64,000 nt of DNA, from assembly GCF_017983445.1 (NCBI RefSeq), contig NZ_JAGOBJ010000003.1, positions 62,001-126,000 of the forward strand, written 5' to 3'. Below, piece after piece: positions 1-64,000 of this stretch (positions are counted from its first letter, which is position 1; each line of letters opens with the position of its first letter). The position numbers and the translations under genes were made by a program. This DNA comes from Halomonas sp. (GTDB lineage Bacteria > Pseudomonadota > Gammaproteobacteria > Pseudomonadales > Halomonadaceae). The notes under the pieces were generated by a model. That model was not told the DNA's origin. It saw only the letters and a program-made list of their open reading frames with translations, and made no database searches.

Positions 1-411
1 ATTGTCCGCGCTGATAATGAAGAGGTCTCCTCACTTGAAGACCTTCAGGATCTGACTATTGGCACCAAGATCGGCTCCACCAGCTACGACTTCCTGCAAC
101 AGGAATTGGGTGAAAACGCCGACATCACGCCTTACCCTGGCACTGCTGACATGTATATGGCCCTACTGGGACGTAATGTCGACGCTGTGCTTTATGACTC
201 CCCCAACGTTGCCTACTTCTCGCAGACCCGCGGTGAAGGCCGTACCAAAGTCGTTGGCCCGCTTTATGAAGGCCAACAGTACGGCATCGTTTTCCATAAG
301 GGCAGTGAATGGGTAGAGCCTGCCAATGAAGCGCTTGCCGCCATGCGTGAAGACGGCACCTACGACGAAATCTACGCCAAGTGGTTCGGCGAAGCACCCA
401 GCGAAGACTAA
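1..411 (+). CDS. Polar amino-acid ABC transporter, periplasmic substrate-binding protein (C-terminal part)
   Basis: Only the last 136 residues are in the window; the reading frame is open from base 1, so the gene begins upstream. The visible part has the second-lobe features of the SBP_bac_3 family: a GTKIGST stretch near residue 21, then segments typical of lysine/arginine/ornithine or glutamine binding proteins, ending in the usual [16 protein letters not shown] tail. Family members capture an amino acid in the periplasm and hand it to the membrane permease. The permease and ATPase genes follow on the same strand, so this is the binding component of that transporter. The substrate cannot be read from this fragment. 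Confidence 0.93.
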
Positions 412-516
412 GCGGGCTGCCAATCGCATTTGTAATCACTCATCACAGGGCCGGGCGGCCATTTCCCCCGGCCCTGTGCCGTTGTAATGTCGCTTTTTCC
501 TTTTTGGAGATAACGC

Positions 517-1188
517 GTGGACTTCGATTTTCAGTTTGATTGGTCGGCAGCGTTTGCGTCGATCCCCTACCTGCTACCCGGCATCCCCTGGACACTTCTT
601 ATTTCGTTTGGCGGTCTAGCGTTTGGCTTTTTTATCGGCATTTTCTTTGGCCTGCTGCGGATTAGCCCGATCCGCTGGCTACGCTGGCTTGCTATTTGTT
701 ATATAGAAATATTTCGCGGCACGCCTATTCTCGTGCAGGTGCTATTTATCTTTTACGGTCTTCCCCAACTGCTGGGTAGCCCCATCAATGCACTGGTCGC
801 GGGTATCGCGGCGATTGCGGTCAACTCAGGCGCCTACATTTCAGAAATCGTGCGCGGCGGTGTGCAGTCGATTGAGCGCGGCCAGCGTGAAGCCTCGCTG
901 TCGCTCGGGCTTTCCCGCACTCAGGCGTTTCGCTACGTGATCTGGCCGCAGGCGTTTCGCCGCATGATTCCGCCTCTGGGCAATCAGGGCATCATCAGTA
1001 TCAAGGATACATCACTGTTCTCCGTAATCGGGGTAGGCGAGCTGGTGCGTCAGGGACAGATCTATATTGCCACGACGTTTACCGCCCTTGAGGTCTACTT
1101 TATGGTCGCGCTGATGTATCTGGCGATCACCTGGACCCTTTCCATTATTCTGCGCCAGCTTGAGAGCCGCGGCATTGCCGGCCAATAA
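517..1188 (+). CDS. Polar amino-acid ABC transporter permease (HisM/GlnP family)
   Basis: A 223-residue inner-membrane protein with about five hydrophobic spans and the EAA loop of the family ([20 protein letters not shown], about residues 127-146), which contacts the ATPase. An [11 protein letters not shown] motif near residue 64 is a hallmark of polar amino-acid permeases. The start is GTG at 517, with GGAG about nine bases upstream. Only one permease gene is seen, so the channel is probably a homodimer. It lies between the binding-protein and ATPase genes in one operon. Confidence 0.95.
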
Positions 1189-1199
1189 GGACACGTACA

Positions 1200-1970
1200 A
1201 TGACCGATACAATGTCACCTACAGTGCAACCAATTGTGCGTATGCAGAAGCTGAACAAACACTTTGGCAGCCTGCATGTATTAAATGATATTGACCTTGA
1301 GATTATTCCTGGCGAAGTCGTTGTGGTGATTGGCGCCAGCGGGTCAGGTAAATCAACGCTGATTCGCTGTATTAACGGCCTGGAAGAGTTTCAATCCGGC
1401 ACGTTAAGCGTTGATGGCAATACGCTAAAACCCGACGGTAAAAGCAGTAAAGCGCTGCAAACCATCCGTACCGAGGTCGGCATGGTTTTCCAGCAGTTCA
1501 ATCTGTTTCCTCATCTAAGCGTTATCGACAATATCACCCTAGCGCCGATGAAAGTACGCGGCTGGAGCCGAAGCGATGCAGTGGCAACCGCAAAACGCCT
1601 GCTTGAGCGGGTGGGTATTGCCGATCAGGCCGATAAATATCCCAGTCAGCTCTCAGGCGGCCAGCAGCAGCGCGTAGCGCTTGCACGGGCCTTGGCCATG
1701 GAACCCCGGCTCATGCTGTTTGACGAGCCTACCTCAGCGCTTGACCCCGAAATGATTGGTGAAGTACTCGATGCCATGCGCGAGCTTGCCAAAGAAGGCA
1801 TGACCATGGTGATTGTTACCCATGAAATGGGCTTTGCACGTGAAGTGGCTGACCGGATTATCTTTATCCATAAAGGCGTTATTGCAGAACAGGGAACGCC
1901 CCAACAGCTCTTTGATGCACCTCAGCATGAACGAACCCAATCGTTTCTTGCCCGGGTGCTCAAGCACTAA
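1200..1970 (+). CDS. Polar amino-acid ABC transporter ATP-binding protein (GlnQ/HisP-like)
   Basis: A 256-residue ABC ATPase with Walker [10 protein letters not shown] (about residues 44-52), Q-loop region [11 protein letters not shown], signature LSGGQQQR, Walker B LMLFDEP and switch histidine in VTHEMGF. It follows the permease by 11 bases and powers amino-acid import as a homodimer on the cytoplasmic face. Its N terminus is about 12 residues longer than E. coli GlnQ; a downstream start cannot be excluded, but an AAGGA sequence precedes the ATG at 1200. A strong terminator lies 34 bases after the stop and ends the operon. Confidence 0.96.
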
Positions 1971-2004
1971 ATCTGAGTAAATTGTCGTTTCAACCGTGCT
2001 TTTT

Positions 2005-2036
2005 AATGGCCTGTCCTTGTGACAGGCCATTTTTTT
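2005..2036 (+). terminator. Rho-independent terminator of the amino-acid transporter operon
   Basis: A perfect 11-bp stem (2005-2015 with 2021-2031) with a five-base loop runs straight into seven consecutive T residues (2030-2036). It sits just after the ATPase gene and insulates the transporter operon from the origin-like region. Confidence 0.92.
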
Positions 2037-2460
2037 GCCCTGTGGATAAACTTTTTATTTTTATTATCTTCATGCCGCTGAAACGCTGGCAGACAGCGTT
2101 TCTCAGCGCTTTATCATGTCGTTGAGTGACATGTTCACAGGTGCAGTAACAAGCCCGGTATGGGTAGGTGGATAACCCGTGTTTTTAGCGGGCTGTGGGT
2201 AAGTAGCTATTTCATCCACAGGCGAGACACCGCTTCTGCTCAAGCAATACGCTGCTTAACCACGTAAAGGTCAACATTTTAACATTATGATATTAATAAG
2301 TATAAATGAGTTATACACAGAAACTGTCCACACCAGTAGTTACAACATTAACAGAACTTCTCTTATTTTATTTTTATGTTGTTATTAATAGAGGTCAGTT
2401 ATTGAATTGAGGGTGTGGAAAAACCTGACGGTTACCCACAGGGGGTTTATACTGCCCGGC
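2036..2460. other. oriC: Probable chromosomal replication origin (oriC) beside mnmG
   Basis: This gene-free stretch carries a dense set of sites matching the DnaA box TTWTNCACA. A perfect TTATCCACA lies on the minus strand at 2041-2049, TTATACACA at 2311-2319 (+), and a consensus-compatible site at 2414-2422 (-). One-mismatch copies occur at 2167-2175 (-), 2194-2202 (-), 2212-2220 (+) and 2432-2440 (+). Between them are AT-rich blocks at about 2271-2315 and 2340-2400 that could act as the unwinding element. Location next to mnmG, rsmG and parAB is the classical neighbourhood of bacterial origins. dnaA itself is not in the window. Function is inferred from sites and context. Confidence 0.8.
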
Positions 2461-2544
2461 TTATTGAACTACCGTGGCTATGTCTGAAAAACTGACGGCA
2501 TTGATCACATCATTCGTGCCAACAGGCGCAAGACGAGGTGTCTC

Positions 2545-4449
2545 TTGAATTACCCCGACCGCTTTGACGTGATTGTCATCGGCGGTGGCCATGCGGGAAC
2601 CGAAGCCGCATTGGCCTCTGCTCGTATGGGCTGTCAGACCCTGCTGCTTACTCACAACATCGAGACCCTGGGTCAGATGTCGTGTAACCCTGCCATTGGC
2701 GGCATTGGCAAAAGCCATCTGGTCAAAGAAATTGATGCGCTAGGTGGGGCGATGGGGATTGCCACAGATTTGGGCGGTATTCAGTTTCGAGTGCTTAACG
2801 CTCGAAAAGGGCCTGCAGTGCGTGCCACACGTGCTCAAGCAGATCGCATACGTTACAAGGCGGCGATCCGCGGCATGCTGGAAAACCAGCCAAATTTGAC
2901 GATTTTTCAGCAAGCCGCTGGCGATCTGGTTGTGGATAACGACACGGTACGTGGCGTTGTCACCGAGACCGGGATTCATTTTTATGCTGAATCGGTAGTG
3001 CTATCCACCGGGACCTTTTTAGGCGGTGTGATTCATATTGGTTTGGATCAGAGCCGCGGCGGTCGGGCGGGTGATCCGCCCTCAAACGCTCTGGCCGAGC
3101 GCCTGCGCGCTTTACCGTTTCGCGTTGATCGGTTAAAAACCGGTACACCACCACGTATTGACGCCAAAAGCGTGGATTTTTCTCAGCTCGAGGAGCAGCC
3201 GGGCGATACGCCAACGCCGGTCATGTCCTATCTTGGTTCGAGGGACATGCACCCTCAGCAGGTCAGTTGTCATATTGCGCATACCAATGAGCGCACTCAT
3301 GAAATCATTTTATCGAACCTTGACCGCTCGCCCATGTATTCCGGCGTGATCGAAGGGGTTGGTCCGCGCTACTGCCCGTCGATTGAAGACAAGGTTCACC
3401 GCTTTGCCGATAAATCCAGCCATCAGGTATTTATTGAACCGGAAGGCCTGGACACTCACGAGCTCTACCCCAACGGTATCTCGACCTCGCTTCCGTTTGA
3501 TGTACAGCTGCAGGTGGTTCGCTCGATCAAAGGCTTGGAAAATGCGCATATTACGCGCCCTGGCTACGCCATCGAGTACGATTTCTTCGATCCGCGAGAC
3601 CTGAAACACTCGCTGGAAACCAAATTTATCCACAACCTGTTTTTTGCCGGTCAGATTAATGGCACGACGGGTTATGAAGAAGCGGGTGCTCAAGGGCTTC
3701 TTGCCGGGCTAAACGCCGCGCGCCGTGCCAAACAGTTGGAAGCCTGGTACCCACGCCGCGACGAAGCGTACCTTGGCGTTCTGGTGGATGATTTGATCAC
3801 CATGGGTACCAAAGAGCCCTATCGCATGTTTACCTCGCGGGCGGAATATCGCTTGCTGCTACGTGAAGACAACGCCGATTTACGTCTGACGGAAAAAGGC
3901 CGCGAACTCGGCTTGGTCGACGACACGCGTTGGAGCGCGTTTAGTCAAAAGCGTGAAGCCATTGAGCTGGAAACGGCTCGCTTAGCCAGCACCTGGGTAC
4001 AGCCAAGCAGCCCGGCTGCGGCAAAAATCGCCGAAAAAACCGGCAAGCCGCTCTCGCGTGAGTATCGTTTGAGCGATCTTCTCAAACGCCCAGAGCTGAA
4101 TTACGCGGATCTGGCCGATCTGCCGGGCCTGGAAAATGCGCTTATTCATGATGAATCTGTAGCCGAGCAGGTGCAGATTCAGGCGAAGTACGATGGCTAT
4201 ATCGGACGCCAGCAAGACGAGATTGATAAGCTTAAACGCCACGAAGCAATGCCGCTGCCAGCTGATCTGGATTATCAGCGGGTGGAAGGGCTTTCCAACG
4301 AGATTCGCCAAAAGCTGACCGACGTTCGGCCTGAGACGCTGGCCCAGGCGGCGCGTATTTCCGGCGTAACGCCAGCGGCCGTCTCCATCTTGCTGGTGCA
4401 TCTTAAAAAGCGTCGCCTCATAGCATCACCCGAGGTAGCTAACGGATGA
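2545..4449 (+). CDS. mnmG: tRNA uridine-5-carboxymethylaminomethyl modification enzyme MnmG (GidA)
   Basis: A 634-residue protein collinear with E. coli MnmG (629). With MnmE it installs the carboxymethylaminomethyl group on the wobble uridine of several tRNAs, using FAD. An N-terminal FAD-binding GGGHAG lies at residues 13-18; the family blocks [24 protein letters not shown] and YEEAGAQG and the conserved C-terminal domain are all present. The start is TTG at 2545, supported by GAGG about eight bases upstream and by alignment of the N terminus to the family. Its last four bases overlap rsmG (ATGA), indicating coupled translation. Confidence 0.98.
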
Positions 4450-5126
4450 GTGGGTTAACGGGGTTGTTGAATAGCCTGCCGTCAAGCGCAGCCAAACGGT
4501 TAGACGATGGGTTGGCACAGCTTGGTCTAACCATCACGACGCACCAGCGCGAGCAGCTGTTGGGGTTTGTCGCGCTATTGCACAAGTGGAACAAGGCTTA
4601 TAACCTCACGGCAGTCCGTGAGGTTGACGAGATGGTTTCGCGTCACGTGCTGGATAGCGCCGCCGTAGCACCCTATGTACAGGGCCCGACGCTGCTTGAC
4701 GTTGGTGCTGGGCCTGGCCTGCCGGGTATCGTATTGGCCATTCTTAATCCGGCCTTAGCGGTTACCCTGGTGGACAGCAATGGCAAAAAAGTCCGTTTTC
4801 AGCGCCAGGCCATCATGGAGCTTGGCCTGACAAACGTGACCGCAAGCCAGGCGCGGGTGGAGCAGTTTAAAGACCAAGCGTTTGATCAGGTGATTTCCCG
4901 GGCGTTTGCAAGCTTAGTAGACTTCGTGACATTGACCCGCGAATTGCCTGCCGCGAATGGGCAGTGGCTGGCCATGAAAGGCCCCGGCGCGGACGACGAA
5001 CTGCGAGAACTACCCAGCGGGATTCGGTTGCAATCGCGCCATCTGCTGAAAGTCCCTTTTGAAACGGCCGAGCGACAGTTGTTGCTTCTGAACGTAGATT
5101 CTGAACCCCAGGAAGGAGTTGAGTAA
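4446..5126 (+). CDS. rsmG: 16S rRNA (guanine-527-N7)-methyltransferase RsmG (GidB)
   Basis: A 226-residue SAM-dependent methyltransferase; family members methylate G527 of 16S rRNA, and loss causes low-level streptomycin resistance. The SAM-binding motif [10 protein letters not shown] is at residues 85-94, followed by [10 protein letters not shown]. The RHVLDSAA segment before it is typical of RsmG. The start overlaps the mnmG stop by four bases, and the stop is directly adjacent to the parA start, so the four genes mnmG-rsmG-parA-parB look co-transcribed. Confidence 0.97.
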
Positions 5127-5894
5127 GTGAGCCAGATCATTGCCCTGACCAACCAAAAAGGCGGCGTGGGCAAGACCACCTCGGCCGTTAACCTGGCTGC
5201 CAGTCTTGCAGCACTTGATCGTCGGGTGCTGTTGGTGGATCTTGATCCGCAAGGTCACGCCAGTATGGGCAGTGGTATCGATAAGCACGAACTCGATAAA
5301 AGCGTCCTGGATGTCCTGCTGGGTGAAGCGACGGCTACCGATACTATCGTGCGGCAACTGCCGGTTCACTATGATGTTCTACCCGGAAACGGCGATCTGA
5401 CCGCGGCGGAAGTCGAACTGCTGGATCTGGATAAGCGCGAAAGCTGCCTTACCACGGCACTGGCTTCAGTGGCCGATCATTACGATGTGGTGCTGATTGA
5501 CTGCCCGCCTTCGCTGAACATGCTTACCGTCAATGCACTTACGGCGGCGGATAGCGTGCTGATTCCGCTCCAGTGTGAGTTCTATGCCTTGGAAGGCCTC
5601 TCGGCGCTGCTGGATACCGTTGAGCAGATCAAGCAAAGCGTAAACCCTGACTTGGCGGTCGCTGGCATATTGCGCACCATGTACGATAAGCGCACAAGCC
5701 TAACGCGGGAAGTGGATAAGCAACTGCGTGATTTTTTTGGCGATGCGCTGCTTAAAACGACGATCCCGCGCAATGTGAAGGTGGCTGAAGCTCCAAGTCA
5801 TGGGGTGCCCGTCACCCAATATGCCCGCTTTTCACGGGGCAGCCAGGCGTACCGCGTACTGGCAAAAGAAATGATTCGTCGGTTATCGCTATAA
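5127..5894 (+). CDS. parA: Chromosome-partitioning ATPase ParA (Soj)
   Basis: A 255-residue deviant Walker-A ATPase with KGGVGKTT at residues 11-18, the VDLDPQGHAS switch region and VLIDCPPSL Walker B. ParA binds DNA non-specifically when ATP-loaded and moves ParB-bound origin regions apart. The start is GTG immediately after the rsmG stop, with a strong GGAAGGAG ribosome-binding site at 5111-5118 inside the rsmG 3' end. Placement beside the candidate origin fits its role. Confidence 0.97.
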   Translation: MSQIIALTNQKGGVGKTTSAVNLAASLAALDRRVLLVDLDPQGHASMGSGIDKHELDKSVLDVLLGEATATDTIVRQLPVHYDVLPGNGDLTAAEVELLDLDKRESCLTTALASVADHYDVVLIDCPPSLNMLTVNALTAADSVLIPLQCEFYALEGLSALLDTVEQIKQSVNPDLAVAGILRTMYDKRTSLTREVDKQLRDFFGDALLKTTIPRNVKVAEAPSHGVPVTQYARFSRGSQAYRVLAKEMIRRLSL

Positions 5895-5921
5895 CGTATT
5901 GATAAGTACGAGGGAAAGCGA

Positions 5922-6851
5922 ATGACGCGTAAACGCGCGCTAGGACGTGGCCTGGATGCCCTAATTGGTGCGGGCGCCCGTCGCCGTGACAGTTTAGAAC
6001 TTACCGGAGGCTCCACTTTAGAGGCTCAGGACGATATTACTTTTGTGGCTGCTACCACAGAAGTAGCGCCTGAGCGTTTGGAGCGACTGCCGCTTGGCCA
6101 GCTAACGCGCGGCAAATACCAGCCGCGGCGGGATATTCAGCCAGAAGCGCTTGAAGAGCTAGCCGATTCCATTCGTGCCCAAGGCGTAATGCAGCCCATT
6201 GTGGTGCGTCCAATCGGCGAAAACCGTTATGAAATCATTGCCGGTGAGCGGCGTTGGCGCGCCGCTCAGCTAGCCGAACTTGATGTGATCCCCGCGGTTA
6301 TTCGTGAGGTGAGCGATGAAGTGGCACTGGCGCTGGCACTTATCGAAAACATTCAGCGTGAAAACCTTAATGCGATTGAGGAAGCGCTGGCGCTTAAACG
6401 CCTGGGTGATGAGTTCGAACTAACGCAACAGCAAATTGCCGACGCGGTTGGCAAGTCACGCACTCAGGTAGCTAACCTGTTACGTCTGCTGGCGCTGGAT
6501 GGCGAAGTACAAACTCTGCTCGAGCGCGGTGACCTGGATATGGGCCACGCCCGCGCGCTGCTTTCCTTGACCAGTGCCCAGCAGCGCCAGGTTGCTCATG
6601 AAGTGGTGAATAACGACCTGACCGTAAGGGCAACTGAAGCGCTGGTTAAAAAAGTCCAAGCCAGCCAAAGTGTTCCTAAAACGCCTAGCCGCCCCAACAA
6701 GACGTCTGACGTTGCGCGTCTGGAGACTCAGCTAGGCGAATTACTCGGTGCACCGGTATCCATTGATCACGGCAATAAAGGTAAAGGCAAGGTGACCATT
6801 CGCTATACAAGTCTTGATGAGCTGGATGGAATTCTGGCGCATATTAAGTAG
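5922..6851 (+). CDS. parB: Chromosome-partitioning protein ParB (Spo0J)
   Basis: A 309-residue ParB. The N-terminal RALGRGLDALIG contacts ParA, the CTPase/ParB box GERRWRAA lies at residues 108-115, and a helix-turn-helix that reads parS spans about residues 167-188. A C-terminal dimerisation domain ends the protein. It follows parA by 27 bases, with AGGGAAAG upstream of the ATG. No canonical parS 16-mer was found by eye in the window. Confidence 0.97.
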   Translation: MTRKRALGRGLDALIGAGARRRDSLELTGGSTLEAQDDITFVAATTEVAPERLERLPLGQLTRGKYQPRRDIQPEALEELADSIRAQGVMQPIVVRPIGENRYEIIAGERRWRAAQLAELDVIPAVIREVSDEVALALALIENIQRENLNAIEEALALKRLGDEFELTQQQIADAVGKSRTQVANLLRLLALDGEVQTLLERGDLDMGHARALLSLTSAQQRQVAHEVVNNDLTVRATEALVKKVQASQSVPKTPSRPNKTSDVARLETQLGELLGAPVSIDHGNKGKGKVTIRYTSLDELDGILAHIK

Positions 6852-6955
6852 CAGGATAAATAGCAGGCTTATTAAAGAAAGCGTCTAAAATCGGCTATTT
6901 TTCACCCTTTGGTAGCAAGTCTGTGCCCAAACGCGTTAAATACGCGCAACTTCGG

Positions 6956-6984
6956 TTGAAGGTGTGATAGCGCTTCCCTATAAT
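6956..6984 (+). promoter_or_regulatory. Sigma-70 promoter of the ATP synthase operon
   Basis: A near-consensus promoter: TTGAAG at 6956-6961 and a perfect TATAAT at 6979-6984, separated by 17 bases. It is in the intergenic region between parB and atpI, about 65 bases before the atpI start. Confidence 0.8.
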
Positions 6985-7050
6985 CGCGCAAGATTTGTGC
7001 AGGTTGCTTAGAACATTCTGGGTAACCGTTCGCTAGCAGGGTGCTGGGCA

Positions 7051-7449
7051 ATGGTACAACGTGTTGAAACCCAGCGACGGAAGGCTTACGTCATCCGGCT
7101 TACTACCGCACAGCTTATGGTAGCGCTTGCCGGAATATTGTTGGCTTACCCAGTAGCGCGCATGCCGGGTGTATTCTCCGTAGCATTAGGCGTTTTGGTG
7201 GCCCTGCTACCCCAGGCTTTTTTTATACAGCGAATGGGCATCTTGCACAGCAAGCGAACATCGCGAAGCGCTGTTCATTTATTTCGTGCCGAAGCAGGCA
7301 AGTTTGGTTTGACGGTGGCACTGTTTAGCGCAGTGTTCGTGGTAGCGCCCCCCTCAAACCCCGCTTTCTTCTTTAGTGCTTATGTGGCGGTTGTTCTGAT
7401 GCATGGGTTAACCCCGTTGTTTATGCGCAGGCATCGCACACTTGATTGA
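7051..7449 (+). CDS. atpI: ATP synthase accessory protein AtpI
   Basis: A 132-residue hydrophobic protein with about four predicted membrane spans, in the standard AtpI position ahead of atpB. AtpI proteins aid assembly or stability of the c-ring and are poorly conserved in sequence. The N terminus carries a basic segment (QRRKAYVIR) before the first span, as in gammaproteobacterial AtpI. The assignment rests on size, topology and operon position. Confidence 0.88.
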   Translation: MVQRVETQRRKAYVIRLTTAQLMVALAGILLAYPVARMPGVFSVALGVLVALLPQAFFIQRMGILHSKRTSRSAVHLFRAEAGKFGLTVALFSAVFVVAPPSNPAFFFSAYVAVVLMHGLTPLFMRRHRTLD

Positions 7450-8584
<1,135 letters not shown>

Positions 8585-8661
8585 TGATAGCTTTACCGGG
8601 CGGTTAACCGCTCGGTTCTGTTTGAATCCGGTCGCCACGAACTTGTCAGAGGTACATCCCT

Positions 8662-9132
8662 GTGAATATCAACATGACGCTTATCGGGCAGACGATCGCC
8701 TTCGCGATCTTTGTCTGGTTTTGCATAAAGTACGTGTGGCCTCCGATCAGCAACGCGCTTAACGAGCGTCAGAAAAAAATTGCTGATGGCTTGGATGCAG
8801 CCAGCCGTGCTACCCGTGATCTTGAGCTGGCTCAAGAGCGGGCAGAACAGACGCTGCGTGAGAGCAAGGAACAAGCTTCTCAGATTCTTGAACAGGCCAA
8901 CAAGCGCTCTGCTCAGATGATTGAAGAAGCCCGCGAGCAGGCCCGCGCTGAAGGCGAGCGCCTAACGGCGAACGCACGTTCTGAGATCGAGCTAGAAGTG
9001 AACCGCGCGAAAGAAGAGCTGCGTGCCCAGGTGTCTCATCTGGCAATCGTAGGCGCTGAGCGTGTTCTAGAAGCCTCTGTCGACGAGAAAGCGCATCGCG
9101 AGCTGCTTGATAAGCTAGCCGCTGAACTGTAA
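8662..9132 (+). CDS. atpF: F1Fo ATP synthase subunit b
   Basis: A 156-residue peripheral-stalk subunit: one N-terminal membrane anchor (about residues 5-26) followed by a long charged coiled coil. Start chosen at GTG 8662, with AGAGG nine bases upstream; the ATG four codons later is badly spaced. The end is 11 bases before atpH. Confidence 0.96.
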
Positions 9133-9143
9133 GGAGGTGAATC

Positions 9144-9680
9144 ATGGCGGAATTACTTACCGTCGCTCGTCCTTACGCTAAGGCGGCGTTTGAACACGCA
9201 CGTGATAATGACGCGCTTGACAGCTGGTCACAGGCGTTGGGTTTTCTAGGCGCCGCTGTAGCTGATAGCAACGTTCGTCGTCTGCTGAGCAGTCCGAAAG
9301 TCGAGAACGAAAAGAAAGTTGCTCTGCTGGTGGATCTATTTCCAGAACAGCAAAGTGATACGTTAACTCGTTTTTTGGACGCTTTGGCCGACCAGGGTCG
9401 CTTGATGTCACTGGCCTCAATTGCTGAGCAGTTCGAGCGCTTACGCGCTGAACATGAGCAGCGTGTTGAGGTAATGGTAACGTCAGCCTATAAGCTGACG
9501 GCCGCACAGCAGACCAAGCTCGCAAACGCGCTCAAGAAACGTCTGAATCGCGAAATCTCCATTACTACTCAGGTAGACAAGTCGCTTATTGGCGGTGTCA
9601 TCCTGCGTGCCGGTGATACCGTCATTGACGGTTCGGTGCGTGGTCGATTGAACCGCCTTTCCGAAGCGCTGACCGCTTGA
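9144..9680 (+). CDS. atpH: F1Fo ATP synthase subunit delta
   Basis: A 178-residue OSCP/delta subunit that links the b stalk to the top of the F1 alpha ring. It has the family N-terminal [14 protein letters not shown] and C-terminal [24 protein letters not shown] strong AAGGAGGTGA ribosome-binding site lies directly upstream. Confidence 0.97.
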
Positions 9681-9696
9681 GTCTGAGGGACATGGC

Positions 9697-11241
9697 ATGC
9701 AGCAACTGAATCCTTCCGAGATCAGCGACATCATCAAGCAGCGTATTGAAAAGCTTGACGTCGCATCTGAAGCCCGTAATCAGGGCACCATTGTTAGCGT
9801 TTCCGACGGTATCGTGAAAATTCACGGCCTCGAAGACGCAATGTTTGGTGAGATGATTGAATTTCCTAACAGCGTCTTTGGCATGGTACTTAACCTGGAG
9901 CGCGACTCCGTAGGTGCCGTTGTCCTGGGCGACTACCTGCTGCTTGAAGAAGGTATGACCGCGAAATGCACCGGTCGTATTCTTGAAGTGCCGGTAGGTC
10001 CTGAGCTGATTGGCCGCGTTGTCGATGCGTTGGGTAACCCCATCGACGGCAAAGGCGACATCAATGCCAAAATGACCGACGCCGTAGAAAAAGTGGCGCC
10101 GGGCGTTATTACCCGTCAGTCGGTTGATGAGCCGATTCAAACGGGTCTGAAATCTATCGATGCCATGGTGCCAATTGGTCGTGGTCAGCGTGAGCTGATC
10201 ATCGGTGACCGTCAGATTGGTAAATCGGCCATTGCTATCGATGCGATTATCAACCAGAAAGGCAAGGGTGTTACTTGTGTTTATGTGGCGATCGGTCAGA
10301 AGCAGTCGACCATTGCCAACATCGTGCGCAAACTCGAAGAGCACGGCGCGATGGAACATACCATCGTTGTCGCTGCTGGTGCTGCCGATCCGGCACCCAT
10401 GCAGTTCCTCTCCGCGTATTCCGGTTGCACCATGGGTGAGTACTTCCGTGACCGTGGCGAAGACGCGATGATCGTCTATGACGATCTCTCAAAGCAAGCT
10501 GTGGCTTACCGTCAGGTATCCCTGCTGCTGCGTCGTCCGCCGGGTCGTGAAGCCTATCCGGGTGACGTATTCTATCTCCACTCGCGTCTTTTGGAGCGTG
10601 CGGCACGCGTCAACGTCGACTACGTCGAGAAGTTCACCAATGGTGAAGTGACAGGTAAGACCGGTTCATTGACCGCGCTGCCGATCATCGAAACCCAGGG
10701 TGGCGACGTGTCTGCGTTCGTTCCGACCAACGTGATCTCGATCACCGATGGCCAGATCTTCCTGGAAACCAACCTGTTCAACTCCGGTGTTCGTCCGGCG
10801 ATTAACGCAGGTCTGTCGGTTTCCCGTGTTGGTGGTGCAGCGCAGACCAAGATCATCAAGAAGCTGGGTGGTAGCGTACGTCTGGCCCTGGCTCAGTATC
10901 GTGAACTGGCGGCGTTCTCGCAGTTTGCTTCTGACCTTGATGAAGCCACGCGCAAGCAGCTTGAGCACGGTCAGCGTGTTACCGAGCTGATGAAACAGAA
11001 CCAGTACTCGCCGATGTCTGTGGCAGAAATGGCTCTCTCGCTGTATGCCGCCAATGAAGGCTACCTGGATGACGTGAGCGTCGACAAGGTGCTGGACTTC
11101 GAACGTGCCCTGCACGGTTATATGAAGTCTGAGCATGGCGATCTGCTCGACAAGATCAACCAGACCGGCGACTACAACGACGAGATTAAAGACGGCATGA
11201 AGTCGGGTCTCGAGAAGTTCAAGGCGACTCAGAGCTGGTAA
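9697..11241 (+). CDS. atpA: F1Fo ATP synthase subunit alpha
   Basis: A 514-residue alpha subunit, full length and collinear with the E. coli protein (513). The nucleotide-binding P-loop reads GDRQIGKS at residues 170-177, where most bacteria have GDRQTGKT; it still satisfies GxxxxGK[ST]. The arginine-bearing GGAAQTK segment and C-terminal FKATQSW are conserved. Alpha subunits bind nucleotide non-catalytically and form the hexamer with beta. Confidence 0.98.
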
Positions 11242-11306
11242 TGTCTGGCCCGCCTGCGGGCGGGCTTGCCTACTTTCTGAGAGCCACGAACGAAGGGTAG
11301 ATCGCT

Positions 11307-12191
11307 ATGGCAGCTGCAAAAGAGATACGCACCCAGATTGGGAGCATCAAAAATACGCAGAAGATCACCAGCGCCATGGAAATGGTGGCTGCATCGAAAA
11401 TGCGTAAAGCACAAGATCTAATGAAGGCCAGCCAGCCTTACGCCAAGCAGATCCGTAACGTGGTAGGCCACCTGGCCAACGCCAATCCTGAGTACACGCA
11501 CGACTATATGGTCGAGCGTAACGAGGTGAAGCGCGTTGGTTATATTGTGGTTTCCACTGACCGTGGGTTGTGCGGCGGGTTGAACGTCAACCTGTTCAAG
11601 GCCGTGGTGAAAGACGCCGTGGCCTGGAAACAGGAAGGCGCTGAGCTGGACTTCTGTGCCCTCGGCTCCAAGGCCGGTTCTTTCTTCCGTAACTATGGCG
11701 GCAACCTGATTGCAGCCAAGAGTGGTATGGGAGAGAAGCCGACCGTTGAGGGTTTGATCGGAAGTATCAAGGTCATGCTCGAAGCGTACGACGAAGGACG
11801 ACTCGATCGCCTGTTCGTGGTGTATAACGAATTCGTTAACACCATGACCCAGAGGCCGGTGGTTCGTCAGCTTCTTCCGCTGTCGCCCGATATGGGTGTC
11901 GGTGAGCACGACGAAGAAGACGCCCGTCCCGGAAGTTGGGACTACCTGTATGAACCGGATGCCAAGGCGTTGCTTGATAGCCTGCTGGTTCGTTTCGTCG
12001 AATCACAGGTGTATCAGGCGGTAGTCGAAAACGGCGCTTGCGAACAGGCAGCCCGTATGATCGCTATGAAGAGTGCCACCGATAACGCAGGCAACCTGAT
12101 TGATGATCTGGAGATGGTCTATAACAAGGCTCGCCAGGCTGCTATCACCCAGGAAATTTCCGAGATCGTCGGCGGCGCTTCAGCCGTATAA
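11307..12191 (+). CDS. atpG: F1Fo ATP synthase subunit gamma
   Basis: A 294-residue central-shaft subunit with the conserved N-terminal helix ([20 protein letters not shown]) and C-terminal helix ending [12 protein letters not shown], which form the rotating coiled coil. It is slightly longer than E. coli AtpG (287). Confidence 0.98.
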
Positions 12192-12198
12192 CGCCTAG

Positions 12199-13644
<1,446 letters not shown>

Positions 13645-13668
13645 TCCCGTCCATTAGGGGGATTCGCT

Positions 13669-14097
13669 ATGGCGAATAGCTTCACTTGCAATATCGTCAG
13701 CGCTGAAGCATCTATCTTCTCAGGCACTGTTGAGCAGGTAGTGGCTTCCGGGATGATGGGTGACCTGGGCATCTTGCCAGGTCACGCTCCGCTGCTGACC
13801 GAGCTTCAGCCGGGTCCGATCCGTGTGATCCACGATGGCGGCAAGGAAGAAAACTTCTTTGTCTCAGGCGGCTTTATGGAAGTCCAGCCTGATGTCGTGA
13901 CGATTCTGGCTGATGCGGCTGCGCGTGCCAGCGACCTTAATGAGGCCGCTGCCGAAGAAGCGCGTAAAGAAGCACTGAAAGCCTTTAACGAGAAGTCAGC
14001 TGAGCTTGACTATACTCGAGCGGCGGCAGAACTTGCCGAAGCCGTTGCCCAGTTGCGTACGATTCAGCAACTGCGCAAAAAGGCGGGTAAAGGTTAA
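13669..14097 (+). CDS. atpC: F1Fo ATP synthase subunit epsilon
   Basis: A 142-residue epsilon subunit. The N-terminal beta-sandwich carries the [16 protein letters not shown] motif; the C-terminal helical hairpin, which can insert into F1 and inhibit ATP hydrolysis, spans about residues 88-140. It is the last gene of the atp operon and is followed by a strong terminator. Confidence 0.97.
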
Positions 14098-14117
14098 AAA
14101 ACGCACTTAGCGTTCAT

Positions 14118-14163
14118 AAAACGCTCCTTGAACCCGTGTTAGGGTTTAAGGAGCGTTTTTTTT
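14118..14163 (+). terminator. Rho-independent terminator of the atp operon
   Basis: An 18-bp stem with a single G-T wobble (arms 14118-14135 and 14142-14159) closes a six-base loop and runs into eight T residues (14156-14163). It lies 20 bases after atpC. Confidence 0.95.
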
Positions 14164-14302
14164 GTCTGGTAGTATGATAGTTGTCAGCAGCGTGATGCTT
14201 GTTTGAACCACGCATTTTGCAGCAACGCTTTTGCAGCAGTGTTTAGCAGCGGTATTGGGAACCGTACTGTGAATTAGCACGTTGCAACGTAGGAGGATAG
14301 CG

Positions 14303-15685
14303 ATGGCATTGAATGATGAAACCTTGCAGGAACTAAAAGCCGAGCTGCTCGACGAGTTGGTCAAAGATGAACCGAGCAAGGAACTGCTTTCTGAACGCTT
14401 GGCTGAAATTCGCTCAGCCGATATTGGCGAAGTGCTTGAAGAGCTCATTGAAGAAGACGAAGAGCTGTCCGCAGCGCTATCGGTTCTGGATGTACTTTCC
14501 ACCGAGCGTGCGGCGAATGTACTGGGTTACCTGCCCGGAGAAAGTCAGCTTGAAGTAGTCGGTGAGTTAGGCGACACCCAGGTACTCAAACTACTGGAGG
14601 AAATGGGCTCTGACGAGCGAGCCGATTTGTTTAATCTGCTGGGGGATGACCGACGCGAAGCGCTGTTGCGGCGTATGGCTCACCAGGAGCGTGAAGACCT
14701 CAAACGGTTAGCCAGCTACGAAGAAGGGACGGCCGGCGCCATCATGACCTCTGACTATGTCGCCATAGCCAGTGGCATGACGGTGTCTCAAGCGCTGATG
14801 CGTGTACGTCAAACGGCTCCAGACGCTGAAACGGTGTATCAGCTGTATATATTGGACAGCGACGGCGAGTTGATTGGCACAATGTCACTGCGTCAGCTGA
14901 TGGTTGCGCGTCCTGGCGCGGTGGTTGATGACATCATGATCAAGGATGTCATTAACACCACGGTGGATGAAGAGCAGGAAGAAGTGGCACGTATTGTGGC
15001 GCGTTACGATTTGCTTGCGCTACCGGTGATTGATAACGATGGCAGAATGGTGGGGATTGTTACCCACGATGATGCCATGGACGTTGCCGAATCTGAGGCC
15101 ACCGAGGACTTCCACAAAGGGATGTCGATCGGCCAGCTAGAAGATGGCGTGAGTCGGGTACCGCTGTGGAGTCTTTATCGCAAGCGGGTATTCTGGTTAG
15201 TATTACTGGTATTTGCCAACCTGTTTTCCGGTGCGGGCATTGCCTACTTTGAAGATATTATTGCCGCCCAGGTGGCGCTGGTATTCTTTCTGCCGTTGCT
15301 GATTGGTAGTGGCGGTAACGCGGGTGCCCAAGCCGCTACGCTGATGGTACGCGGCATGGCAACCGGCGATGTAGGGGTTAAAGACTGGAGTAAAATGCTT
15401 GGGCGAGAGTTATTGGTAGCAGGCTCGTTAGGGCTCACCATGGCGATTGCCGTTACCCCGATCGGTATTTTACGCGGTGGTAACGAGGTGGCCATGATTG
15501 TGGCGCTAAGCATGGTGACGATCGTACTGTTTGGCAGCCTCATCGGTATGTGCTTACCCTTCGTGCTTGAACGCTTCAAGGTCGATCCGGCTACAGCTTC
15601 CGCTCCTCTGGTAACCACGTTGATCGATGCCACGGGCGTATTGATCTACTTCACCATTGCGACATCGATTCTCTCCCATACCTAG
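14303..15685 (+). CDS. mgtE: Magnesium transporter MgtE
   Basis: A 460-residue Mg2+ channel. Order: acidic N domain (about 1-130), two CBS domains that sense cytosolic Mg2+ (about 131-260), a connecting helix, then five membrane spans. The pore signature GSGGNAGAQAATLMVRG is near residue 336. The frame is open back to 14282, but ATG at 14303 has AGGAGG six bases upstream and gives the usual N terminus. Single-gene unit after the atp terminator. Confidence 0.97.
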   Translation: MALNDETLQELKAELLDELVKDEPSKELLSERLAEIRSADIGEVLEELIEEDEELSAALSVLDVLSTERAANVLGYLPGESQLEVVGELGDTQVLKLLEEMGSDERADLFNLLGDDRREALLRRMAHQEREDLKRLASYEEGTAGAIMTSDYVAIASGMTVSQALMRVRQTAPDAETVYQLYILDSDGELIGTMSLRQLMVARPGAVVDDIMIKDVINTTVDEEQEEVARIVARYDLLALPVIDNDGRMVGIVTHDDAMDVAESEATEDFHKGMSIGQLEDGVSRVPLWSLYRKRVFWLVLLVFANLFSGAGIAYFEDIIAAQVALVFFLPLLIGSGGNAGAQAATLMVRGMATGDVGVKDWSKMLGRELLVAGSLGLTMAIAVTPIGILRGGNEVAMIVALSMVTIVLFGSLIGMCLPFVLERFKVDPATASAPLVTTLIDATGVLIYFTIATSILSHT

Positions 15686-15698
15686 CGCTTAGCCAAGT

Positions 15699-15722
15699 GG
15701 GTACGGCTCTAGCGCCGTACCC
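15699..15722. terminator. Hairpin between convergent mgtE and PAP2 genes
   Basis: A 9-bp perfect stem (15699-15707 with 15714-15722) with a six-base loop, between the ends of two convergent genes and covering the last codons of the PAP2 gene. There is no T-run, so its role as a terminator is only likely. Confidence 0.4.
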
Positions 15723-16308
15723 AGCCGCGTTTGATCAGCGGCGAAAACACCCGGTGATAGCAGCGCATGACAACGCGCTCATAAAGCGGCAGAATCAACC
15801 AGGCGCGGCCAAGGCCGGTTAGTGCAGCAACCACCGGAGCAAGCATCAGTGCGCCTATCATGTCCTGGGGGAAGTGAATTCCCAGAAAGATTCTGGCCCA
15901 GGCGACCGGCAGGGCGAGTAATAGAAGGCAGTGGCCGATACGCCGGGTGGCATCAAACAGTGTCAGGCTGAAGGCCATGGTCAGCATGATCGTCAGGTGG
16001 TTACTGGGAAAGGCGGGCGTGGCTGCATGTACCTGAAGGTATTCGCCCACGGGTACCATGAAAGGACGTGGCATGGGCCACAGCGCGCCGATGGCCCAGC
16101 TTGCCGCCAGCGCTATCACGGTTGCAATGAATGCTTCCAGAAGCGGGCGCTTGAGCGTCTCACCGCCGAGCAACCAGCCGATAATGAGAAGCGCCGGTAC
16201 CAGCAGAATAATACCCGAGGCGCACCCGTGGGCAACCATTACAAGCCAGGCAGGCGAATCGGGAGGCGAATTGAGCAAATCGAAAAGAGCCAGATTGAGC
16301 GCGTCCAT
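15709..16308 (-). CDS. PAP2-family phosphatase, probable undecaprenyl-diphosphatase (BcrC/YbjG-like)
   Basis: A 199-residue inner-membrane protein with about five spans and the three PAP2 signatures: RP at residues 81-82, PSNH at 101-104, and R139-x5-H145-x3-D149. The lysine often found seven residues before the first arginine is not present. BcrC-type enzymes recycle undecaprenyl pyrophosphate, the carrier for peptidoglycan and O-antigen, on the periplasmic side. uppP, an unrelated enzyme with the same activity, lies 1.5 kb away. Substrate is inferred; another lipid phosphate is possible. Confidence 0.85.
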   Translation of the reverse strand: MDALNLALFDLLNSPPDSPAWLVMVAHGCASGIILLVPALLIIGWLLGGETLKRPLLEAFIATVIALAASWAIGALWPMPRPFMVPVGEYLQVHAATPAFPSNHLTIMLTMAFSLTLFDATRRIGHCLLLLALPVAWARIFLGIHFPQDMIGALMLAPVVAALTGLGRAWLILPLYERVVMRCYHRVFSPLIKRGWVRR

Positions 16309-16426
16309 GTCTTCCAGAGCATCATGGTTGATATATAGGCAGGGCTTGTGACCCGCCGCGTACGCTTGCCTTATTGAGAAGCGCGATGCTTTAGGACCGC
16401 ACTTTTCGTTGAGCGTTCTAAGATGC

Positions 16427-17620
16427 TCAGCGCATTGAACTGCTGGCGGCTCGCGTGATGAACATTACCTCTACGTGTCCCAACCATTCGATGTCGCTGG
16501 CCAGGGCCTTTAGTTGGCTGGCAAGGCACTGGGGGGGTTGGTGAACTGCATCGTCAATGATCAGTGACACCGATACCTTATCCCCCAGATAGTGCAGCTG
16601 CAGCTCATTCAACGTGCGCCATACCGGATGGCGGTACCAACGTTCGTTAAGTGCCGCTTCTACTTCAGGGCGTAAGGGGAGGCCGGGTAAACGGCTTGGA
16701 TCGCCTTCTCCAGCATCATCTTCCGGGTCGACATGGAAAATGACGTCGGTGAGTAGGGGAAATTCATGGCGCAAGCGGCGGCTGACTTCATTACCGATTT
16801 CGTGGGCCTCAGATACGGTAATCTTGGGCCTGACCACTACATGCAGATCCACCATGACCCAGCCCGCCGATTGACGGGTACGCAGGTCGTGAACGCTATC
16901 TACTCCCGGCACGCTACAGGCAACGTCGTGCATCTGGTGTTGAATGTCCTCGGGCAGGGCGGTATCGACTAATTCTCGCGCGGACTCCCAGAGTAAATCC
17001 CAGCCCACTTTACCGACCAATAAACCCACCACGATAGCCGCTACCGCATCCAGCCAGCCCAGACCAAACTGAGCGCCAATCAGCGCAACAAGAACGACCG
17101 CGGTGGATAGAGCATCGCTGCGTGAATGCCAGGCATTGGCTTCAAGTAAGCGTGACTGGATACGCTTGGCCACCCGCATGGTATAGCGAAATATCCACTC
17201 TTTGCTCAACAGCGCAATAAACGTAATGACAATGGCCCAGAGGCCAGGAGCGGTCACTTCTGCGCCACTGACTAAGCGGCTCAGGCTGGACCAGGCAATG
17301 CCGCCTGCGACGAAAATCAGCACGCTACCCAGAAGTAATGTGGTGAGGGTCTCTATGCGTCCATGACCATAATGATGGTCATCGTCGGGTTCTTGCCGGC
17401 CATAGTGAATAGCCGCCAGCACAAAGCCATCGGTTACCAGATCAGACAGAGAGTGAATACCATCGGCAATCAGTGCTGCCGACCCGACAAGGAACCCCAC
17501 CGCTACTTTGACGATGCTAAGCAAGCCATCTAGCCAAGCGCCGATATAAGTGACGCGCTTGGCAATTTGACTATCTAGCTCGCGGTTGGGAACCACTGGC
17601 GTTTCAACGGTCTGAGTCAT
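16427..17620 (-). CDS. Cation diffusion facilitator family metal exporter
   Basis: A 397-residue CDF protein: six membrane spans (about residues 25-210) and a cytoplasmic dimerisation domain, then an extra C-terminal stretch beyond the usual 300-residue length. The metal site in helix 2 reads H-x3-D (IHSLSD) and in helix 5 H-x3-D (WHSRSD). H in helix 2, rather than the D of FieF/YiiP, is the pattern of many zinc-selective CDFs. The histidine/aspartate-rich DDDHHYGHGR loop follows helix 2. It exports divalent metal in exchange for protons; zinc is the best guess. Confidence 0.9.
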   Translation of the reverse strand: MTQTVETPVVPNRELDSQIAKRVTYIGAWLDGLLSIVKVAVGFLVGSAALIADGIHSLSDLVTDGFVLAAIHYGRQEPDDDHHYGHGRIETLTTLLLGSVLIFVAGGIAWSSLSRLVSGAEVTAPGLWAIVITFIALLSKEWIFRYTMRVAKRIQSRLLEANAWHSRSDALSTAVVLVALIGAQFGLGWLDAVAAIVVGLLVGKVGWDLLWESARELVDTALPEDIQHQMHDVACSVPGVDSVHDLRTRQSAGWVMVDLHVVVRPKITVSEAHEIGNEVSRRLRHEFPLLTDVIFHVDPEDDAGEGDPSRLPGLPLRPEVEAALNERWYRHPVWRTLNELQLHYLGDKVSVSLIIDDAVHQPPQCLASQLKALASDIEWLGHVEVMFITRAASSSMR

Positions 17621-17819
17621 GGAATACCTGACGGGGGCGCGCTTTCAATGAAATAGGATTGTAGCGCAAAGGGTAGCTATCTCTTAAGCCCTTTACAGTG
17701 AAGTATTCACTAACGCGTAACGATATATGACGGTGGCCCATGGCGGACATTCATCTAGTGGAGGTGTATCCTTATGCGCCATTGCCATTCAATAACCCTT
17801 TAAATGTATAGGATGACCC

Positions 17820-18620
17820 ATGGAGTGGTTACAAATACTGGTGCTTGCCGCGGTGCAAGGCCTGACGGAATTTCTGCCTGTTTCAAGCTCCGCGCATTTG
17901 ATTCTAGTACCGGTACTTACCGCATGGGAGGATCAGGGGCTCGCCTTTGACGTAGCGCTCCATGTAGGAAGCCTAACCGCGGTTATGGTTTATTTTCGCA
18001 AAGAAATTCTGCAAATAGTGCGCAGCAGTCTAGCGGTCGTCAAAGGCGGCGCCATTAACGAGGATGCTCGTCTAGGCCTCTGGATCGTCGTCGCTACCTT
18101 GCCCGTCTGCATCATTGGCTTCTTGCTCCAGGACATTATTTCAATCTACATGCGCTCGACGCTGATCATTGGTATCAGCCTTATAGGATTCGGGTTATTG
18201 CTGGGTTATGCGGACTACTTTAAACGCGGTACCAAAAGTGAATACCAGATGGGCTGGAAAGAAGTGCTGATCATTGGCTTCTCCCAGGCATTGGCTCTGA
18301 TACCCGGAACCTCGCGTTCAGGTATCAGCATGACAGCGGCACTGATGGTGGGTATGAGCCGTGAGGGCGCTGCCCGTTTCTCCTTTTTACTTTCTATACC
18401 CGTCATCTTACTGGCCGGTGGGCTTGAGGCCATCAAGCTGTTACGCCAACCTCAGGCTATCGACTGGCTGTCTCTGGCGGCTGGCACACTGCTATCGGGC
18501 GTAATCGCCTATTTGTGTATTCACTTTTTTCTGGTGTTGATTAAAAAAATAGGCATGCAGCCCTTTGTTGTTTATCGCGTACTGTTCGGTGCGTGGCTTA
18601 TCTGGTTTTTCCACTTTTAG
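17820..18620 (+). CDS. uppP: Undecaprenyl-diphosphatase UppP (BacA)
   Basis: A 266-residue polytopic enzyme that dephosphorylates undecaprenyl pyrophosphate to regenerate the lipid carrier of cell-wall synthesis. Both catalytic motifs are present: E17 with PVSSSAHL (residues 20-27) and the P-loop-like PGTSRSGISMTAA near residue 160. AGGATG precedes the start. apbE follows 12 bases later, so the two may share a transcript. Confidence 0.97.
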   Translation: MEWLQILVLAAVQGLTEFLPVSSSAHLILVPVLTAWEDQGLAFDVALHVGSLTAVMVYFRKEILQIVRSSLAVVKGGAINEDARLGLWIVVATLPVCIIGFLLQDIISIYMRSTLIIGISLIGFGLLLGYADYFKRGTKSEYQMGWKEVLIIGFSQALALIPGTSRSGISMTAALMVGMSREGAARFSFLLSIPVILLAGGLEAIKLLRQPQAIDWLSLAAGTLLSGVIAYLCIHFFLVLIKKIGMQPFVVYRVLFGAWLIWFFHF

Positions 18621-18632
18621 AGCAAGCCCATT

Positions 18633-19748
18633 ATGTCATTACTCCCTGGATCGACACGGTTAATAGAAAAAGCGGCGCTGGCAATGGCGCTTTTGCTCTT
18701 GGTCGGCTGTTCAGAAAAGGATCGACCGCTTGAATCGCCCGTACGTTTGGAAGGTGGCATATTTGGTACCTTTTATCAGGTGTCAATCAGTGACCCCCTT
18801 ACCCAGGGAGAGGCAGAGGCGCTGGAAACCGGGTTTCTGGCAGAGCTTGAAAGTGTTGATGTGGCCATGTCGACCTATCGTGATGACTCTGAGCTAAGCG
18901 TATTTAACCAGGCACCGCTTGACGAGTGGCAGCCGCTTTCCAACGAGCTTATCGAAGTACTGGCGATTAGCCGTTCCGTCGCACAAGCCAGCAACGGCGC
19001 GTTTGATATCACCATCGGTGATCTGGTCAACCTATGGAGCTTTGGCCCTGAAGCGCGCCCTAAAGAGATTCCTTCTGAGCAAATGCTCGCTCAGCGCTTG
19101 GCTCAGGTGGGCTTTGACGCTGTGCAGGTAGACACACAGGCCATGCAGGCGCGCCGTGAGCGCGATGTCTATGTAGATCTCTCCGGTGTCGCCAAAGGTC
19201 ACGCGACCGATCGCGTGGCGGTGTATCTGGATAAGCAGGGCATAGAGGGTTACTTGATCAATCTGGGCGGGGATATGCTGGCACATGGCTACCGCGATGA
19301 TAATGAAACGCCCTGGCGAGTGGGTATTGAAACCCCGCAAGATGGCGCGCCTCAGGCACAGCATATTGTACCGCTACACGACATGTCCGTTGCCACTTCA
19401 GGTGACTACCGTAATTACTTTGAAGTGGACGGCAAGCGCTTTGCTCATACCATTGACCCGCGCACCGGTCAGCCGGTCACGCATAATCTTGCATCGGTGT
19501 CGGTTTTTCATCCCTCCAACGCTTGGGCCGACGCCTGGGCGACGGCATTGCTAGTCGTGGGTAATGAGACCGGTATGGAAATGGCATTAGCCAATAATCT
19601 TAGTGTTTTGATGTTGATACGTGAGGGTGATCGTTGGCAAAGTATCGTAAGCCCTGCCTTTGTGGATTATTTTGGTGAAGCGCTGGTCGATGAGCTAGGC
19701 ATCGAGCAATGGACGGCCCCTAACGAGAAGATAGAAGAAGGTAACTAG
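18633..19748 (+). CDS. apbE: FAD:protein FMN transferase ApbE (lipoprotein)
   Basis: A 371-residue periplasmic enzyme that attaches FMN to threonines of Rnf/Nqr subunits. A lipoprotein signal ends in the lipobox LVGC (Cys about residue 26). ApbE markers include the YRDDSELS segment, the DLSGVAKGHATD motif that binds FAD, NLGGDM and the metal site HTIDPRTGQPV. The Nqr or Rnf target genes are not in the window. The stop is two bases before glmU. Confidence 0.95.
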   Translation: MSLLPGSTRLIEKAALAMALLLLVGCSEKDRPLESPVRLEGGIFGTFYQVSISDPLTQGEAEALETGFLAELESVDVAMSTYRDDSELSVFNQAPLDEWQPLSNELIEVLAISRSVAQASNGAFDITIGDLVNLWSFGPEARPKEIPSEQMLAQRLAQVGFDAVQVDTQAMQARRERDVYVDLSGVAKGHATDRVAVYLDKQGIEGYLINLGGDMLAHGYRDDNETPWRVGIETPQDGAPQAQHIVPLHDMSVATSGDYRNYFEVDGKRFAHTIDPRTGQPVTHNLASVSVFHPSNAWADAWATALLVVGNETGMEMALANNLSVLMLIREGDRWQSIVSPAFVDYFGEALVDELGIEQWTAPNEKIEEGN

Positions 19749-19749
19749 G

Positions 19750-21120
19750 ATGCAGAAAGAACTCGATGTTGTCATTCTCGCGGCGGGTAAAGGCACGCGA
19801 ATGCGTTCACAAATGCCGAAGGTGCTCCATACACTGGCGGGCAAGCCCATGGTGGCTCATGTGCTGAAAACGGCCAAGAGCTTACGTCCAGAACGTACTC
19901 ATGTGGTCATCGGTCACGGCGCGGACCAGCTGCGTCAGGCATTGGCGGATGAGAACGTCACGTTTGCCGTACAGGACGAGCAGAAGGGCACCGGACACGC
20001 GACTGCCCAGACATTAAGCCAGCTTGGCAGCGGGAACGTTTTGATTCTCTACGGCGATGTGCCGCTCATCCAGTATGAGACACTGTCAGCGCTTTTGACC
20101 CATGTCGATGAACAGCATATGGGGCTTTTAACCGTCACTCTGGACGACCCAACAGGCTATGGCCGCATCGTGCGTAATGATGCAGGCGAGGCAGTGGCTA
20201 TCGTCGAGCAAAAAGACGCAAGCGACGCCGAGCGCGCTATTACCGAATGCAATACCGGCATTATGGCGATGACCAGTGAGCAACTAAAGCGCTGGCTGCC
20301 CAAGCTCTCCGCTGACAATGCGCAGGGCGAGTACTATCTGACCGATGTTATAGAGATGGCTGCTGCAGAAGGTATCAAGGTATGTGTAGAGCAGCCCGCC
20401 AGCGCCATTGAAGTCGAAGGTGTTAATAATCGCGCACAAATGGCACGGCTGGAGCGTGCCTATCAAACGCATCAGGCCAATCAACTGATGGAGCAGGGTG
20501 TCGCCCTGGCGGACCCTACTAGGTTGGATGTACGCGGTAGCTTAACCTGTGGTCATGATGTATTTATCGATGTGGGCTGTATTTTCGAGGGCAACGTAGA
20601 GCTGGGTGAAGGCGTGCGCGTGGGGCCTTACTGCGTCATTAAAAACAGCACTATCGGCGCGGAAAGCACCGTTGATAGCCATAGTGTAATTGATCATACG
20701 GTCGCCGCCGGGCATAACCAGATTGGCCCCTACGCGCGGCTGCGTCCCGGTACACGCCTGGCGGTCAATGCCAAGGTGGGTAATTTCGTGGAGACCAAAA
20801 ATGCCGATGTCGGTGAAGGCAGCAAGATAAACCACTTAAGCTACGTGGGGGATGCGCGCCTGGGGCGCAACGTCAATGTCGGCGCGGGTACGATTACCTG
20901 TAACTACGACGGCGCCAATAAGCATCATACCGAGATAGGCGATCACGTTTTCGTTGGTTCCAATAGCGCTTTGGTGGCACCGGTCACCATTGGCCGCGGG
21001 GCGACAGTGGGCGCAGGGTCAACCATTGCCAAAGATGTCAGTGAACATGCCCTTGCGGTGACGCGTAGCAAGCAGCTGGAAAAAGCCGATTGGCCGCGGC
21101 CCGTCAAGACTGCCAAATAA
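19750..21120 (+). CDS. glmU: Bifunctional GlmU: GlcNAc-1-P uridyltransferase / GlcN-1-P acetyltransferase
   Basis: A 456-residue enzyme making UDP-GlcNAc for peptidoglycan and LPS. The N-terminal Rossmann uridyltransferase has LAAGKGTRMRSQMPKVLH (about residues 11-28). The C-terminal left-handed beta-helix of hexapeptide repeats (about 250-435) carries the acetyltransferase site (GNFVETKNA and NYDGANKHHT). glmS follows 48 bases later, so the two steps around GlcN-1-P are co-located, as in many Gammaproteobacteria. Confidence 0.98.
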   Translation: MQKELDVVILAAGKGTRMRSQMPKVLHTLAGKPMVAHVLKTAKSLRPERTHVVIGHGADQLRQALADENVTFAVQDEQKGTGHATAQTLSQLGSGNVLILYGDVPLIQYETLSALLTHVDEQHMGLLTVTLDDPTGYGRIVRNDAGEAVAIVEQKDASDAERAITECNTGIMAMTSEQLKRWLPKLSADNAQGEYYLTDVIEMAAAEGIKVCVEQPASAIEVEGVNNRAQMARLERAYQTHQANQLMEQGVALADPTRLDVRGSLTCGHDVFIDVGCIFEGNVELGEGVRVGPYCVIKNSTIGAESTVDSHSVIDHTVAAGHNQIGPYARLRPGTRLAVNAKVGNFVETKNADVGEGSKINHLSYVGDARLGRNVNVGAGTITCNYDGANKHHTEIGDHVFVGSNSALVAPVTIGRGATVGAGSTIAKDVSEHALAVTRSKQLEKADWPRPVKTAK

Positions 21121-21168
21121 GGTTACTCGTCCAACAATCGCTGGTAATACGTCTTAGGAGAACTGCTT

Positions 21169-22998
21169 ATGTGTGGCATCGTCGCGGCGGTTGCGCAACG
21201 TAACGTGCAAGAAATACTGTTAGAAGGGCTTAAACGCCTGGAGTATCGCGGCTACGACTCATCTGGCATGACGGTGTTAGGCGCCAAGAATGAACTTACG
21301 CGCCATCGTGCGTTAGGCAAGGTTGCAGTGCTTGAGCAAACGCTGGAACAACAGGCGTTGCCGGGTACCTCGGGCATTGCACATACGCGCTGGGCAACCC
21401 ACGGCAAGCCCTCAGAAGCCAATGCCCATCCCCACCACAGTGGCCAGCAGGTGGCCGTCGTACATAACGGCATTATTGAGAACTACGAATATATAAAAGA
21501 AACCCTGCAAGCCAGCGGCTATACGTTTGACTCAGAAACCGATACCGAAGTAATCGCTCACTTGCTTTCCGACAAGCTGCAAAGTGGTTTCAGCCTGTTT
21601 GACGCCACTCAGGAAATTGTCAATGGCCTGGGCGGCGCCTATGCCTTGGGGGTCATGAGCAATAAGGAGCCAGGCGTGGTGGTAGGCGCTCGCCAGGGTA
21701 GTCCACTGGTAGTGGGCGTGGGTATCGATGAGGCTTTTTTAGCCTCAGACCCGCTCGCCCTGCTGCAGGTGACCGATCGGTTTATTTACCTGGAAGAAGG
21801 TGATCTGGTCGAACTGCGCGAGAAAGGTCTTATTCGCATCGTGGATCGTGACGGCCATTCGGTAACGAGGCCCGTACACACCTTCGAGCATGGCGATGGT
21901 GCCGCCAGTAAAGGTGATTACCGCCACTATATGCTCAAAGAGATCTATGAGCAGCCCACGGTCATTCAAGCGGTTCTGGAAGGTCGGCTGAGCGGCAACA
22001 GCGTACTGATAGAGAGCTTTGGCCCTGACGCCCAGGTGCTGTTCCAGAAAACACGCCAGATACATATCATCGCTTGTGGCACCAGCTATCACGCGGCCAT
22101 GGTGGCGCGCTATTGGCTTGAGCGTTACGCCTGCGTACCGGTACAGGTTGAAGTGGCATCCGAATACCGTTATCGCCACCCGGTCGTGCCCGAAGGTACC
22201 TTGTTTGTGACACTTTCCCAGTCTGGTGAAACGGCCGATACGCTGGCGGCTCTTCGATTTGCCAAAACCCTGGGTTATGTCGGCACACTGGCGATCTGTA
22301 ACGTGCCGGGAAGCTCCTTGGTGCGCGAGTCCGATATGACGTTGATGACCCGAGCAGGCCCTGAGATCGGTGTTGCCTCGACCAAGGCCTTCACTACCCA
22401 GCTGGTCGCGCTCATGCTGCTGACGTTATCGGTCAGCAAGGCTAAAGGTCAAAAAGAGCATGTAGGCATTGTGGAAGCGCTACACGCGCTCTCCAGCGTC
22501 TGTGAACAGGTACTGGCGCTGGATAACCAGATAGAGACGCTTTCGCAGGCTTTTGCCGAGAAACACCATGCGCTGTTTTTAGGTCGCGGTGCTCACTACC
22601 CGATTGCACTGGAAGGCGCACTCAAGCTTAAAGAAATCTCTTATATTCATGCCGAAGCCTACCCGGCTGGTGAACTCAAGCATGGCCCGCTGGCGCTGGT
22701 GGATAGTGAGATGCCGGTAATTTCGGTCGCGCCCAACGACGACCTGCTGGAGAAGCTGAAGTCCAACCTTCAGGAAGTACGTGCCCGGGGTGGTCAGCTG
22801 TTTGTATTTGCGGATGAAAACGTTGGCATTAAGCCGCAAGACAATATCCAAGTGATTGAATTGCCCCATGTTCACGAAGCTTTGGCACCACTGCTGTATA
22901 CCCTTCCTTTACAGCTCTTGAGCTACCACGTAGCGGTACTCAAAGGCACCGATGTGGATCAACCACGCAACCTGGCAAAAAGTGTCACGGTCGAGTAA
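21169..22998 (+). CDS. glmS: Glutamine-fructose-6-phosphate aminotransferase GlmS
   Basis: A 609-residue enzyme giving glucosamine-6-phosphate, the first committed step of amino-sugar synthesis. The catalytic nucleophile Cys2 (MCGIVAAVAQR) begins the glutaminase domain, which has RWATHGKPS. Two SIS sugar-isomerase domains follow (CGTSYHAAM; GRGAHYPIALEGALKLKE), and the conserved C-terminus ends NLAKSVTVE. AGGAGA lies upstream of the ATG. Confidence 0.98.
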   Translation: MCGIVAAVAQRNVQEILLEGLKRLEYRGYDSSGMTVLGAKNELTRHRALGKVAVLEQTLEQQALPGTSGIAHTRWATHGKPSEANAHPHHSGQQVAVVHNGIIENYEYIKETLQASGYTFDSETDTEVIAHLLSDKLQSGFSLFDATQEIVNGLGGAYALGVMSNKEPGVVVGARQGSPLVVGVGIDEAFLASDPLALLQVTDRFIYLEEGDLVELREKGLIRIVDRDGHSVTRPVHTFEHGDGAASKGDYRHYMLKEIYEQPTVIQAVLEGRLSGNSVLIESFGPDAQVLFQKTRQIHIIACGTSYHAAMVARYWLERYACVPVQVEVASEYRYRHPVVPEGTLFVTLSQSGETADTLAALRFAKTLGYVGTLAICNVPGSSLVRESDMTLMTRAGPEIGVASTKAFTTQLVALMLLTLSVSKAKGQKEHVGIVEALHALSSVCEQVLALDNQIETLSQAFAEKHHALFLGRGAHYPIALEGALKLKEISYIHAEAYPAGELKHGPLALVDSEMPVISVAPNDDLLEKLKSNLQEVRARGGQLFVFADENVGIKPQDNIQVIELPHVHEALAPLLYTLPLQLLSYHVAVLKGTDVDQPRNLAKSVTVE

Positions 22999-23156
22999 TT
23001 GCAGAGTAATAAAAATTAAGCCGGTATGCTAAGATTGCGTTGCATAGGGTGTGGCAATTCGCCGCGCCCTCTGCGTATCCGCTGCGTTGCAGCACTTAGT
23101 TAGTGTGCTTATCATCGTGGCGTTCTCTTTCCTCAATCTCCCAGGATCACGCTGTC

Positions 23157-24623
23157 ATGAAACCACCAAACGCCCTTGCTGCCCGGCTCTCAGCTCGTCG
23201 GGTCGCTTGGTTGTTGATTGCTCTGTGCGCTGTTGTCTTTCCTTCCCTGTCTTACGCTGATGCTGGTCCGCTTGATTTAACCCTCTCCTTTGCCGGTATT
23301 ACCTGTGTGGCTATCTTCATACTTGCCTACGCCCTGGTAATGTCTGAAGAACTCCTTCACATGCGCAAATCGAAGCCCGTGCTGGTAGCGGCGGGGCTTA
23401 TCTGGGCTATCGTGGCATGGGTGTATGTGCAAGCGGGCATGCCTGAAGTGGCCGAAACCGCGTTTCGCGAGACGCTGCTGGAATATACCGAGCTGCTGCT
23501 ATTTTTGCTGGTAGCAATGACGTATATCAACGCGATGGAAGAACGCCGCACCTTCGATGCACTGCGTGCTTGGCTGGTTCGTAAGGGGTTTAGCTATCGC
23601 AGCCTTTTCTGGATTACCGGTTTTCTTGCGTTTGGTATTTCCTCCATTGCCAACAACATGACTACAGCCATGTTGATGTGTGCGGTGGTACTCAAAGTGG
23701 CCGAGGGCGATAAAAAGTTTATCGGCTTATGCTGCGTTAACGTGGTGGTGGCCTCTAACGCAGGCGGCGCGTTCAGCCCGTTTGGGGATATCACCACGTT
23801 GATGGTTTGGCAGGCCGGTCAAGTGCCGTTTGGCGGTTTCTTTGCACTGTTGCTGCCCGCGATCGTTAACTTTACGGTGCCCGCGGTGATCATGAACTTC
23901 TTCATCGTCAATCGCCAGCCAGCAGCCCTTACTGAAAATGTCTGGCTCAAGCGGGGCGCACGGCGAATCATCGTACTGTTTTTGATTACTGTCGCCATTT
24001 CGGTACTCTGCCACTCGATTCTGCACTTGCCGCCGGCCATGGGCATGATGTTTGGCTTGGGATTACTCCAGTTCTTTGGCTACTATCTGCGGCGCAGCCT
24101 GCCACGTTCGCTGGAGCGCAAGCGTGAACGCTATTCGCGTCGGGGTGACTGGAAGAAACTGGAGCAGCTAGGTAGCGTCGTACCGTTTGATATCTTTAGT
24201 CGAATTGCTCGTTCAGAGTGGGACACCTTGCTATTTTTCTACGGAGTTGTGCTTAGCGTGGGCGGTCTTGGCTTCATGGGTTACTTAGCCCTGCTGTCTG
24301 AAACGCTTTACGGCGGCTGGAACCCGGTATGGGCCAACGTAGTGCTAGGACTTATCTCCGCAGTTGTCGATAACATCCCCGTCATGTTTGCGGTGCTCTC
24401 TATGGCGCCGGATATGTCGGAAGGCAACTGGCTGCTGATTACCTTAACCGCTGGCGTGGGGGGCAGCCTGCTTTCAATGGGATCAGCGGCAGGCGTTGCC
24501 TTGATGGGCCAGGCTCGCGGTATCTACACGTTTGCGGTTCACCTGCGCTGGGTGCCGGCTATTTTGCTGGGCTATGCGGCTAGTATTGCAACGCACCTGT
24601 GGATCAACGCGTCGCTTTTCTAA
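23157..24623 (+). CDS. nhaD: Na+/H+ antiporter NhaD
   Basis: A 488-residue membrane protein of the NhaD/IT superfamily, with about 12 spans. An N-terminal signal-like segment ends near SLSYADA. The block SIANNMTTAMLMC and the second-half SAVVDNIPVMFAVLSM match NhaD, which extrudes Na+ or Li+ for protons, mainly at alkaline pH. NhaD is typical of Vibrio, Halomonas and other halophiles. The frame is open to 23103, but ATG at 23157 is preferred because it puts the signal segment at the N terminus. Confidence 0.94.
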   Translation: MKPPNALAARLSARRVAWLLIALCAVVFPSLSYADAGPLDLTLSFAGITCVAIFILAYALVMSEELLHMRKSKPVLVAAGLIWAIVAWVYVQAGMPEVAETAFRETLLEYTELLLFLLVAMTYINAMEERRTFDALRAWLVRKGFSYRSLFWITGFLAFGISSIANNMTTAMLMCAVVLKVAEGDKKFIGLCCVNVVVASNAGGAFSPFGDITTLMVWQAGQVPFGGFFALLLPAIVNFTVPAVIMNFFIVNRQPAALTENVWLKRGARRIIVLFLITVAISVLCHSILHLPPAMGMMFGLGLLQFFGYYLRRSLPRSLERKRERYSRRGDWKKLEQLGSVVPFDIFSRIARSEWDTLLFFYGVVLSVGGLGFMGYLALLSETLYGGWNPVWANVVLGLISAVVDNIPVMFAVLSMAPDMSEGNWLLITLTAGVGGSLLSMGSAAGVALMGQARGIYTFAVHLRWVPAILLGYAASIATHLWINASLF

Positions 24624-24642
24624 ACAATCAATTAGTACGCCA

Positions 24643-24685
24643 CTAAAAACGCCCCTTACCGTTACCGGTAAGGGGCGTTTTAGTA
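24643..24685. terminator. Bidirectional terminator between nhaD and the CBS-domain gene
   Basis: A perfect 12-bp GC-rich stem (24651-24662 with 24667-24678), four-base loop, flanked by A-rich bases on the left and TTTT on the right. It is suitable for both converging genes. Confidence 0.93.
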
Positions 24686-24753
24686 ATAAAGCATCTAAAA
24701 AGTTAACTGATAGACCAACTTTAAAAGCATTTCACTCACTGGCAAGTTCAGCC

Positions 24754-25356
24754 TTACAGGTCGTGTCCGGTAATAACCTGGCAGATATCCGCAAAGCTGC
24801 GCGCCATAGGAACCACGGTGCTTACTTCCTTGCCGACCGCATCTTGAATATCGGTCGCTGAGATCAAGCCACGAATAGTCAGTTCATGCTGGGCATCATA
24901 CTGAGTAATCAGCAGGTGCTGCTCGGTCACGTCTTCCATGATGAGCACAAGATCTTCAATGGTCAGAGCGGAAAGCTGCTCGTACGTCATGGCGCTGAGT
25001 TTGTTCCAGGGTGTCATGATCATGTCAGCGGTAATCTCGTTACGGTCAAGATTACGCTGCTGCATGGCCAGGTTGATGCGCCGTGTGCCGATGACTTCTT
25101 TAGAGGTCAAAATACCAACGCAGTGCTCCTGTTTGTCGATGACAAACAAAAGGCGCACACCGCTGTAACGCATTTTAAGATGCGCCTCGTCGATCGGGGT
25201 GTCTGCCGCTACCGATTGGGGCTTCAGGTTTTGAAAGTCGGTAAGTACTTCTATAGCCGAGCTTTCAGTAGTTAAATGCTTGGCCTTAGGAGATATCAGA
25301 CGCGGTGTTGAGCTGAATTGAATTAACGATTTAGGTGAAAAAGCCACTTGGTTCAT
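24754..25356 (-). CDS. CBS-domain protein
   Basis: A 200-residue soluble protein with a pair of CBS motifs: one around LFVIDKQEHCVGILTSKEVIG (mid-protein) and one near LLITQYDAQHELTIRGLISATDIQ (C-terminal). CBS pairs usually bind adenine nucleotides and regulate partners. No other domain is visible, so the target is unknown. ATG at 25356 is chosen because AGGAG lies eight bases upstream; the frame runs 14 codons further without a better site. TATAAT lies immediately upstream of that ribosome-binding site. Confidence 0.88.
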   Translation of the reverse strand: MNQVAFSPKSLIQFSSTPRLISPKAKHLTTESSAIEVLTDFQNLKPQSVAADTPIDEAHLKMRYSGVRLLFVIDKQEHCVGILTSKEVIGTRRINLAMQQRNLDRNEITADMIMTPWNKLSAMTYEQLSALTIEDLVLIMEDVTEQHLLITQYDAQHELTIRGLISATDIQDAVGKEVSTVVPMARSFADICQVITGHDL

Positions 25357-25455
25357 CAGGGTACTCCTATTATAAGTGGCCAACGGCTGCCTAACCATTG
25401 ACCTAGTACCTTCAGAGTCACAGTTAATTCTTATCAGAACCTTAAGGCATGAAAA

Positions 25456-26814
25456 CTATTCTGAGGGCCCATGGCGCTTGAGCGTTACGTTAACGCGCAG
25501 CCCGCCACCGGGCGCATCATCGAATGTCAGCGTACCGTCATGTTGAGCGACGACCCGCTCGACAATGGATAAGCCCAGCCCAGAGCCTGCGCCAGGGCCT
25601 GCCCGATGAAAGCGCTCTGTTACCGCCTTACGCTCGCTTGGCGGAATCCCTGGCCCCTGGTCATCGACGATCAACGTGATGTTCTCCTCTGCGCCCTTGA
25701 GATAGATCTGGATCGATCCTTTGGGCGGGGAGTGTTGAATGGCATTGCCTACCAGATTCTGGATCAACGTGCCCAGCGCGCCTGGCACCTCGTCTAATGG
25801 CCACTGAGCCGTTTCGTCGGCTTCTAGCTGCAGCGTCTGTTGCTGTTGCCGGGCCAGAGGAAGCAGTTTGGCAAGCGCGTCGCGTACCTCAAATAAAGCA
25901 TCCACCGCGCGTAAGGGTGGGCTTTCTTCATCGGGATCAAGGCGTGCCAAAGTGAGTAGCTGGCTGACCAAATGCGTTGCCCGGGCGACTCCTTGGCGCA
26001 AGTAAACCAGCGACTCCTCACGATCCTGCGGACTTTCCGCGGTTAACGCGTTTTGAGCATGCAGATCAAGTACGGCAAGCGGGGTACGCAGTTCATGTGC
26101 GGCATCGGCAATAAAGCGCTTTTCACGTTCACGCAGGCGCTGAATCCGCATTAATAACCGGTTAAGTGCGCCGGAAATAGTGGCCAGCTCATACGGTAGC
26201 GGCGAGAGTTTAAGCGGCTGAAGGTTATGCGGGTCCCGGTTGCGAATCTGCTCCGCCATACGTGACAGCGGTGAAAGCCCCCAGCCAATACTCCACCACA
26301 GCAGCGTGGCTAGAACGATCAAACCGATAAATTCAGGTAGCAGGGTACGCAGTGCTACCCGCCTGACCAAGCTCAAGCGTACGTCGTCCTGCTCGGCAAC
26401 GACCACCCGCCGCGTGCTCTCGGCAAGCGGCAGCGTATAGGTCTGCCAGGTCTGCCCGCGGTACTGCTGCCTGGAATAGCCTTTCTGGGAGGCGGCAAGA
26501 TGCACCAACGGCGCATCGGCTGAATGAAGCAACAGCGTATCTCCCTCCCAAAGCTGGAACACGAGCGCATTGGGGGTGCGCGGTTCGGTCTGTAAGGTAT
26601 TTTCCACACTCTGCAATAGCGCCTGCTGATAGGCGGGTGGAATCGGCGCCTGCATAAGCTCGCCTAAAAGGTTGGCGTGCCGGGCGAGACTGGCATCGTG
26701 TAGCTGCTGAATTTCATGAGTTGCGTAGCGATAGCTGACCACGCTGATCACCATGATACTGAGCAAAAACAACAGCAGCGTAAGGCCCAGCGTGCGCCGA
26801 CGAATAGAGTTCAC
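25456..26814 (-). CDS. Sensor histidine kinase (QseC/TctE-like)
   Basis: A 452-residue membrane kinase: span 1 at about residues 9-28, periplasmic sensor about 30-155, span 2 about 157-178, HAMP, then the kinase core. Motifs: H-box FIADAAHELRTPLAV, N-box NLVGNAIQHSPP, G1 DDQGPGIPP and G2 GSGLGLSIV. The GTG start overlaps the response-regulator stop (GTGA), so the two are translated together. The signal is unknown; sequence style is that of QseC/PmrB kinases. Confidence 0.93.
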   Translation of the reverse strand: MNSIRRRTLGLTLLLFLLSIMVISVVSYRYATHEIQQLHDASLARHANLLGELMQAPIPPAYQQALLQSVENTLQTEPRTPNALVFQLWEGDTLLLHSADAPLVHLAASQKGYSRQQYRGQTWQTYTLPLAESTRRVVVAEQDDVRLSLVRRVALRTLLPEFIGLIVLATLLWWSIGWGLSPLSRMAEQIRNRDPHNLQPLKLSPLPYELATISGALNRLLMRIQRLREREKRFIADAAHELRTPLAVLDLHAQNALTAESPQDREESLVYLRQGVARATHLVSQLLTLARLDPDEESPPLRAVDALFEVRDALAKLLPLARQQQQTLQLEADETAQWPLDEVPGALGTLIQNLVGNAIQHSPPKGSIQIYLKGAEENITLIVDDQGPGIPPSERKAVTERFHRAGPGAGSGLGLSIVERVVAQHDGTLTFDDAPGGGLRVNVTLKRHGPSE

Positions 26815-27491
26815 CGCTCGCCTCCCTGCGGTGTTTTATCCATCACGTAACCAATCCCCCTTAGCGTGCGGATCACCTCAGGAAACAGCTTGCGCCGCAA
26901 ATGGTGGATATGAACCTCAATGGCATTGCTTTCCACATCTTCATCCCAGCCATAAATCAGACTGGTCAGCGTATCCCGAGTAAACACCCGGTCAGGATGA
27001 CCCATGAATTCTTGCAGCAGGGTAAATTCACGCCGCGAAAGCACAATCGTTTTATCCTGATAGCTGACGCTCAGCGTTAAGGGATCCAACCGAATGCCCC
27101 TACACTCCAGATGGCTATCCAACTGCCCTTGACTGCGACGTAGCAGTGCGCGAAGGCGCGCTTTTAGCTCCTCCACTTCAAAGGGCTTTATCAGATAGTC
27201 GTCGGCTCCGGCATCAAGCCCGGCGATGCGGTCGTTGATACCGTCGCGAGCGGTCAGCACCAGAATAGGAATTTGGCTGCCGTGGCGGCGCACGGCCTTG
27301 ATAATTTGCAGGCCATCCAAGCCCGGCAAGCCTAAATCGAGTATCACGGCATCAAACGGTTCGGACTCTTTAAGTGCTATAAGAGCACTGTTGCCATTGT
27401 CCAATTGATCGACCGTATAGTGCTCCGGCTTGAGCGCCAAGCGAATGCCCGAAGACAAGCTGGCATCATCTTCAACCAGCAATATGCGCAT
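26811..27491 (-). CDS. OmpR-family response regulator (QseB/PmrA-like)
   Basis: A 226-residue regulator: receiver domain with acidic pocket (EDD, residues 7-9), phosphoacceptor Asp52, the conserved T80 and K102, then a winged-helix DNA-binding domain (about 128-220; LSRREFTLL and VHIHHLRRKL). It is the upstream gene of the pair with the kinase. The operator is not identifiable from sequence alone. Confidence 0.95.
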   Translation of the reverse strand: MRILLVEDDASLSSGIRLALKPEHYTVDQLDNGNSALIALKESEPFDAVILDLGLPGLDGLQIIKAVRRHGSQIPILVLTARDGINDRIAGLDAGADDYLIKPFEVEELKARLRALLRRSQGQLDSHLECRGIRLDPLTLSVSYQDKTIVLSRREFTLLQEFMGHPDRVFTRDTLTSLIYGWDEDVESNAIEVHIHHLRRKLFPEVIRTLRGIGYVMDKTPQGGER

Positions 27492-27603
27492 GGTGTCAGC
27501 GACTCCTGTAACGGCTCTGATAGGAAATAACGAAAGGTAGCATCGTTAGGGGGAGTCAGTCAGGATTAACGTCAACGCAAGCAACCCAATGGCGCTTTAA
27601 TTA

Positions 27604-28521
27604 ATGCTAAAACCGACTGTCTGCAGCACTTCTGTGGTTGTCTGCCCTTCAACGCATCGTCGTGAAGCCTTGCTGCACTTGGCGGCCGTCCATGAACCGG
27701 CGCTACAGCCTATGCTGCAAACCGCCTTACAGTCGGCTAAACAAGCCGATGCCTGGGAGGGGCTGTGGGTCTCTCAGCAACAGGGCCGTATTGATGGCGC
27801 TATCTGGGTACAACCACTTGGCAATGCCACGGCGCAGCTGTGGCTTCCCCGCCAGCAAGGCCGCGCTGCACAAGCGCTGTTGCAGGCGGCTTACCGCTGG
27901 ATAGCCGAGCAGAGAATAACGTTTTGCCATACGGTGTTACCCTCTGGCCATTATGCCTGGGAGACAACGCTTCTCGCCCACAATATGACGCGCCTGGCTG
28001 AGCTGTATTACCTGTCAGGCAGTATAACCTCCCCGCTAGCCTCATCTGCCCATAAGCCAGCTGCCATTCAGCTACAGGCTTTTACGGAACTGGATGAATC
28101 GGCTCAAAAAGCGTTGATCGATGGCGTCAGCCAAGCGTCTCTCGACTGCCCAGACTTACGCGAAGCATTGTCTGCTGAAACCCTATTGGCTGGTTTTTAT
28201 CAAAAGGCGCCTTATGCTCCTCATCACTGGTATAGCGTTCACGTGGATAGTCAGCCGGTGGGCGTACTACTACTCTCACCTTTAAAAGACCGCTGCTGGG
28301 AGCTTCTATTAATGGGCGTAGTGCCTCATTGGCGGAGTAAAGGCATTGGTCGAGAAGTGTTGCAGACGGCCTTTCGCCTCGCGTTGCAAGAAGGCGCGAC
28401 CGAGATAATATTGACCGTTGATGCACAAAATACACCCGCCCAACGCCTTTACCAGCAGGCGGGGCTTGCCTGCTATGCTGAGCAGCGCCTGCTTGCCTGG
28501 AAAGTGCCCTATGGTATCTAA
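27604..28521 (+). CDS. GNAT-family N-acetyltransferase
   Basis: A 305-residue protein. The C-terminal GNAT fold (about residues 170-300) has the acetyl-CoA motif A region MGVVPHWRSKGIGREVL and the family end VDAQNTPAQRLYQQAGL. The first half has no recognised motif and may be a degenerate second GNAT domain. The substrate is unknown. The ATG at 27604 lacks a strong ribosome-binding site, so the start is uncertain. Confidence 0.82.
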   Translation: MLKPTVCSTSVVVCPSTHRREALLHLAAVHEPALQPMLQTALQSAKQADAWEGLWVSQQQGRIDGAIWVQPLGNATAQLWLPRQQGRAAQALLQAAYRWIAEQRITFCHTVLPSGHYAWETTLLAHNMTRLAELYYLSGSITSPLASSAHKPAAIQLQAFTELDESAQKALIDGVSQASLDCPDLREALSAETLLAGFYQKAPYAPHHWYSVHVDSQPVGVLLLSPLKDRCWELLLMGVVPHWRSKGIGREVLQTAFRLALQEGATEIILTVDAQNTPAQRLYQQAGLACYAEQRLLAWKVPYGI

Positions 28522-28572
28522 GCGCACGCTTTAGATAGATTAGATAAAATAACGACAAAGTCCTCTAAGCGT

Positions 28573-28692
28573 ATGATGAAACGCATAAATTTGAGGCCAC
28601 CGGTTTTAATGTTAGCCAGCATTTTAATTTTTCTTCTATACTGGGGGCGTTATACTCGGGAACGCTTTCTACTCATGGAGGAAAAGAAATGA
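28573..28692 (+). CDS. Predicted 39-residue membrane micro-protein
   Basis: A short open frame encoding 39 residues: a basic N terminus (MMKRINLRPP), one hydrophobic span (about residues 11-23, VLMLASILIFLLY), then a charged tail (RYTRERF...MEEKK). Its stop overlaps the start of the next small frame in an ATGA, the arrangement of a coupled gene pair. There is no good ribosome-binding site before either of the two adjacent ATGs (28573, 28576), which lowers confidence. No family was recognised. Confidence 0.45.
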   Translation: MMKRINLRPPVLMLASILIFLLYWGRYTRERFLLMEEKK

Positions 28693-28772
28693 AAATTTTA
28701 CTGTGGATTATCATCTTTATTTTTGCAGTGGGTCTTCTTACCCTGACGGGCGTTTTTAAACTTATTTTCTAA
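28689..28772 (+). CDS. Predicted 27-residue single-span membrane micro-protein
   Basis: Encodes 27 residues that are almost entirely one membrane span (KILLWIIIFIFAVGLLTLTG), with a lysine at each end. The ATG is preceded by a strong GGAGGAAAAG ribosome-binding site ending about three bases upstream, better than that of many large genes here. It overlaps the preceding 39-residue frame by ATGA. Small hydrophobic proteins of this sort often modulate larger membrane complexes; no function can be assigned. Confidence 0.6.
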   Translation: MKILLWIIIFIFAVGLLTLTGVFKLIF

Positions 28773-29012
28773 ATAAGCGATAAAAAGCCACCGAAAAGCT
28801 CATGTAAAACATGAGCTTTATGCGTTTAGCGGTTTAAAAAAACGCTTTCTCTCCTCGCTCCGCTATCCAGCGCGAATAACGTGTGCCATGCCCGTTAAAA
28901 ACGAGGCATACTCCTTTTTACCGTGCAAGCTGCTGCCGGTAGCGATTAAAGACGTTACGGGTACGGCGACTCAAAAGGCAAGCCGTGGGTAGGCTAAAGG
29001 GGAGGGGGCTAG
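28773..29012. other. Non-coding region with a perfect hairpin and a possible structured leader
   Basis: At 28795-28819 there is an 11-bp perfect inverted repeat with a three-base loop. It lacks a T-run on the plus strand but is followed by TTTT when read on the minus strand. Further right (about 28921-29004), GC-rich complementary segments can pair: GCCG-GTAGCG with CGTTAC-(GGGTA)-CGGC. They lie ahead of the cytochrome gene and could form a leader structure. No open frame is evident. Confidence 0.35.
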
Positions 29013-29486
29013 GTGAATTTTAAATACATTGCATGTGTTATGACGGCTCTGGCGTCGTTGCCCGCTAGTGCGATGGCTGATGACGAGACGACAGCCCAAC
29101 GTGAAGCACTGGCCAAGCGGCTGGCACCCGTCGGGCAGCTATGCCTGGAAGGGCAGGAATGCACGCCTGCTGAGGCGCCTCAGGCCGCCGTGGATGATGC
29201 GCAAACGGCCGTTGAAGACTCAAACGTCGCCGAGGTGCCCGAGTACGATGGGGAGGCACTCTACGCCCAGGCGAGCTGCGGTGCCTGTCACGCGGCAGGC
29301 ATTGCGGGCGCTCCGGCCACGGGCGACAGCAGCGCCTGGACAGCGCGGCTCACCAAAGGAACGGGCGAGCTGTACGCCAGTGCGATTAACGGCCTTGGCG
29401 CCATGCCGCCCAAAGGGGGGCGGTTTAACTTTAGCGATGACGAAATTAAAGCAATCGTCGACTATATGATCAGCGAGGTCAAATAA
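29013..29486 (+). CDS. Periplasmic c5-type cytochrome c
   Basis: A 157-residue secreted monohaem cytochrome. Signal peptide cleaves near ASAMA-DD (residue 22); an acidic Ala/Glu-rich linker follows (about 50-75); the haem motif CGACH lies near residue 90 and the methionine ligand in LGAMPPKGG near 130. The end FSDDEIKAIVDYMISEV is typical of cytochrome c5. GTG start with GGGGAGGGG upstream. It would carry electrons in the periplasm to an oxidase or reductase. Confidence 0.92.
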   Translation: MNFKYIACVMTALASLPASAMADDETTAQREALAKRLAPVGQLCLEGQECTPAEAPQAAVDDAQTAVEDSNVAEVPEYDGEALYAQASCGACHAAGIAGAPATGDSSAWTARLTKGTGELYASAINGLGAMPPKGGRFNFSDDEIKAIVDYMISEVK

Positions 29487-29573
29487 GTTACCCACAGGCA
29501 GTTTAATGAAACCTCCTGTGGATAGTTTATAACCGGTTATTTCGCTAAAAAGGCCGGTGCCGAGTAAAAGCCT

Positions 29574-31643
29574 TTAACCCAATAAAGAGCGCAGCCCGGC
29601 AATCGCATCTTTGCCGCGCTCTTGTTTTTTATCCGGATCTTCCTTGTCTGCACGACCTTCCCATTCCAGATCCTCCGGGGGGAGCTCCTCTAGAAAGCGG
29701 CTGGGTTGACAGTCCATCAGCTCGCCATAGGCTTTGCGCTGGCGGGCAAGCGTAAGCGTTAACGTGCGCCGCGCGCGGGTAATGCCCACATAGGCCAGGC
29801 GGCGTTCTTCTTCTACCGTGCCCATTTCGATCGCGTTGCGGTGGGGCAGCAAGTCCTCTTCCCAGCCCAGCAGATACACGTGAGGAAACTCAAGCCCCTT
29901 TGACGCGTGCATGGTAAGCAGCTGTACACGGTCGGAATCATCCTCTTCGGCTTGCTGTTCCAGGATATCGCGCAGTACCAAACGAGAAATAGCGGCCTCT
30001 ACGCTATCGGTTTCGGTAGCCTCGGAGGCAGTATCCTCTTCCGGGTCGCGATTAAGCGATTTTTCGAGCTGATCAATCAGGATCCATACGTTGGCCATAC
30101 GGCGCTCGGCGATCGTGGGCGCACTGGCGTTCTGATAAAGCCACGCCTCGTAATCCATATCGCGCAGCATGTCGCGAATGGCTGCGATCGCATCGCCCTG
30201 ATCCATCCGCTTGCGCACGCCATCGATAAAGTGGGTAAAGCGGGAGAGCCGCTCGACGGCGCGGGTGGGCAGAACCTGCTCGAGGCCCAACTCATGACAG
30301 GCGGCAAACAGCGAAATCGAGCGCTCGGTGGCGTAGTTGGCGAGTTTCTCGACGGTACCCGGACCGACTTCGCGGCGCGGCACGTTAACGATGCGTAAAA
30401 AGGCGTTATCGTCGGCTGGGTTAATCAGCAGACGCAGGTAGGCCATGGCGTCCTTGATCTCGTTGCGTGAGAAAAACGACGTGCCGCCGGAGAGCTTGTA
30501 GGGAATCTGGTAGTGCTGAAGCTTGAGTTCCAGGAGCCTTGCCTGAAAGTTACCGCGATAAAGTACGGCGAAATCGCGCCACTCGGCCTTCTCCTTGATC
30601 CGCCGGGTGAGCATTTCGCTGGCCACCCGCTCGGACTCCGCCTCTTCATGACGGTTTACGATCACCCGGATCGGCGCGCCGTCGCCCATATCCGACCAGA
30701 GCGTCTTGTCGTAGACGTGGGGGTTGTTGGCAATCAGGGTGTTGGCAGCGCGCAGGATGGTGGCAGTCGAGCGGTAGTTCTGCTCCAGCTTGATCACCTT
30801 GAGCCGCGGAAAATCCTCGCCCAGGGTCACCAGGTTTTCCGGCCGCGCACCGCGCCAGGCGTAGATCGACTGGTCGTCGTCGCCCACCACGGTAAAGGTC
30901 GAGCGTTCGGCCATCAGAAGCTTTACCAGCAGGTATTGGGAGACGTTGGTGTCCTGATACTCATCCACCAGCATATAGTGAATCTTGCGCCGCCAGCGCT
31001 CCAATGCCTCGGCATCGTTTTTCAACAGCACGACGGGCAGCAGGATCAGATCATCAAAATCCACCGCGTTGTAGGCTTTCAGGTGGCGGTTATAGGCCTC
31101 GTACACCCGCGCGGCAAAATGCTCATCGTCATCGGCGGCAAAGGAGAGCGCGTCACCCGGCAGCACCAGATCGTTTTTCCAGGTGGAAATCTTGGCTTGG
31201 ACCGAGTTGATCTGCTCGGCATCGACCTGGGCGTCCTTGTTCATCAGGTCGCGCAGCAGCGCCTTGGCATCTTCCGGGTCGAACAGCGAAAATCCCGGCT
31301 TATAGCCCAGGGTTTTTAGCTCGCCGCGGATAATATTGAGGCCCAGCGTGTGAAAGGTCGACACCGTCAGGCCATGGCCTTCTTTGCCCTTGAGCATCTG
31401 CCCGACACGCTCTTTCATTTCGCGAGCGGCTTTATTGGTGAACGTGACCGCAGCGATTCGGCGCGCGCTCATCCCGCATTCTTGAACCAGATAGGCAATT
31501 TTAGTCGTGATAACGCTGGTTTTACCGGACCCTGCCCCTGCCAACACCAAGCACGGGCCATCAATGTAGCGCACGGCTTCCTGCTGGCGCGGATTAAGGC
31601 CCTTGATGCGGGTTAAGATGCTTTGTGGGGTCGATGGCGTCAT
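29574..31643 (-). CDS. rep: ATP-dependent DNA helicase Rep
   Basis: A 689-residue SF1A helicase collinear with E. coli Rep (673). Walker A AGAGSGKT is at residues 35-42, followed by [14 protein letters not shown], motif [10 protein letters not shown], motif [17 protein letters not shown], motif IV LEQNYRS, motif [13 protein letters not shown] and motif VI VGITRAR. Rep moves 3' to 5' with the replisome and clears protein blocks. Similarity across the whole length favours Rep over UvrD. Confidence 0.96.
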
Positions 31644-31719
31644 TAGGCACGTTATCCTTTGCGGTTTTTCATCTACAATCAGCCGTTTCTACGCGCACAA
31701 CATGGATAGGCAGGTGGTG

Positions 31720-32190
31720 ATGTTTGAAGTAGCGCTGTTTGAACCACGCATGGCGCCCAATACGGGCAACATCATGCGCTTGGTCGCCAATAATGGCTGT
31801 CGTTTGCACTTGATTGAGCCGCTCGGCTTCGACCTTGAAGAAAAAAAGCTGCGCCGTGCCGGGCTTGATTACCGTGACCTGGCCAATGTGACTCGTCATG
31901 CTGATTTTGCCGCATTTCAAAAAGCCATGTCGGGACGGCGCATTTGGGCAATTACCACCAAAGGCACGCGGCCCCACAGCGAGGCTGATTTTGCACAGGG
32001 AGATGTGCTGCTGTTTGGCTCTGAAACCGCCGGGCTCTCTGCCGAGGTGCACCAAGCGCTGCCAGACGCCCAAAAGCTGCGGATTCCCATGCAGCCCAAT
32101 AACCGCAGTCTTAATCTTTCCAACGCGGTGGCTATTGTGAGCTATGAAGCGTGGCGCCAGCAAGGTTTTGCCGGCGCACTTGCCACTTAG
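31720..32190 (+). CDS. trmL: tRNA (cytidine/uridine-34-2'-O)-methyltransferase TrmL
   Basis: A 156-residue SPOUT methyltransferase acting on the wobble base of leucine tRNAs. It has the N-terminal [14 protein letters not shown], mid-protein [11 protein letters not shown], and the SAM knot [12 protein letters not shown] and [19 protein letters not shown]. The open frame extends 39 codons upstream across the rep promoter region; ATG at 31720 is chosen because it aligns with the E. coli N terminus. Divergent from rep. Confidence 0.95.
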
Positions 32191-32204
32191 CTAAACGGCA
32201 AATA

Positions 32205-32882
32205 CTAGGCAGCAATACCGTAGCGGTCGCGGTAGGCGCGCACGGCTTCCGCGTAGGCGAGCATTTCGCCACCGGCATGCTCTTCAAGGTAAGTGAGCAC
32301 TTGCTCAAGGGTGACGATACTCACCACCGGCATTCCGTACTCGGCCTGGACTTCCTGAATGGCGCTCTGCTCGCCCTGGCCACGCTCCTGGCGGTCGAGG
32401 GCAATAATCACGCCGCCCGCGCGAGCACCGCTTTGCTCGATCAAACCCATGACTTCGCGGATCGCAGTGCCCGCAGTAATCACATCGTCAATGATCAAAA
32501 TATCGCCAGTAAGCGGCGCACCCACAATATTGCCGCCTTCGCCGTGGGTTTTGGCTTCCTTGCGATTAAAGGCGTAGGGCATATCCAGATCGTGGTGGTC
32601 GGCAAGCGCTGCCGCCGTGACCGCGGCCAACGGAATGCCTTTGTAGGCGGGGCCAAACAGCACATCGGCTTGCAAATCGCTATCTACAATGGCCTGAGCA
32701 TAAAAACGCCCAAGCTTGGCAAGTGCGCGGCCCGTCTGAAATAGGCCAGCATTAAAAAAGTAAGGACTTACTCGCCCGGATTTGAGCGTGAACTCACCAA
32801 ACTTGAGAACGCCCTGCTCAATGGCAAAGGCGATGAATTCGCGCTGATAGGGTTGTAAAGTGGTAGCCACGGCGTTCCTCAT
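32205..32882 (-). CDS. pyrE: Orotate phosphoribosyltransferase PyrE
   Basis: A 225-residue enzyme converting orotate and PRPP to OMP in pyrimidine synthesis. The flexible loop [14 protein letters not shown] and PRPP-binding [14 protein letters not shown] are present. The start is ATG at 32882 or, perhaps better, GTG at 32870, which has AGGAA just upstream and matches usual N termini. Divergent from the crc-like gene, as in Pseudomonas. Confidence 0.97.
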
Positions 32883-33011
32883 TAGGCGGTTGGTTCATGT
32901 CAGCCCGAAGGCAACAATAAAACGCAGGTAAATAGCAAGAATTGATGGGTCTATTTACCCAAACGTCTAAACGTCGGGTATCATACAGCAGCGACGCAAA
33001 AGGGACGATTT

Positions 33012-33779
33012 ATGAAAATTGCCAGCATCAATGTTAATGGTATACGTGATGCCGTCGACCGTGGCTTCCTGGACTGGCTGGCTCAGCAGGACGCCGATGT
33101 GGTTTGCGTGCAGAACATCAAGGCAAAAAGTTTTGAATTGGATGACCATATTCTTTATCCGGAAGGCTATGAAGGCTATTTCCTGGATGCGGAAGAGGAT
33201 GGTTTTTCCGGTGTTGGGCTTTACTGCCGTAAAATTCCCAAGGCGATCATGTATGGTCTGGGCTTTCCACAGTGTGATCACGAAGGGCGTTTTCTGCAGG
33301 CGGATTATGACCGCTTCAGTATCGCTACCTTCCTGATGCCTGATGGCAGCGACCAGAAAGCCAAACAGGCGTTTATGGAGCAGTACCAGGAATACCTGAC
33401 GAAGATGTCGCGCAAGCGGCGCGAGTACATCATCTGCGGTACCTGGAACATTGCCCATAAAACGGTTGATCTGGCCAACTGGTCTGATAACCAGCTGACG
33501 TCTGGTTTTCGCCCGGAAGAACGCGCCTGGATGGATCAGGTGCTTGGCCCAACAGGGTTTATCGACACCTTCCGCGAAATCAATCGCGATGCAGGCGAGT
33601 ACACCTGGTGGCCGAAGCTCGACCAAGACGTACCCCGTAGCCGTCAGGAAGGCTGGCGGATCGACTATCAGTTAGTCGGCCCCAACTTCCGTCGTCACGT
33701 GGTCGACGCATGGATCGATAAAGAGGCGACTTTCTCCGAGTACGCCCCGCTAATTGTTGAGTACGATCTCGACCTTTAA
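33012..33779 (+). CDS. crc: Crc-like catabolite repression control protein (exonuclease III fold, catalytic residues lost)
   Basis: A 255-residue endonuclease/exonuclease/phosphatase-fold protein resembling Pseudomonas Crc more than ExoIII. Nuclease motifs are degenerate: the metal-binding glutamate is Asn35 (VQNIKAK), the catalytic Asp of GDxN is Thr144 (GTWN), and SDH near the end is SEY (242-244). In Pseudomonas, Crc is not a nuclease but works with Hfq to repress translation of catabolic mRNAs. Genomic position pyrE/crc/rph/yicC is the same as in Pseudomonas, which supports the name; the function here is inferred. Confidence 0.82.
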   Translation: MKIASINVNGIRDAVDRGFLDWLAQQDADVVCVQNIKAKSFELDDHILYPEGYEGYFLDAEEDGFSGVGLYCRKIPKAIMYGLGFPQCDHEGRFLQADYDRFSIATFLMPDGSDQKAKQAFMEQYQEYLTKMSRKRREYIICGTWNIAHKTVDLANWSDNQLTSGFRPEERAWMDQVLGPTGFIDTFREINRDAGEYTWWPKLDQDVPRSRQEGWRIDYQLVGPNFRRHVVDAWIDKEATFSEYAPLIVEYDLDL

Positions 33780-33804
33780 GCATCTTTCCCGCGTCGTCGT
33801 TACC

Positions 33805-33832
33805 AATGAGCCGACCCAGAGGTCGGCTCATT
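33805..33832. terminator. Hairpin between convergent crc-like gene and rph
   Basis: A perfect 12-bp stem (33805-33816 with 33821-33832) with a four-base loop, lying between two convergent genes. There is no long T-run, but it is suitably placed to terminate both. Confidence 0.65.
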
Positions 33833-33851
33833 GCGTTAACGATTAAAACGC

Positions 33852-34589
33852 TTACCCGCGAATACCCAGTGCTTCACGCTGGTGTTCACGCAGCTCGCTG
33901 CCCGCTTTTTCAGCTAGATCCAGCATGGCATTAAGCTCGGCACGGTTAAACGCGCCCGCCTCCGCAGTGCCCTGTACTTCAATCAACTCACCGCCTTCGG
34001 TCATGACCACGTTCAGGTCGGTATCCGCCTTGCTGTCCTCGGGATAGTCGAGATCCAACACCGGCGCGCCTTTATAAATACCTACTGAAATCGCGCTCAC
34101 CAGCTGCTTGAAAGGGTCGCTTTTGATCTTTTTCTCGCGCTGCAGGTAACGAATCGCGTCCACCAGCGCCACGCAGCCACCGGTAATCGAGGCGGTACGG
34201 GTGCCGCCATCGGCCTGAATCACGTCACAATCCACGGTAATCGTGAATTCGCCCATCTTTTTCAGGTCGACTGCCGCGCGCAGGCTACGCCCAATAAGAC
34301 GCTGAATCTCAAGGGTACGGCCACCTTGCTTGCCACGTGTTGCCTCACGCCCGCTGCGCGAATGCGTGGCGCGCGGCAGCATACCGTACTCGGCTGTTAT
34401 CCAGCCCTGATTCTTGCCCCGCAGCCAACGCGGCACGCCCGCTTCTACGCTGGCATTACACAGCACCTTGGTATCGCCAAACTCCACCAGCACGGAGCCC
34501 TCGGCATGGCGGGTGTAATCACGGGTCAGGCGAATTTCACGGAGCTGGTCGGCTTCGCGACCGCTGGGGCGAACAACATCAGGACGCAT
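33852..34589 (-). CDS. rph: Ribonuclease PH
   Basis: A 245-residue phosphorolytic 3'-5' exoribonuclease that trims tRNA precursors. Features include [18 protein letters not shown] near the N terminus, the [24 protein letters not shown]-type RNA-binding block (split here by the family's conserved arginines), and the active-site [13 protein letters not shown]-like segment [14 protein letters not shown]. It is divergent from yicC, as in E. coli and Pseudomonas. Confidence 0.97.
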
Positions 34590-34704
34590 AGCACCTCACC
34601 ATAAGCGCGTTATGAAGAAAAGGCCGCCATTGTACACGTCTTAACGTTCAAACCCGCGCTTATCGGGTAGACTGAGATAAATGCGTTACCAACAGGATGA
34701 ACCC

Positions 34705-35583
34705 ATGGCCACTTCAAGTCGCGTACACAGCATGACCGCATTTGCCCGCACCGAGAAGGCCGCCTCTTGGGGCACGCTGCAAGTCGAAATTCGCTCCGTT
34801 AATCAGCGCTATCTGGAGCCCCATTTTCGCCTGCATGAAAGCCTGCGTGACCTAGAACCTGTTCTGCGTGAAACCCTGCGTACCCGCTTGGCGCGAGGCA
34901 AAGTAGAGTGCAGCGTGCGCTTTGAAAGTGCCGAAACCGTGCAGGCGCCAGCGGTTAATACCACTCGCTTAGCCGCCATCGCCGAGGCGCTCAATGCCGT
35001 GCAGCAGCAGGTGCCTAGCGCTTTGGCGCCGACGACGCTTGAACTGCTAAACCAGCCCGGCGTAATGGAAACCCAGCATCTGGATCAGGACGCCATCAAG
35101 GCGGCTGTCAAGGCGCTGTTTGACCAAGCGCTAGATGAGTTGATCGAAGCTCGTGCCCGGGAAGGCGAAAAACTCGCCGAGATGATTTCAACTCGGCTAA
35201 CGGCGGTAAGCGAGCAGGTCGCAACGGTTAAAAGCCTGCTGCCGCAAATTCTGGAACGTCAGCGCACCCAATTGCTGGAACGCTTGGAAATCGCCAAAAC
35301 CGAACTCGACCCCCAGCGCCTGGAAGCCGAGCTGGTACTGGTTGCGCAAAAGGCCGATGTAGATGAAGAGCTCGACCGCCTAACCGCTCATGTAGGCGAA
35401 GTCAGCCGACAGCTTGCTGAAAAAGGCTCTAAAGGCCGCCGCCTGGATTTCTTGATGCAGGAGCTTAATCGCGAAGCCAACACGCTTTCATCTAAATCAG
35501 TCGTGGCCGAAAGCACCCGCTGCGCGGTAGAGCTTAAAGTGCTGATTGAACAGATGAGGGAGCAGATTCAGAATATTGAGTGA
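34705..35583 (+). CDS. yicC: YicC family endoribonuclease
   Basis: A 292-residue protein with the YicC N-terminal domain (SMTAFART, EIRSVNQRYLEPHFRL) and the DUF1732 C-terminal domain ending in LKVLIEQMREQIQNIE, the same ending as E. coli YicC. Family members were recently shown to cleave RNA and take part in small-RNA turnover. The open frame reaches back to 34681; ATG at 34705 has AGGATG upstream. In many relatives gmk follows directly, but here a 15.4-kb insertion intervenes. Confidence 0.93.
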   Translation: MATSSRVHSMTAFARTEKAASWGTLQVEIRSVNQRYLEPHFRLHESLRDLEPVLRETLRTRLARGKVECSVRFESAETVQAPAVNTTRLAAIAEALNAVQQQVPSALAPTTLELLNQPGVMETQHLDQDAIKAAVKALFDQALDELIEARAREGEKLAEMISTRLTAVSEQVATVKSLLPQILERQRTQLLERLEIAKTELDPQRLEAELVLVAQKADVDEELDRLTAHVGEVSRQLAEKGSKGRRLDFLMQELNREANTLSSKSVVAESTRCAVELKVLIEQMREQIQNIE

Positions 35584-35619
35584 TGAGGTATTAGCCTTAC
35601 TTAATTGATAAGGGCAATT

Positions 35620-35816
35620 TGTCGCCCACCTCAATCTAAAATAACGATTTTAGTCTCTTTAGGTGGACGCTAAAATCATGACCCTAAATCCTGGACGGCT
35701 CCCTCAACGTTGCTAAGCACTTAGGCGTTATCAATGAGATTGGCTATTGCTGGCGTGAACGCAAAGACCAACCCACGCAATCGACAGGCGGTGGACGTTC
35801 CAGCTTTCGGAGATAG
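35620..35816 (+). mobile_element. Probable remnant of an IS3-family element (orfA start and helix-turn-helix)
   Basis: In the gap between yicC and hsdR, bases 35694-35816 translate to 41 residues containing SLNVAKHLGVINEIGYCWRE, which resembles the helix-turn-helix of IS3-type OrfA (pattern SLxxVAxxLGVxxxTLYRWR). An out-of-frame ATG lies at 35678, consistent with a decayed orfA start. Upstream, 35625-35676 carries nested inverted repeats (CCACCT/AGGTGG, CTAAAAT/ATTTTAG). No intact transposase or second end is visible. The assignment is by eye only. Confidence 0.4.
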
Positions 35817-35884
35817 GTGAATGGTTGCGCATTGATAGGGGCAGATGAATATGGCCATGAGCAAAAATAAAGGGGTGCACCTCG

Positions 35885-38329
35885 ATGGATAAACACCGGC
35901 TCAGCGAGCGAGACATCTGCACCAAGTTCATCACGCCAGCCATTCTGCAGGCGGGTTGGCAACAGAATCAGTTTCGGGAAGAAGTGAACCTTACCGATGG
36001 TCGCGTTATGGTGCGGGGAAAGCTGGCTGCGCGGGTGAAAAATCCCAATGCAAAGGGCGGCCCCAAGCGCGCTGATTATGTGCTTTACGCCAGCCCCGGC
36101 GTGCCCATTGCCGTTATTGAAGCCAAACAATCAAAATTTTCAGTCGGCCACGGCATGCAGCAGGCGCTGACCTATGCCGAAATGCTGGATGCCCCTTTTG
36201 CTATCAGCAGCAACGGAGCAGGTTTTTTGCTGCATGATCGCACCGGCATTACTCAGCCTATCGAACGAGAGATCTCACTCAATGAGTTGCCATCCCTGGC
36301 AAACTTGTGGCCTCTGTATCAGCAATGGAAAGGCTTGGTAGAACCGGAAGCGGTGAAACTGGTCGAGGAACCCTTTCATAGCGATGGTAGTGGCAAAGAG
36401 CCCCGTTATTACCAGCGTGTTGCCATTAATCGCGCCATCGAAGCAATTGCCAAAGGCCAGCAGCGCGTGCTGCTCGTTATGGCAACGGGCACAGGAAAAA
36501 CCTACACTGCCTTCCAAATTATCTGGCGTTTATGGAAAGCCAAAGCCAAAAAACGCATTTTGTTTTTGGCCGACCGCAACATCCTGGTGGATCAAACCAT
36601 GCAACAAGACTTTGCCCCCTTTGGCGAAGTCATGCACAAGGTTACTAATCGAGAAGCCAAAAAGAACTACGAAATCTACCTTGCTCTTTATCAAGCGGTG
36701 ACCGGCCGAGAAGAGCGGAAACAAATCTACCGCCAGTTTCCCTCAAACTTTTTTGACCTGGTCGTGATTGATGAGTGCCACCGTGGCAGCGCAGCGGATG
36801 ATTCTGCTTGGCGTGATATATTAGAGTATTTCGGCAGCGCCACCCATCTGGGTTTAACCGCCACGCCGAAAGAAACCAAAGACATCAGCAACACCACCTA
36901 CTTTGGCGACCCCATTTACACCTACTCACTCAAACAGGGCATTGAAGATGGTTTTCTAGCTCCTTACAAAGTGATTCGTATAGCCACGGATGTAGATGCC
37001 GTAGGCTACACACCCGAAAAAGGGAAGGTCGATAAACTCGGCCAATTGGTGGAACAGCGTCAGTACAACACCAAAGATTTTGATCGCAATTTAGTGCTGG
37101 AAAAACGTACCGAACTGGTGGCCAGAAGAGTCTGGGAGTATTTGAAAGCCACCGACCCCATGGCCAAAACGATCGTCTTTTGTGACGATCAAGACCACGC
37201 CGAGCGTATGCGTCAAGCATTGGTAAAACTGATTCCTGCAGCCGCTAGTAACCGCCGCTATGTGATGCGCATTACCGGTGACGATAACGAAGGCAAAGCC
37301 CGGCTTTCCTACTTTATTGATAACGACGAGCCCTATCCCGTTATCGCCACCACATCTAAGTTGCTTACTACCGGGGTAGATGCCAAAACCTGCAAACTGA
37401 TTGTGCTCGATCAAAACATCAATTCCATGACTGAATTTAAACAAATGATTGGTCGTGGCACTCGCCTGCGCGAGGATTACCAAAAGCTCTACTTCACCAT
37501 CATGGACTTCAAGGGTGCCACACGACTGTTTGCTGATCCGGATTTTGATGGAGACCCCGTCGTCATTTATGAACCCAAGCCTGATGACCCGGTAATCCCC
37601 ACTGACGAACTACTGCCGGAAGATCTGCCACCCGATATCACAGGCACCTCTGGTATTGGTGAAGTGGAGCCTCCACCTTACGTTACCGGCACAACCGGCG
37701 GGTTTGATGATGGCCGCAATACTGGGGAGAGAGAAGGCCGCATCAAATACGTGATCGGGGATGTCAATGTTCGGGTCGCTGTGATACTTGAACAGTATCT
37801 AGACGCCGACGGCAAACTGATTACTGACGACTACCGAGTGCTACTCAAGGCCGATATTCAAAAAGCCCTGCAGACTGAATTTGGCAATCTCACCGGCTTT
37901 CTGCGCCGTTGGAATGGGGCCGAGCGTAAGCAAGCGGTGCTGGAGGAACTTGCCGAACACGGGATACCGCTGGAGATATTGCAGCAAGCCGTTCCCAACG
38001 GCAGAGAGCTGGATGCTTTTGATCTGGTGGCTCATGTCGCTTTTAACCAAAAGCCTCTCACCCGGCGTGAACGTGCTAACAAGGTGAAAAAACACGATGT
38101 GTTCGGTAAATACGGCGAACAAGCCCGCGTCGTGCTCGAAGCCCTGCTGGAAAAATTTGCTCACCACGGCGTGCAAGATATTGAAGATGCCAAAGTATTG
38201 GAGCTGCCCCCTTTCGACCAATTCGGCAGTAAAACTCAAATCCGTCGCTGCATTTTTGGTGGCGTCGAGCAGTACACCCAAGCCATTCACGAATTAGAAA
38301 AAGCGCTTTACGACGACCAAAGCGCTTAA
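35885..38329 (+). CDS. hsdR: Type I restriction enzyme, R subunit HsdR (EcoEI-like)
   Basis: An 814-residue restriction-translocation subunit. The N-terminal PD-(D/E)xK nuclease has D64, E79 and K81 (RADY...VIEAKQ). The SF2 motor follows: Walker A MATGTGKT at 199-206, DECH at 296-299, TATP at 325-328, and helicase motif VI QMIGRGTRLRED. The C-terminal region (about 600-814) matches the EcoEI R-protein C-terminal type. It cuts foreign DNA after translocation when assembled with HsdM and HsdS. First gene of the six-gene defence operon. Confidence 0.95.
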   Translation: MDKHRLSERDICTKFITPAILQAGWQQNQFREEVNLTDGRVMVRGKLAARVKNPNAKGGPKRADYVLYASPGVPIAVIEAKQSKFSVGHGMQQALTYAEMLDAPFAISSNGAGFLLHDRTGITQPIEREISLNELPSLANLWPLYQQWKGLVEPEAVKLVEEPFHSDGSGKEPRYYQRVAINRAIEAIAKGQQRVLLVMATGTGKTYTAFQIIWRLWKAKAKKRILFLADRNILVDQTMQQDFAPFGEVMHKVTNREAKKNYEIYLALYQAVTGREERKQIYRQFPSNFFDLVVIDECHRGSAADDSAWRDILEYFGSATHLGLTATPKETKDISNTTYFGDPIYTYSLKQGIEDGFLAPYKVIRIATDVDAVGYTPEKGKVDKLGQLVEQRQYNTKDFDRNLVLEKRTELVARRVWEYLKATDPMAKTIVFCDDQDHAERMRQALVKLIPAAASNRRYVMRITGDDNEGKARLSYFIDNDEPYPVIATTSKLLTTGVDAKTCKLIVLDQNINSMTEFKQMIGRGTRLREDYQKLYFTIMDFKGATRLFADPDFDGDPVVIYEPKPDDPVIPTDELLPEDLPPDITGTSGIGEVEPPPYVTGTTGGFDDGRNTGEREGRIKYVIGDVNVRVAVILEQYLDADGKLITDDYRVLLKADIQKALQTEFGNLTGFLRRWNGAERKQAVLEELAEHGIPLEILQQAVPNGRELDAFDLVAHVAFNQKPLTRRERANKVKKHDVFGKYGEQARVVLEALLEKFAHHGVQDIEDAKVLELPPFDQFGSKTQIRRCIFGGVEQYTQAIHELEKALYDDQSA

Positions 38330-38350
38330 CGACGAGTACTGGAAAACCTA

Positions 38351-40132
38351 ATGAATCTCAGCAGCACCATCAAATCCATTCAAGACATCATGCGCAAAGA
38401 CGATGGCGTCGATGGCGACGCACAGCGCTTGGGCCAGCTCACTTGGATGCTCTTTTTAAAAGTATTTGACCAGCGCGAGGAGGAGTGGGAAGACGATAAT
38501 GCCAGCTATCAATCACCACTGCCGGAAGAGTTTCGCTGGCGCAACTGGGCCAAAATGAATGACGATGAGCAAGGCAAAAAATCCCATAAAATGGCCCCAT
38601 CGGATATCGTCGGCTTTGTTAACAATCAATTATTTCCGGCACTGAAAGAGCTGGACGCCAACGCCAGCCCACAACACAAGGTCATTCGCAGCGTCTTTGA
38701 AGACGCCAATAACTATATGAAGTCTGGCACCCAGTTGCTGGCGGTGATCGAAAAGCTTGAAGAAGCCATTAATTTTCACGACTTCACCACTCGCTCGCAG
38801 ATTGGCGATGTGTACGAACAACTGCTAAACGATCTACGCGGCGCAGGTAATGCTGGTGAATTTTATACACCACGTGCTATCACCGCTTTTATGGCTGATC
38901 GCGTTAACCCGCGCCTGGACAAGCGTGATACCGTGATGGACCCAGCCTGCGGCACTGGCGGCTTCTTAACCGCCGTCATTGACCACTTACGCAACCAGAT
39001 TACCTCCAAGTCGAGCGCCGAAGACAAGCGCGCCATTGAACAGTTGATTCGTGGCATCGAGAAAAAGCAACTGCCGCACCTGCTTTGCACCACCAACATG
39101 TTACTACACGGCATTGATGTGCCCAGTCAGATTGAACACAAAAATACCCTCGGCATTGGTTGGAACGAGTGGAGTGCCAACGACAAGGTGGACTGCATTA
39201 TCACCAATCCGCCCTTCGGCGGCTATGAAGACGACGGCGTCGGCAGCGACTACCCGGCCGATTTAAAAACTCGTGAAACCGCCGATATGTTTATGGCGCT
39301 AATTATCAAAAAGCTTCTAAAAGAAAACGGTCGCGCCGCCGTGGTTCTGCCCGATGGTTTTTTGTTTGGTGATGGCATTAAAGGCACCTTAAAAAAGCTG
39401 CTGCTGCAAGAATGCAAGCTGCACACCATTATTCGGCTGCCCAAAGGTGTATTTGCCCCCTACACCACCATCAAAACCAACCTGCTGTTTTTTACCAAAG
39501 GTACGCGGGTAGACGATGGCAGCGAGCATTTCCACACCGACACCATTTGGTTTTACGAACATCCCTATCCGCCGGGCTACAAAAGCTATAGCAAAACCAA
39601 ACCCATACGCCTGGAAGAATTTAAGCCTGAGCAAGACTGGTGGGGCGATGAAAGCGATGACTTTGCCAGCCGTGAGGAAAACGAATCCGCCTGGAAGGTC
39701 GATTTTAAAACTAAGCGCGAACAGGCCGAAGCTGCCGCCAAACCGCATTGGGATAATGCCGAGCAGCTTAATAACCAAGCCAGCGCATTGGAAAACCGCA
39801 TTCGTGACTTGCGTGGCTCTATTAAAGGAAACAATGATAAAACACAACGCCAAAGCGTGGACGATGAAATGGAAAGCTTACGCAGCGAAAGTGAAACGCT
39901 GCGCTTAAAAGCCCGCGACGCTCAGTCCGCAGGCGACCGTCTTTACTGGCCCATCTTTAATTTGGATATTAAAAATCCGAATGGCCCCGAAGAAGAAAGC
40001 CACGACCCTGACGAGCTACTGGTCAAATACAAACAACTCTTGGGTGAAATTGAAGAAACCGAAAACCAGCTCAAAAGCGAACTGGCGGCAGCCCTTGCTC
40101 ACCACTTTAGCCCAGAGGCAGAAGACGCATGA
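38351..40132 (+). CDS. hsdM: Type I restriction-modification, N6-adenine methyltransferase HsdM
   Basis: A 593-residue modification subunit: N-terminal helical domain (about 1-140), then the methylase domain with SAM motif DPACGTGGF (197-205) and catalytic NPPF (286-289). After the methylase core comes a charged coiled-coil-like stretch (about 450-530; EQLNNQASALENRIRDL), longer than in minimal HsdM proteins. It methylates the HsdS-defined site to protect host DNA. Its last four bases overlap the DUF1016 gene (ATGA). Confidence 0.96.
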   Translation: MNLSSTIKSIQDIMRKDDGVDGDAQRLGQLTWMLFLKVFDQREEEWEDDNASYQSPLPEEFRWRNWAKMNDDEQGKKSHKMAPSDIVGFVNNQLFPALKELDANASPQHKVIRSVFEDANNYMKSGTQLLAVIEKLEEAINFHDFTTRSQIGDVYEQLLNDLRGAGNAGEFYTPRAITAFMADRVNPRLDKRDTVMDPACGTGGFLTAVIDHLRNQITSKSSAEDKRAIEQLIRGIEKKQLPHLLCTTNMLLHGIDVPSQIEHKNTLGIGWNEWSANDKVDCIITNPPFGGYEDDGVGSDYPADLKTRETADMFMALIIKKLLKENGRAAVVLPDGFLFGDGIKGTLKKLLLQECKLHTIIRLPKGVFAPYTTIKTNLLFFTKGTRVDDGSEHFHTDTIWFYEHPYPPGYKSYSKTKPIRLEEFKPEQDWWGDESDDFASREENESAWKVDFKTKREQAEAAAKPHWDNAEQLNNQASALENRIRDLRGSIKGNNDKTQRQSVDDEMESLRSESETLRLKARDAQSAGDRLYWPIFNLDIKNPNGPEEESHDPDELLVKYKQLLGEIEETENQLKSELAAALAHHFSPEAEDA

Positions 40133-41175
40133 GCAAGCCAGCTTTACCGATTGAACAACAACTGCTCGGCGATATTTGTACGCTGATTGAGCAGGGTCGC
40201 CAACACCTGGCTACAACCGTTAACAGCGCACTAACGATCCTCTACTGGCAAATTGGCCAGCGCATTCGACATGAAGTACTTCAGGGTGAGCGTGCTGCCT
40301 ATGGCGAGCAAATTGTCTCTGCACTGTCGAGACAATTAGAGCAGGAGTATGGCCGCGGTTTCTCCGCCAAAAACCTGCGGCACATGTTGCGCTTTGCCGA
40401 GGCTTACCCCGATGGGCAGATTGTCTCGACACTGTCGAGACAATTGTCATGGAGCCATTTTCTAGAGCTGATTTACCTAAAAGATACGCTTCAGCGCGAT
40501 TTTTACAGTCAGATGTGCGCGCAAGAGAGCTGGAGTGTGCGCCAATTGCGGGAAAGAAAAAACACCCTGCTGTTTGAGCGAACCGCCCTGTCTAAACAAC
40601 CTGAAATGTTGCTAACGCAAGAATTAGCCAACCTGCGCCAAACAGGCTCGCTGAGCCAAAACCTGGTGCTCAAAGACCCTTACGTTCTCGATTTTTTGGG
40701 CCTGAATGACCGCTACCTGGAAAAAGATCTGGAAGACGCTATTCTGCGCGATCTGGAGCAGTTTCTGTTGGAGCTAGGAGCCGGCTTTAGCTTTGTCGCA
40801 CGGCAAAAACGCATCCAGATCGACAATGATGATTTTTACATCGACCTATTGTTCTACAACCGCCGACTGAAACGCCTCGTTGCCATCGACCTGAAACTGG
40901 GCGACTTTAAAGCCGAGCACAAAGGCCAAATGGAGTTATATCTGCGTTGGCTGGCCAAGCATGAACAGGAGGCGGGCGAAGCCGCGCCGCTGGGGATTAT
41001 TCTGTGCAGCGGTAAAAAGCAGGAGCAGATCGAACTATTAGAGCTGGATGCCAGCGGCATCCATGTCGCTGAATATTTGACTGCTTTACCCCCCAAAGAA
41101 GTACTACAAGCCAAATTGCATCAGGCCATTGAAAACTCACGGGCTCGCCTCGAAAACCGTGGGGAGAACAGCTAA
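40129..41175 (+). CDS. DUF1016/YhcG-family PD-(D/E)xK nuclease-domain protein
   Basis: A 348-residue protein: N-terminal DUF1016_N helical domain with the paired segments IVSALSRQL (62-70) and IVSTLSRQL (98-106), then a C-terminal PD-(D/E)xK domain with D239 (YIDLLFYN) and D254-L-K256 (IDLKLGDFK). Such genes are frequent passengers of type I operons; their job is not settled. It overlaps hsdM by ATGA and hsdS by TAATG, so it is embedded in the operon and not a later neighbour. Two 25-bp palindromes underlie the repeated motif. Confidence 0.9.
   Translation: MSKPALPIEQQLLGDICTLIEQGRQHLATTVNSALTILYWQIGQRIRHEVLQGERAAYGEQIVSALSRQLEQEYGRGFSAKNLRHMLRFAEAYPDGQIVSTLSRQLSWSHFLELIYLKDTLQRDFYSQMCAQESWSVRQLRERKNTLLFERTALSKQPEMLLTQELANLRQTGSLSQNLVLKDPYVLDFLGLNDRYLEKDLEDAILRDLEQFLLELGAGFSFVARQKRIQIDNDDFYIDLLFYNRRLKRLVAIDLKLGDFKAEHKGQMELYLRWLAKHEQEAGEAAPLGIILCSGKKQEQIELLELDASGIHVAEYLTALPPKEVLQAKLHQAIENSRARLENRGENS
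40312..40336. repeat. 25-bp imperfect palindrome inside the DUF1016 gene, copy 1
   Basis: Arms of 12 bp around a central C, with two mismatches near the centre. Outer arms ATTGTCTC / GAGACAAT are perfect. It encodes IVSALSRQ. It is nearly identical to the copy 108 bases downstream. Confidence 0.8.
40420..40444. repeat. 25-bp perfect palindrome inside the DUF1016 gene, copy 2
   Basis: A perfect inverted repeat: ATTGTCTCGACA, a central C, then TGTCGAGACAAT. It encodes IVSTLSRQ and starts exactly 108 bases (36 codons) after copy 1. As DNA it could be a protein-binding site; as RNA it would form a 12-bp hairpin with a very tight loop. Confidence 0.85.
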
Positions 41176-43166
41176 TGGACGCACAGCAGTTTTTGGCTGA
41201 GTTTGGTCATATCGCCAATGCACCGAATGGGATAGTTAAACTTCGAGAGTTAGTATTGCAACTAGCTATCTCGGGGCGACTTGTGGAAAGAGCTGAAACC
41301 TTTCAACCTGTGCAAGAGATTATCAAAGCCGCTAATAGTCTCCGTAAAGAATATGAGGAATCGCTTAAACTCCGCTCGACTAGAATGCACCCACCATTAT
41401 CCAAGATACCCTTCATGATTCCTGAACACTGGGAATGGGAGCGTTTAGAAAAGCTTTGTATGTATATTCAGCGAGGTAAGGGGCCAAAATACGCAGATAA
41501 AAGCTCTACTTACGTCGTTTCGCAAAAATGCATTCAATGGAATGGCTTTGATTTAACACCTGCTCGCCATGTGGCAGATGATTCTTTAGAAAAATACGGC
41601 AAAGAACGTTATCTGTGCGATGGTGATTTGCTTTGGAACTCAACCGGAACAGGTACAGCTGGCCGCGTAGCGATCTATTCAGCTGCAGAAGAAAAGCCAG
41701 CAGTCGCAGATTCGCACGTCACGGTCATCCGACTTGCGAATTGCTTCCCACGTTATTTTTGGTGTGTGGTCGCTTCACCATGGGTACAGTTACGCATTGA
41801 CCCCTCCCATTCAGATTCGCTTGTATCCGGTACAACACAGCAAGTCGAATTAAACACGTCAACCGTTAGAGCGCTTCCTATTCCTCTTCCTCCCCTCGAA
41901 GAGCAATCCCGCATCGTCGCCAAAGTCGATGAACTGATGGTTTTATGCGATCAGTTGGAAGCGCAGCAACAAAAACGCCGCACACTGCAAAACCAGTTGC
42001 GCTATGCCACCCTGCAAGCCGTCGCCGCCAGCCAAAGCCCCCATGAGCTGCAAGAAAGCTGGCAGCGACTGGAAGCCAACTTCGGGCAACTGTTCTCCGT
42101 GCCGGAGGACGTGGCTGATTTACGCAGCTTAATTTTAGATGTCGCAATGCATGGCTATTTAGTTGAGCAGGATTCCCAAGAGACAAGTGCTAAAACATTG
42201 CTTCAACAAATAGAAAACAAAAAAAAGGAAGAGTCTAAAAAAAGAAAACTTAAGCTACAGAAATCTCTTCCTGAAATGGTTATTGAAGAAATCCCTTTTC
42301 AGATCCCGAGCCAATGGGAGTGGATTCGTTTGGGACTAATTGCCGAATTAATAAATGGCGATAGAGGCAAGAATTACCCCAATAAAGATGAGTATGTTTC
42401 CAAAGGCATTCCATGGATAAATACTGGCCATATTAAACCAGATGGCACCTTAACGAAAACAAATATGAACTATATCACTAGGGGAAAATTCGATAGCTTA
42501 CGAAGCGGAAAAATTGAATCGGGTGATTTGGTCTATTGCTTGAGAGGGGCAACATTCGGTAAAACTGCATTTGTAACGCCATATAATGAAGGAGCAATAG
42601 CATCATCACTAATGATTGTTCGCCCACTGGTCGCTTCACTAAATCGGTACTTTTACTATTACTTGATTAGCCCCTTAGGTCGAAGTCAAATATTTAGATT
42701 TGATAATGGCACGGCACAACCAAATCTATCAGCTAATAGCGTAGGTTTGTTTGCTTACCCATTACCTCCAATCGCTGAACAGGCCAGAATAGTCAAAAAA
42801 ATTGAGCAGCTTATGCAAGTCTGTGATGCGCTTGAAAGCCAGCTAAAGAGGGTGAAGGATGTGGTTCATCACCTCGCCATAGCATCTGTCTCCACTCTCA
42901 CTGGCATCGCCATCGAGCAAGAGGAAGAACCCATGAAAGCCCCGAAAACTGAACTGGTCGCCCCTGTGCGATTGGGCGCGCCGCCCAATGTCAAAGCCCA
43001 AGCACCGTTAGCCACCATTCTCGCTCGTCAGAACGGAGAAATGAGTGCCAAAGATTTATGGCAGCGCTTTGGCGGTGAGATCGATGCTTTTTATGCACAG
43101 CTAAAAATAGAAGTAGCCCACGGCTGGCTACTGGAGCCCATACCCGCTGAAATGTTGGAAAAGTAG
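41175..43166 (+). CDS. hsdS: Type I restriction-modification specificity subunit HsdS
   Basis: A 663-residue specificity subunit, longer than the usual 400-600. Two target-recognition domains are seen: TRD1 (about residues 82-250, beginning IPEHWEWERLEKL and ending in LPPLEEQSRIVAKVDELM) and TRD2 (about 375-545, beginning IPSQWEWIRL and ending LPPIAEQARIVKKIEQLM). Conserved coiled coils follow each. A C-terminal extra piece (about 590-663) has no known role. Each TRD reads half of a split DNA site. Bases 42180-42780, encoding TRD2, are visibly richer in A and T than the flanks, suggesting domain exchange. Confidence 0.95.
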   Translation: MDAQQFLAEFGHIANAPNGIVKLRELVLQLAISGRLVERAETFQPVQEIIKAANSLRKEYEESLKLRSTRMHPPLSKIPFMIPEHWEWERLEKLCMYIQRGKGPKYADKSSTYVVSQKCIQWNGFDLTPARHVADDSLEKYGKERYLCDGDLLWNSTGTGTAGRVAIYSAAEEKPAVADSHVTVIRLANCFPRYFWCVVASPWVQLRIDPSHSDSLVSGTTQQVELNTSTVRALPIPLPPLEEQSRIVAKVDELMVLCDQLEAQQQKRRTLQNQLRYATLQAVAASQSPHELQESWQRLEANFGQLFSVPEDVADLRSLILDVAMHGYLVEQDSQETSAKTLLQQIENKKKEESKKRKLKLQKSLPEMVIEEIPFQIPSQWEWIRLGLIAELINGDRGKNYPNKDEYVSKGIPWINTGHIKPDGTLTKTNMNYITRGKFDSLRSGKIESGDLVYCLRGATFGKTAFVTPYNEGAIASSLMIVRPLVASLNRYFYYYLISPLGRSQIFRFDNGTAQPNLSANSVGLFAYPLPPIAEQARIVKKIEQLMQVCDALESQLKRVKDVVHHLAIASVSTLTGIAIEQEEEPMKAPKTELVAPVRLGAPPNVKAQAPLATILARQNGEMSAKDLWQRFGGEIDAFYAQLKIEVAHGWLLEPIPAEMLEK

Positions 43167-43180
43167 AGTAAGGACACCCT

Positions 43181-45052
43181 ATGCAGCTTCGTACCTTAGC
43201 CATTCCGCATTTCAGAAACCTGCGCCATCTTGCGATGACCTTTACCACTGAGCTGGAGCCGGTTGAGGGTGCGGCCATGGATGAGCCTGTAAAACGCATT
43301 CGCAGCCATGCACTGATTGGTCAGAATGGCATCGGCAAATCCAATCTGATAGAGGCACTGATCACTTTGTTTCGCGATGTCGATCTTGATCGTGATTCCT
43401 CCTTCGACTACATGTTGGAATATGAAATCAGTGGTCATATCGTACGTATTGAAGCGGATACCGCCAAACAAAAACGTCCCTATGTGTGGGTGAATGGGAA
43501 AAGTGAATCCCAGGGCTATCTACTCAAAAATCGCGAGCTGCTGCCCTCACATATTTTTGCCTACTACTCGGGTCGTAATGAGCGCATCGAGCAGTTATTT
43601 CAGGAGCATCAACGGCGCTTTAATCAGCGGCAGGAAATCACCACCGATGAAGTTTTTTCAGATTCAGAACTGAACGCCTATACCAACTCACCGAGGATGA
43701 TTGATCTCCAAGACGAACTCAGAAAATTCGCAGGGAAATCAGTCAATGAAATGAGTGAAGATGAGCGAGCTGACTATCAGGCAATACAAGATGAGCTCAA
43801 GCCATTTGAAGAGCAAAGAGCTAAATTTCTCGACCGAGCTGAGGAGCAGCGCCAAAAGCGACGAGAAAGATTAGGTGATGACCGATTACGGCGCCTGTTT
43901 TATTGTCGGGGCGGGCATAGCCAGTTGGTGCTGTTAGCCTGTTTGCTCTCCGATGATCCGGTATTTCAAAAGGTACTGAATAGCCTGCATATCGAATCAC
44001 TCGAATCTGCTCTATTTATACTCAAAGAACCCCACCGTCTACGTGAAAAACGCCGTGGCGGCAAGTTTGACGAGCATGAGCTGATAGAGGGTAATCCGCG
44101 CTTTTGGTATGCCCGTGGGAATGTGGTTAGTGAGTTTCTGGATAAACTCTGGCAAGTGGCCTGGGCGCCTATCGAGCAGGAAGCTAGTAAACAAATTGAT
44201 TTTCGTGGCCGTACCGAAAAGCAAAAGCAGTTATACCTCTATGTGTCGAACAATAAAAAACTTAAAGAACTGGGCGAACTGGTTGGTGGGCCAGATAGCT
44301 TTTTCCGCTATGCCGAAGGCGCTTATATTGGCGATTTAATTGACGAAGTTCGTATCACCGTTAAGAAGCGAGACGAGCACGGTGGCAAGGTGAGTTTTAC
44401 CCAACTTTCTGAAGGTGAGTTGCAAATGCTCACCGTACTCGGGCTGATGCGCATCACCCGTGAAGACCACTGTTTGTTTTTATTAGATGAACCCGACACT
44501 CACTTAAATCCTATCTGGAAGTTGCGTTATTTTGACGATATTGAAGGTGTATTGAGCTCCGAAAAAGATTCATTGGTGCAGGGGGAGTCGCAAATCCTGA
44601 TCACGACACACGACCCAATGATGGTGGGTAGTCTTAAACGCGAGCAGGTGCACATTTTACGCAAACACGGCGAGCGCTCGGTGGTTGAGTCACCAGACGT
44701 ACATCCACAGGGAATGGGTGTTACCGGCCTGCTGAAGAGCGAGTTGTTTGGTTTGTCTTCCACACTGGATATCGAAACCGAACGCCGTCTGTTTCGCCGT
44801 AATGAGCTGTTTGTAAAATCGCCACGCACAGCAGATGAAGATGCCGAGCTATCACGGCTTTCTGCCGAGCTGGCCGATCTTGGTTTCTCTACGGCTGATT
44901 TTCGTGACCCAGACTACGCACTCTTCGTGCGTAAAATGGCGCAGCATCGCAAATTCCGAAAGCCGGTGTTAAAGCCAGAGGAGCAAGCCGAACAAGATCG
45001 CATCGCCGGAGAAATCATCAGTGAAATTCTGCTTGAGGATGATGGCGAATGA
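43181..45052 (+). CDS. Restriction-system-associated AAA/ABC-type ATPase (PtuA-like)
   Basis: A 623-residue ATPase of the SMC/RecF/ABC type. Walker A GQNGIGKSN at 47-55 follows an N-terminal beta strand with HFRNLRHL; a long charged middle (about 130-240) probably forms a coiled coil; the signature LSEGE is at 409-413, Walker B CLFLLDEPDTHLNP at 431-444, and the switch His477 in THDPMM. It starts 14 bases after hsdS and overlaps the HNH gene by ATGA. An ATPase followed by an HNH gene is the Septu (PtuA-PtuB) layout, where ATPase complexes control an HNH nuclease. Relationship is inferred from layout and motifs. Confidence 0.82.
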   Translation: MQLRTLAIPHFRNLRHLAMTFTTELEPVEGAAMDEPVKRIRSHALIGQNGIGKSNLIEALITLFRDVDLDRDSSFDYMLEYEISGHIVRIEADTAKQKRPYVWVNGKSESQGYLLKNRELLPSHIFAYYSGRNERIEQLFQEHQRRFNQRQEITTDEVFSDSELNAYTNSPRMIDLQDELRKFAGKSVNEMSEDERADYQAIQDELKPFEEQRAKFLDRAEEQRQKRRERLGDDRLRRLFYCRGGHSQLVLLACLLSDDPVFQKVLNSLHIESLESALFILKEPHRLREKRRGGKFDEHELIEGNPRFWYARGNVVSEFLDKLWQVAWAPIEQEASKQIDFRGRTEKQKQLYLYVSNNKKLKELGELVGGPDSFFRYAEGAYIGDLIDEVRITVKKRDEHGGKVSFTQLSEGELQMLTVLGLMRITREDHCLFLLDEPDTHLNPIWKLRYFDDIEGVLSSEKDSLVQGESQILITTHDPMMVGSLKREQVHILRKHGERSVVESPDVHPQGMGVTGLLKSELFGLSSTLDIETERRLFRRNELFVKSPRTADEDAELSRLSAELADLGFSTADFRDPDYALFVRKMAQHRKFRKPVLKPEEQAEQDRIAGEIISEILLEDDGE

Positions 45053-45906
45053 TTTTTATCGACCTTGAGCATAAAAAGCCAACGGATACGGACATTCCCA
45101 ACTGGGTACCCTGGTCACAAGTACAATGGGATACTTGGTTGGCCAAATCCAATCAGCTCGTTAACGACTTGGCCGCACTCGAAGCGGCTGGCAAGCACAA
45201 TGAACGTAATGCATTGATTGACGAAAACCGCGCCCACTGGGGAGCGCTAAAAGAATGGTTATTAGCCCTTTCTGGCCGTAAGTGTTGGTTCTCTGAAGTT
45301 CGCGAGCTGTATTCGCATTACGATGTTGAACACTTTCGACCAAAGAAGGAAGCCAAAGCTCTGGATGGCACCAACCGTGACGGTTATTGGTGGTTGGCCT
45401 TTGACTACATGAATTTTCGTGCATGCGGCAATGTGGGCAATCGTAAAAAAGGTGGCTGGTTCCCTTTGCAGCAAGGATCTTTGTTTTCAACTTACGCGGC
45501 ACCTTGCGAAGAATCCGAAGCACGTTATTTGATTGACCCCATCGATGACTATGATGTTTCACTCATTGCCTTTGACGAAGAGGGTAAAGTTGTGCCAGCT
45601 CCCGGTACATCGTCATGGGAGCAGCAGCGGGTAGAACAAACGGTGAAGCGGCTCAAACTTAACGAGCATGTAACACTGGCAGAAGAGCGTCGTAAGGTAT
45701 GGCAAAAAGTTGATGGCCTAATAGAAGATTTCCAGCGGGCTAAAACACGCTGCTCTACAGGAAATAACCCGGCCGCTATAGAGAAACTAAAAGCGGTGCG
45801 TTATGGCATTCGTGAAATGACCAGTCCAACAGCAGAGTTGTCTTCGGTTGCTCGCTGGTGCGTGCTAATGCGCAATGATCCTCAACTATCCATGCTGGTA
45901 GGGTAA
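45049..45906 (+). CDS. HNH-type endonuclease-like protein (PtuB/TIGR02646-like)
   Basis: A 285-residue protein. The HNH-like core spans about residues 77-140: CWFS (79-82), DVEHFRPK with the candidate catalytic His95, N122, and CGNVGNRKKG (126-135) followed by WFPL. In PtuB-type proteins the two metal-binding motifs normally read CxxC and CxxCN; here each has only its first cysteine. The nuclease could have lost structural zinc or be inactive. Coupled by ATGA to the ATPase, it closes the defence operon. No domain is recognised after residue 150. Confidence 0.75.
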   Translation: MIFIDLEHKKPTDTDIPNWVPWSQVQWDTWLAKSNQLVNDLAALEAAGKHNERNALIDENRAHWGALKEWLLALSGRKCWFSEVRELYSHYDVEHFRPKKEAKALDGTNRDGYWWLAFDYMNFRACGNVGNRKKGGWFPLQQGSLFSTYAAPCEESEARYLIDPIDDYDVSLIAFDEEGKVVPAPGTSSWEQQRVEQTVKRLKLNEHVTLAEERRKVWQKVDGLIEDFQRAKTRCSTGNNPAAIEKLKAVRYGIREMTSPTAELSSVARWCVLMRNDPQLSMLVG

Positions 45907-46156
45907 TGACGCTATAAGTTTTAGTAGAGGTTACTATTGGCAAATTAAAAATTGATTTTCTGCACTGACTAGTAAAGTTGTACATGGCTGTGACCTAGCC
46001 GTTCCATGGATACCCAATAATCAAATTAGAATTATAATTGCTTTATTCGCTCGTTTGGGCGATAAAGCCCGGTGCTTAAGTGCATTTTAATAAAATGAAT
46101 GCGATTGTGTTCATTTAAGCTGCTTTAGATATTATGATGTCTTTTTAAGTTATCAA
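45907..46156. other. AT-rich non-coding gap after the defence operon
   Basis: No convincing open frame. A short hairpin (GGGC-GATAAA-GCCC, about 46057-46070) and an AT-rich inverted repeat (CATTTT-AAT-AAAATG, about 46083-46097) could help end transcription of the operon. The base composition is much lower in GC than the core genes. Confidence 0.4.
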
Positions 46157-46699
46157 TCACGCGTCGCCCTTTGCTTGCTGAAACAGTTCCACTGCCTTTG
46201 CCAGCTCACGTTTGAGCTCATCCTCAGAAGGCAAATACGGCAGATACTTCGCCGCAAACAGCTGCTTCTGGTCAGCCAGTACCGAGTACTTGACCACGGC
46301 TTCGCTTTTTCCACTGCATAGCACCAAGTCGATGGTGGGGTTGTCATCGCTGCCTTTGCGCTGTTCATCGTATAAGCGCACGTAGGTATCCATCTGGCCG
46401 ATATCCTGATGCTTTAGCTTACCGAGCTTCAGGTCTACCAGTAAAAAGCACTTCAGCTTGAAGTTGTAGAACACCAGATCAATATAGCTTTCTCATATAA
46501 AACAAGCTTCGTCTTCAAAGCGGATGCGCTGCTGGCGCTCCACAAAGGCAAAGCCTTTGCCCAGCTCCAGTAAAAACTGCTGCAGGTTGCTGATAATCGC
46601 CTGTTCCAGCTGGCTTTCCTGCTCTATCTGCTGGGTAATCGCACTAACAAGGTCACTAAAAGCCGCTAGATTGGCCTCAACAATAGCAAATTTTACCTG
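46157..46699 (-). pseudogene. Broken DUF1016-family nuclease gene (C-terminal part)
   Basis: Reading the minus strand from 46699, about 180 codons resemble the second half of a DUF1016 protein: QLEQAIISNLQQFLLELGKG, FAFVERQQRIRF, then VFYNFKLKCFLLVDLKLGKLKHQD and SEDELKRELAKAV near the end. An in-frame TGA at 46493-46495 interrupts the frame just before the YIDLVFY active-site strand, and the N-terminal half is absent (a stop lies just upstream at 46700-46702). It is not a copy of the intact DUF1016 gene in the operon but a different family member, and is probably dead. Confidence 0.8.
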
Positions 46700-46878
46700 T
46701 TAAAATGTAACCGTAAGCCGCCGCTAAACTGAACGTTTGAAGAAGACATGAGCCGTTAAGCATTAGCCGATACGTAGATACGCACCCATCAATTTCCTAG
46801 AACGATCCAAAGAAAACTATTCGCTCCTTATCCTTTGGCTTAGGTTTTAAGCTAAGGGTAATTGCTAAGGAGTATTTT

Positions 46879-47754
46879 ATGTCGGACTCATCCGTAAGCT
46901 CAGTTCGCCGCGTTATCGCTCTGCACCCGGCCCACCGGGATGATATCGGTGATTTAACCACTCGGCGGCCGCTGCCTGCGCGTCAGCTTGAGCAGCTTGA
47001 TCCTTTCCTGTTTTTAAATCATCACGGCCCGCAGGTTTATCCGGCCAACAATCAAGGCCTGCCGTTTGGCCCGCACCCACACCGCGGCTTTGAAACGGTG
47101 ACGTTCATTCTGGAAGGCTCGCTTGCTCATGCCGATAGCGCTAAACACCAGAGCGTAATCCAGAAAGGCGGTGTGCAGTGGATGACCGCGGGCAGCGGTA
47201 TCGTGCATGCGGAAATTTCGCCGCCTGAGTTTTTGCGTGAGGGTGGCCCGCTGGAAATTCTGCAGCTGTGGATCAACCTGCCCGCGCGCCTGAAAATGAG
47301 CGAGCCGCGCTATGTGGGCTTACAGCAGGATTCAATCCCCGCGATTACGCTGCCGGGCGGCGGTGAGCTTAACCTGATTGCCGGGGAGTGGGGCGATACG
47401 CGCGGTTCTACCGAGACGTTAACCAACGTGTTTATGTCGACGCTAAAACTGCCTGTCGGATCACGCGAGCAGCTGCCCGTTGCCCCCGGGCGGCAGGTGT
47501 TTCTGTATATCGTGAATGGTGACGTTACGGTGAGTGGTGAGCCTGCCAAGCCTCACCAACTGGTCGAGCTGGACCGGGATGGCGACAGCATCGTGATTGA
47601 AGCCGCAAGCGATGCCCAACTGCTGTTTGGCCATGCCGATGTGATCGACGAGCCGGTCTACTCCCACGGGCCGTTTGTGATGAATACCCGGGATGAGATC
47701 GTTCAGGCCGTCGAGGACTACCAGGCCGGAAAATTCGGTGGGCTGAGCGCTTAG
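46879..47754 (+). CDS. Pirin family protein
   Basis: A 291-residue bicupin. The N-terminal cupin has the pirin metal-site motifs: HPHRGFETVTF near residue 71 and SGIVHAEI near 112. The C-terminal cupin (about 170-275) lacks a metal set. Bacterial pirins include quercetin dioxygenases and stress-linked regulators; the role here is not determined. AAGGAG precedes the ATG. It is convergent with the glycosylase gene. Confidence 0.92.
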   Translation: MSDSSVSSVRRVIALHPAHRDDIGDLTTRRPLPARQLEQLDPFLFLNHHGPQVYPANNQGLPFGPHPHRGFETVTFILEGSLAHADSAKHQSVIQKGGVQWMTAGSGIVHAEISPPEFLREGGPLEILQLWINLPARLKMSEPRYVGLQQDSIPAITLPGGGELNLIAGEWGDTRGSTETLTNVFMSTLKLPVGSREQLPVAPGRQVFLYIVNGDVTVSGEPAKPHQLVELDRDGDSIVIEAASDAQLLFGHADVIDEPVYSHGPFVMNTRDEIVQAVEDYQAGKFGGLSA

Positions 47755-47764
47755 CGCTTTCGCT

Positions 47765-48349
47765 TTAAACCGGCTCGCCGCGATAGTAGTGCCACAAAAA
47801 CAGCGACCCCACGCTGCGCCAGGGCGCCCAGTGTTCCACAAGCTTTCGTGCCTGCTTGGGTGTGGGTTTGTCGTCAAGGCCTTTTAGGCGGCCTAAGGCT
47901 ACGCGCAGGGCGAGGTCGTCGGCGGGGAAGATGTCGGGGCGTTTGAGCGAGAACATCAGGTAGATTTCCGCGCTCCAGCGCCCAAAGCCACGCAGTTGGG
48001 TAATCGTGGCAATCACTTCCTCATCGCTTAGATGCTCAAGCCCGTCGGCACTGAAGGTGCCGGCAAGCTCTGCTTCTGCAAGCCCCTTGGCGTACTCTAT
48101 TTTGCGCCATGAAAGCCCCGCATCGCGTAGCGCCTGGCCTTCTGTGTCGATGACCGCTTTGGCATGCAGCTCGGGCAGCAGGGTATTCACGCGGCCCATA
48201 ATCGCGCGGGCTGCTTCGGTGGAAAGCTGTTGGCTGACGATGGTGGAGAAGAACATCGCAAAGCCTTTATCACGCACGCGAGGTGAAGGTACGCCCACCA
48301 GCGGAAGGGCACGGGCGATATCCGGGTCAGCCTTGGCGAGCGACTGCAT
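47765..48349 (-). CDS. DNA-3-methyladenine glycosylase II (HhH-GPD family)
   Basis: A 194-residue base-excision repair enzyme. Helix-hairpin-helix LRGFGRWSAEIYL (about residues 117-129) and the catalytic aspartate in FPADDLALR (about 140) match AlkA/MAG-type glycosylases, in the short form lacking the AlkA N-terminal domain. The first ATG in frame (48349) lacks a ribosome-binding site. Ten codons upstream an ATA-ATA pair is preceded by AAGGAAG at proper spacing, so translation may begin there on a non-standard codon. Confidence 0.9.
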   Translation of the reverse strand: MQSLAKADPDIARALPLVGVPSPRVRDKGFAMFFSTIVSQQLSTEAARAIMGRVNTLLPELHAKAVIDTEGQALRDAGLSWRKIEYAKGLAEAELAGTFSADGLEHLSDEEVIATITQLRGFGRWSAEIYLMFSLKRPDIFPADDLALRVALGRLKGLDDKPTPKQARKLVEHWAPWRSVGSLFLWHYYRGEPV

Positions 48350-48583
48350 GGCGTGTTCGATTGTTTCAGGGGTTATTATCGGACTTCCTTATGCAGAAAA
48401 TTGATAGGCGTTGCTGTTTATTAAGCCTTCAAACCCGGGCTTGCTTCAATGAATAGTCCGTTAAAGTGAAATAGTCGCCTGCTAATATTTTGCTGAACAT
48501 ATTTATACTTTCGTCTAATCTTGTGATCATTGTCTGTTAGCCATTAGTAAGAACAGCACGTCAGGCGTGCGTTGGGAGAAAAA

Positions 48584-49786
48584 ATGCAAGAGTCGACCCA
48601 GGGGCTGGCGCGTAATCCGCGTCTGGCCGAATTCGCCTTGGCGCTAGGTGGGTTTGGTATCGGCACCAGTGAATTCGTCATCATGGGGCTGATGAACCGC
48701 GTCGCGGGTGATCTGGCGGTCAGTGTGCCGCAGGTCGGCTATGCCATCAGCAGCTATGCGCTGGGTGTCGTGGTGGGGGCGCCACTGATTTCCGCTCTGG
48801 CCGCACGGGTGCCCAAGCGGGCGTTACTGATTGTTTTGATGCTGGTATTTGCTGTGGGCAATATTGCCAGCGCCATGGCGCCGGGGTTCTGGTCGTTTGT
48901 AGGGCTGCGCTTTATCGCGGGCCTGCCCCATGGTGCTTACTTTGGTGTGGCCGCGCTGGTGGCTGCAGGGGCCGTTCCGGTTGACCAGAGAGCGCGGGCC
49001 ATTTCACGGGTCATGTTGGGCTTGACGACGGCCATCTTGATTGGCGCGCCATTGGGCACCTGGGCGGGAAATCAGTTTGGCTGGCAGATCGCCTTTGTTG
49101 GTGTAGGCGTCATTGCCTTGCTGACGGCTATGTTGATTCGGCTATGGGTGCCCGTACAACCCTTTGATGCGTTGGCAAGCCCGCTGCGCGAGCTGTCGGC
49201 GCTGGTGAAACAGCGCGTACTGGTGACGGTTGCGATTGCCTGCGTAGGCTGCGGCGGCATGTTCTCGATTTTCAGCTACGTGATGCCAACATTGACGCAA
49301 CAGGCGGGCATGAGCGAGGCCTTGGGCCCACTGGTGCTGGTGATTTTTGGCATAGGTTCGATCATCGGTAATCTGGTCGGAGGGCGTATGGCCGACAGAA
49401 ACCTGATGCGTGCCATTCCGCGCATTTTGATCTGGTGTGCCGTGATTCAGGGCGGATACTATTTTGCTGCTGACTACGTCTGGTCAGGGCTTTTATTTGT
49501 AGGCTTGGTGGGTACTTGTATGGCGCTTGCCCCGTCACTGCAAACTCGGTTGATGGATGTGGCGGGCAACGCTCAGACCATGGCGGCTTCGCTTAACCAT
49601 GCAGCGTTCAACGGCGCTAACGCCTTGGGTGCCTGGCTTGCGGGGCTTGTGATCAGCGCAGGCTTTGACTGGTCGAGCACGGGCCCGGTTGGCACCGGTC
49701 TGGCGCTTTGTGGTCTGGCTATTTTCTTCTTTGGAAAATGGCTTGAAAAACGCAGCCCTGAGCCAGACGCCGTCCACGCCCGGTAG
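48584..49786 (+). CDS. Major facilitator superfamily transporter (AraJ/YdhP-like DHA1 exporter)
   Basis: A 400-residue protein with 12 membrane spans. GGFGIGTSEFVIMGL in helix 1, the loop between helices 2-3 (RVPKR) and GLPHGAYFGVAALVAA are characteristic of AraJ/YdhP-type sugar or drug efflux proteins. The frame opens at 48572 (TTG), but ATG at 48584 is correctly spaced from GGGAG. The substrate is unknown. Confidence 0.9.
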   Translation: MQESTQGLARNPRLAEFALALGGFGIGTSEFVIMGLMNRVAGDLAVSVPQVGYAISSYALGVVVGAPLISALAARVPKRALLIVLMLVFAVGNIASAMAPGFWSFVGLRFIAGLPHGAYFGVAALVAAGAVPVDQRARAISRVMLGLTTAILIGAPLGTWAGNQFGWQIAFVGVGVIALLTAMLIRLWVPVQPFDALASPLRELSALVKQRVLVTVAIACVGCGGMFSIFSYVMPTLTQQAGMSEALGPLVLVIFGIGSIIGNLVGGRMADRNLMRAIPRILIWCAVIQGGYYFAADYVWSGLLFVGLVGTCMALAPSLQTRLMDVAGNAQTMAASLNHAAFNGANALGAWLAGLVISAGFDWSSTGPVGTGLALCGLAIFFFGKWLEKRSPEPDAVHAR

Positions 49787-49855
49787 CGCAAAAGTGGCAA
49801 AATAGTCCAATCGTCTCTAATGTGTATAGGGTGCAACCCATAAGGAGGTGACCCC

Positions 49856-50107
49856 ATGCATACTCAAGTGACGAAAAAATCGCGTATTTTGACCCTCAGT
49901 GCTATTGCCGCCTTAACGTTAGGCTTAGCAGGCTGCGGTACGACCACCGGTGAGCGTGCGGCCAGTGGTGCGGGCGTTGGCGCTGCGGTAGGCGCAGGGG
50001 CTGCGGCAGTAACTGGCGGCAGCATCGGTCAGGGGGCGGTAATCGGCGGCGGTGTTGGTGCGGCGACTGGTGCGGCGACTGACCGAGAAGATATCAGCCT
50101 GGATTAA
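49856..50107 (+). CDS. Glycine-zipper lipoprotein
   Basis: An 83-residue outer-membrane lipoprotein candidate: signal with lipobox LAGC (Cys about residue 27), then a glycine/alanine-rich region (about 38-76) of GxxxG repeats typical of glycine-zipper (OsmB/SlyB-like) domains, ending in a short acidic tail. A near-perfect AAGGAGGTGA ribosome-binding site is just upstream, implying high expression. Similar proteins are osmotically induced; the exact function is unknown. Confidence 0.87.
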   Translation: MHTQVTKKSRILTLSAIAALTLGLAGCGTTTGERAASGAGVGAAVGAGAAAVTGGSIGQGAVIGGGVGAATGAATDREDISLD

Positions 50108-50150
50108 GTCTATTCAGCACCGGCTATGATGTACCCGATATACAAATACG

Positions 50151-50846
50151 TTAGCGACATAGCCTGAAGCCGCGCATGCCCATATGAAAATGATCGGCGT
50201 GCGCGGCGTTGTAATCAGGCCCCAGTACGTTACCAAACGTGCCACAAGCACCATCCCGCGCTGCCCGTAAAAACTCTCCCGAGTTTCCTTCATCATCCCA
50301 ATTATTAATCAGCGTAATGCGCTGACCGTTCTCGAATCGAAAGCCGATGACATCCAGCGCTTCAGCAGTCGCGTGTTCGCTGCGCCGGGCGTTTTCACGG
50401 TGATAGATATTACGGCAGGCGAAGCTGCCCACGTGATCGACCTGGCCAACCGGGCTGCCCATTATTGACTGGGCCGCAGGCTGTAGCTCATGGCGCTCAT
50501 ACATCACCCAAGCAAGGGCCAGCGGGCAGGTAGCCACAAAGCTTTGATTAAACCGCACACTGCTGGATTGCATACGCACAACATTGGTAAGCGGGCAGCT
50601 TGCTGTGGGCGCGTAATCGGCAAGCGGTGTATAGCTGAGTTCGCCATCGGGCACGGTATCCAGCGCGGCCAGGCAGGCCTCTCTGTCATCGCTTAGGCGT
50701 TTGATTTTCAGCTGAGTGATGGGAGTGATGGGATCATCGACATGAAGAGGAGCCCACGGCGCCCAGTGGCGAGGGATTTCGATAATACCTTTCTGTACGG
50801 CTACCCCAACGGCAATCAGCAATAATATAAATAGCGTGCTGCGCAT
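50151..50846 (-). CDS. Extensin-like C-terminal domain protein
   Basis: A 231-residue protein with an N-terminal signal anchor (about residues 3-20) and an extensin-like C domain (about 55-231). It has a GSFACRNIYHR segment, SEHATAEALDV and HADHFHMG, a pattern of histidines and aspartate related to D-Ala-D-Ala metallopeptidases (M15-like). Conserved cysteines near residues 58, 84, 107, 144, 199 and 230 suggest disulfides. It probably acts on or binds peptidoglycan in the periplasm. AAGGAGGTT precedes the start. Confidence 0.87.
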   Translation of the reverse strand: MRSTLFILLLIAVGVAVQKGIIEIPRHWAPWAPLHVDDPITPITQLKIKRLSDDREACLAALDTVPDGELSYTPLADYAPTASCPLTNVVRMQSSSVRFNQSFVATCPLALAWVMYERHELQPAAQSIMGSPVGQVDHVGSFACRNIYHRENARRSEHATAEALDVIGFRFENGQRITLINNWDDEGNSGEFLRAARDGACGTFGNVLGPDYNAAHADHFHMGMRGFRLCR

Positions 50847-50998
50847 TTAACCTCCTTGTGTATTCACGCAAACGCTACAGTCCACGCGGTGGGTGTGCGA
50901 TACTGCGCACCTTTATAAGCTTGTGGTTGGGCTACTTGTTTCGCCCACGATGTTTTTTTAAGCCATGTTTTCTTTTTCGCTAACTAGGGAAGCGCTTA

Positions 50999-51613
50999 AT
51001 GTCCCAAGGTACGCTTTTTATTGTTTCGGCGCCGTCGGGTGCGGGCAAAACCAGCTTGGTTCGTGAGCTGATTGAAAGTCTTGATGGCATTCAGGTCTCG
51101 GTATCGCACACCACACGTGCCAAGCGTGAAGGTGAGGTGGATGGTGTGAATTACCATTTCATCGACGTGCCAGGCTTTGAGGCGATGATTAAGCGTGGCG
51201 ATTTCTTTGAGTATGCCAAAGTCTTCGATAATTACTACGGCACGTCGCGTAAGGCAGCACAAACGTTACTGGCGGCAGGTCAGGATGTGATCCTGGAAAT
51301 CGACTGGCAGGGCGCGCAGCAGGTACGCGAGCAAATGCCCAACGCGGTATCCATCTTTATTCTGCCCCCGTCGCGCGATGAGCTGGAGCGCCGCTTGGCG
51401 AGTCGCGGCACCGACGAGCACGCGGTGATCGCACGGCGTATGCGCGATGCCGTTAGCGAGATGTCACACTTTAACGAGTATGATTATCTGGTGATTAATG
51501 ATGACTTCACCACGGCGCTTCAAGAATTGCAGTCATTGGTGATCAGCCGTCGTTTAACGCTTGCCACTGTCAGCGAGCGGCACGCCCCGCTACTCGATGC
51601 GCTCTTGTCATAA
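50999..51613 (+). CDS. gmk: Guanylate kinase
   Basis: A 204-residue enzyme phosphorylating GMP to GDP. The P-loop SAPSGAGKTSL lies at residues 9-19; the GMP-binding residues are in SHTTRAKREGEVDGVNYHF and FEYAKVFDNYYGTS. It heads the conserved gmk-rpoZ-spoT block. Confidence 0.98.
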   Translation: MSQGTLFIVSAPSGAGKTSLVRELIESLDGIQVSVSHTTRAKREGEVDGVNYHFIDVPGFEAMIKRGDFFEYAKVFDNYYGTSRKAAQTLLAAGQDVILEIDWQGAQQVREQMPNAVSIFILPPSRDELERRLASRGTDEHAVIARRMRDAVSEMSHFNEYDYLVINDDFTTALQELQSLVISRRLTLATVSERHAPLLDALLS

Positions 51614-51720
51614 GCGCCTAGCGTCGAGTAATCTATAAGGTCCTATCATCACATTTTTCGCTGGGTCGGTGACGTTATCCAACAACGTCGGCCCGGCGTT
51701 GTCATTACAGGAAGGCCCCC

Positions 51721-51981
51721 ATGGCTCGCGTAACTGTTGAAGATTGTCTGGAAAATGTCGAAAACCGCTTCAAGCTGGTGATGATTTCCACCCAGCGTGC
51801 TCGTCAACTGGCCCGCGGTTCGCGCGATGCTCAACTGGCGTGGGAAAACGACAAGCCCACCGTAATGGCGCTGCGTGAAATTGCAGCAGGCCTTGTCGAT
51901 CACACCGTACTTGACGAGCCGGTTGAAGCGCCTGTTCGTGCGCGTCCTGCTATGGCACCCAGCGCTCAGATCGACGATTAA
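51721..51981 (+). CDS. rpoZ: RNA polymerase omega subunit
   Basis: An 86-residue subunit starting [20 protein letters not shown], with the helix [10 protein letters not shown]. Omega helps fold beta-prime and forms part of a ppGpp-binding site, which matches its position next to spoT. AGGAAGG lies upstream. Confidence 0.98.
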
Positions 51982-52006
51982 GACTGAACGGATAGGGGCG
52001 CGGTAA

Positions 52007-54142
52007 ATGTTCACCATTGATGACCTGGCCGATCGACTCGGCGGCTACTTACCCTCGGACGAGATCCAGCAGGTCAAACGCGCCTTTTACTACGCCGAGC
52101 AGGCCCATGACGGCCAGCGTCGGCGTTCAGGCGAGCCCTACGTTACCCACCCGCTGGCGGTGGCCAATATTCTGGCCAATATGCACATGGACCATCAAAG
52201 CCTGATGGCGGCCATGCTGCACGATGTCATCGAAGATACCGGCGTTTCCAAAAAGGCCCTGGCGGCCCAGTTTGGCAAACCGGTGGCGGAACTTGTCGAT
52301 GGCGTTTCCAAGCTGACTCAAATCACTTTTGAAGATAAAGCCGTGGCTCAAGCGGAAAATTTTCAGAAGATGGTGTTGGCAATGTCGCGGGATATTCGTG
52401 TCATTATCGTCAAGCTTGCCGATCGGCTGCACAACATGCGCACCCTCGGCGCGCTCAGGCCGGATAAAAAACGCCGTATTGCTCGTGAAACGCTGGAAAT
52501 ATATGCGCGTATTGCGGGCCGGCTGGGTATCAATACGATCCGTATCGAGCTTGAAGATCTCTCCTTTCAGGCGATCCACCCCATGCGCTCCGAGCGCATC
52601 AAGCGGGCCGTGGCCAATGCGCGTGGTCACCGGCGCAGCGCCATGCGTGAAATTCAGGCATCGCTACAGCAAAGCCTGGATGATGAAGTGCTGCAAGGCA
52701 CGGTGGTGGGGCGACAAAAGCATCTGCTGTCGATCTATAAGAAGATGCGCGACCAGCGTAAGTCGTTTGCAGAAATCATGGACGTGTTCGGGTTCCGTAT
52801 CATTACCGAAGACGTGGCCAGCTGCTATCGCATTCTGGGCGTGGTGCATAACCTGTATAAACCGGTACCGGGACGCTTTAAAGACTATATTGCCATCCCC
52901 AAGGCCAACGGCTACCAAAGCCTGCACACTACGTTGTTTGGACCGCGCGGCATGCCGATCGAAGTCCAGATCCGCACCCGCGAGATGGAAGCCATGGCCA
53001 ATAACGGTATTGCTGCCCACTGGCTTTATAAAGCAGGACAAACGACCCATCCGATTGCCGAAGGCAGCCACGCTCGAGCCCGCGCCTGGGTCAAAGGGCT
53101 TCTGGAAATGCAGCGTCACGCGGGTAACTCGTTGGAATTTATCGAACATGTCAAAAATGATCTGTTCCCCGACGATATCTACGTGTTTACTCCCAAAGGC
53201 GATATCATGGAGCTGCCTCAGGGCGCCACAGTCATCGACTTTGCCTACAGCGTGCATACCGATATCGGCAATAACTGTATTGCCTGCCGTATCGATCGTC
53301 ACTTGGCACCGCTTTCAACACGCCTGGAAAGTGGTCAGACGCTGGAAATTATCACCGCACCCGGCGCACGCCCTAACCTTGCCTGGCTGAGCTTTGTGTC
53401 CACCGCCAAGGCGCGCTCGGCCATTCGTCATGCCCTGAAGCATCAGCAGCAGACCGAAGCGATTACCCTGGGCCGTCGATTGCTCAATAAGGCACTCACA
53501 CCCTTTGAAACCAGCCTGGAAGAGCTTGATGAGAATCTGCTCAAGCTGGCGTTTAAAGAGTTGGATGTTCCCTCCCAGGATGCTCTCTTAGAGTCGCTGG
53601 GATTAGGTAACCGTATGGCGCACGTAGTGGCCAGGCGATTAGTCGATATCGCTCACGGCGGGCGTCACGATGCTAATTTTGCAGCGGTTGATAGCGGCAA
53701 GGCCGTGCTGATCAGCGGCGGTGAAGGCATGGTGATCAACTTTGCCCGCTGTTGCCATCCGCTACCCGGCGACCCGGTGCTTGGGCATCTTTCCATGGGC
53801 AAGGGGCTGGTTGTTCACCGCGCCGAGTGCCGTAATCTTATTGAACATAAAAACGACCCGGACAAGCTGTTCACGCTGGAATGGTCTGAAACCATTGATG
53901 AAGACTTCCCGGTGGCGCTGCGCATTGAAATTGAAAGCCGCCGCGGCCTTGTGGCCGAGCTTGCTGGTCTTGTTACCGATGCCGACGCCAATATTGAGCG
54001 TATTGGCATCGAAGAACGCGATGCGCGTCTTTCAACGGTCAATCTAACCCTTTCTGTGAAGGGCCGCGTTCATCTAGCGCGCATTATCAAGCGCATCCGT
54101 AACTTGCCTAACGTGAGCAAAATTACGCGTATGACCAATTAA
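52007..54142 (+). CDS. spoT: Bifunctional (p)ppGpp synthetase/hydrolase SpoT
   Basis: A 711-residue RSH protein. The HD hydrolase domain is intact (H48 and HD at 72-73 in MLHDVIEDTG); the synthetase domain has GRFKDYIA, NGYQSLHT and EVQIRTREM; TGS (about 390-450) and ACT (about 635-710) regulatory domains follow. Both catalytic halves look functional, so it is expected to make and break the alarmone. It follows rpoZ by 25 bases. Confidence 0.97.
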   Translation: MFTIDDLADRLGGYLPSDEIQQVKRAFYYAEQAHDGQRRRSGEPYVTHPLAVANILANMHMDHQSLMAAMLHDVIEDTGVSKKALAAQFGKPVAELVDGVSKLTQITFEDKAVAQAENFQKMVLAMSRDIRVIIVKLADRLHNMRTLGALRPDKKRRIARETLEIYARIAGRLGINTIRIELEDLSFQAIHPMRSERIKRAVANARGHRRSAMREIQASLQQSLDDEVLQGTVVGRQKHLLSIYKKMRDQRKSFAEIMDVFGFRIITEDVASCYRILGVVHNLYKPVPGRFKDYIAIPKANGYQSLHTTLFGPRGMPIEVQIRTREMEAMANNGIAAHWLYKAGQTTHPIAEGSHARARAWVKGLLEMQRHAGNSLEFIEHVKNDLFPDDIYVFTPKGDIMELPQGATVIDFAYSVHTDIGNNCIACRIDRHLAPLSTRLESGQTLEIITAPGARPNLAWLSFVSTAKARSAIRHALKHQQQTEAITLGRRLLNKALTPFETSLEELDENLLKLAFKELDVPSQDALLESLGLGNRMAHVVARRLVDIAHGGRHDANFAAVDSGKAVLISGGEGMVINFARCCHPLPGDPVLGHLSMGKGLVVHRAECRNLIEHKNDPDKLFTLEWSETIDEDFPVALRIEIESRRGLVAELAGLVTDADANIERIGIEERDARLSTVNLTLSVKGRVHLARIIKRIRNLPNVSKITRMTN

Positions 54143-54324
54143 AGTCATTAACCCGCCTGGCTGAATCGCTATCGCGCATCGGCCATGCCGTACTATGGCG
54201 GCAGGTCATCATTTTCTAATAAAAAGTATATAAATAAGCTAGTTAGATAATTAGCGCTAAATAACTATTCAATATTAAATCTAATGTTAAAACTAATGCT
54301 AAGAACTCAGGAGCGAAACATCGT

Positions 54325-54714
54325 ATGAGCAACAAAGCCGTTATCAATACCGATAAAGCCCCCGCCGCGATTGGCCCATACTCACAGGCAATTAAAGCTG
54401 GTAATACGGTCTATCTTTCAGGTCAGATTCCGCTGGACCCGACCACCATGGAACTGGTGTCCGAGGATTTTGAAGCGCAGGCGCGTCAGGTATTTACCAA
54501 TTTGAAAGCGGTATGCGAAGAGGCGATGGGGTCGCTTAGCGATGTCGTTAAACTGAATTTGTATCTGGTAGATCTGGATAACTTTGCCATCGTCAATAAA
54601 GTGATGGAAGAGTTCTTTTCTACGCCGTTTCCGGCCCGCGCCGCGGTGGGTGTGAAGGCGCTTCCCAAAGGCAGCCAGGTAGAAGCCGAAGCCGTGATGG
54701 TTATCGGTGATTAA
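54325..54714 (+). CDS. ridA: RidA family reactive intermediate deaminase
   Basis: A 129-residue protein that hydrolyses 2-aminoacrylate and related imines. The family markers are [12 protein letters not shown] near the N terminus, [14 protein letters not shown], and the substrate-binding arginine in [15 protein letters not shown] good AGGAGCG ribosome-binding site precedes the ATG. The 180-base gap from spoT is AT-rich and may hold its own promoter. Confidence 0.96.
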
Positions 54715-54726
54715 TACGCCTTAGAA

Positions 54727-54768
54727 AAAACCGGCCAGATGCAATGGTTAGCGTCTGGCCGGTTTTAT
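54727..54768. terminator. Bidirectional terminator between ridA and the YeeZ-like gene
   Basis: A 13-bp perfect stem (54727-54739 with 54754-54766), extendable by three more pairs including a wobble, begins with AAAA and ends in TTTT, so it works for both converging transcripts. Confidence 0.93.
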
Positions 54769-54824
54769 ACAACGTTTACTTATTTAGCGTTTATATATCT
54801 TTCACACTGCTGCGCGTGTAGTAC

Positions 54825-55706
54825 TCAGGCTTTCTGAGGCTTTAAAAAGCCGCCCTCTTTGAGTATTTGTGCATATCCTTCACGGTAGCTTGGGTAGCTA
54901 AACTGGTAGCCGGTTTCGAGAATACGCTGGTTATCGCACCGCTTGCTGGCCCGGCGGCGCAGCGGTGACTGCATGGTATCGGTAGATTCCACCTTGAGCT
55001 GCTTGCCAATCCAGGCCATCACGTTATGCATAGTGACCGGCTCGCAGTCGCTACCCAGGTACAGGTTCGCAAGCGGCTGGCCACTTTCCTGAATGCGGAT
55101 CAAGTGGGCCAAGATGCCGGTGCAGTCATCCCGGTGAATGCGGTTGGAGTAGATAACCGGCGTAACGGCAGCGATACGGCCTTCTGCCACCTGATGAATC
55201 AAGCGGTCACGGCCTGGCCCATAAATGCCTGAAAAGCGCACGACGGTGCCGGGTAGCGGATGGTCAAACAGCATCTGTTCAGCTTCACACATCAGCATGC
55301 CGGAGAAGCTGGTGGGGCCGGTGGGGCTTTCCTCGTTGACCTCTTCGCCTTCCTGCTGGCCATACACGCTGGTCGACGATACGAAGAAGACACGGCGCGG
55401 CGGCTTTTCGTGCTGCTCCATCACGCCGAGCACGCGCTTCAGGCCTTCCGGATAGGCACTTTGGTAAGCGCTTTCTTCAAAGCGGTCAGCGCTTACGCTA
55501 TAAATTACGTAGTCTGCCTGGGGAAGTGCAGACGCGTCGGTTTCATCCAGTTCGTTAAGGTCGAGCGCCAGGGGCTCAATGCCCGTGTCTTGTAATGCAG
55601 CTGTTTTACGACGTACGCCAATGACGCGATGTCCTTCATCAATCAACTCGCGCCCTAAGGTAATGCCAAGATCACCACAACCGATAATCAGTACAGTTAG
55701 CTTCAC
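54825..55706 (-). CDS. NAD(P)-binding epimerase/dehydratase-like protein (YeeZ-like)
   Basis: A 293-residue extended-SDR-fold protein: nucleotide-binding LIIGCGDLGITLGREL at the N terminus, VSSTSVYGQQEGE with the active-site serine and tyrosine, and RFSGIYGPGRDRL. The upstream GTG at 55715 is also in frame, but the GTG at 55706 is better spaced from AAGGAG. The substrate is unknown. Divergent from oxyR. Confidence 0.88.
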   Translation of the reverse strand: MKLTVLIIGCGDLGITLGRELIDEGHRVIGVRRKTAALQDTGIEPLALDLNELDETDASALPQADYVIYSVSADRFEESAYQSAYPEGLKRVLGVMEQHEKPPRRVFFVSSTSVYGQQEGEEVNEESPTGPTSFSGMLMCEAEQMLFDHPLPGTVVRFSGIYGPGRDRLIHQVAEGRIAAVTPVIYSNRIHRDDCTGILAHLIRIQESGQPLANLYLGSDCEPVTMHNVMAWIGKQLKVESTDTMQSPLRRRASKRCDNQRILETGYQFSYPSYREGYAQILKEGGFLKPQKA

Positions 55707-55858
55707 CTTATCCACTCCTTTTGATAAAAATTCCCTATGGGATACAAACTACCTGCGAGATGTGACATCGTCAGCAGGGTTTGCCTATCCCTTTCCGTCC
55801 CGCTGACTGCCATGATGTTAGTCACGAGCTGCTACGAGAGGATGCCCACTGGCGCCGT

Positions 55859-56788
55859 ATGACTTTAACAGAACTTCGCTACATCGTAACCCTTGCCCAA
55901 GAGCGCCACTTTGGCCGCGCGGCTGAACGCTGCCACGTATCGCAGCCGACGCTGTCGGTTGCGGTCAAAAAACTTGAGGATGAGCTGGAGATACCGCTGT
56001 TTGAGCGCTCCAAATCCACCATTCAGGTCACCCCGCTTGGCGAGAAGATCATTGCCCAGGCTCAGCGCGTGCTGGAGCAAAGCCGGTTGATTTATGAAAT
56101 GGCCAGCGCCGGTAAAGATCAGCTATCGAATCCGCTGCGCATCGGGGCGATTTACACCATCGGCCCGTATTTATTTCCGCATCTGATTCCCGCGCTTGCC
56201 GATATTGCGCCGCAAATGCCGCTGTATATTGAAGAAGGTATGACCGGAACGTTACGTGCTAAGCTAAAAAACGGTGAGTTGGATGTCATTATCGTGGCGC
56301 TACCGTTTACTGAAACCGATATTGTGACCAAGCCTATTTACGAAGAGCAGTTTGAAGTATTGATACCCGCCAACCATCGTTGGGTTGAGCGCGAGGCTAT
56401 TCGTAAAGAGGAGCTGCTTGAAGAGCGCCTGTTGCTGCTGGGTGAAGGCCACTGCTTTAGGGATCAGATTCTTGAAGCGTGCCCGGCGATTACTCAAAAG
56501 CTCAACAACCCGAATAACACCCTGATTGCCGAGGGCGGGTCGCTTGAAACCATTCGGCATATGGTGGCGTCACGGTTGGGGATTACCGTATTGCCGCAGT
56601 CAGCGCTAGGAACCGATCAGTATGAAAACGCCATGCTCGAGAGCCGCCCATTCGTTGACCCAGCGCCTTCACGAACGGTGGCGATCGCCTGGCGAGCCAG
56701 CTTTCCGCGCCCTAAAGCGATCGACGCTCTGGTGGATGCCATCAGCCAGTGCAAGCAGCCTGCCCAAAAGGGTAAAGCGCGCTCATGA
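55859..56788 (+). CDS. oxyR: LysR-family hydrogen-peroxide sensor OxyR
   Basis: A 309-residue LysR regulator with the OxyR redox pair Cys199 and Cys208 (GEGHCFRDQILEACP), which form a disulfide on peroxide stress. The N-terminal helix-turn-helix (about 5-60; ELRYIVTLAQERHFGRAAER) and the C-terminal TVAIAWRASFPRPKAI match Pseudomonas OxyR closely. The frame opens 26 codons earlier, but MTLTELRYIV is the family start. It overlaps recG by ATGA, the oxyR-recG order seen in Pseudomonas. Confidence 0.96.
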   Translation: MTLTELRYIVTLAQERHFGRAAERCHVSQPTLSVAVKKLEDELEIPLFERSKSTIQVTPLGEKIIAQAQRVLEQSRLIYEMASAGKDQLSNPLRIGAIYTIGPYLFPHLIPALADIAPQMPLYIEEGMTGTLRAKLKNGELDVIIVALPFTETDIVTKPIYEEQFEVLIPANHRWVEREAIRKEELLEERLLLLGEGHCFRDQILEACPAITQKLNNPNNTLIAEGGSLETIRHMVASRLGITVLPQSALGTDQYENAMLESRPFVDPAPSRTVAIAWRASFPRPKAIDALVDAISQCKQPAQKGKARS

Positions 56789-58863
56789 GCGATCTTGACG
56801 CTCCTGTCACTGCGCTTAAAGGCGTCGGTGAAGCGTTAGCGCTCAAGCTTTCGCGATTGGGTATTGAGCATATCAGCGATCTGCTTTTTCACCTGCCGCT
56901 GCGCTATCAGGATCGTACCCGGTTAACGCCGATAGGTTTACTGCGCGCCGGGCAGGAAGCCGTGATCGAAGGCGAAGTGACCGCCTCGGATGTCGTCAAG
57001 GGGCGGCGACGAAGTCTATTGGTACGCCTACGTGACGGCAGCGGTATTTTAAGCCTGCGTTTTTTTCACTTTTCGCCTGCCCAACAGCAGCAGTTACGCC
57101 CAGGCGTTTCGGTACGTGCGTTTGGTGAAGCGCGGGCGGGGGCCACCGGGCTTGAGATTTATCATCCCGAGTATCGCTTGAATACGGCGGGTGAGACGCC
57201 GGTGGATGAGTATTTCACGCCCATCTACCCCACCACCGAGGGTTTGAACCAAGCCCGCTTGCGGGCGTTGACGCAGCAGGCGCTGGGGTTACTGGATAGT
57301 GCTCCCGAAGCGTTACCGGATGTCATTCCTGACGCGCTGCGCCAGCGCTTTCACCTGCCGGGGCTGCATGCCTGCCTGCATTTACTGCATCAGCCTCCGC
57401 CCGATGTGGATATTGACAAGCTTTCCAGCGGCCAGCATTCCGCTACACGGCGCTTGGCGCTGGAAGAGCTTCTGGCGCACCAGCTTAGCCTGCGTGAAGT
57501 GCGCCTGCGTATTCAGGCTGACGGCGCGCCGGAGCTGCCTTCTGGACGCGGTTTACAGGCGCGCTTCTTAGCCCAGCTGCCGTTTGCTCTAACGGGCGCC
57601 CAGCAGCGCGTGCTTGAGGAGATCACGCTGGATTTAAGCCGCCCGGCGCCTATGCTGCGCTTAGTGCAAGGCGACGTGGGCTCGGGAAAAACCGTGGTGG
57701 CGGCCATGGCAGCGCTGGCCGCGCTTTCCGGTAATTGTCAGGCTGCCATCATGGCGCCTACCGAAATCCTCGCAGAGCAGCACTACCGGGCGTTTAAAGC
57801 CTGGTTTGAGCCGCTGGGTATCGAAGTCGCCTGGCTTGCGGGCAAGCTAAAGGGCAAAACCCGCCTGGATGCCAAGGCCGCGATTGCCGATGGCCGTGCG
57901 CGCATGGTGGTCGGCACTCACGCGCTGTTCCAGGACGATGTGCACTTTCAGTGCCTGGGGCTGGCGATTATCGATGAACAGCATCGCTTTGGGGTCCATC
58001 AGCGCCTGGCGCTGCGCGAAAAAGGTGAAGCGGGCGGGCTAACGCCGCATCAACTGATCATGACCGCTACCCCCATTCCGCGTACGCTTGCCATGAGCGC
58101 CTATGCGGATCTGGACGTTTCGGTTATTGATGAGCTACCGCCGGGGCGCACCCCGGTTAAAACGGTGGTGGTGGCAGATGAGCGCCGCCCTGAAGTCGTC
58201 GAGCGGATTCGCAACGCCTGTAGCGATGGCCGCCAGGCCTATTGGGTCTGTACGCTGATTGAAGAGTCTGAAGCGCTGCAGTGCCAGGCGGCGGAAGTCA
58301 CCAGTCAGGAGTTGACGCAAGCGCTGCCCGAGCTTGCCATCGGCCTGATTCATGGGCGTATGAAGGCCAGCGAAAAAGCCGAGGTGATGATCGCCTTTAA
58401 AGAGGGCGAGCTGGATCTGCTGGTTGCCACCACGGTGATTGAGGTAGGCGTGGATGTCCCCAACGCCAGCCTGATGATTATCGAAAACCCTGAACGCTTG
58501 GGGCTTTCCCAGCTGCATCAGCTGCGTGGGCGTGTAGGCCGTGGGAGTACGGAAAGCTTCTGCGTGCTGCTTTATCATCCGCCGCTTTCCAAAAGCTCCC
58601 GCGAGCGCCTGAGCGTGATGCGTGAAACCACCGATGGCTTTCGTATCGCGGAAAAGGATCTGGAAATTCGAGGCCCTGGCGAGGTGCTGGGCACCCGGCA
58701 GACCGGTCTTGCGCAAATGAAGATTGCCGACCTGGAACGCGATGCTGATCTACTGGAGCGCGTGACCGCCTTGGCCTTTGAACTGCAAAGCGAGCCGCGT
58801 ATTACCGCCGTGCTGGTGCGGCGCTGGTTGGGTGAGGCCGCAGGCCGCTACGGGCAGGTGTAG
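56785..58863 (+). CDS. recG: ATP-dependent DNA helicase RecG
   Basis: A 692-residue helicase that regresses stalled forks and processes Holliday junctions. The N-terminal wedge/OB domain runs to about residue 250; Walker A GDVGSGKT is at 296-303, DEQH in the Walker B, TATPIPRT, and the C-terminal LHQLRGRVGRG. Starts inside the oxyR stop. A hairpin covers its stop codon. Confidence 0.97.
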   Translation: MSDLDAPVTALKGVGEALALKLSRLGIEHISDLLFHLPLRYQDRTRLTPIGLLRAGQEAVIEGEVTASDVVKGRRRSLLVRLRDGSGILSLRFFHFSPAQQQQLRPGVSVRAFGEARAGATGLEIYHPEYRLNTAGETPVDEYFTPIYPTTEGLNQARLRALTQQALGLLDSAPEALPDVIPDALRQRFHLPGLHACLHLLHQPPPDVDIDKLSSGQHSATRRLALEELLAHQLSLREVRLRIQADGAPELPSGRGLQARFLAQLPFALTGAQQRVLEEITLDLSRPAPMLRLVQGDVGSGKTVVAAMAALAALSGNCQAAIMAPTEILAEQHYRAFKAWFEPLGIEVAWLAGKLKGKTRLDAKAAIADGRARMVVGTHALFQDDVHFQCLGLAIIDEQHRFGVHQRLALREKGEAGGLTPHQLIMTATPIPRTLAMSAYADLDVSVIDELPPGRTPVKTVVVADERRPEVVERIRNACSDGRQAYWVCTLIEESEALQCQAAEVTSQELTQALPELAIGLIHGRMKASEKAEVMIAFKEGELDLLVATTVIEVGVDVPNASLMIIENPERLGLSQLHQLRGRVGRGSTESFCVLLYHPPLSKSSRERLSVMRETTDGFRIAEKDLEIRGPGEVLGTRQTGLAQMKIADLERDADLLERVTALAFELQSEPRITAVLVRRWLGEAAGRYGQV

Positions 58864-58873
58864 CGGCCTGCGG
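58838..58873. terminator. Hairpin spanning the recG stop codon
   Basis: A perfect 13-bp GC-rich stem (58838-58850 with 58861-58873) and ten-base loop. The 3' arm begins with the recG TAG stop, so the 5' arm lies in the last codons. It sits where recG and the YccS-like gene converge. There is no T-run, so termination is likely but not sure. Confidence 0.55.
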
Positions 58874-58880
58874 TGAAGCC

Positions 58881-61103
58881 TTATACCTTGGCGCCAGCAA
58901 TGGTGGCATCTTCGATAGCGGCTGGCGTGCTGGTCAAGCGGTTGGCCGCTTCACCCAGAGGCGCCAATTGCTCGGCAATCAAGCGTAGTTGGCTTTGAAT
59001 GGGCCGATACAGCGTCAGCGCTTTCTCTTCCCCATCTTCCCGATGAACGCTCTGCTCGTTTAGCTGCGCGAGTAGCTCGCTTGCCTGATCATCCAGCGGG
59101 GCGATGAACTGGCGTTTATCCAACTGCTCGGCAAGCTGCCCCAGTAATTCGCTGATACGCTTGGCAGAAGGCATTGATGCCGCATCTTCCTCTCCTTCCG
59201 CCAGACGATGGCGGTGGGCGCCCAGCGCTGAGAGATGGCTCAACAGCGTATTGGAAAGCACCAGAAAGCGCAGGCCATTGTCGGCATCCTGCTTACGATA
59301 GTGCCCCGGCTCATGAAGCATATTGGTCAGCAGCGAGGAGAGCGCGGCATCGGCGTTATGCGCATTACGCCGGGCCAGGCGATAAGCCAAATCGTCCTGC
59401 TTGCCCTCTTCATACTGGTGAACAATTTCATCCAGGTAGAGCCGGTGGCTGGTAATTGCCTTAGCGGCTTCCCGGTAGAGCCGACGGCCCTGCCAGTCGG
59501 GCAGGATGAAAAACACCGCCAGGCCCGCGATCAGCGAACCAATCAAGGTATCGAACAGGCGTGGCCAGATCAGGTTAAAACCGTCGCCTACCTGGTTGAA
59601 GCTGCATAGCACCAGTAACGTAATCGAGGCGGTGGCAATCACATAATGCCGTTCACGGTTGGCAAAGAAAGAAACGCCCGCCGCCACCGCGATCATGCTC
59701 TGAATGCTGGGTTGGGGAAACAGGCTAATCGACACCCAGCCCGCGGTTAGGCCCAGCACCGTGCCCAGAATGCGCTGAGAAAGAAAGCGCCGCGTGGTGG
59801 CGAAGTTAGGCCGGCACACAAACAGGGTGGTCAGCAGAATCCAGAAGCCCTGTTCCGGATCAAGCCATTGCAGCAGGCCGTAACCTACCATCAGCGCTGT
59901 CGTGAGACGTACCGCGTGACGAAAGGTCGGTGAGCCCAGGGTAATATTGATACGCACGCGCCGCCACGCTTCCAGCAGGCTGGAAGGTGAGCGATCATAG
60001 AGCGCGCTATCACGGCGGTCATCAGTGGTATCTGGGTTATGCGCGCTGGCGATCTGCGCTTCGAGCGTTGCGAGGTTGCTGGCGAGTGCGTTAAGTGGAT
60101 GCATCAGTTTGCGCCATTCAGGTTTGCCCCGTTCGCTCAAATTATCGATAGAGGCCCTAAGGTCGGCCAGGGCTTGCTCGCTCTGCTCGTGGTCAAAAGG
60201 GCGGTTAAGCAGTAATGATTTGGCCAGTTGACGACATGCGCGCCCCTGCTGATCCATAAGCCGCTGGCAGCGAAACAGCACATCGTGATGAAAAAATGCT
60301 TCGGTGAGCGCGCTATAGGGGTAGTGAGTCGAGCTTGCCCGTTCATGGATATCCTGCGCGATGAAGTAGATGCGCAGGTAGCGGTTAAGTTTTTGGCTGC
60401 CGCGCTGGCCTTCCAGACGACGAAAAATCATTTCTTTGGCCTGATTGAGCGCATCTACCACTTTGCCGTTCTGGCGCGCCAGCGCCACTCGGCGGGCCTC
60501 AACATCCACACCGCGTACCGGCTCAAACAGGGCTGATTTGAGTATCAAGAACTCGCCCAGCGCTTTATAGACGCGTGCCATGCTCTGCTTGACGGGCTGG
60601 CGGGAGAAAAGCGCGCACCAGATAACCGAAATAACCCCGTACCAGGCGGCGCCCGCTAACAGCAGCAGCTGGCGAGACGCCACATCGGCATCCACGCCGC
60701 CGTGCTGCTCGATATTGATCATTGAATAGATCGACAAAATCAGCGTGCCCGAGGCAATCGTGGCGTACCGCTGACCGATAGCGCCCAGCATGATCAGGGT
60801 GAAGGTGGACGTTCCCAACCCCAGCGCAAACAGCCATGGCCAGGGGAAAAGCCACTGCACGATAAATGAGGCCGAGGTAAAACATACCAGCGTGACCAGA
60901 AGCGCCTGTAAACGGCCCTGCCAGCTGTCATCGGTTTCGGAAAGGGCGCAGGCGATAATTCCCAGAAAAAGCGGGATAACCAGCGCGACATCGCCCATTA
61001 GGCCGCTAAACAGCAGCGCTGCGCTGAATGCGATAAAAACGCGCAGACTATAAGCAAACTTATCGAGGGTCCAAAGACGCCGAAGCGGCAGTGAAATAGG
61101 CAT
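58881..61103 (-). CDS. YccS/FUSC-family inner-membrane protein
   Basis: A 740-residue protein with two sets of about six membrane spans (about residues 20-160 and 400-530), separated by a soluble helical region with a second one at the C-terminus. This is the FUSC/YccS (aromatic-acid efflux-like) layout. The motif LTTLFVCRPNFATTRRFLSQRILGTV-type segment near residue 425 (residues split here by family) is typical. Transport substrate is unknown. Single-gene unit. Confidence 0.88.
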   Translation of the reverse strand: MPISLPLRRLWTLDKFAYSLRVFIAFSAALLFSGLMGDVALVIPLFLGIIACALSETDDSWQGRLQALLVTLVCFTSASFIVQWLFPWPWLFALGLGTSTFTLIMLGAIGQRYATIASGTLILSIYSMINIEQHGGVDADVASRQLLLLAGAAWYGVISVIWCALFSRQPVKQSMARVYKALGEFLILKSALFEPVRGVDVEARRVALARQNGKVVDALNQAKEMIFRRLEGQRGSQKLNRYLRIYFIAQDIHERASSTHYPYSALTEAFFHHDVLFRCQRLMDQQGRACRQLAKSLLLNRPFDHEQSEQALADLRASIDNLSERGKPEWRKLMHPLNALASNLATLEAQIASAHNPDTTDDRRDSALYDRSPSSLLEAWRRVRINITLGSPTFRHAVRLTTALMVGYGLLQWLDPEQGFWILLTTLFVCRPNFATTRRFLSQRILGTVLGLTAGWVSISLFPQPSIQSMIAVAAGVSFFANRERHYVIATASITLLVLCSFNQVGDGFNLIWPRLFDTLIGSLIAGLAVFFILPDWQGRRLYREAAKAITSHRLYLDEIVHQYEEGKQDDLAYRLARRNAHNADAALSSLLTNMLHEPGHYRKQDADNGLRFLVLSNTLLSHLSALGAHRHRLAEGEEDAASMPSAKRISELLGQLAEQLDKRQFIAPLDDQASELLAQLNEQSVHREDGEEKALTLYRPIQSQLRLIAEQLAPLGEAANRLTSTPAAIEDATIAGAKV

Positions 61104-61193
61104 AGATGCTCTTATTGTGGGTCACTGTTAGACTTTAGTATAAACGTTAAGCCTGGTTCGTTGCTATGGCTTGCAGAGTAACTTGGCATGCGC

Positions 61194-62201
61194 CTAAGGC
61201 ATTTCGACGACCCGTTTACCTAAATTATCCCCATTGAGTAAACCAATCAGCGCTGGCGCAACGCTATCCAGTCCGCCGGTTACTTTATCGAGCTGCCACT
61301 CGATACTTTTATGAGCGACTAACGGCGCCATAAAGCACTGAAATTCATCCCAATACTGTAGGTGATCGGGCACGACAAAAGGGTGAACCGCGACGTTTTT
61401 TTGCCTTAGCTGCGCAAAGTTATCAGGGCTTTTACGCGGATTATGGGTCTGATACTGGCTGACTAATCCACACAGCACAATGCGCCCGTTAGTGGCCATT
61501 GATTCAATCGCTGCCGTGAAGGCACTTCCCCCGATATTTTCAAAATCAAGCGTAATCCCGAAAGGCGCCGCGTCATGCAACTGCTCGATATAATCCGGGC
61601 TGCGATGGTTGAGTACGCTCTGAAACCCTCTGTCACGCAGCCAAGCGCGCTTGTCGGCCCGCCCGGCTGTAACGATGACGTGTGCGCCCTGGCGCCGAGC
61701 AAGCTGCGCCGCAATAGAACCTACTGCGCCCGCCGCTGCACTGACAAGCACGGTATCGTTAGCGGTAGGCCGCCCCAAGAGCTGCATACCCACCCAGGCG
61801 GTAAATCCCGTCATGCCCAGTGGATGCAAGTACGCTTCTGAATCATTACCCTCCGGCACAGGGATCAGATGCTGTCCATCAGAAGCAACGATCTCCTGCA
61901 TGGGAAGATGACCTACGACGAAGTCGCCGCGCTTGAAAGAAGGACTATTGCTTGCAATCACTTCAGCCAACGTCCAGCTGGACAACGGGCTACCGGCGGC
62001 CCAGCGCTCGATATAGTCGTACCCGGCTGGCTGCATACGTGTACGCATATACGGATCAACGCCGATATAGCGGGGGCGTAGCAGCAATGAGGGCTTATCT
62101 GGCAGGTTAATCAATGTCTTTTCGATATGCTCAGGGCGTAACGTTCCCTCAGGTAAGCGTGCAAGCTTTAAGCCTATCGTGGTCTTTGTGGATGCGGTCA
62201 T
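61194..62201 (-). CDS. NADP-dependent medium-chain oxidoreductase (CurA/leukotriene-B4-dehydrogenase-like)
   Basis: A 335-residue zinc-free MDR enzyme. It has YIGVDPYMRTRM near the N-terminus, GMTGFTAWVG, the NADPH-binding AAAGAVGSIAAQLA, and DFENIGG. Relatives reduce alpha,beta-unsaturated carbonyls such as curcumin or 2-alkenals. The native substrate is unknown. Confidence 0.92.
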   Translation of the reverse strand: MTASTKTTIGLKLARLPEGTLRPEHIEKTLINLPDKPSLLLRPRYIGVDPYMRTRMQPAGYDYIERWAAGSPLSSWTLAEVIASNSPSFKRGDFVVGHLPMQEIVASDGQHLIPVPEGNDSEAYLHPLGMTGFTAWVGMQLLGRPTANDTVLVSAAAGAVGSIAAQLARRQGAHVIVTAGRADKRAWLRDRGFQSVLNHRSPDYIEQLHDAAPFGITLDFENIGGSAFTAAIESMATNGRIVLCGLVSQYQTHNPRKSPDNFAQLRQKNVAVHPFVVPDHLQYWDEFQCFMAPLVAHKSIEWQLDKVTGGLDSVAPALIGLLNGDNLGKRVVEMP

Positions 62202-62321
62202 GGCTACCTGTTCATTAAATTGGCAGCGCTAACGTTACCGCGAATAAAAGTAGAAGACTTATTTAAAAGAGGTATTCAAAACATTATAGCGGGATGAGAA
62301 TAAGCAAAACTGGGTAGGAGT

Positions 62322-62341
62322 CCGCCACCCAAGGGTGGCGG
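62322..62341 (-). terminator. Hairpin after the HU / small-protein pair
   Basis: A GC-rich inverted repeat (CCGCCACCC / GGGTGGCGG) with a very short centre, 20 bases beyond the stop of the minus-strand gene. No T-run follows, so this is a moderate candidate. Confidence 0.45.
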
Positions 62342-62360
62342 GTAACCGCTAGAAGTAGCG

Positions 62361-62717
62361 TTACAGATACTTCAGTAGCTTTTGCAGCTTATTCATATCG
62401 GCGGAGTCGCCGACAAGGCGCACCTCGCCGTTGAGCATTCCGTCGAGGAAGGCCTGCTGCGTTGGTTTCCTGAGGATACGTAACGCGGCGTCTTGATCGC
62501 GAAAGCGCAACTCAAGATCCAGATCGACCGGTAAGCCTTTACCTGAAGAGATGCCTTTCGGCGTCATTCGGTAGTAACGGGCAACGGTTAAGTCTTCCGT
62601 GGCAATACCCCAATCTAGGCCGCGCATTCGTTCCAATTGCTCTTGAAAGCGCGGCTTGCGGCGCAGGGCGCGTTTGAGCATAAAGCTCAGCAGCCACAGC
62701 GTCAGCTTGAGCTTCAT
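62361..62717 (-). CDS. Small SCP2-like domain protein
   Basis: A 118-residue protein with a hydrophobic N-terminus (KLTLWLLSFMLKRALRRKP) and a C-terminal part reminiscent of an SCP2 sterol-carrier fold (LELRFRDQDAALRIL, FLDGMLNGEVRLVGD). No catalytic residues are recognised. Its ATG overlaps the HU stop (TAATG), so the pair is translated together, a surprising partnership. The family call is tentative. Confidence 0.7.
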   Translation of the reverse strand: MKLKLTLWLLSFMLKRALRRKPRFQEQLERMRGLDWGIATEDLTVARYYRMTPKGISSGKGLPVDLDLELRFRDQDAALRILRKPTQQAFLDGMLNGEVRLVGDSADMNKLQKLLKYL

Positions 62718-62989
62718 TAGGAAACGGCGTCCTTAAGCGCTTTGCCGGGCTTGAATGCCACGTTTTTGCTCGCCGGAATTTGTAGAGGAGCGCCCGTTTG
62801 TGGGTTTTTACCGGTGCGTGCTGCACGCTCGCGTACAGTAAAGGTACCAAAACCAATCAAAGCCACATCTTCGCCTTTCGCGACGCTGTTGGTGATTTCA
62901 TCCAGAATGACGTTCAGGACCTGGCCTGCTTTGTCTTTGGATAAATCGGCACTTTCAGCGATGGCAGCAGCGAGTTCAGGTTTGCGCAT
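62717..62989 (-). CDS. hup: HU-family nucleoid DNA-binding protein
   Basis: A 90-residue HU protein: N-terminal helices (MRKPELAAAIAESADLSK), GFGTFTVRERAARTGKNPQTG with the DNA-binding arm, and KNVAFKPGKALKDAV at the end. Such proteins bend and compact DNA. Subtype (alpha or beta) is not resolved. A strong GAGGGGAA ribosome-binding site precedes the start. Confidence 0.96.
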   Translation of the reverse strand: MRKPELAAAIAESADLSKDKAGQVLNVILDEITNSVAKGEDVALIGFGTFTVRERAARTGKNPQTGAPLQIPASKNVAFKPGKALKDAVS

Positions 62990-63094
62990 AAGGAATTCCC
63001 CTCATTAAAATTAAGTATAAAGTGTAGCGGTGTTATTAAAAGCGCCACCCAGGCTGGGTTAGCTTCTCTAGCCTAGTCGTGAACGCGGTGAAAA

Positions 63095-64000
63095 TCAGCC
63101 CAGTAATGCAGGTGCCGCTCTGGAAAGCTCCACTTTCCGTCTCACGCAGCCCCCTGTCAACGCAAAACCGACTAAATTCCCGTCTTTATCTTCACCCAGC
63201 GCGGCCATGTTGCCCCCTTCGCCTTCAATTCGCCAGCGTTCGGGTGGGATGAGCGGCGGGTAGGCTACCACTGGTAATAGCGGTGTTTTAACGATAACGG
63301 GCCAGGCGCCGAAGCTTACCGGGGTTGGCGTGCCGACAAGTGTTGCTGCCAGCGCCTTGGCACAGGCTTGCAGTGGCTGCACATACATGGCGTTGATATT
63401 GTCGATACAGGCGGCATCCCCCAAGGCATAGATATGCGGGTTCGAGGTGCGCAGGTAGCGGTCTACCTGAATACCTTGGTCAGAGACGGCAAGCCCTGCC
63501 GCTCTGGCCAACGCCGTTCTTGGGGCAAGGCCTGTGGCCAGTAGAACAATATCAGCGTTGATGATCGCGTTATCGTCCAGTGCCAGCCTGGCGCTGCTGT
63601 CCTCGCCCAAGGCGATATCCTTGAGCGTTCGGCCAAGCGCCAGTCGGATACCCGCTTCTTCAAAGGCTTTGCCCAGTACAACGCCAAGCGGCTCAGGCAG
63701 TAGTCTGGGCAGCGGTGTGGTTTCCGGGGCAATCAGGGTTATCTGATGGCCGCCTGCGTGCAGGTCATTGGCGAATTCGCAGCCCACCAGACCCGCGCCG
63801 ATAATGGCAATGCGCGCTGGTCGCTCATGCAAGGCAGTGTAAAATCGCCGATAGTCATCCAGGTCGTTAATAACAAAAAAGTGCTGGGATACGCTTGAGG
63901 GAATGGCAAACGGTGTCCGGGGCTCGGCACCGGTAGCAAGCACCAGGGCGTCGTAGGTCAACGTTTTTCCATTGCCAAGTTTAACCGTTTGGGTGTCTGC
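63095..64000 (-). CDS. Rubredoxin-NAD(+) reductase, C-terminal part
   Basis: The last 301 residues of an FAD/NAD-dependent reductase; the frame stays open to the right edge, so the N-terminal FAD motif is outside. Visible features are LVLATGAEPRTP, the NADH-binding IIGAGLVGCEFANDL, the second FAD contact IYALGDAACID, and a C-terminus like Pseudomonas rubredoxin reductase (PVIVKTPLLPVV; GFALTGG). It passes electrons from NADH to rubredoxin, for example for alkane hydroxylation or oxidative-stress defence. Position near HU matches Pseudomonas. Confidence 0.92.
   Translation of the reverse strand, partial: ADTQTVKLGNGKTLTYDALVLATGAEPRTPFAIPSSVSQHFFVINDLDDYRRFYTALHERPARIAIIGAGLVGCEFANDLHAGGHQITLIAPETTPLPRLLPEPLGVVLGKAFEEAGIRLALGRTLKDIALGEDSSARLALDDNAIINADIVLLATGLAPRTALARAAGLAVSDQGIQVDRYLRTSNPHIYALGDAACIDNINAMYVQPLQACAKALAATLVGTPTPVSFGAWPVIVKTPLLPVVAYPPLIPPERWRIEGEGGNMAALGEDKDGNLVGFALTGGCVRRKVELSRAAPALLG

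Follow-up and report, generated by a model that had tools for sequence, protein, structure and literature searches.

A Halomonas type I restriction-modification operon and its relatives, in which HsdM-HsdS may control a Septu-type PtuA-PtuB pair

The window analysed here, a 64,000-nucleotide stretch of a Halomonas sp. genome (contig NZ_JAGOBJ010000003.1, positions 62,001 to 126,000), carries a six-gene run, hsdR-hsdM-DUF1016-hsdS-ptuA-ptuB, with all six open reading frames (ORFs) on the forward strand (Table 1). Our reading of the junctions confirmed the gene order, the shared strand and the tight spacing described in an earlier note on this DNA: hsdM and DUF1016 overlap in ATGA, DUF1016 and hsdS meet in TAATG, 14 bases separate hsdS from the ATPase gene, and the ATPase and HNH genes overlap by four bases (ATGA). 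The gap between hsdR and hsdM is 21 bases. Judged by this spacing, the six genes probably form one transcript; a promoter scan returned 5 promoter-like sites, where chance alone would give 12.3. The type I restriction-modification (RM) part comprises HsdR, HsdM and HsdS with catalytic or recognition domains all present, HsdR being of the EcoAI type (NF046051, 1100 bits with a cut-off of 550) and HsdM a member of the N6_Mtase family, and the DUF1016 product is a YhcG PDDEXK protein.

Table 1. Features of the six-gene run, in window positions.
Feature	Position	Strand	Profile match
hsdR, type I restriction subunit (EcoAI/FtnUII type), 814 aa	35885..38329	+	NF046051
hsdM, type I adenine methylase, 593 aa	38351..40132	+	PF02384 214 bits
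DUF1016/YhcG PD-(D/E)XK nuclease-like protein, 348 aa, between hsdM and hsdS	40129..41175	+	PF17761 161 bits, PF06250 161 bits
hsdS, specificity subunit, two recognition domains, 663 aa	41175..43166	+	PF01420, two Methylase_S stretches
HsdS C-terminal extension, ~65 aa, candidate PtuA docking domain	42972..43166	+	
ptuA-like ABC/SMC-type ATPase, 623 aa	43181..45052	+	AAA_21; PADLOC PtuA 675 bits
Walker A motif of PtuA, GQNGIGKS	43319..43342	+	
Walker B region of PtuA, LFLLDEPDTH	44474..44503	+	
PtuA C-terminal segment, residues 500-623, co-varying with PtuB	44678..45049	+	
ptuB-like HNH nuclease, 285 aa	45049..45906	+	PADLOC PtuB 364 bits

The ATPase and the HNH protein have predicted folds of the PtuA and PtuB type, which bears out the earlier description of the pair as Septu-like. 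Retron PtuA tops the structural ranking for the ATPase, and for the HNH protein Septu PtuB is followed closely by retron PtuB. Although the HNH protein matches no Pfam family at E up to 0.1, it is PtuB-like on the basis of PADLOC, NCBIfam matches below cut-off, and its fold. Among the 48 PtuA loci that we gathered by PtuA sequence, referred to here as the core clade, the Walker A pattern G.NG.GKS is found in 43 PtuA proteins and LLDEPD.HL, in the Walker B region, in 46; H95, N122 and N131 of PtuB are invariant in the alignments. The NPPF/Y motif occurs in 43 of the 44 full-length HsdM proteins of the clade.

The coupling of the ATPase and HNH genes to each other and to hsd, which had been read from the window, holds across the core clade, where hsdS is present in 47, hsdM in 45 and ptuB in 47 of the 48 loci, and where the single locus lacking hsdS lies on a contig that begins within ptuA. 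The order hsdS-ptuA-ptuB is kept in nearly all core loci, with junctions that are mostly overlaps or gaps of a few bases: in 46 pairs each, with ORF starts set mechanically, hsdS-ptuA gaps range from -71 to 108 (40 of 46 within -4 to 22) and ptuA-ptuB gaps from -118 to 5, most commonly -4. We compared these with 20 other PtuA-family loci, taken from the top 20 genomes for NF041760, of which one alone passes the model cut-off. Here a PtuB-like neighbour was detected by our own profile in 16 of 20, whereas hsdM and hsdS together lie within 4 kb in just 5 of 20, and we reject the notion that the pair sits beside hsd genes by chance. In a tree, 63 mostly hsd-linked PtuA sequences stand apart from the 20 other PtuA-family sequences with a support of 100; eight of 71 loci were left out, one interrupted (L020), one a duplicate (L085, of L084) and six short or weak (L067, L068, L076, L077, L078 and L088). 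L076-L078 and L088 encode PtuA-like ATPases without hsd neighbours, which speaks against universality of the association outside the clade. The system is also found on genome contigs of several phyla, and all five of the plasmid loci that we looked at have it, hsdR being absent from four. Short matches within hsdS were found in 3 of 5426 E. coli genomes, and a phage search returned zero matches. An apparent PtuA-PtuB fusion in one locus (L053) was an artefact of an over-long ORF.

In contrast to this constancy of hsdM and hsdS, hsdR is an optional member of the system. It is present in 26 and absent from 14 of the 40 scorable core loci, hsdM and hsdS being kept in the latter, and its presence or absence changed state at least seven times on the tree of 38 scored loci. 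The HsdR profile is not fully sensitive, because it left two loci (L140 and L147) unlabelled despite a clear HSDR_N match, but two further surveys speak against the hsdR-less loci being mere missed detections. First, 12 hsdR-less core loci contain 21 ORFs of at least 600 aa, and none of these is HsdR-like by Pfam, annotation or profile: 15 were scanned against Pfam (four had no family at all), and the remainder comprise one gyrase B, two ORFs settled by annotation and three HsdS. Second, in nine of nine genomes (eight with hsdR-less loci, one with an unscored locus) no HSDR_N match lies on the PtuA contig or closer than 0.5 Mb; the matches are on other contigs or more than 0.5 Mb away. Nor does an orphan HsdR appear to be available to lend, since at 15 of the 17 HSDR_N places examined, from 20 in eight genomes, the surrounding stretch that we inspected contains an hsdM belonging to that place (the exceptions being L143 and L153).

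These results alter the interpretation offered in the earlier note, which fared well on the folds and the gene coupling and less well on two other points. The suggestion that the ATPase-HNH pair acts as a second layer when restriction fails presumes a primary role for HsdR, yet hsdR is missing from 14 of the 40 scorable loci, in which hsdM and hsdS are kept. DUF1016, which had been taken as part of one unit with PtuAB, is not tied to it: the gene is found in just 5 of the 48 core loci, and it occurs as well at L162, an RM locus that lacks PtuAB. Other passengers in core-type loci are Abi_2, Fic, AbiE and Mrr.

HsdS itself provides a candidate for the connection to PtuA. Comparison of the window HsdS with that of a relative (L021) in blocks of 50 aa gave mostly 12-40% identity across the recognition domains and 94% and 92% in the last two blocks. 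The recognition domains likewise diverge far more than the C-terminal end in hsdR-less pairs such as L038/L039 and L075/L026, and specificity therefore keeps changing without HsdR. The conserved end forms a domain of about 65 residues that is present in 42 of the 48 core loci, 5 of the 42 outside the seed set, whereas in 37 control loci, 17 of them with a labelled HsdS, the best ORF match reached only E 0.1. When we searched with this domain alone, PtuA was the next gene in 7 of 8 strong loci, and in 3 of 4 outside the genus of the window; weak matches (E 1e-4 to 1e-3) fell in eight places, and none of the five examined was in a protein labelled HsdS. Three weaker PtuA matches from the class draw (G552, G700 and G811; 112-121 bits) came without a match to the domain. 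The domain has no convincing Pfam family, its profile matches in the PDB, mostly to designed repeat proteins, look spurious, and a few members match helix-turn-helix families marginally. We consider this domain a likely physical link between HsdS and PtuA. At the other end of PtuA, the last ~120 residues vary with PtuB and not with the rest of PtuA (64 close pairs; rho with PtuB 0.76 for the C-terminal part and 0.17 for the N-terminal part), and this segment is likely to be the seat of PtuB.

The locus shares features with several known systems. Like Septu, it has adjacent ptuA and ptuB genes whose products show the PtuA and PtuB folds and keep the ATPase motifs and the HNH histidine and asparagines, but it differs in its separate PtuA clade, in having hsdM-hsdS neighbours as a rule, and in an extra, mainly helical stretch inserted around residues 150-230 of the window PtuA. 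Septu EcB88 cuts tRNA-Tyr (PMC13096335), Septu of E. coli ATCC 25922 is reported to target nicked DNA (as cited in PMC11555353), and Hma has been found beside Septu (PMC8565338). In type I-A retrons (Eco7/Ec78, Ec83), too, PtuAB serves as the effector of another sensing module, and in retron-Eco7 a toxic PtuAB, which the retron partner neutralises, depletes tRNA-Tyr (PMC11555353). In the window operon, however, HsdMS stands in the retron's place: no reverse transcriptase was detected among its six genes, a DUF1016 remnant and five genes flanking the operon, and an Rfam search of positions 33000-48500 gave no match, to an msr-msd RNA or otherwise. PrrC is a single chain with its own nuclease domain, and EcoprrI is a type I RM system with PrrC. 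The operon resembles such systems in placing an ABC-type ATPase gene within an hsd operon next to hsdS, as for PrrC170, an ABC-ATPase toxin against tRNA-Lys encoded in an HsdR-HsdS-PrrC-HsdM operon (PMC11555353). Here, in contrast, the ATPase, which matches PtuA, and the HNH nuclease are encoded by two genes, many loci lack hsdR, and HsdS carries an additional domain at its C-terminus. The methylation-associated defence system (MADS) also brings together a methylase, a specificity subunit and an AAA ATPase, but matches to MAD2, MAD3 and MAD5 (93, 29 and 51 bits) are far below the NCBIfam cut-offs (720, 420 and 400). From the name of TIGR04435, 'restriction system-associated AAA family ATPase', it is evident that ATPases of this sort next to restriction systems had already caught the eye of NCBI annotators. 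All 46 A2 members match this family with E values of 1e-5 or lower; the window PtuA scores 118 bits, below the cut-off of 300. A search of the open-access literature, including PMC11980606 and PMC10440598, yielded no description of hsdMS-PtuAB loci without hsdR or of an HsdS domain for PtuA.

Considering at the sequence level the gene coupling, the conserved hsdM-hsdS-ptuA-ptuB core, the optional HsdR, the association of the HsdS domain with PtuA and the co-variation of the PtuA tail with PtuB, we favour a single coupled defence system in which HsdM-HsdS controls a Septu-type effector, PtuA and PtuB, and assign this reading a probability of roughly 55%. HsdM-HsdS would tether and gate PtuAB, in a tie to the type I system like that of PrrC, with the HsdS C-terminal domain holding PtuA and the PtuA C-terminal segment seating PtuB. 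Bound to modified DNA, the HsdM-HsdS complex would hold PtuAB inactive as long as the cell is uninfected. An encounter of the complex with unmodified DNA, or an attack on it by an anti-restriction protein, would free PtuA or switch it on, and PtuB would then stop the infection by cutting nucleic acid, possibly tRNA or DNA. HsdR, where present, would add ordinary restriction that the coupling does not need, and DUF1016 may be a further passenger or accessory. More tentatively, and at a little under even odds, HsdM-HsdS and PtuA-PtuB could constitute a machine of their own, in which a purpose-built HsdS domain holds PtuA, and in which the moment when PtuB fires is set not by HsdR but by the state of modification or by whether the methylase is intact. 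PtuB with the PtuA tail would then be a warhead that can be exchanged while the chassis stays constant.

Alternatively, PtuAB might replace or supplement HsdR, HsdMS finding unmodified sites and recruiting PtuA-PtuB so that the HNH nuclease cuts foreign DNA. This is in line with the 14 loci without hsdR, with their diverging recognition domains and with the report on nicked DNA, but we consider it unlikely: HsdR is kept beside PtuAB in 26 of 40 loci, Pfam detects no HsdR-type helicase domain in the window PtuA, and tRNA-Tyr is the target in two PtuAB systems that have been studied (PMC13096335, PMC11555353). We give less credence still to two independent systems that travel together in a defence island and share one transcription unit for regulation. 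Earlier work reportedly describes defences embedded in RM systems. DarTG within type I RM is one precedent (PMC12255303), and both the range of other passengers and the RM locus without PtuAB would fit such an arrangement, but a specific HsdS domain accompanies this PtuA clade, the hsdS-ptuA-ptuB order is nearly universal in core loci, hsdR can be missing where hsdM-hsdS-ptuA-ptuB is kept, and only 5 of 20 other PtuA-family loci have hsdM and hsdS nearby. Finally, a plasmid or island addiction module, with HsdMS as antitoxin, PtuAB as toxin and phage defence secondary, might suit the plasmid loci and the toxicity of retron-Eco7 PtuAB alone (PMC11555353), but is improbable for a system also found on genome contigs of several phyla, and an antitoxin needs no diversity of recognition domains.

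Taken together, the coupled system that we favour bears on the regulation of Septu more widely. For this clade, a candidate for what switches Septu on can be named, the neighbouring HsdS with its domain of about 65 residues. If this is true, PtuAB would be a plug-in effector used in at least three arrangements, namely stand-alone Septu, retrons and type I methylases, and the existence of some type I loci that keep the methylase and specificity subunit without a restriction subunit would be explained. To judge from the relatives of the Halomonas operon, it may be the methylation module itself, in place of the usual restriction enzyme, that keeps hold of the nuclease and sets it off.

The six genes that the earlier note had placed in the window were borne out in position, and the four gene junctions it described all proved exact when reread from the sequence. 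The window HsdR belongs to the EcoAI/FtnUII type (NF046051, 1100 bits; cut-off 550), domain searches identified N6_Mtase in HsdM and two Methylase_S stretches in HsdS, both YhcG domains were found in the DUF1016 protein, and the ATPase and the last protein of the operon scored 675 and 364 bits against PADLOC PtuA and PtuB, respectively. The block is flanked by yicC and a pirin gene, and the GC content of its genes (46-51%, versus 55-56% in the flanks) fits the expectation for acquired DNA. A remnant of a second DUF1016/YhcG gene lies convergent with ptuB (see table). The same hsdR-hsdM-DUF1016-hsdS-ptuA-ptuB island between yicC and pirin occurs in three congeners (L019, L020 and L021; 82 genomes searched, the window's included): L021 carries DUF1016-like sequence on the same side as the window's remnant, in L020 one inserted ORF interrupts hsdS and another ptuA, and the ptuB of L019 differs from that of the window.

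Features located by coordinates
Feature	Location	Strand	Remarks
Six-gene operon	window 35885-45906	+	hsdR-hsdM-DUF1016-hsdS-ptuA-ptuB
Remnant of second DUF1016/YhcG gene	window 46157-46700	-	one internal TGA; intact N-terminus absent
Protein pair directly before hsdM-hsdS-ptuA-ptuB	L059:2325-7572		825-aa protein and 930-aa adenosine-deaminase-domain protein
Tandem HsdS C-terminal domain matches	L029 HsdS residues 607-731		two matches in one protein

Relatives were gathered on the PtuA sequence alone, with a bias introduced by a starting profile built from seven hsd-linked PtuA proteins. Genome contigs gave at least 53 loci (the matches listed), viral contigs 9, plasmid records 5 (the best of 23) and the genus 3, which with the window makes 71 loci on this count, 8 of which were removed before tree building. 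In a quick tree the remaining 63 rows split from 20 other PtuA-family rows with a support of 100, and a group of 48 within them (support 82) forms the core clade. In the fetched stretches, hsdM is present in 45, hsdS in 47 and ptuB in 47 of these 48 loci; loci missing one of the three are on contigs that are cut or short, and in L053 a fragment of hsdM remains. Most core loci have the order hsdM-hsdS-ptuA-ptuB, with or without hsdR, while 11 read hsdS-ptuA-ptuB-hsdM, and the NPPF/Y motif is kept in 43 of 44 full-length HsdM proteins. Three Bacteroidota loci carry AbiE-type genes upstream of hsdM (by Pfam AbiEi/AbiEii in L037 and AbiEii in L038; by eye only in L058), and the protein pair of L059 is a candidate that we take to resemble RADAR.

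As a control, the NCBIfam PtuA model was run on 390 genomes of the order and the 20 best-scoring ones were taken; one scores above the model cut-off. Both hsdM and hsdS lie within 4 kb of PtuA in five (L122, L127, L128, L135 and L136), the automated count of seven including two with only a weak HsdM match; among the 16 controls with a PtuB-like neighbour, three (L127, L128 and L136) have both nearby. Type I loci have thus taken up PtuA more than once, and association with a type I locus is the norm for the core clade. In L127 and L128, PtuAB of the other PtuA branch follows hsdR-hsdM-hsdS and the HsdS C-terminal domain is absent, an independent recruitment. In a deeper hsd-linked group (L061, L062, L063, L066, L070, L071 and L086), PtuA is followed by a 336-382-aa protein for which six scanned copies gave no Pfam family; the motif common to the aligned proteins, CP.CG...DH..PK...C..CN, suggests that this is probably another HNH family in the ptuB slot.

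HsdR is an optional member of the system. Where at least 8.5 kb of contig was available on each side of PtuA, hsdR was present in 26 core loci and absent from 12 (10 unscorable), with seven changes by parsimony among the 38 scored; two circular plasmids followed past the record start (L025 and L026) also lack it, giving 14 of 40. Because the HsdR profile is imperfectly sensitive, missing HSDR_N-bearing proteins in L140 and L147, ORFs of at least 600 aa in the 12 hsdR-less loci were examined individually; none was HsdR-like, and 4 of the 15 scanned against Pfam had no family. HSDR_N was also sought across nine genomes, eight with an hsdR-less locus and one with an unscored locus: every match lies on a different contig or over 0.5 Mb away. 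Of 20 such places in eight genomes, 17 were fetched, and 15 of these have a nearby hsdM of their own.

HsdS proteins of the clade end in an extension of about 65 residues, a candidate docking domain for PtuA. A profile built from 37 seed ends, extracted by regular expression, picked up the extension in 42 of the 48 core loci, including five outside the seed (L044, L045, L051, L052 and L075); it gave no detection in L024, L054, L055, L056 and L059, and L035 has no hsdS. Across 37 control loci (L119-L155; 17 with a labelled HsdS), comprising the 20 other PtuA-family loci, RM-embedded L127 and L128 among them, and 17 HSDR_N loci, the best E-value was 0.1. Pfam offers no convincing family for the domain, and single members gave marginal helix-turn-helix matches. 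Between the window and L021, recognition-domain blocks of HsdS are mostly 12-40% identical and the last two blocks 94% and 92%. For the last 70 residues, eight further pairs give identities of 74, 74, 74, 71, 63, 57, 39 and 33% (the 33% pair includes a cut HsdS), generally exceeding those of the recognition-domain blocks; L038/L039 and L075/L026, both lacking hsdR, belong to the higher values. Searched for alone in the 82 genus genomes, the domain is confined to the four that carry PtuA and lies immediately upstream of it in each. Partly overlapping draws of 369 class and 398 phylum genomes added four strong matches (G603, G1112, G1115 and G880). PtuA adjoins the domain in seven of the eight strong loci (in G603 across a contig break), which include the window, itself in the query, and its three congeners; outside the genus the count is three of four. 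The eighth, G1112, carries hsdR-hsdM-DUF1016-hsdS but lacks PtuAB: the pair was lost there, or the locus is an exception.

The PtuA tail and PtuB may form an exchangeable warhead. Between the window and L019, PtuA residues 1-499 are 92% identical, the remainder 45% and PtuB 30%; the corresponding body, tail and PtuB values are 91, 41 and 34% for L025/L026, and 88, 77 and 77% for L025/L049. Close pairs were those with bodies at least 65% identical; in these 64, PtuB identity correlates with that of the PtuA tail (rho 0.76) and little with that of the body (0.17). Across the full set of 1035 pairs the correlations come out similar (0.59 and 0.55). Sequences recur from pair to pair in these comparisons, so the pairs are non-independent. 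The simplest reading of these comparisons is that the tail seats PtuB and that both are exchanged as a unit.

The component parts of the system are already known: the name of NCBIfam TIGR04435 records ATPases of this type accompanying restriction systems, and passages of PMC12255303 describe defences embedded in RM operons. Searches of open-access literature turned up no published account of the hsdR-less hsdM-hsdS-ptuA-ptuB system, of the HsdS domain or of the tail swap. The chief rival account of its function is that PtuAB is a DNA-cutting replacement of HsdR. Passages of PMC11555353 describe retron-Eco7 PtuAB as toxic, neutralised by the retron and depleting tRNA-Tyr, directly or indirectly, and tRNA as likely not the target of retron-Eco4 PtuAB; they also describe PrrC170, an ABC-ATPase toxin against tRNA-Lys within an HsdR-HsdS-PrrC-HsdM operon. 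In passages of PMC13096335, Septu EcB88 cuts tRNA-Tyr and requires both ATPase and HNH motifs. On the precedents of retron-Eco7 PtuAB, PrrC170 and Septu EcB88, we favour a role, inferred in its docking, silencing, trigger and substrate, in which HsdM-HsdS would tether and trigger PtuAB, with a PrrC-like outcome.
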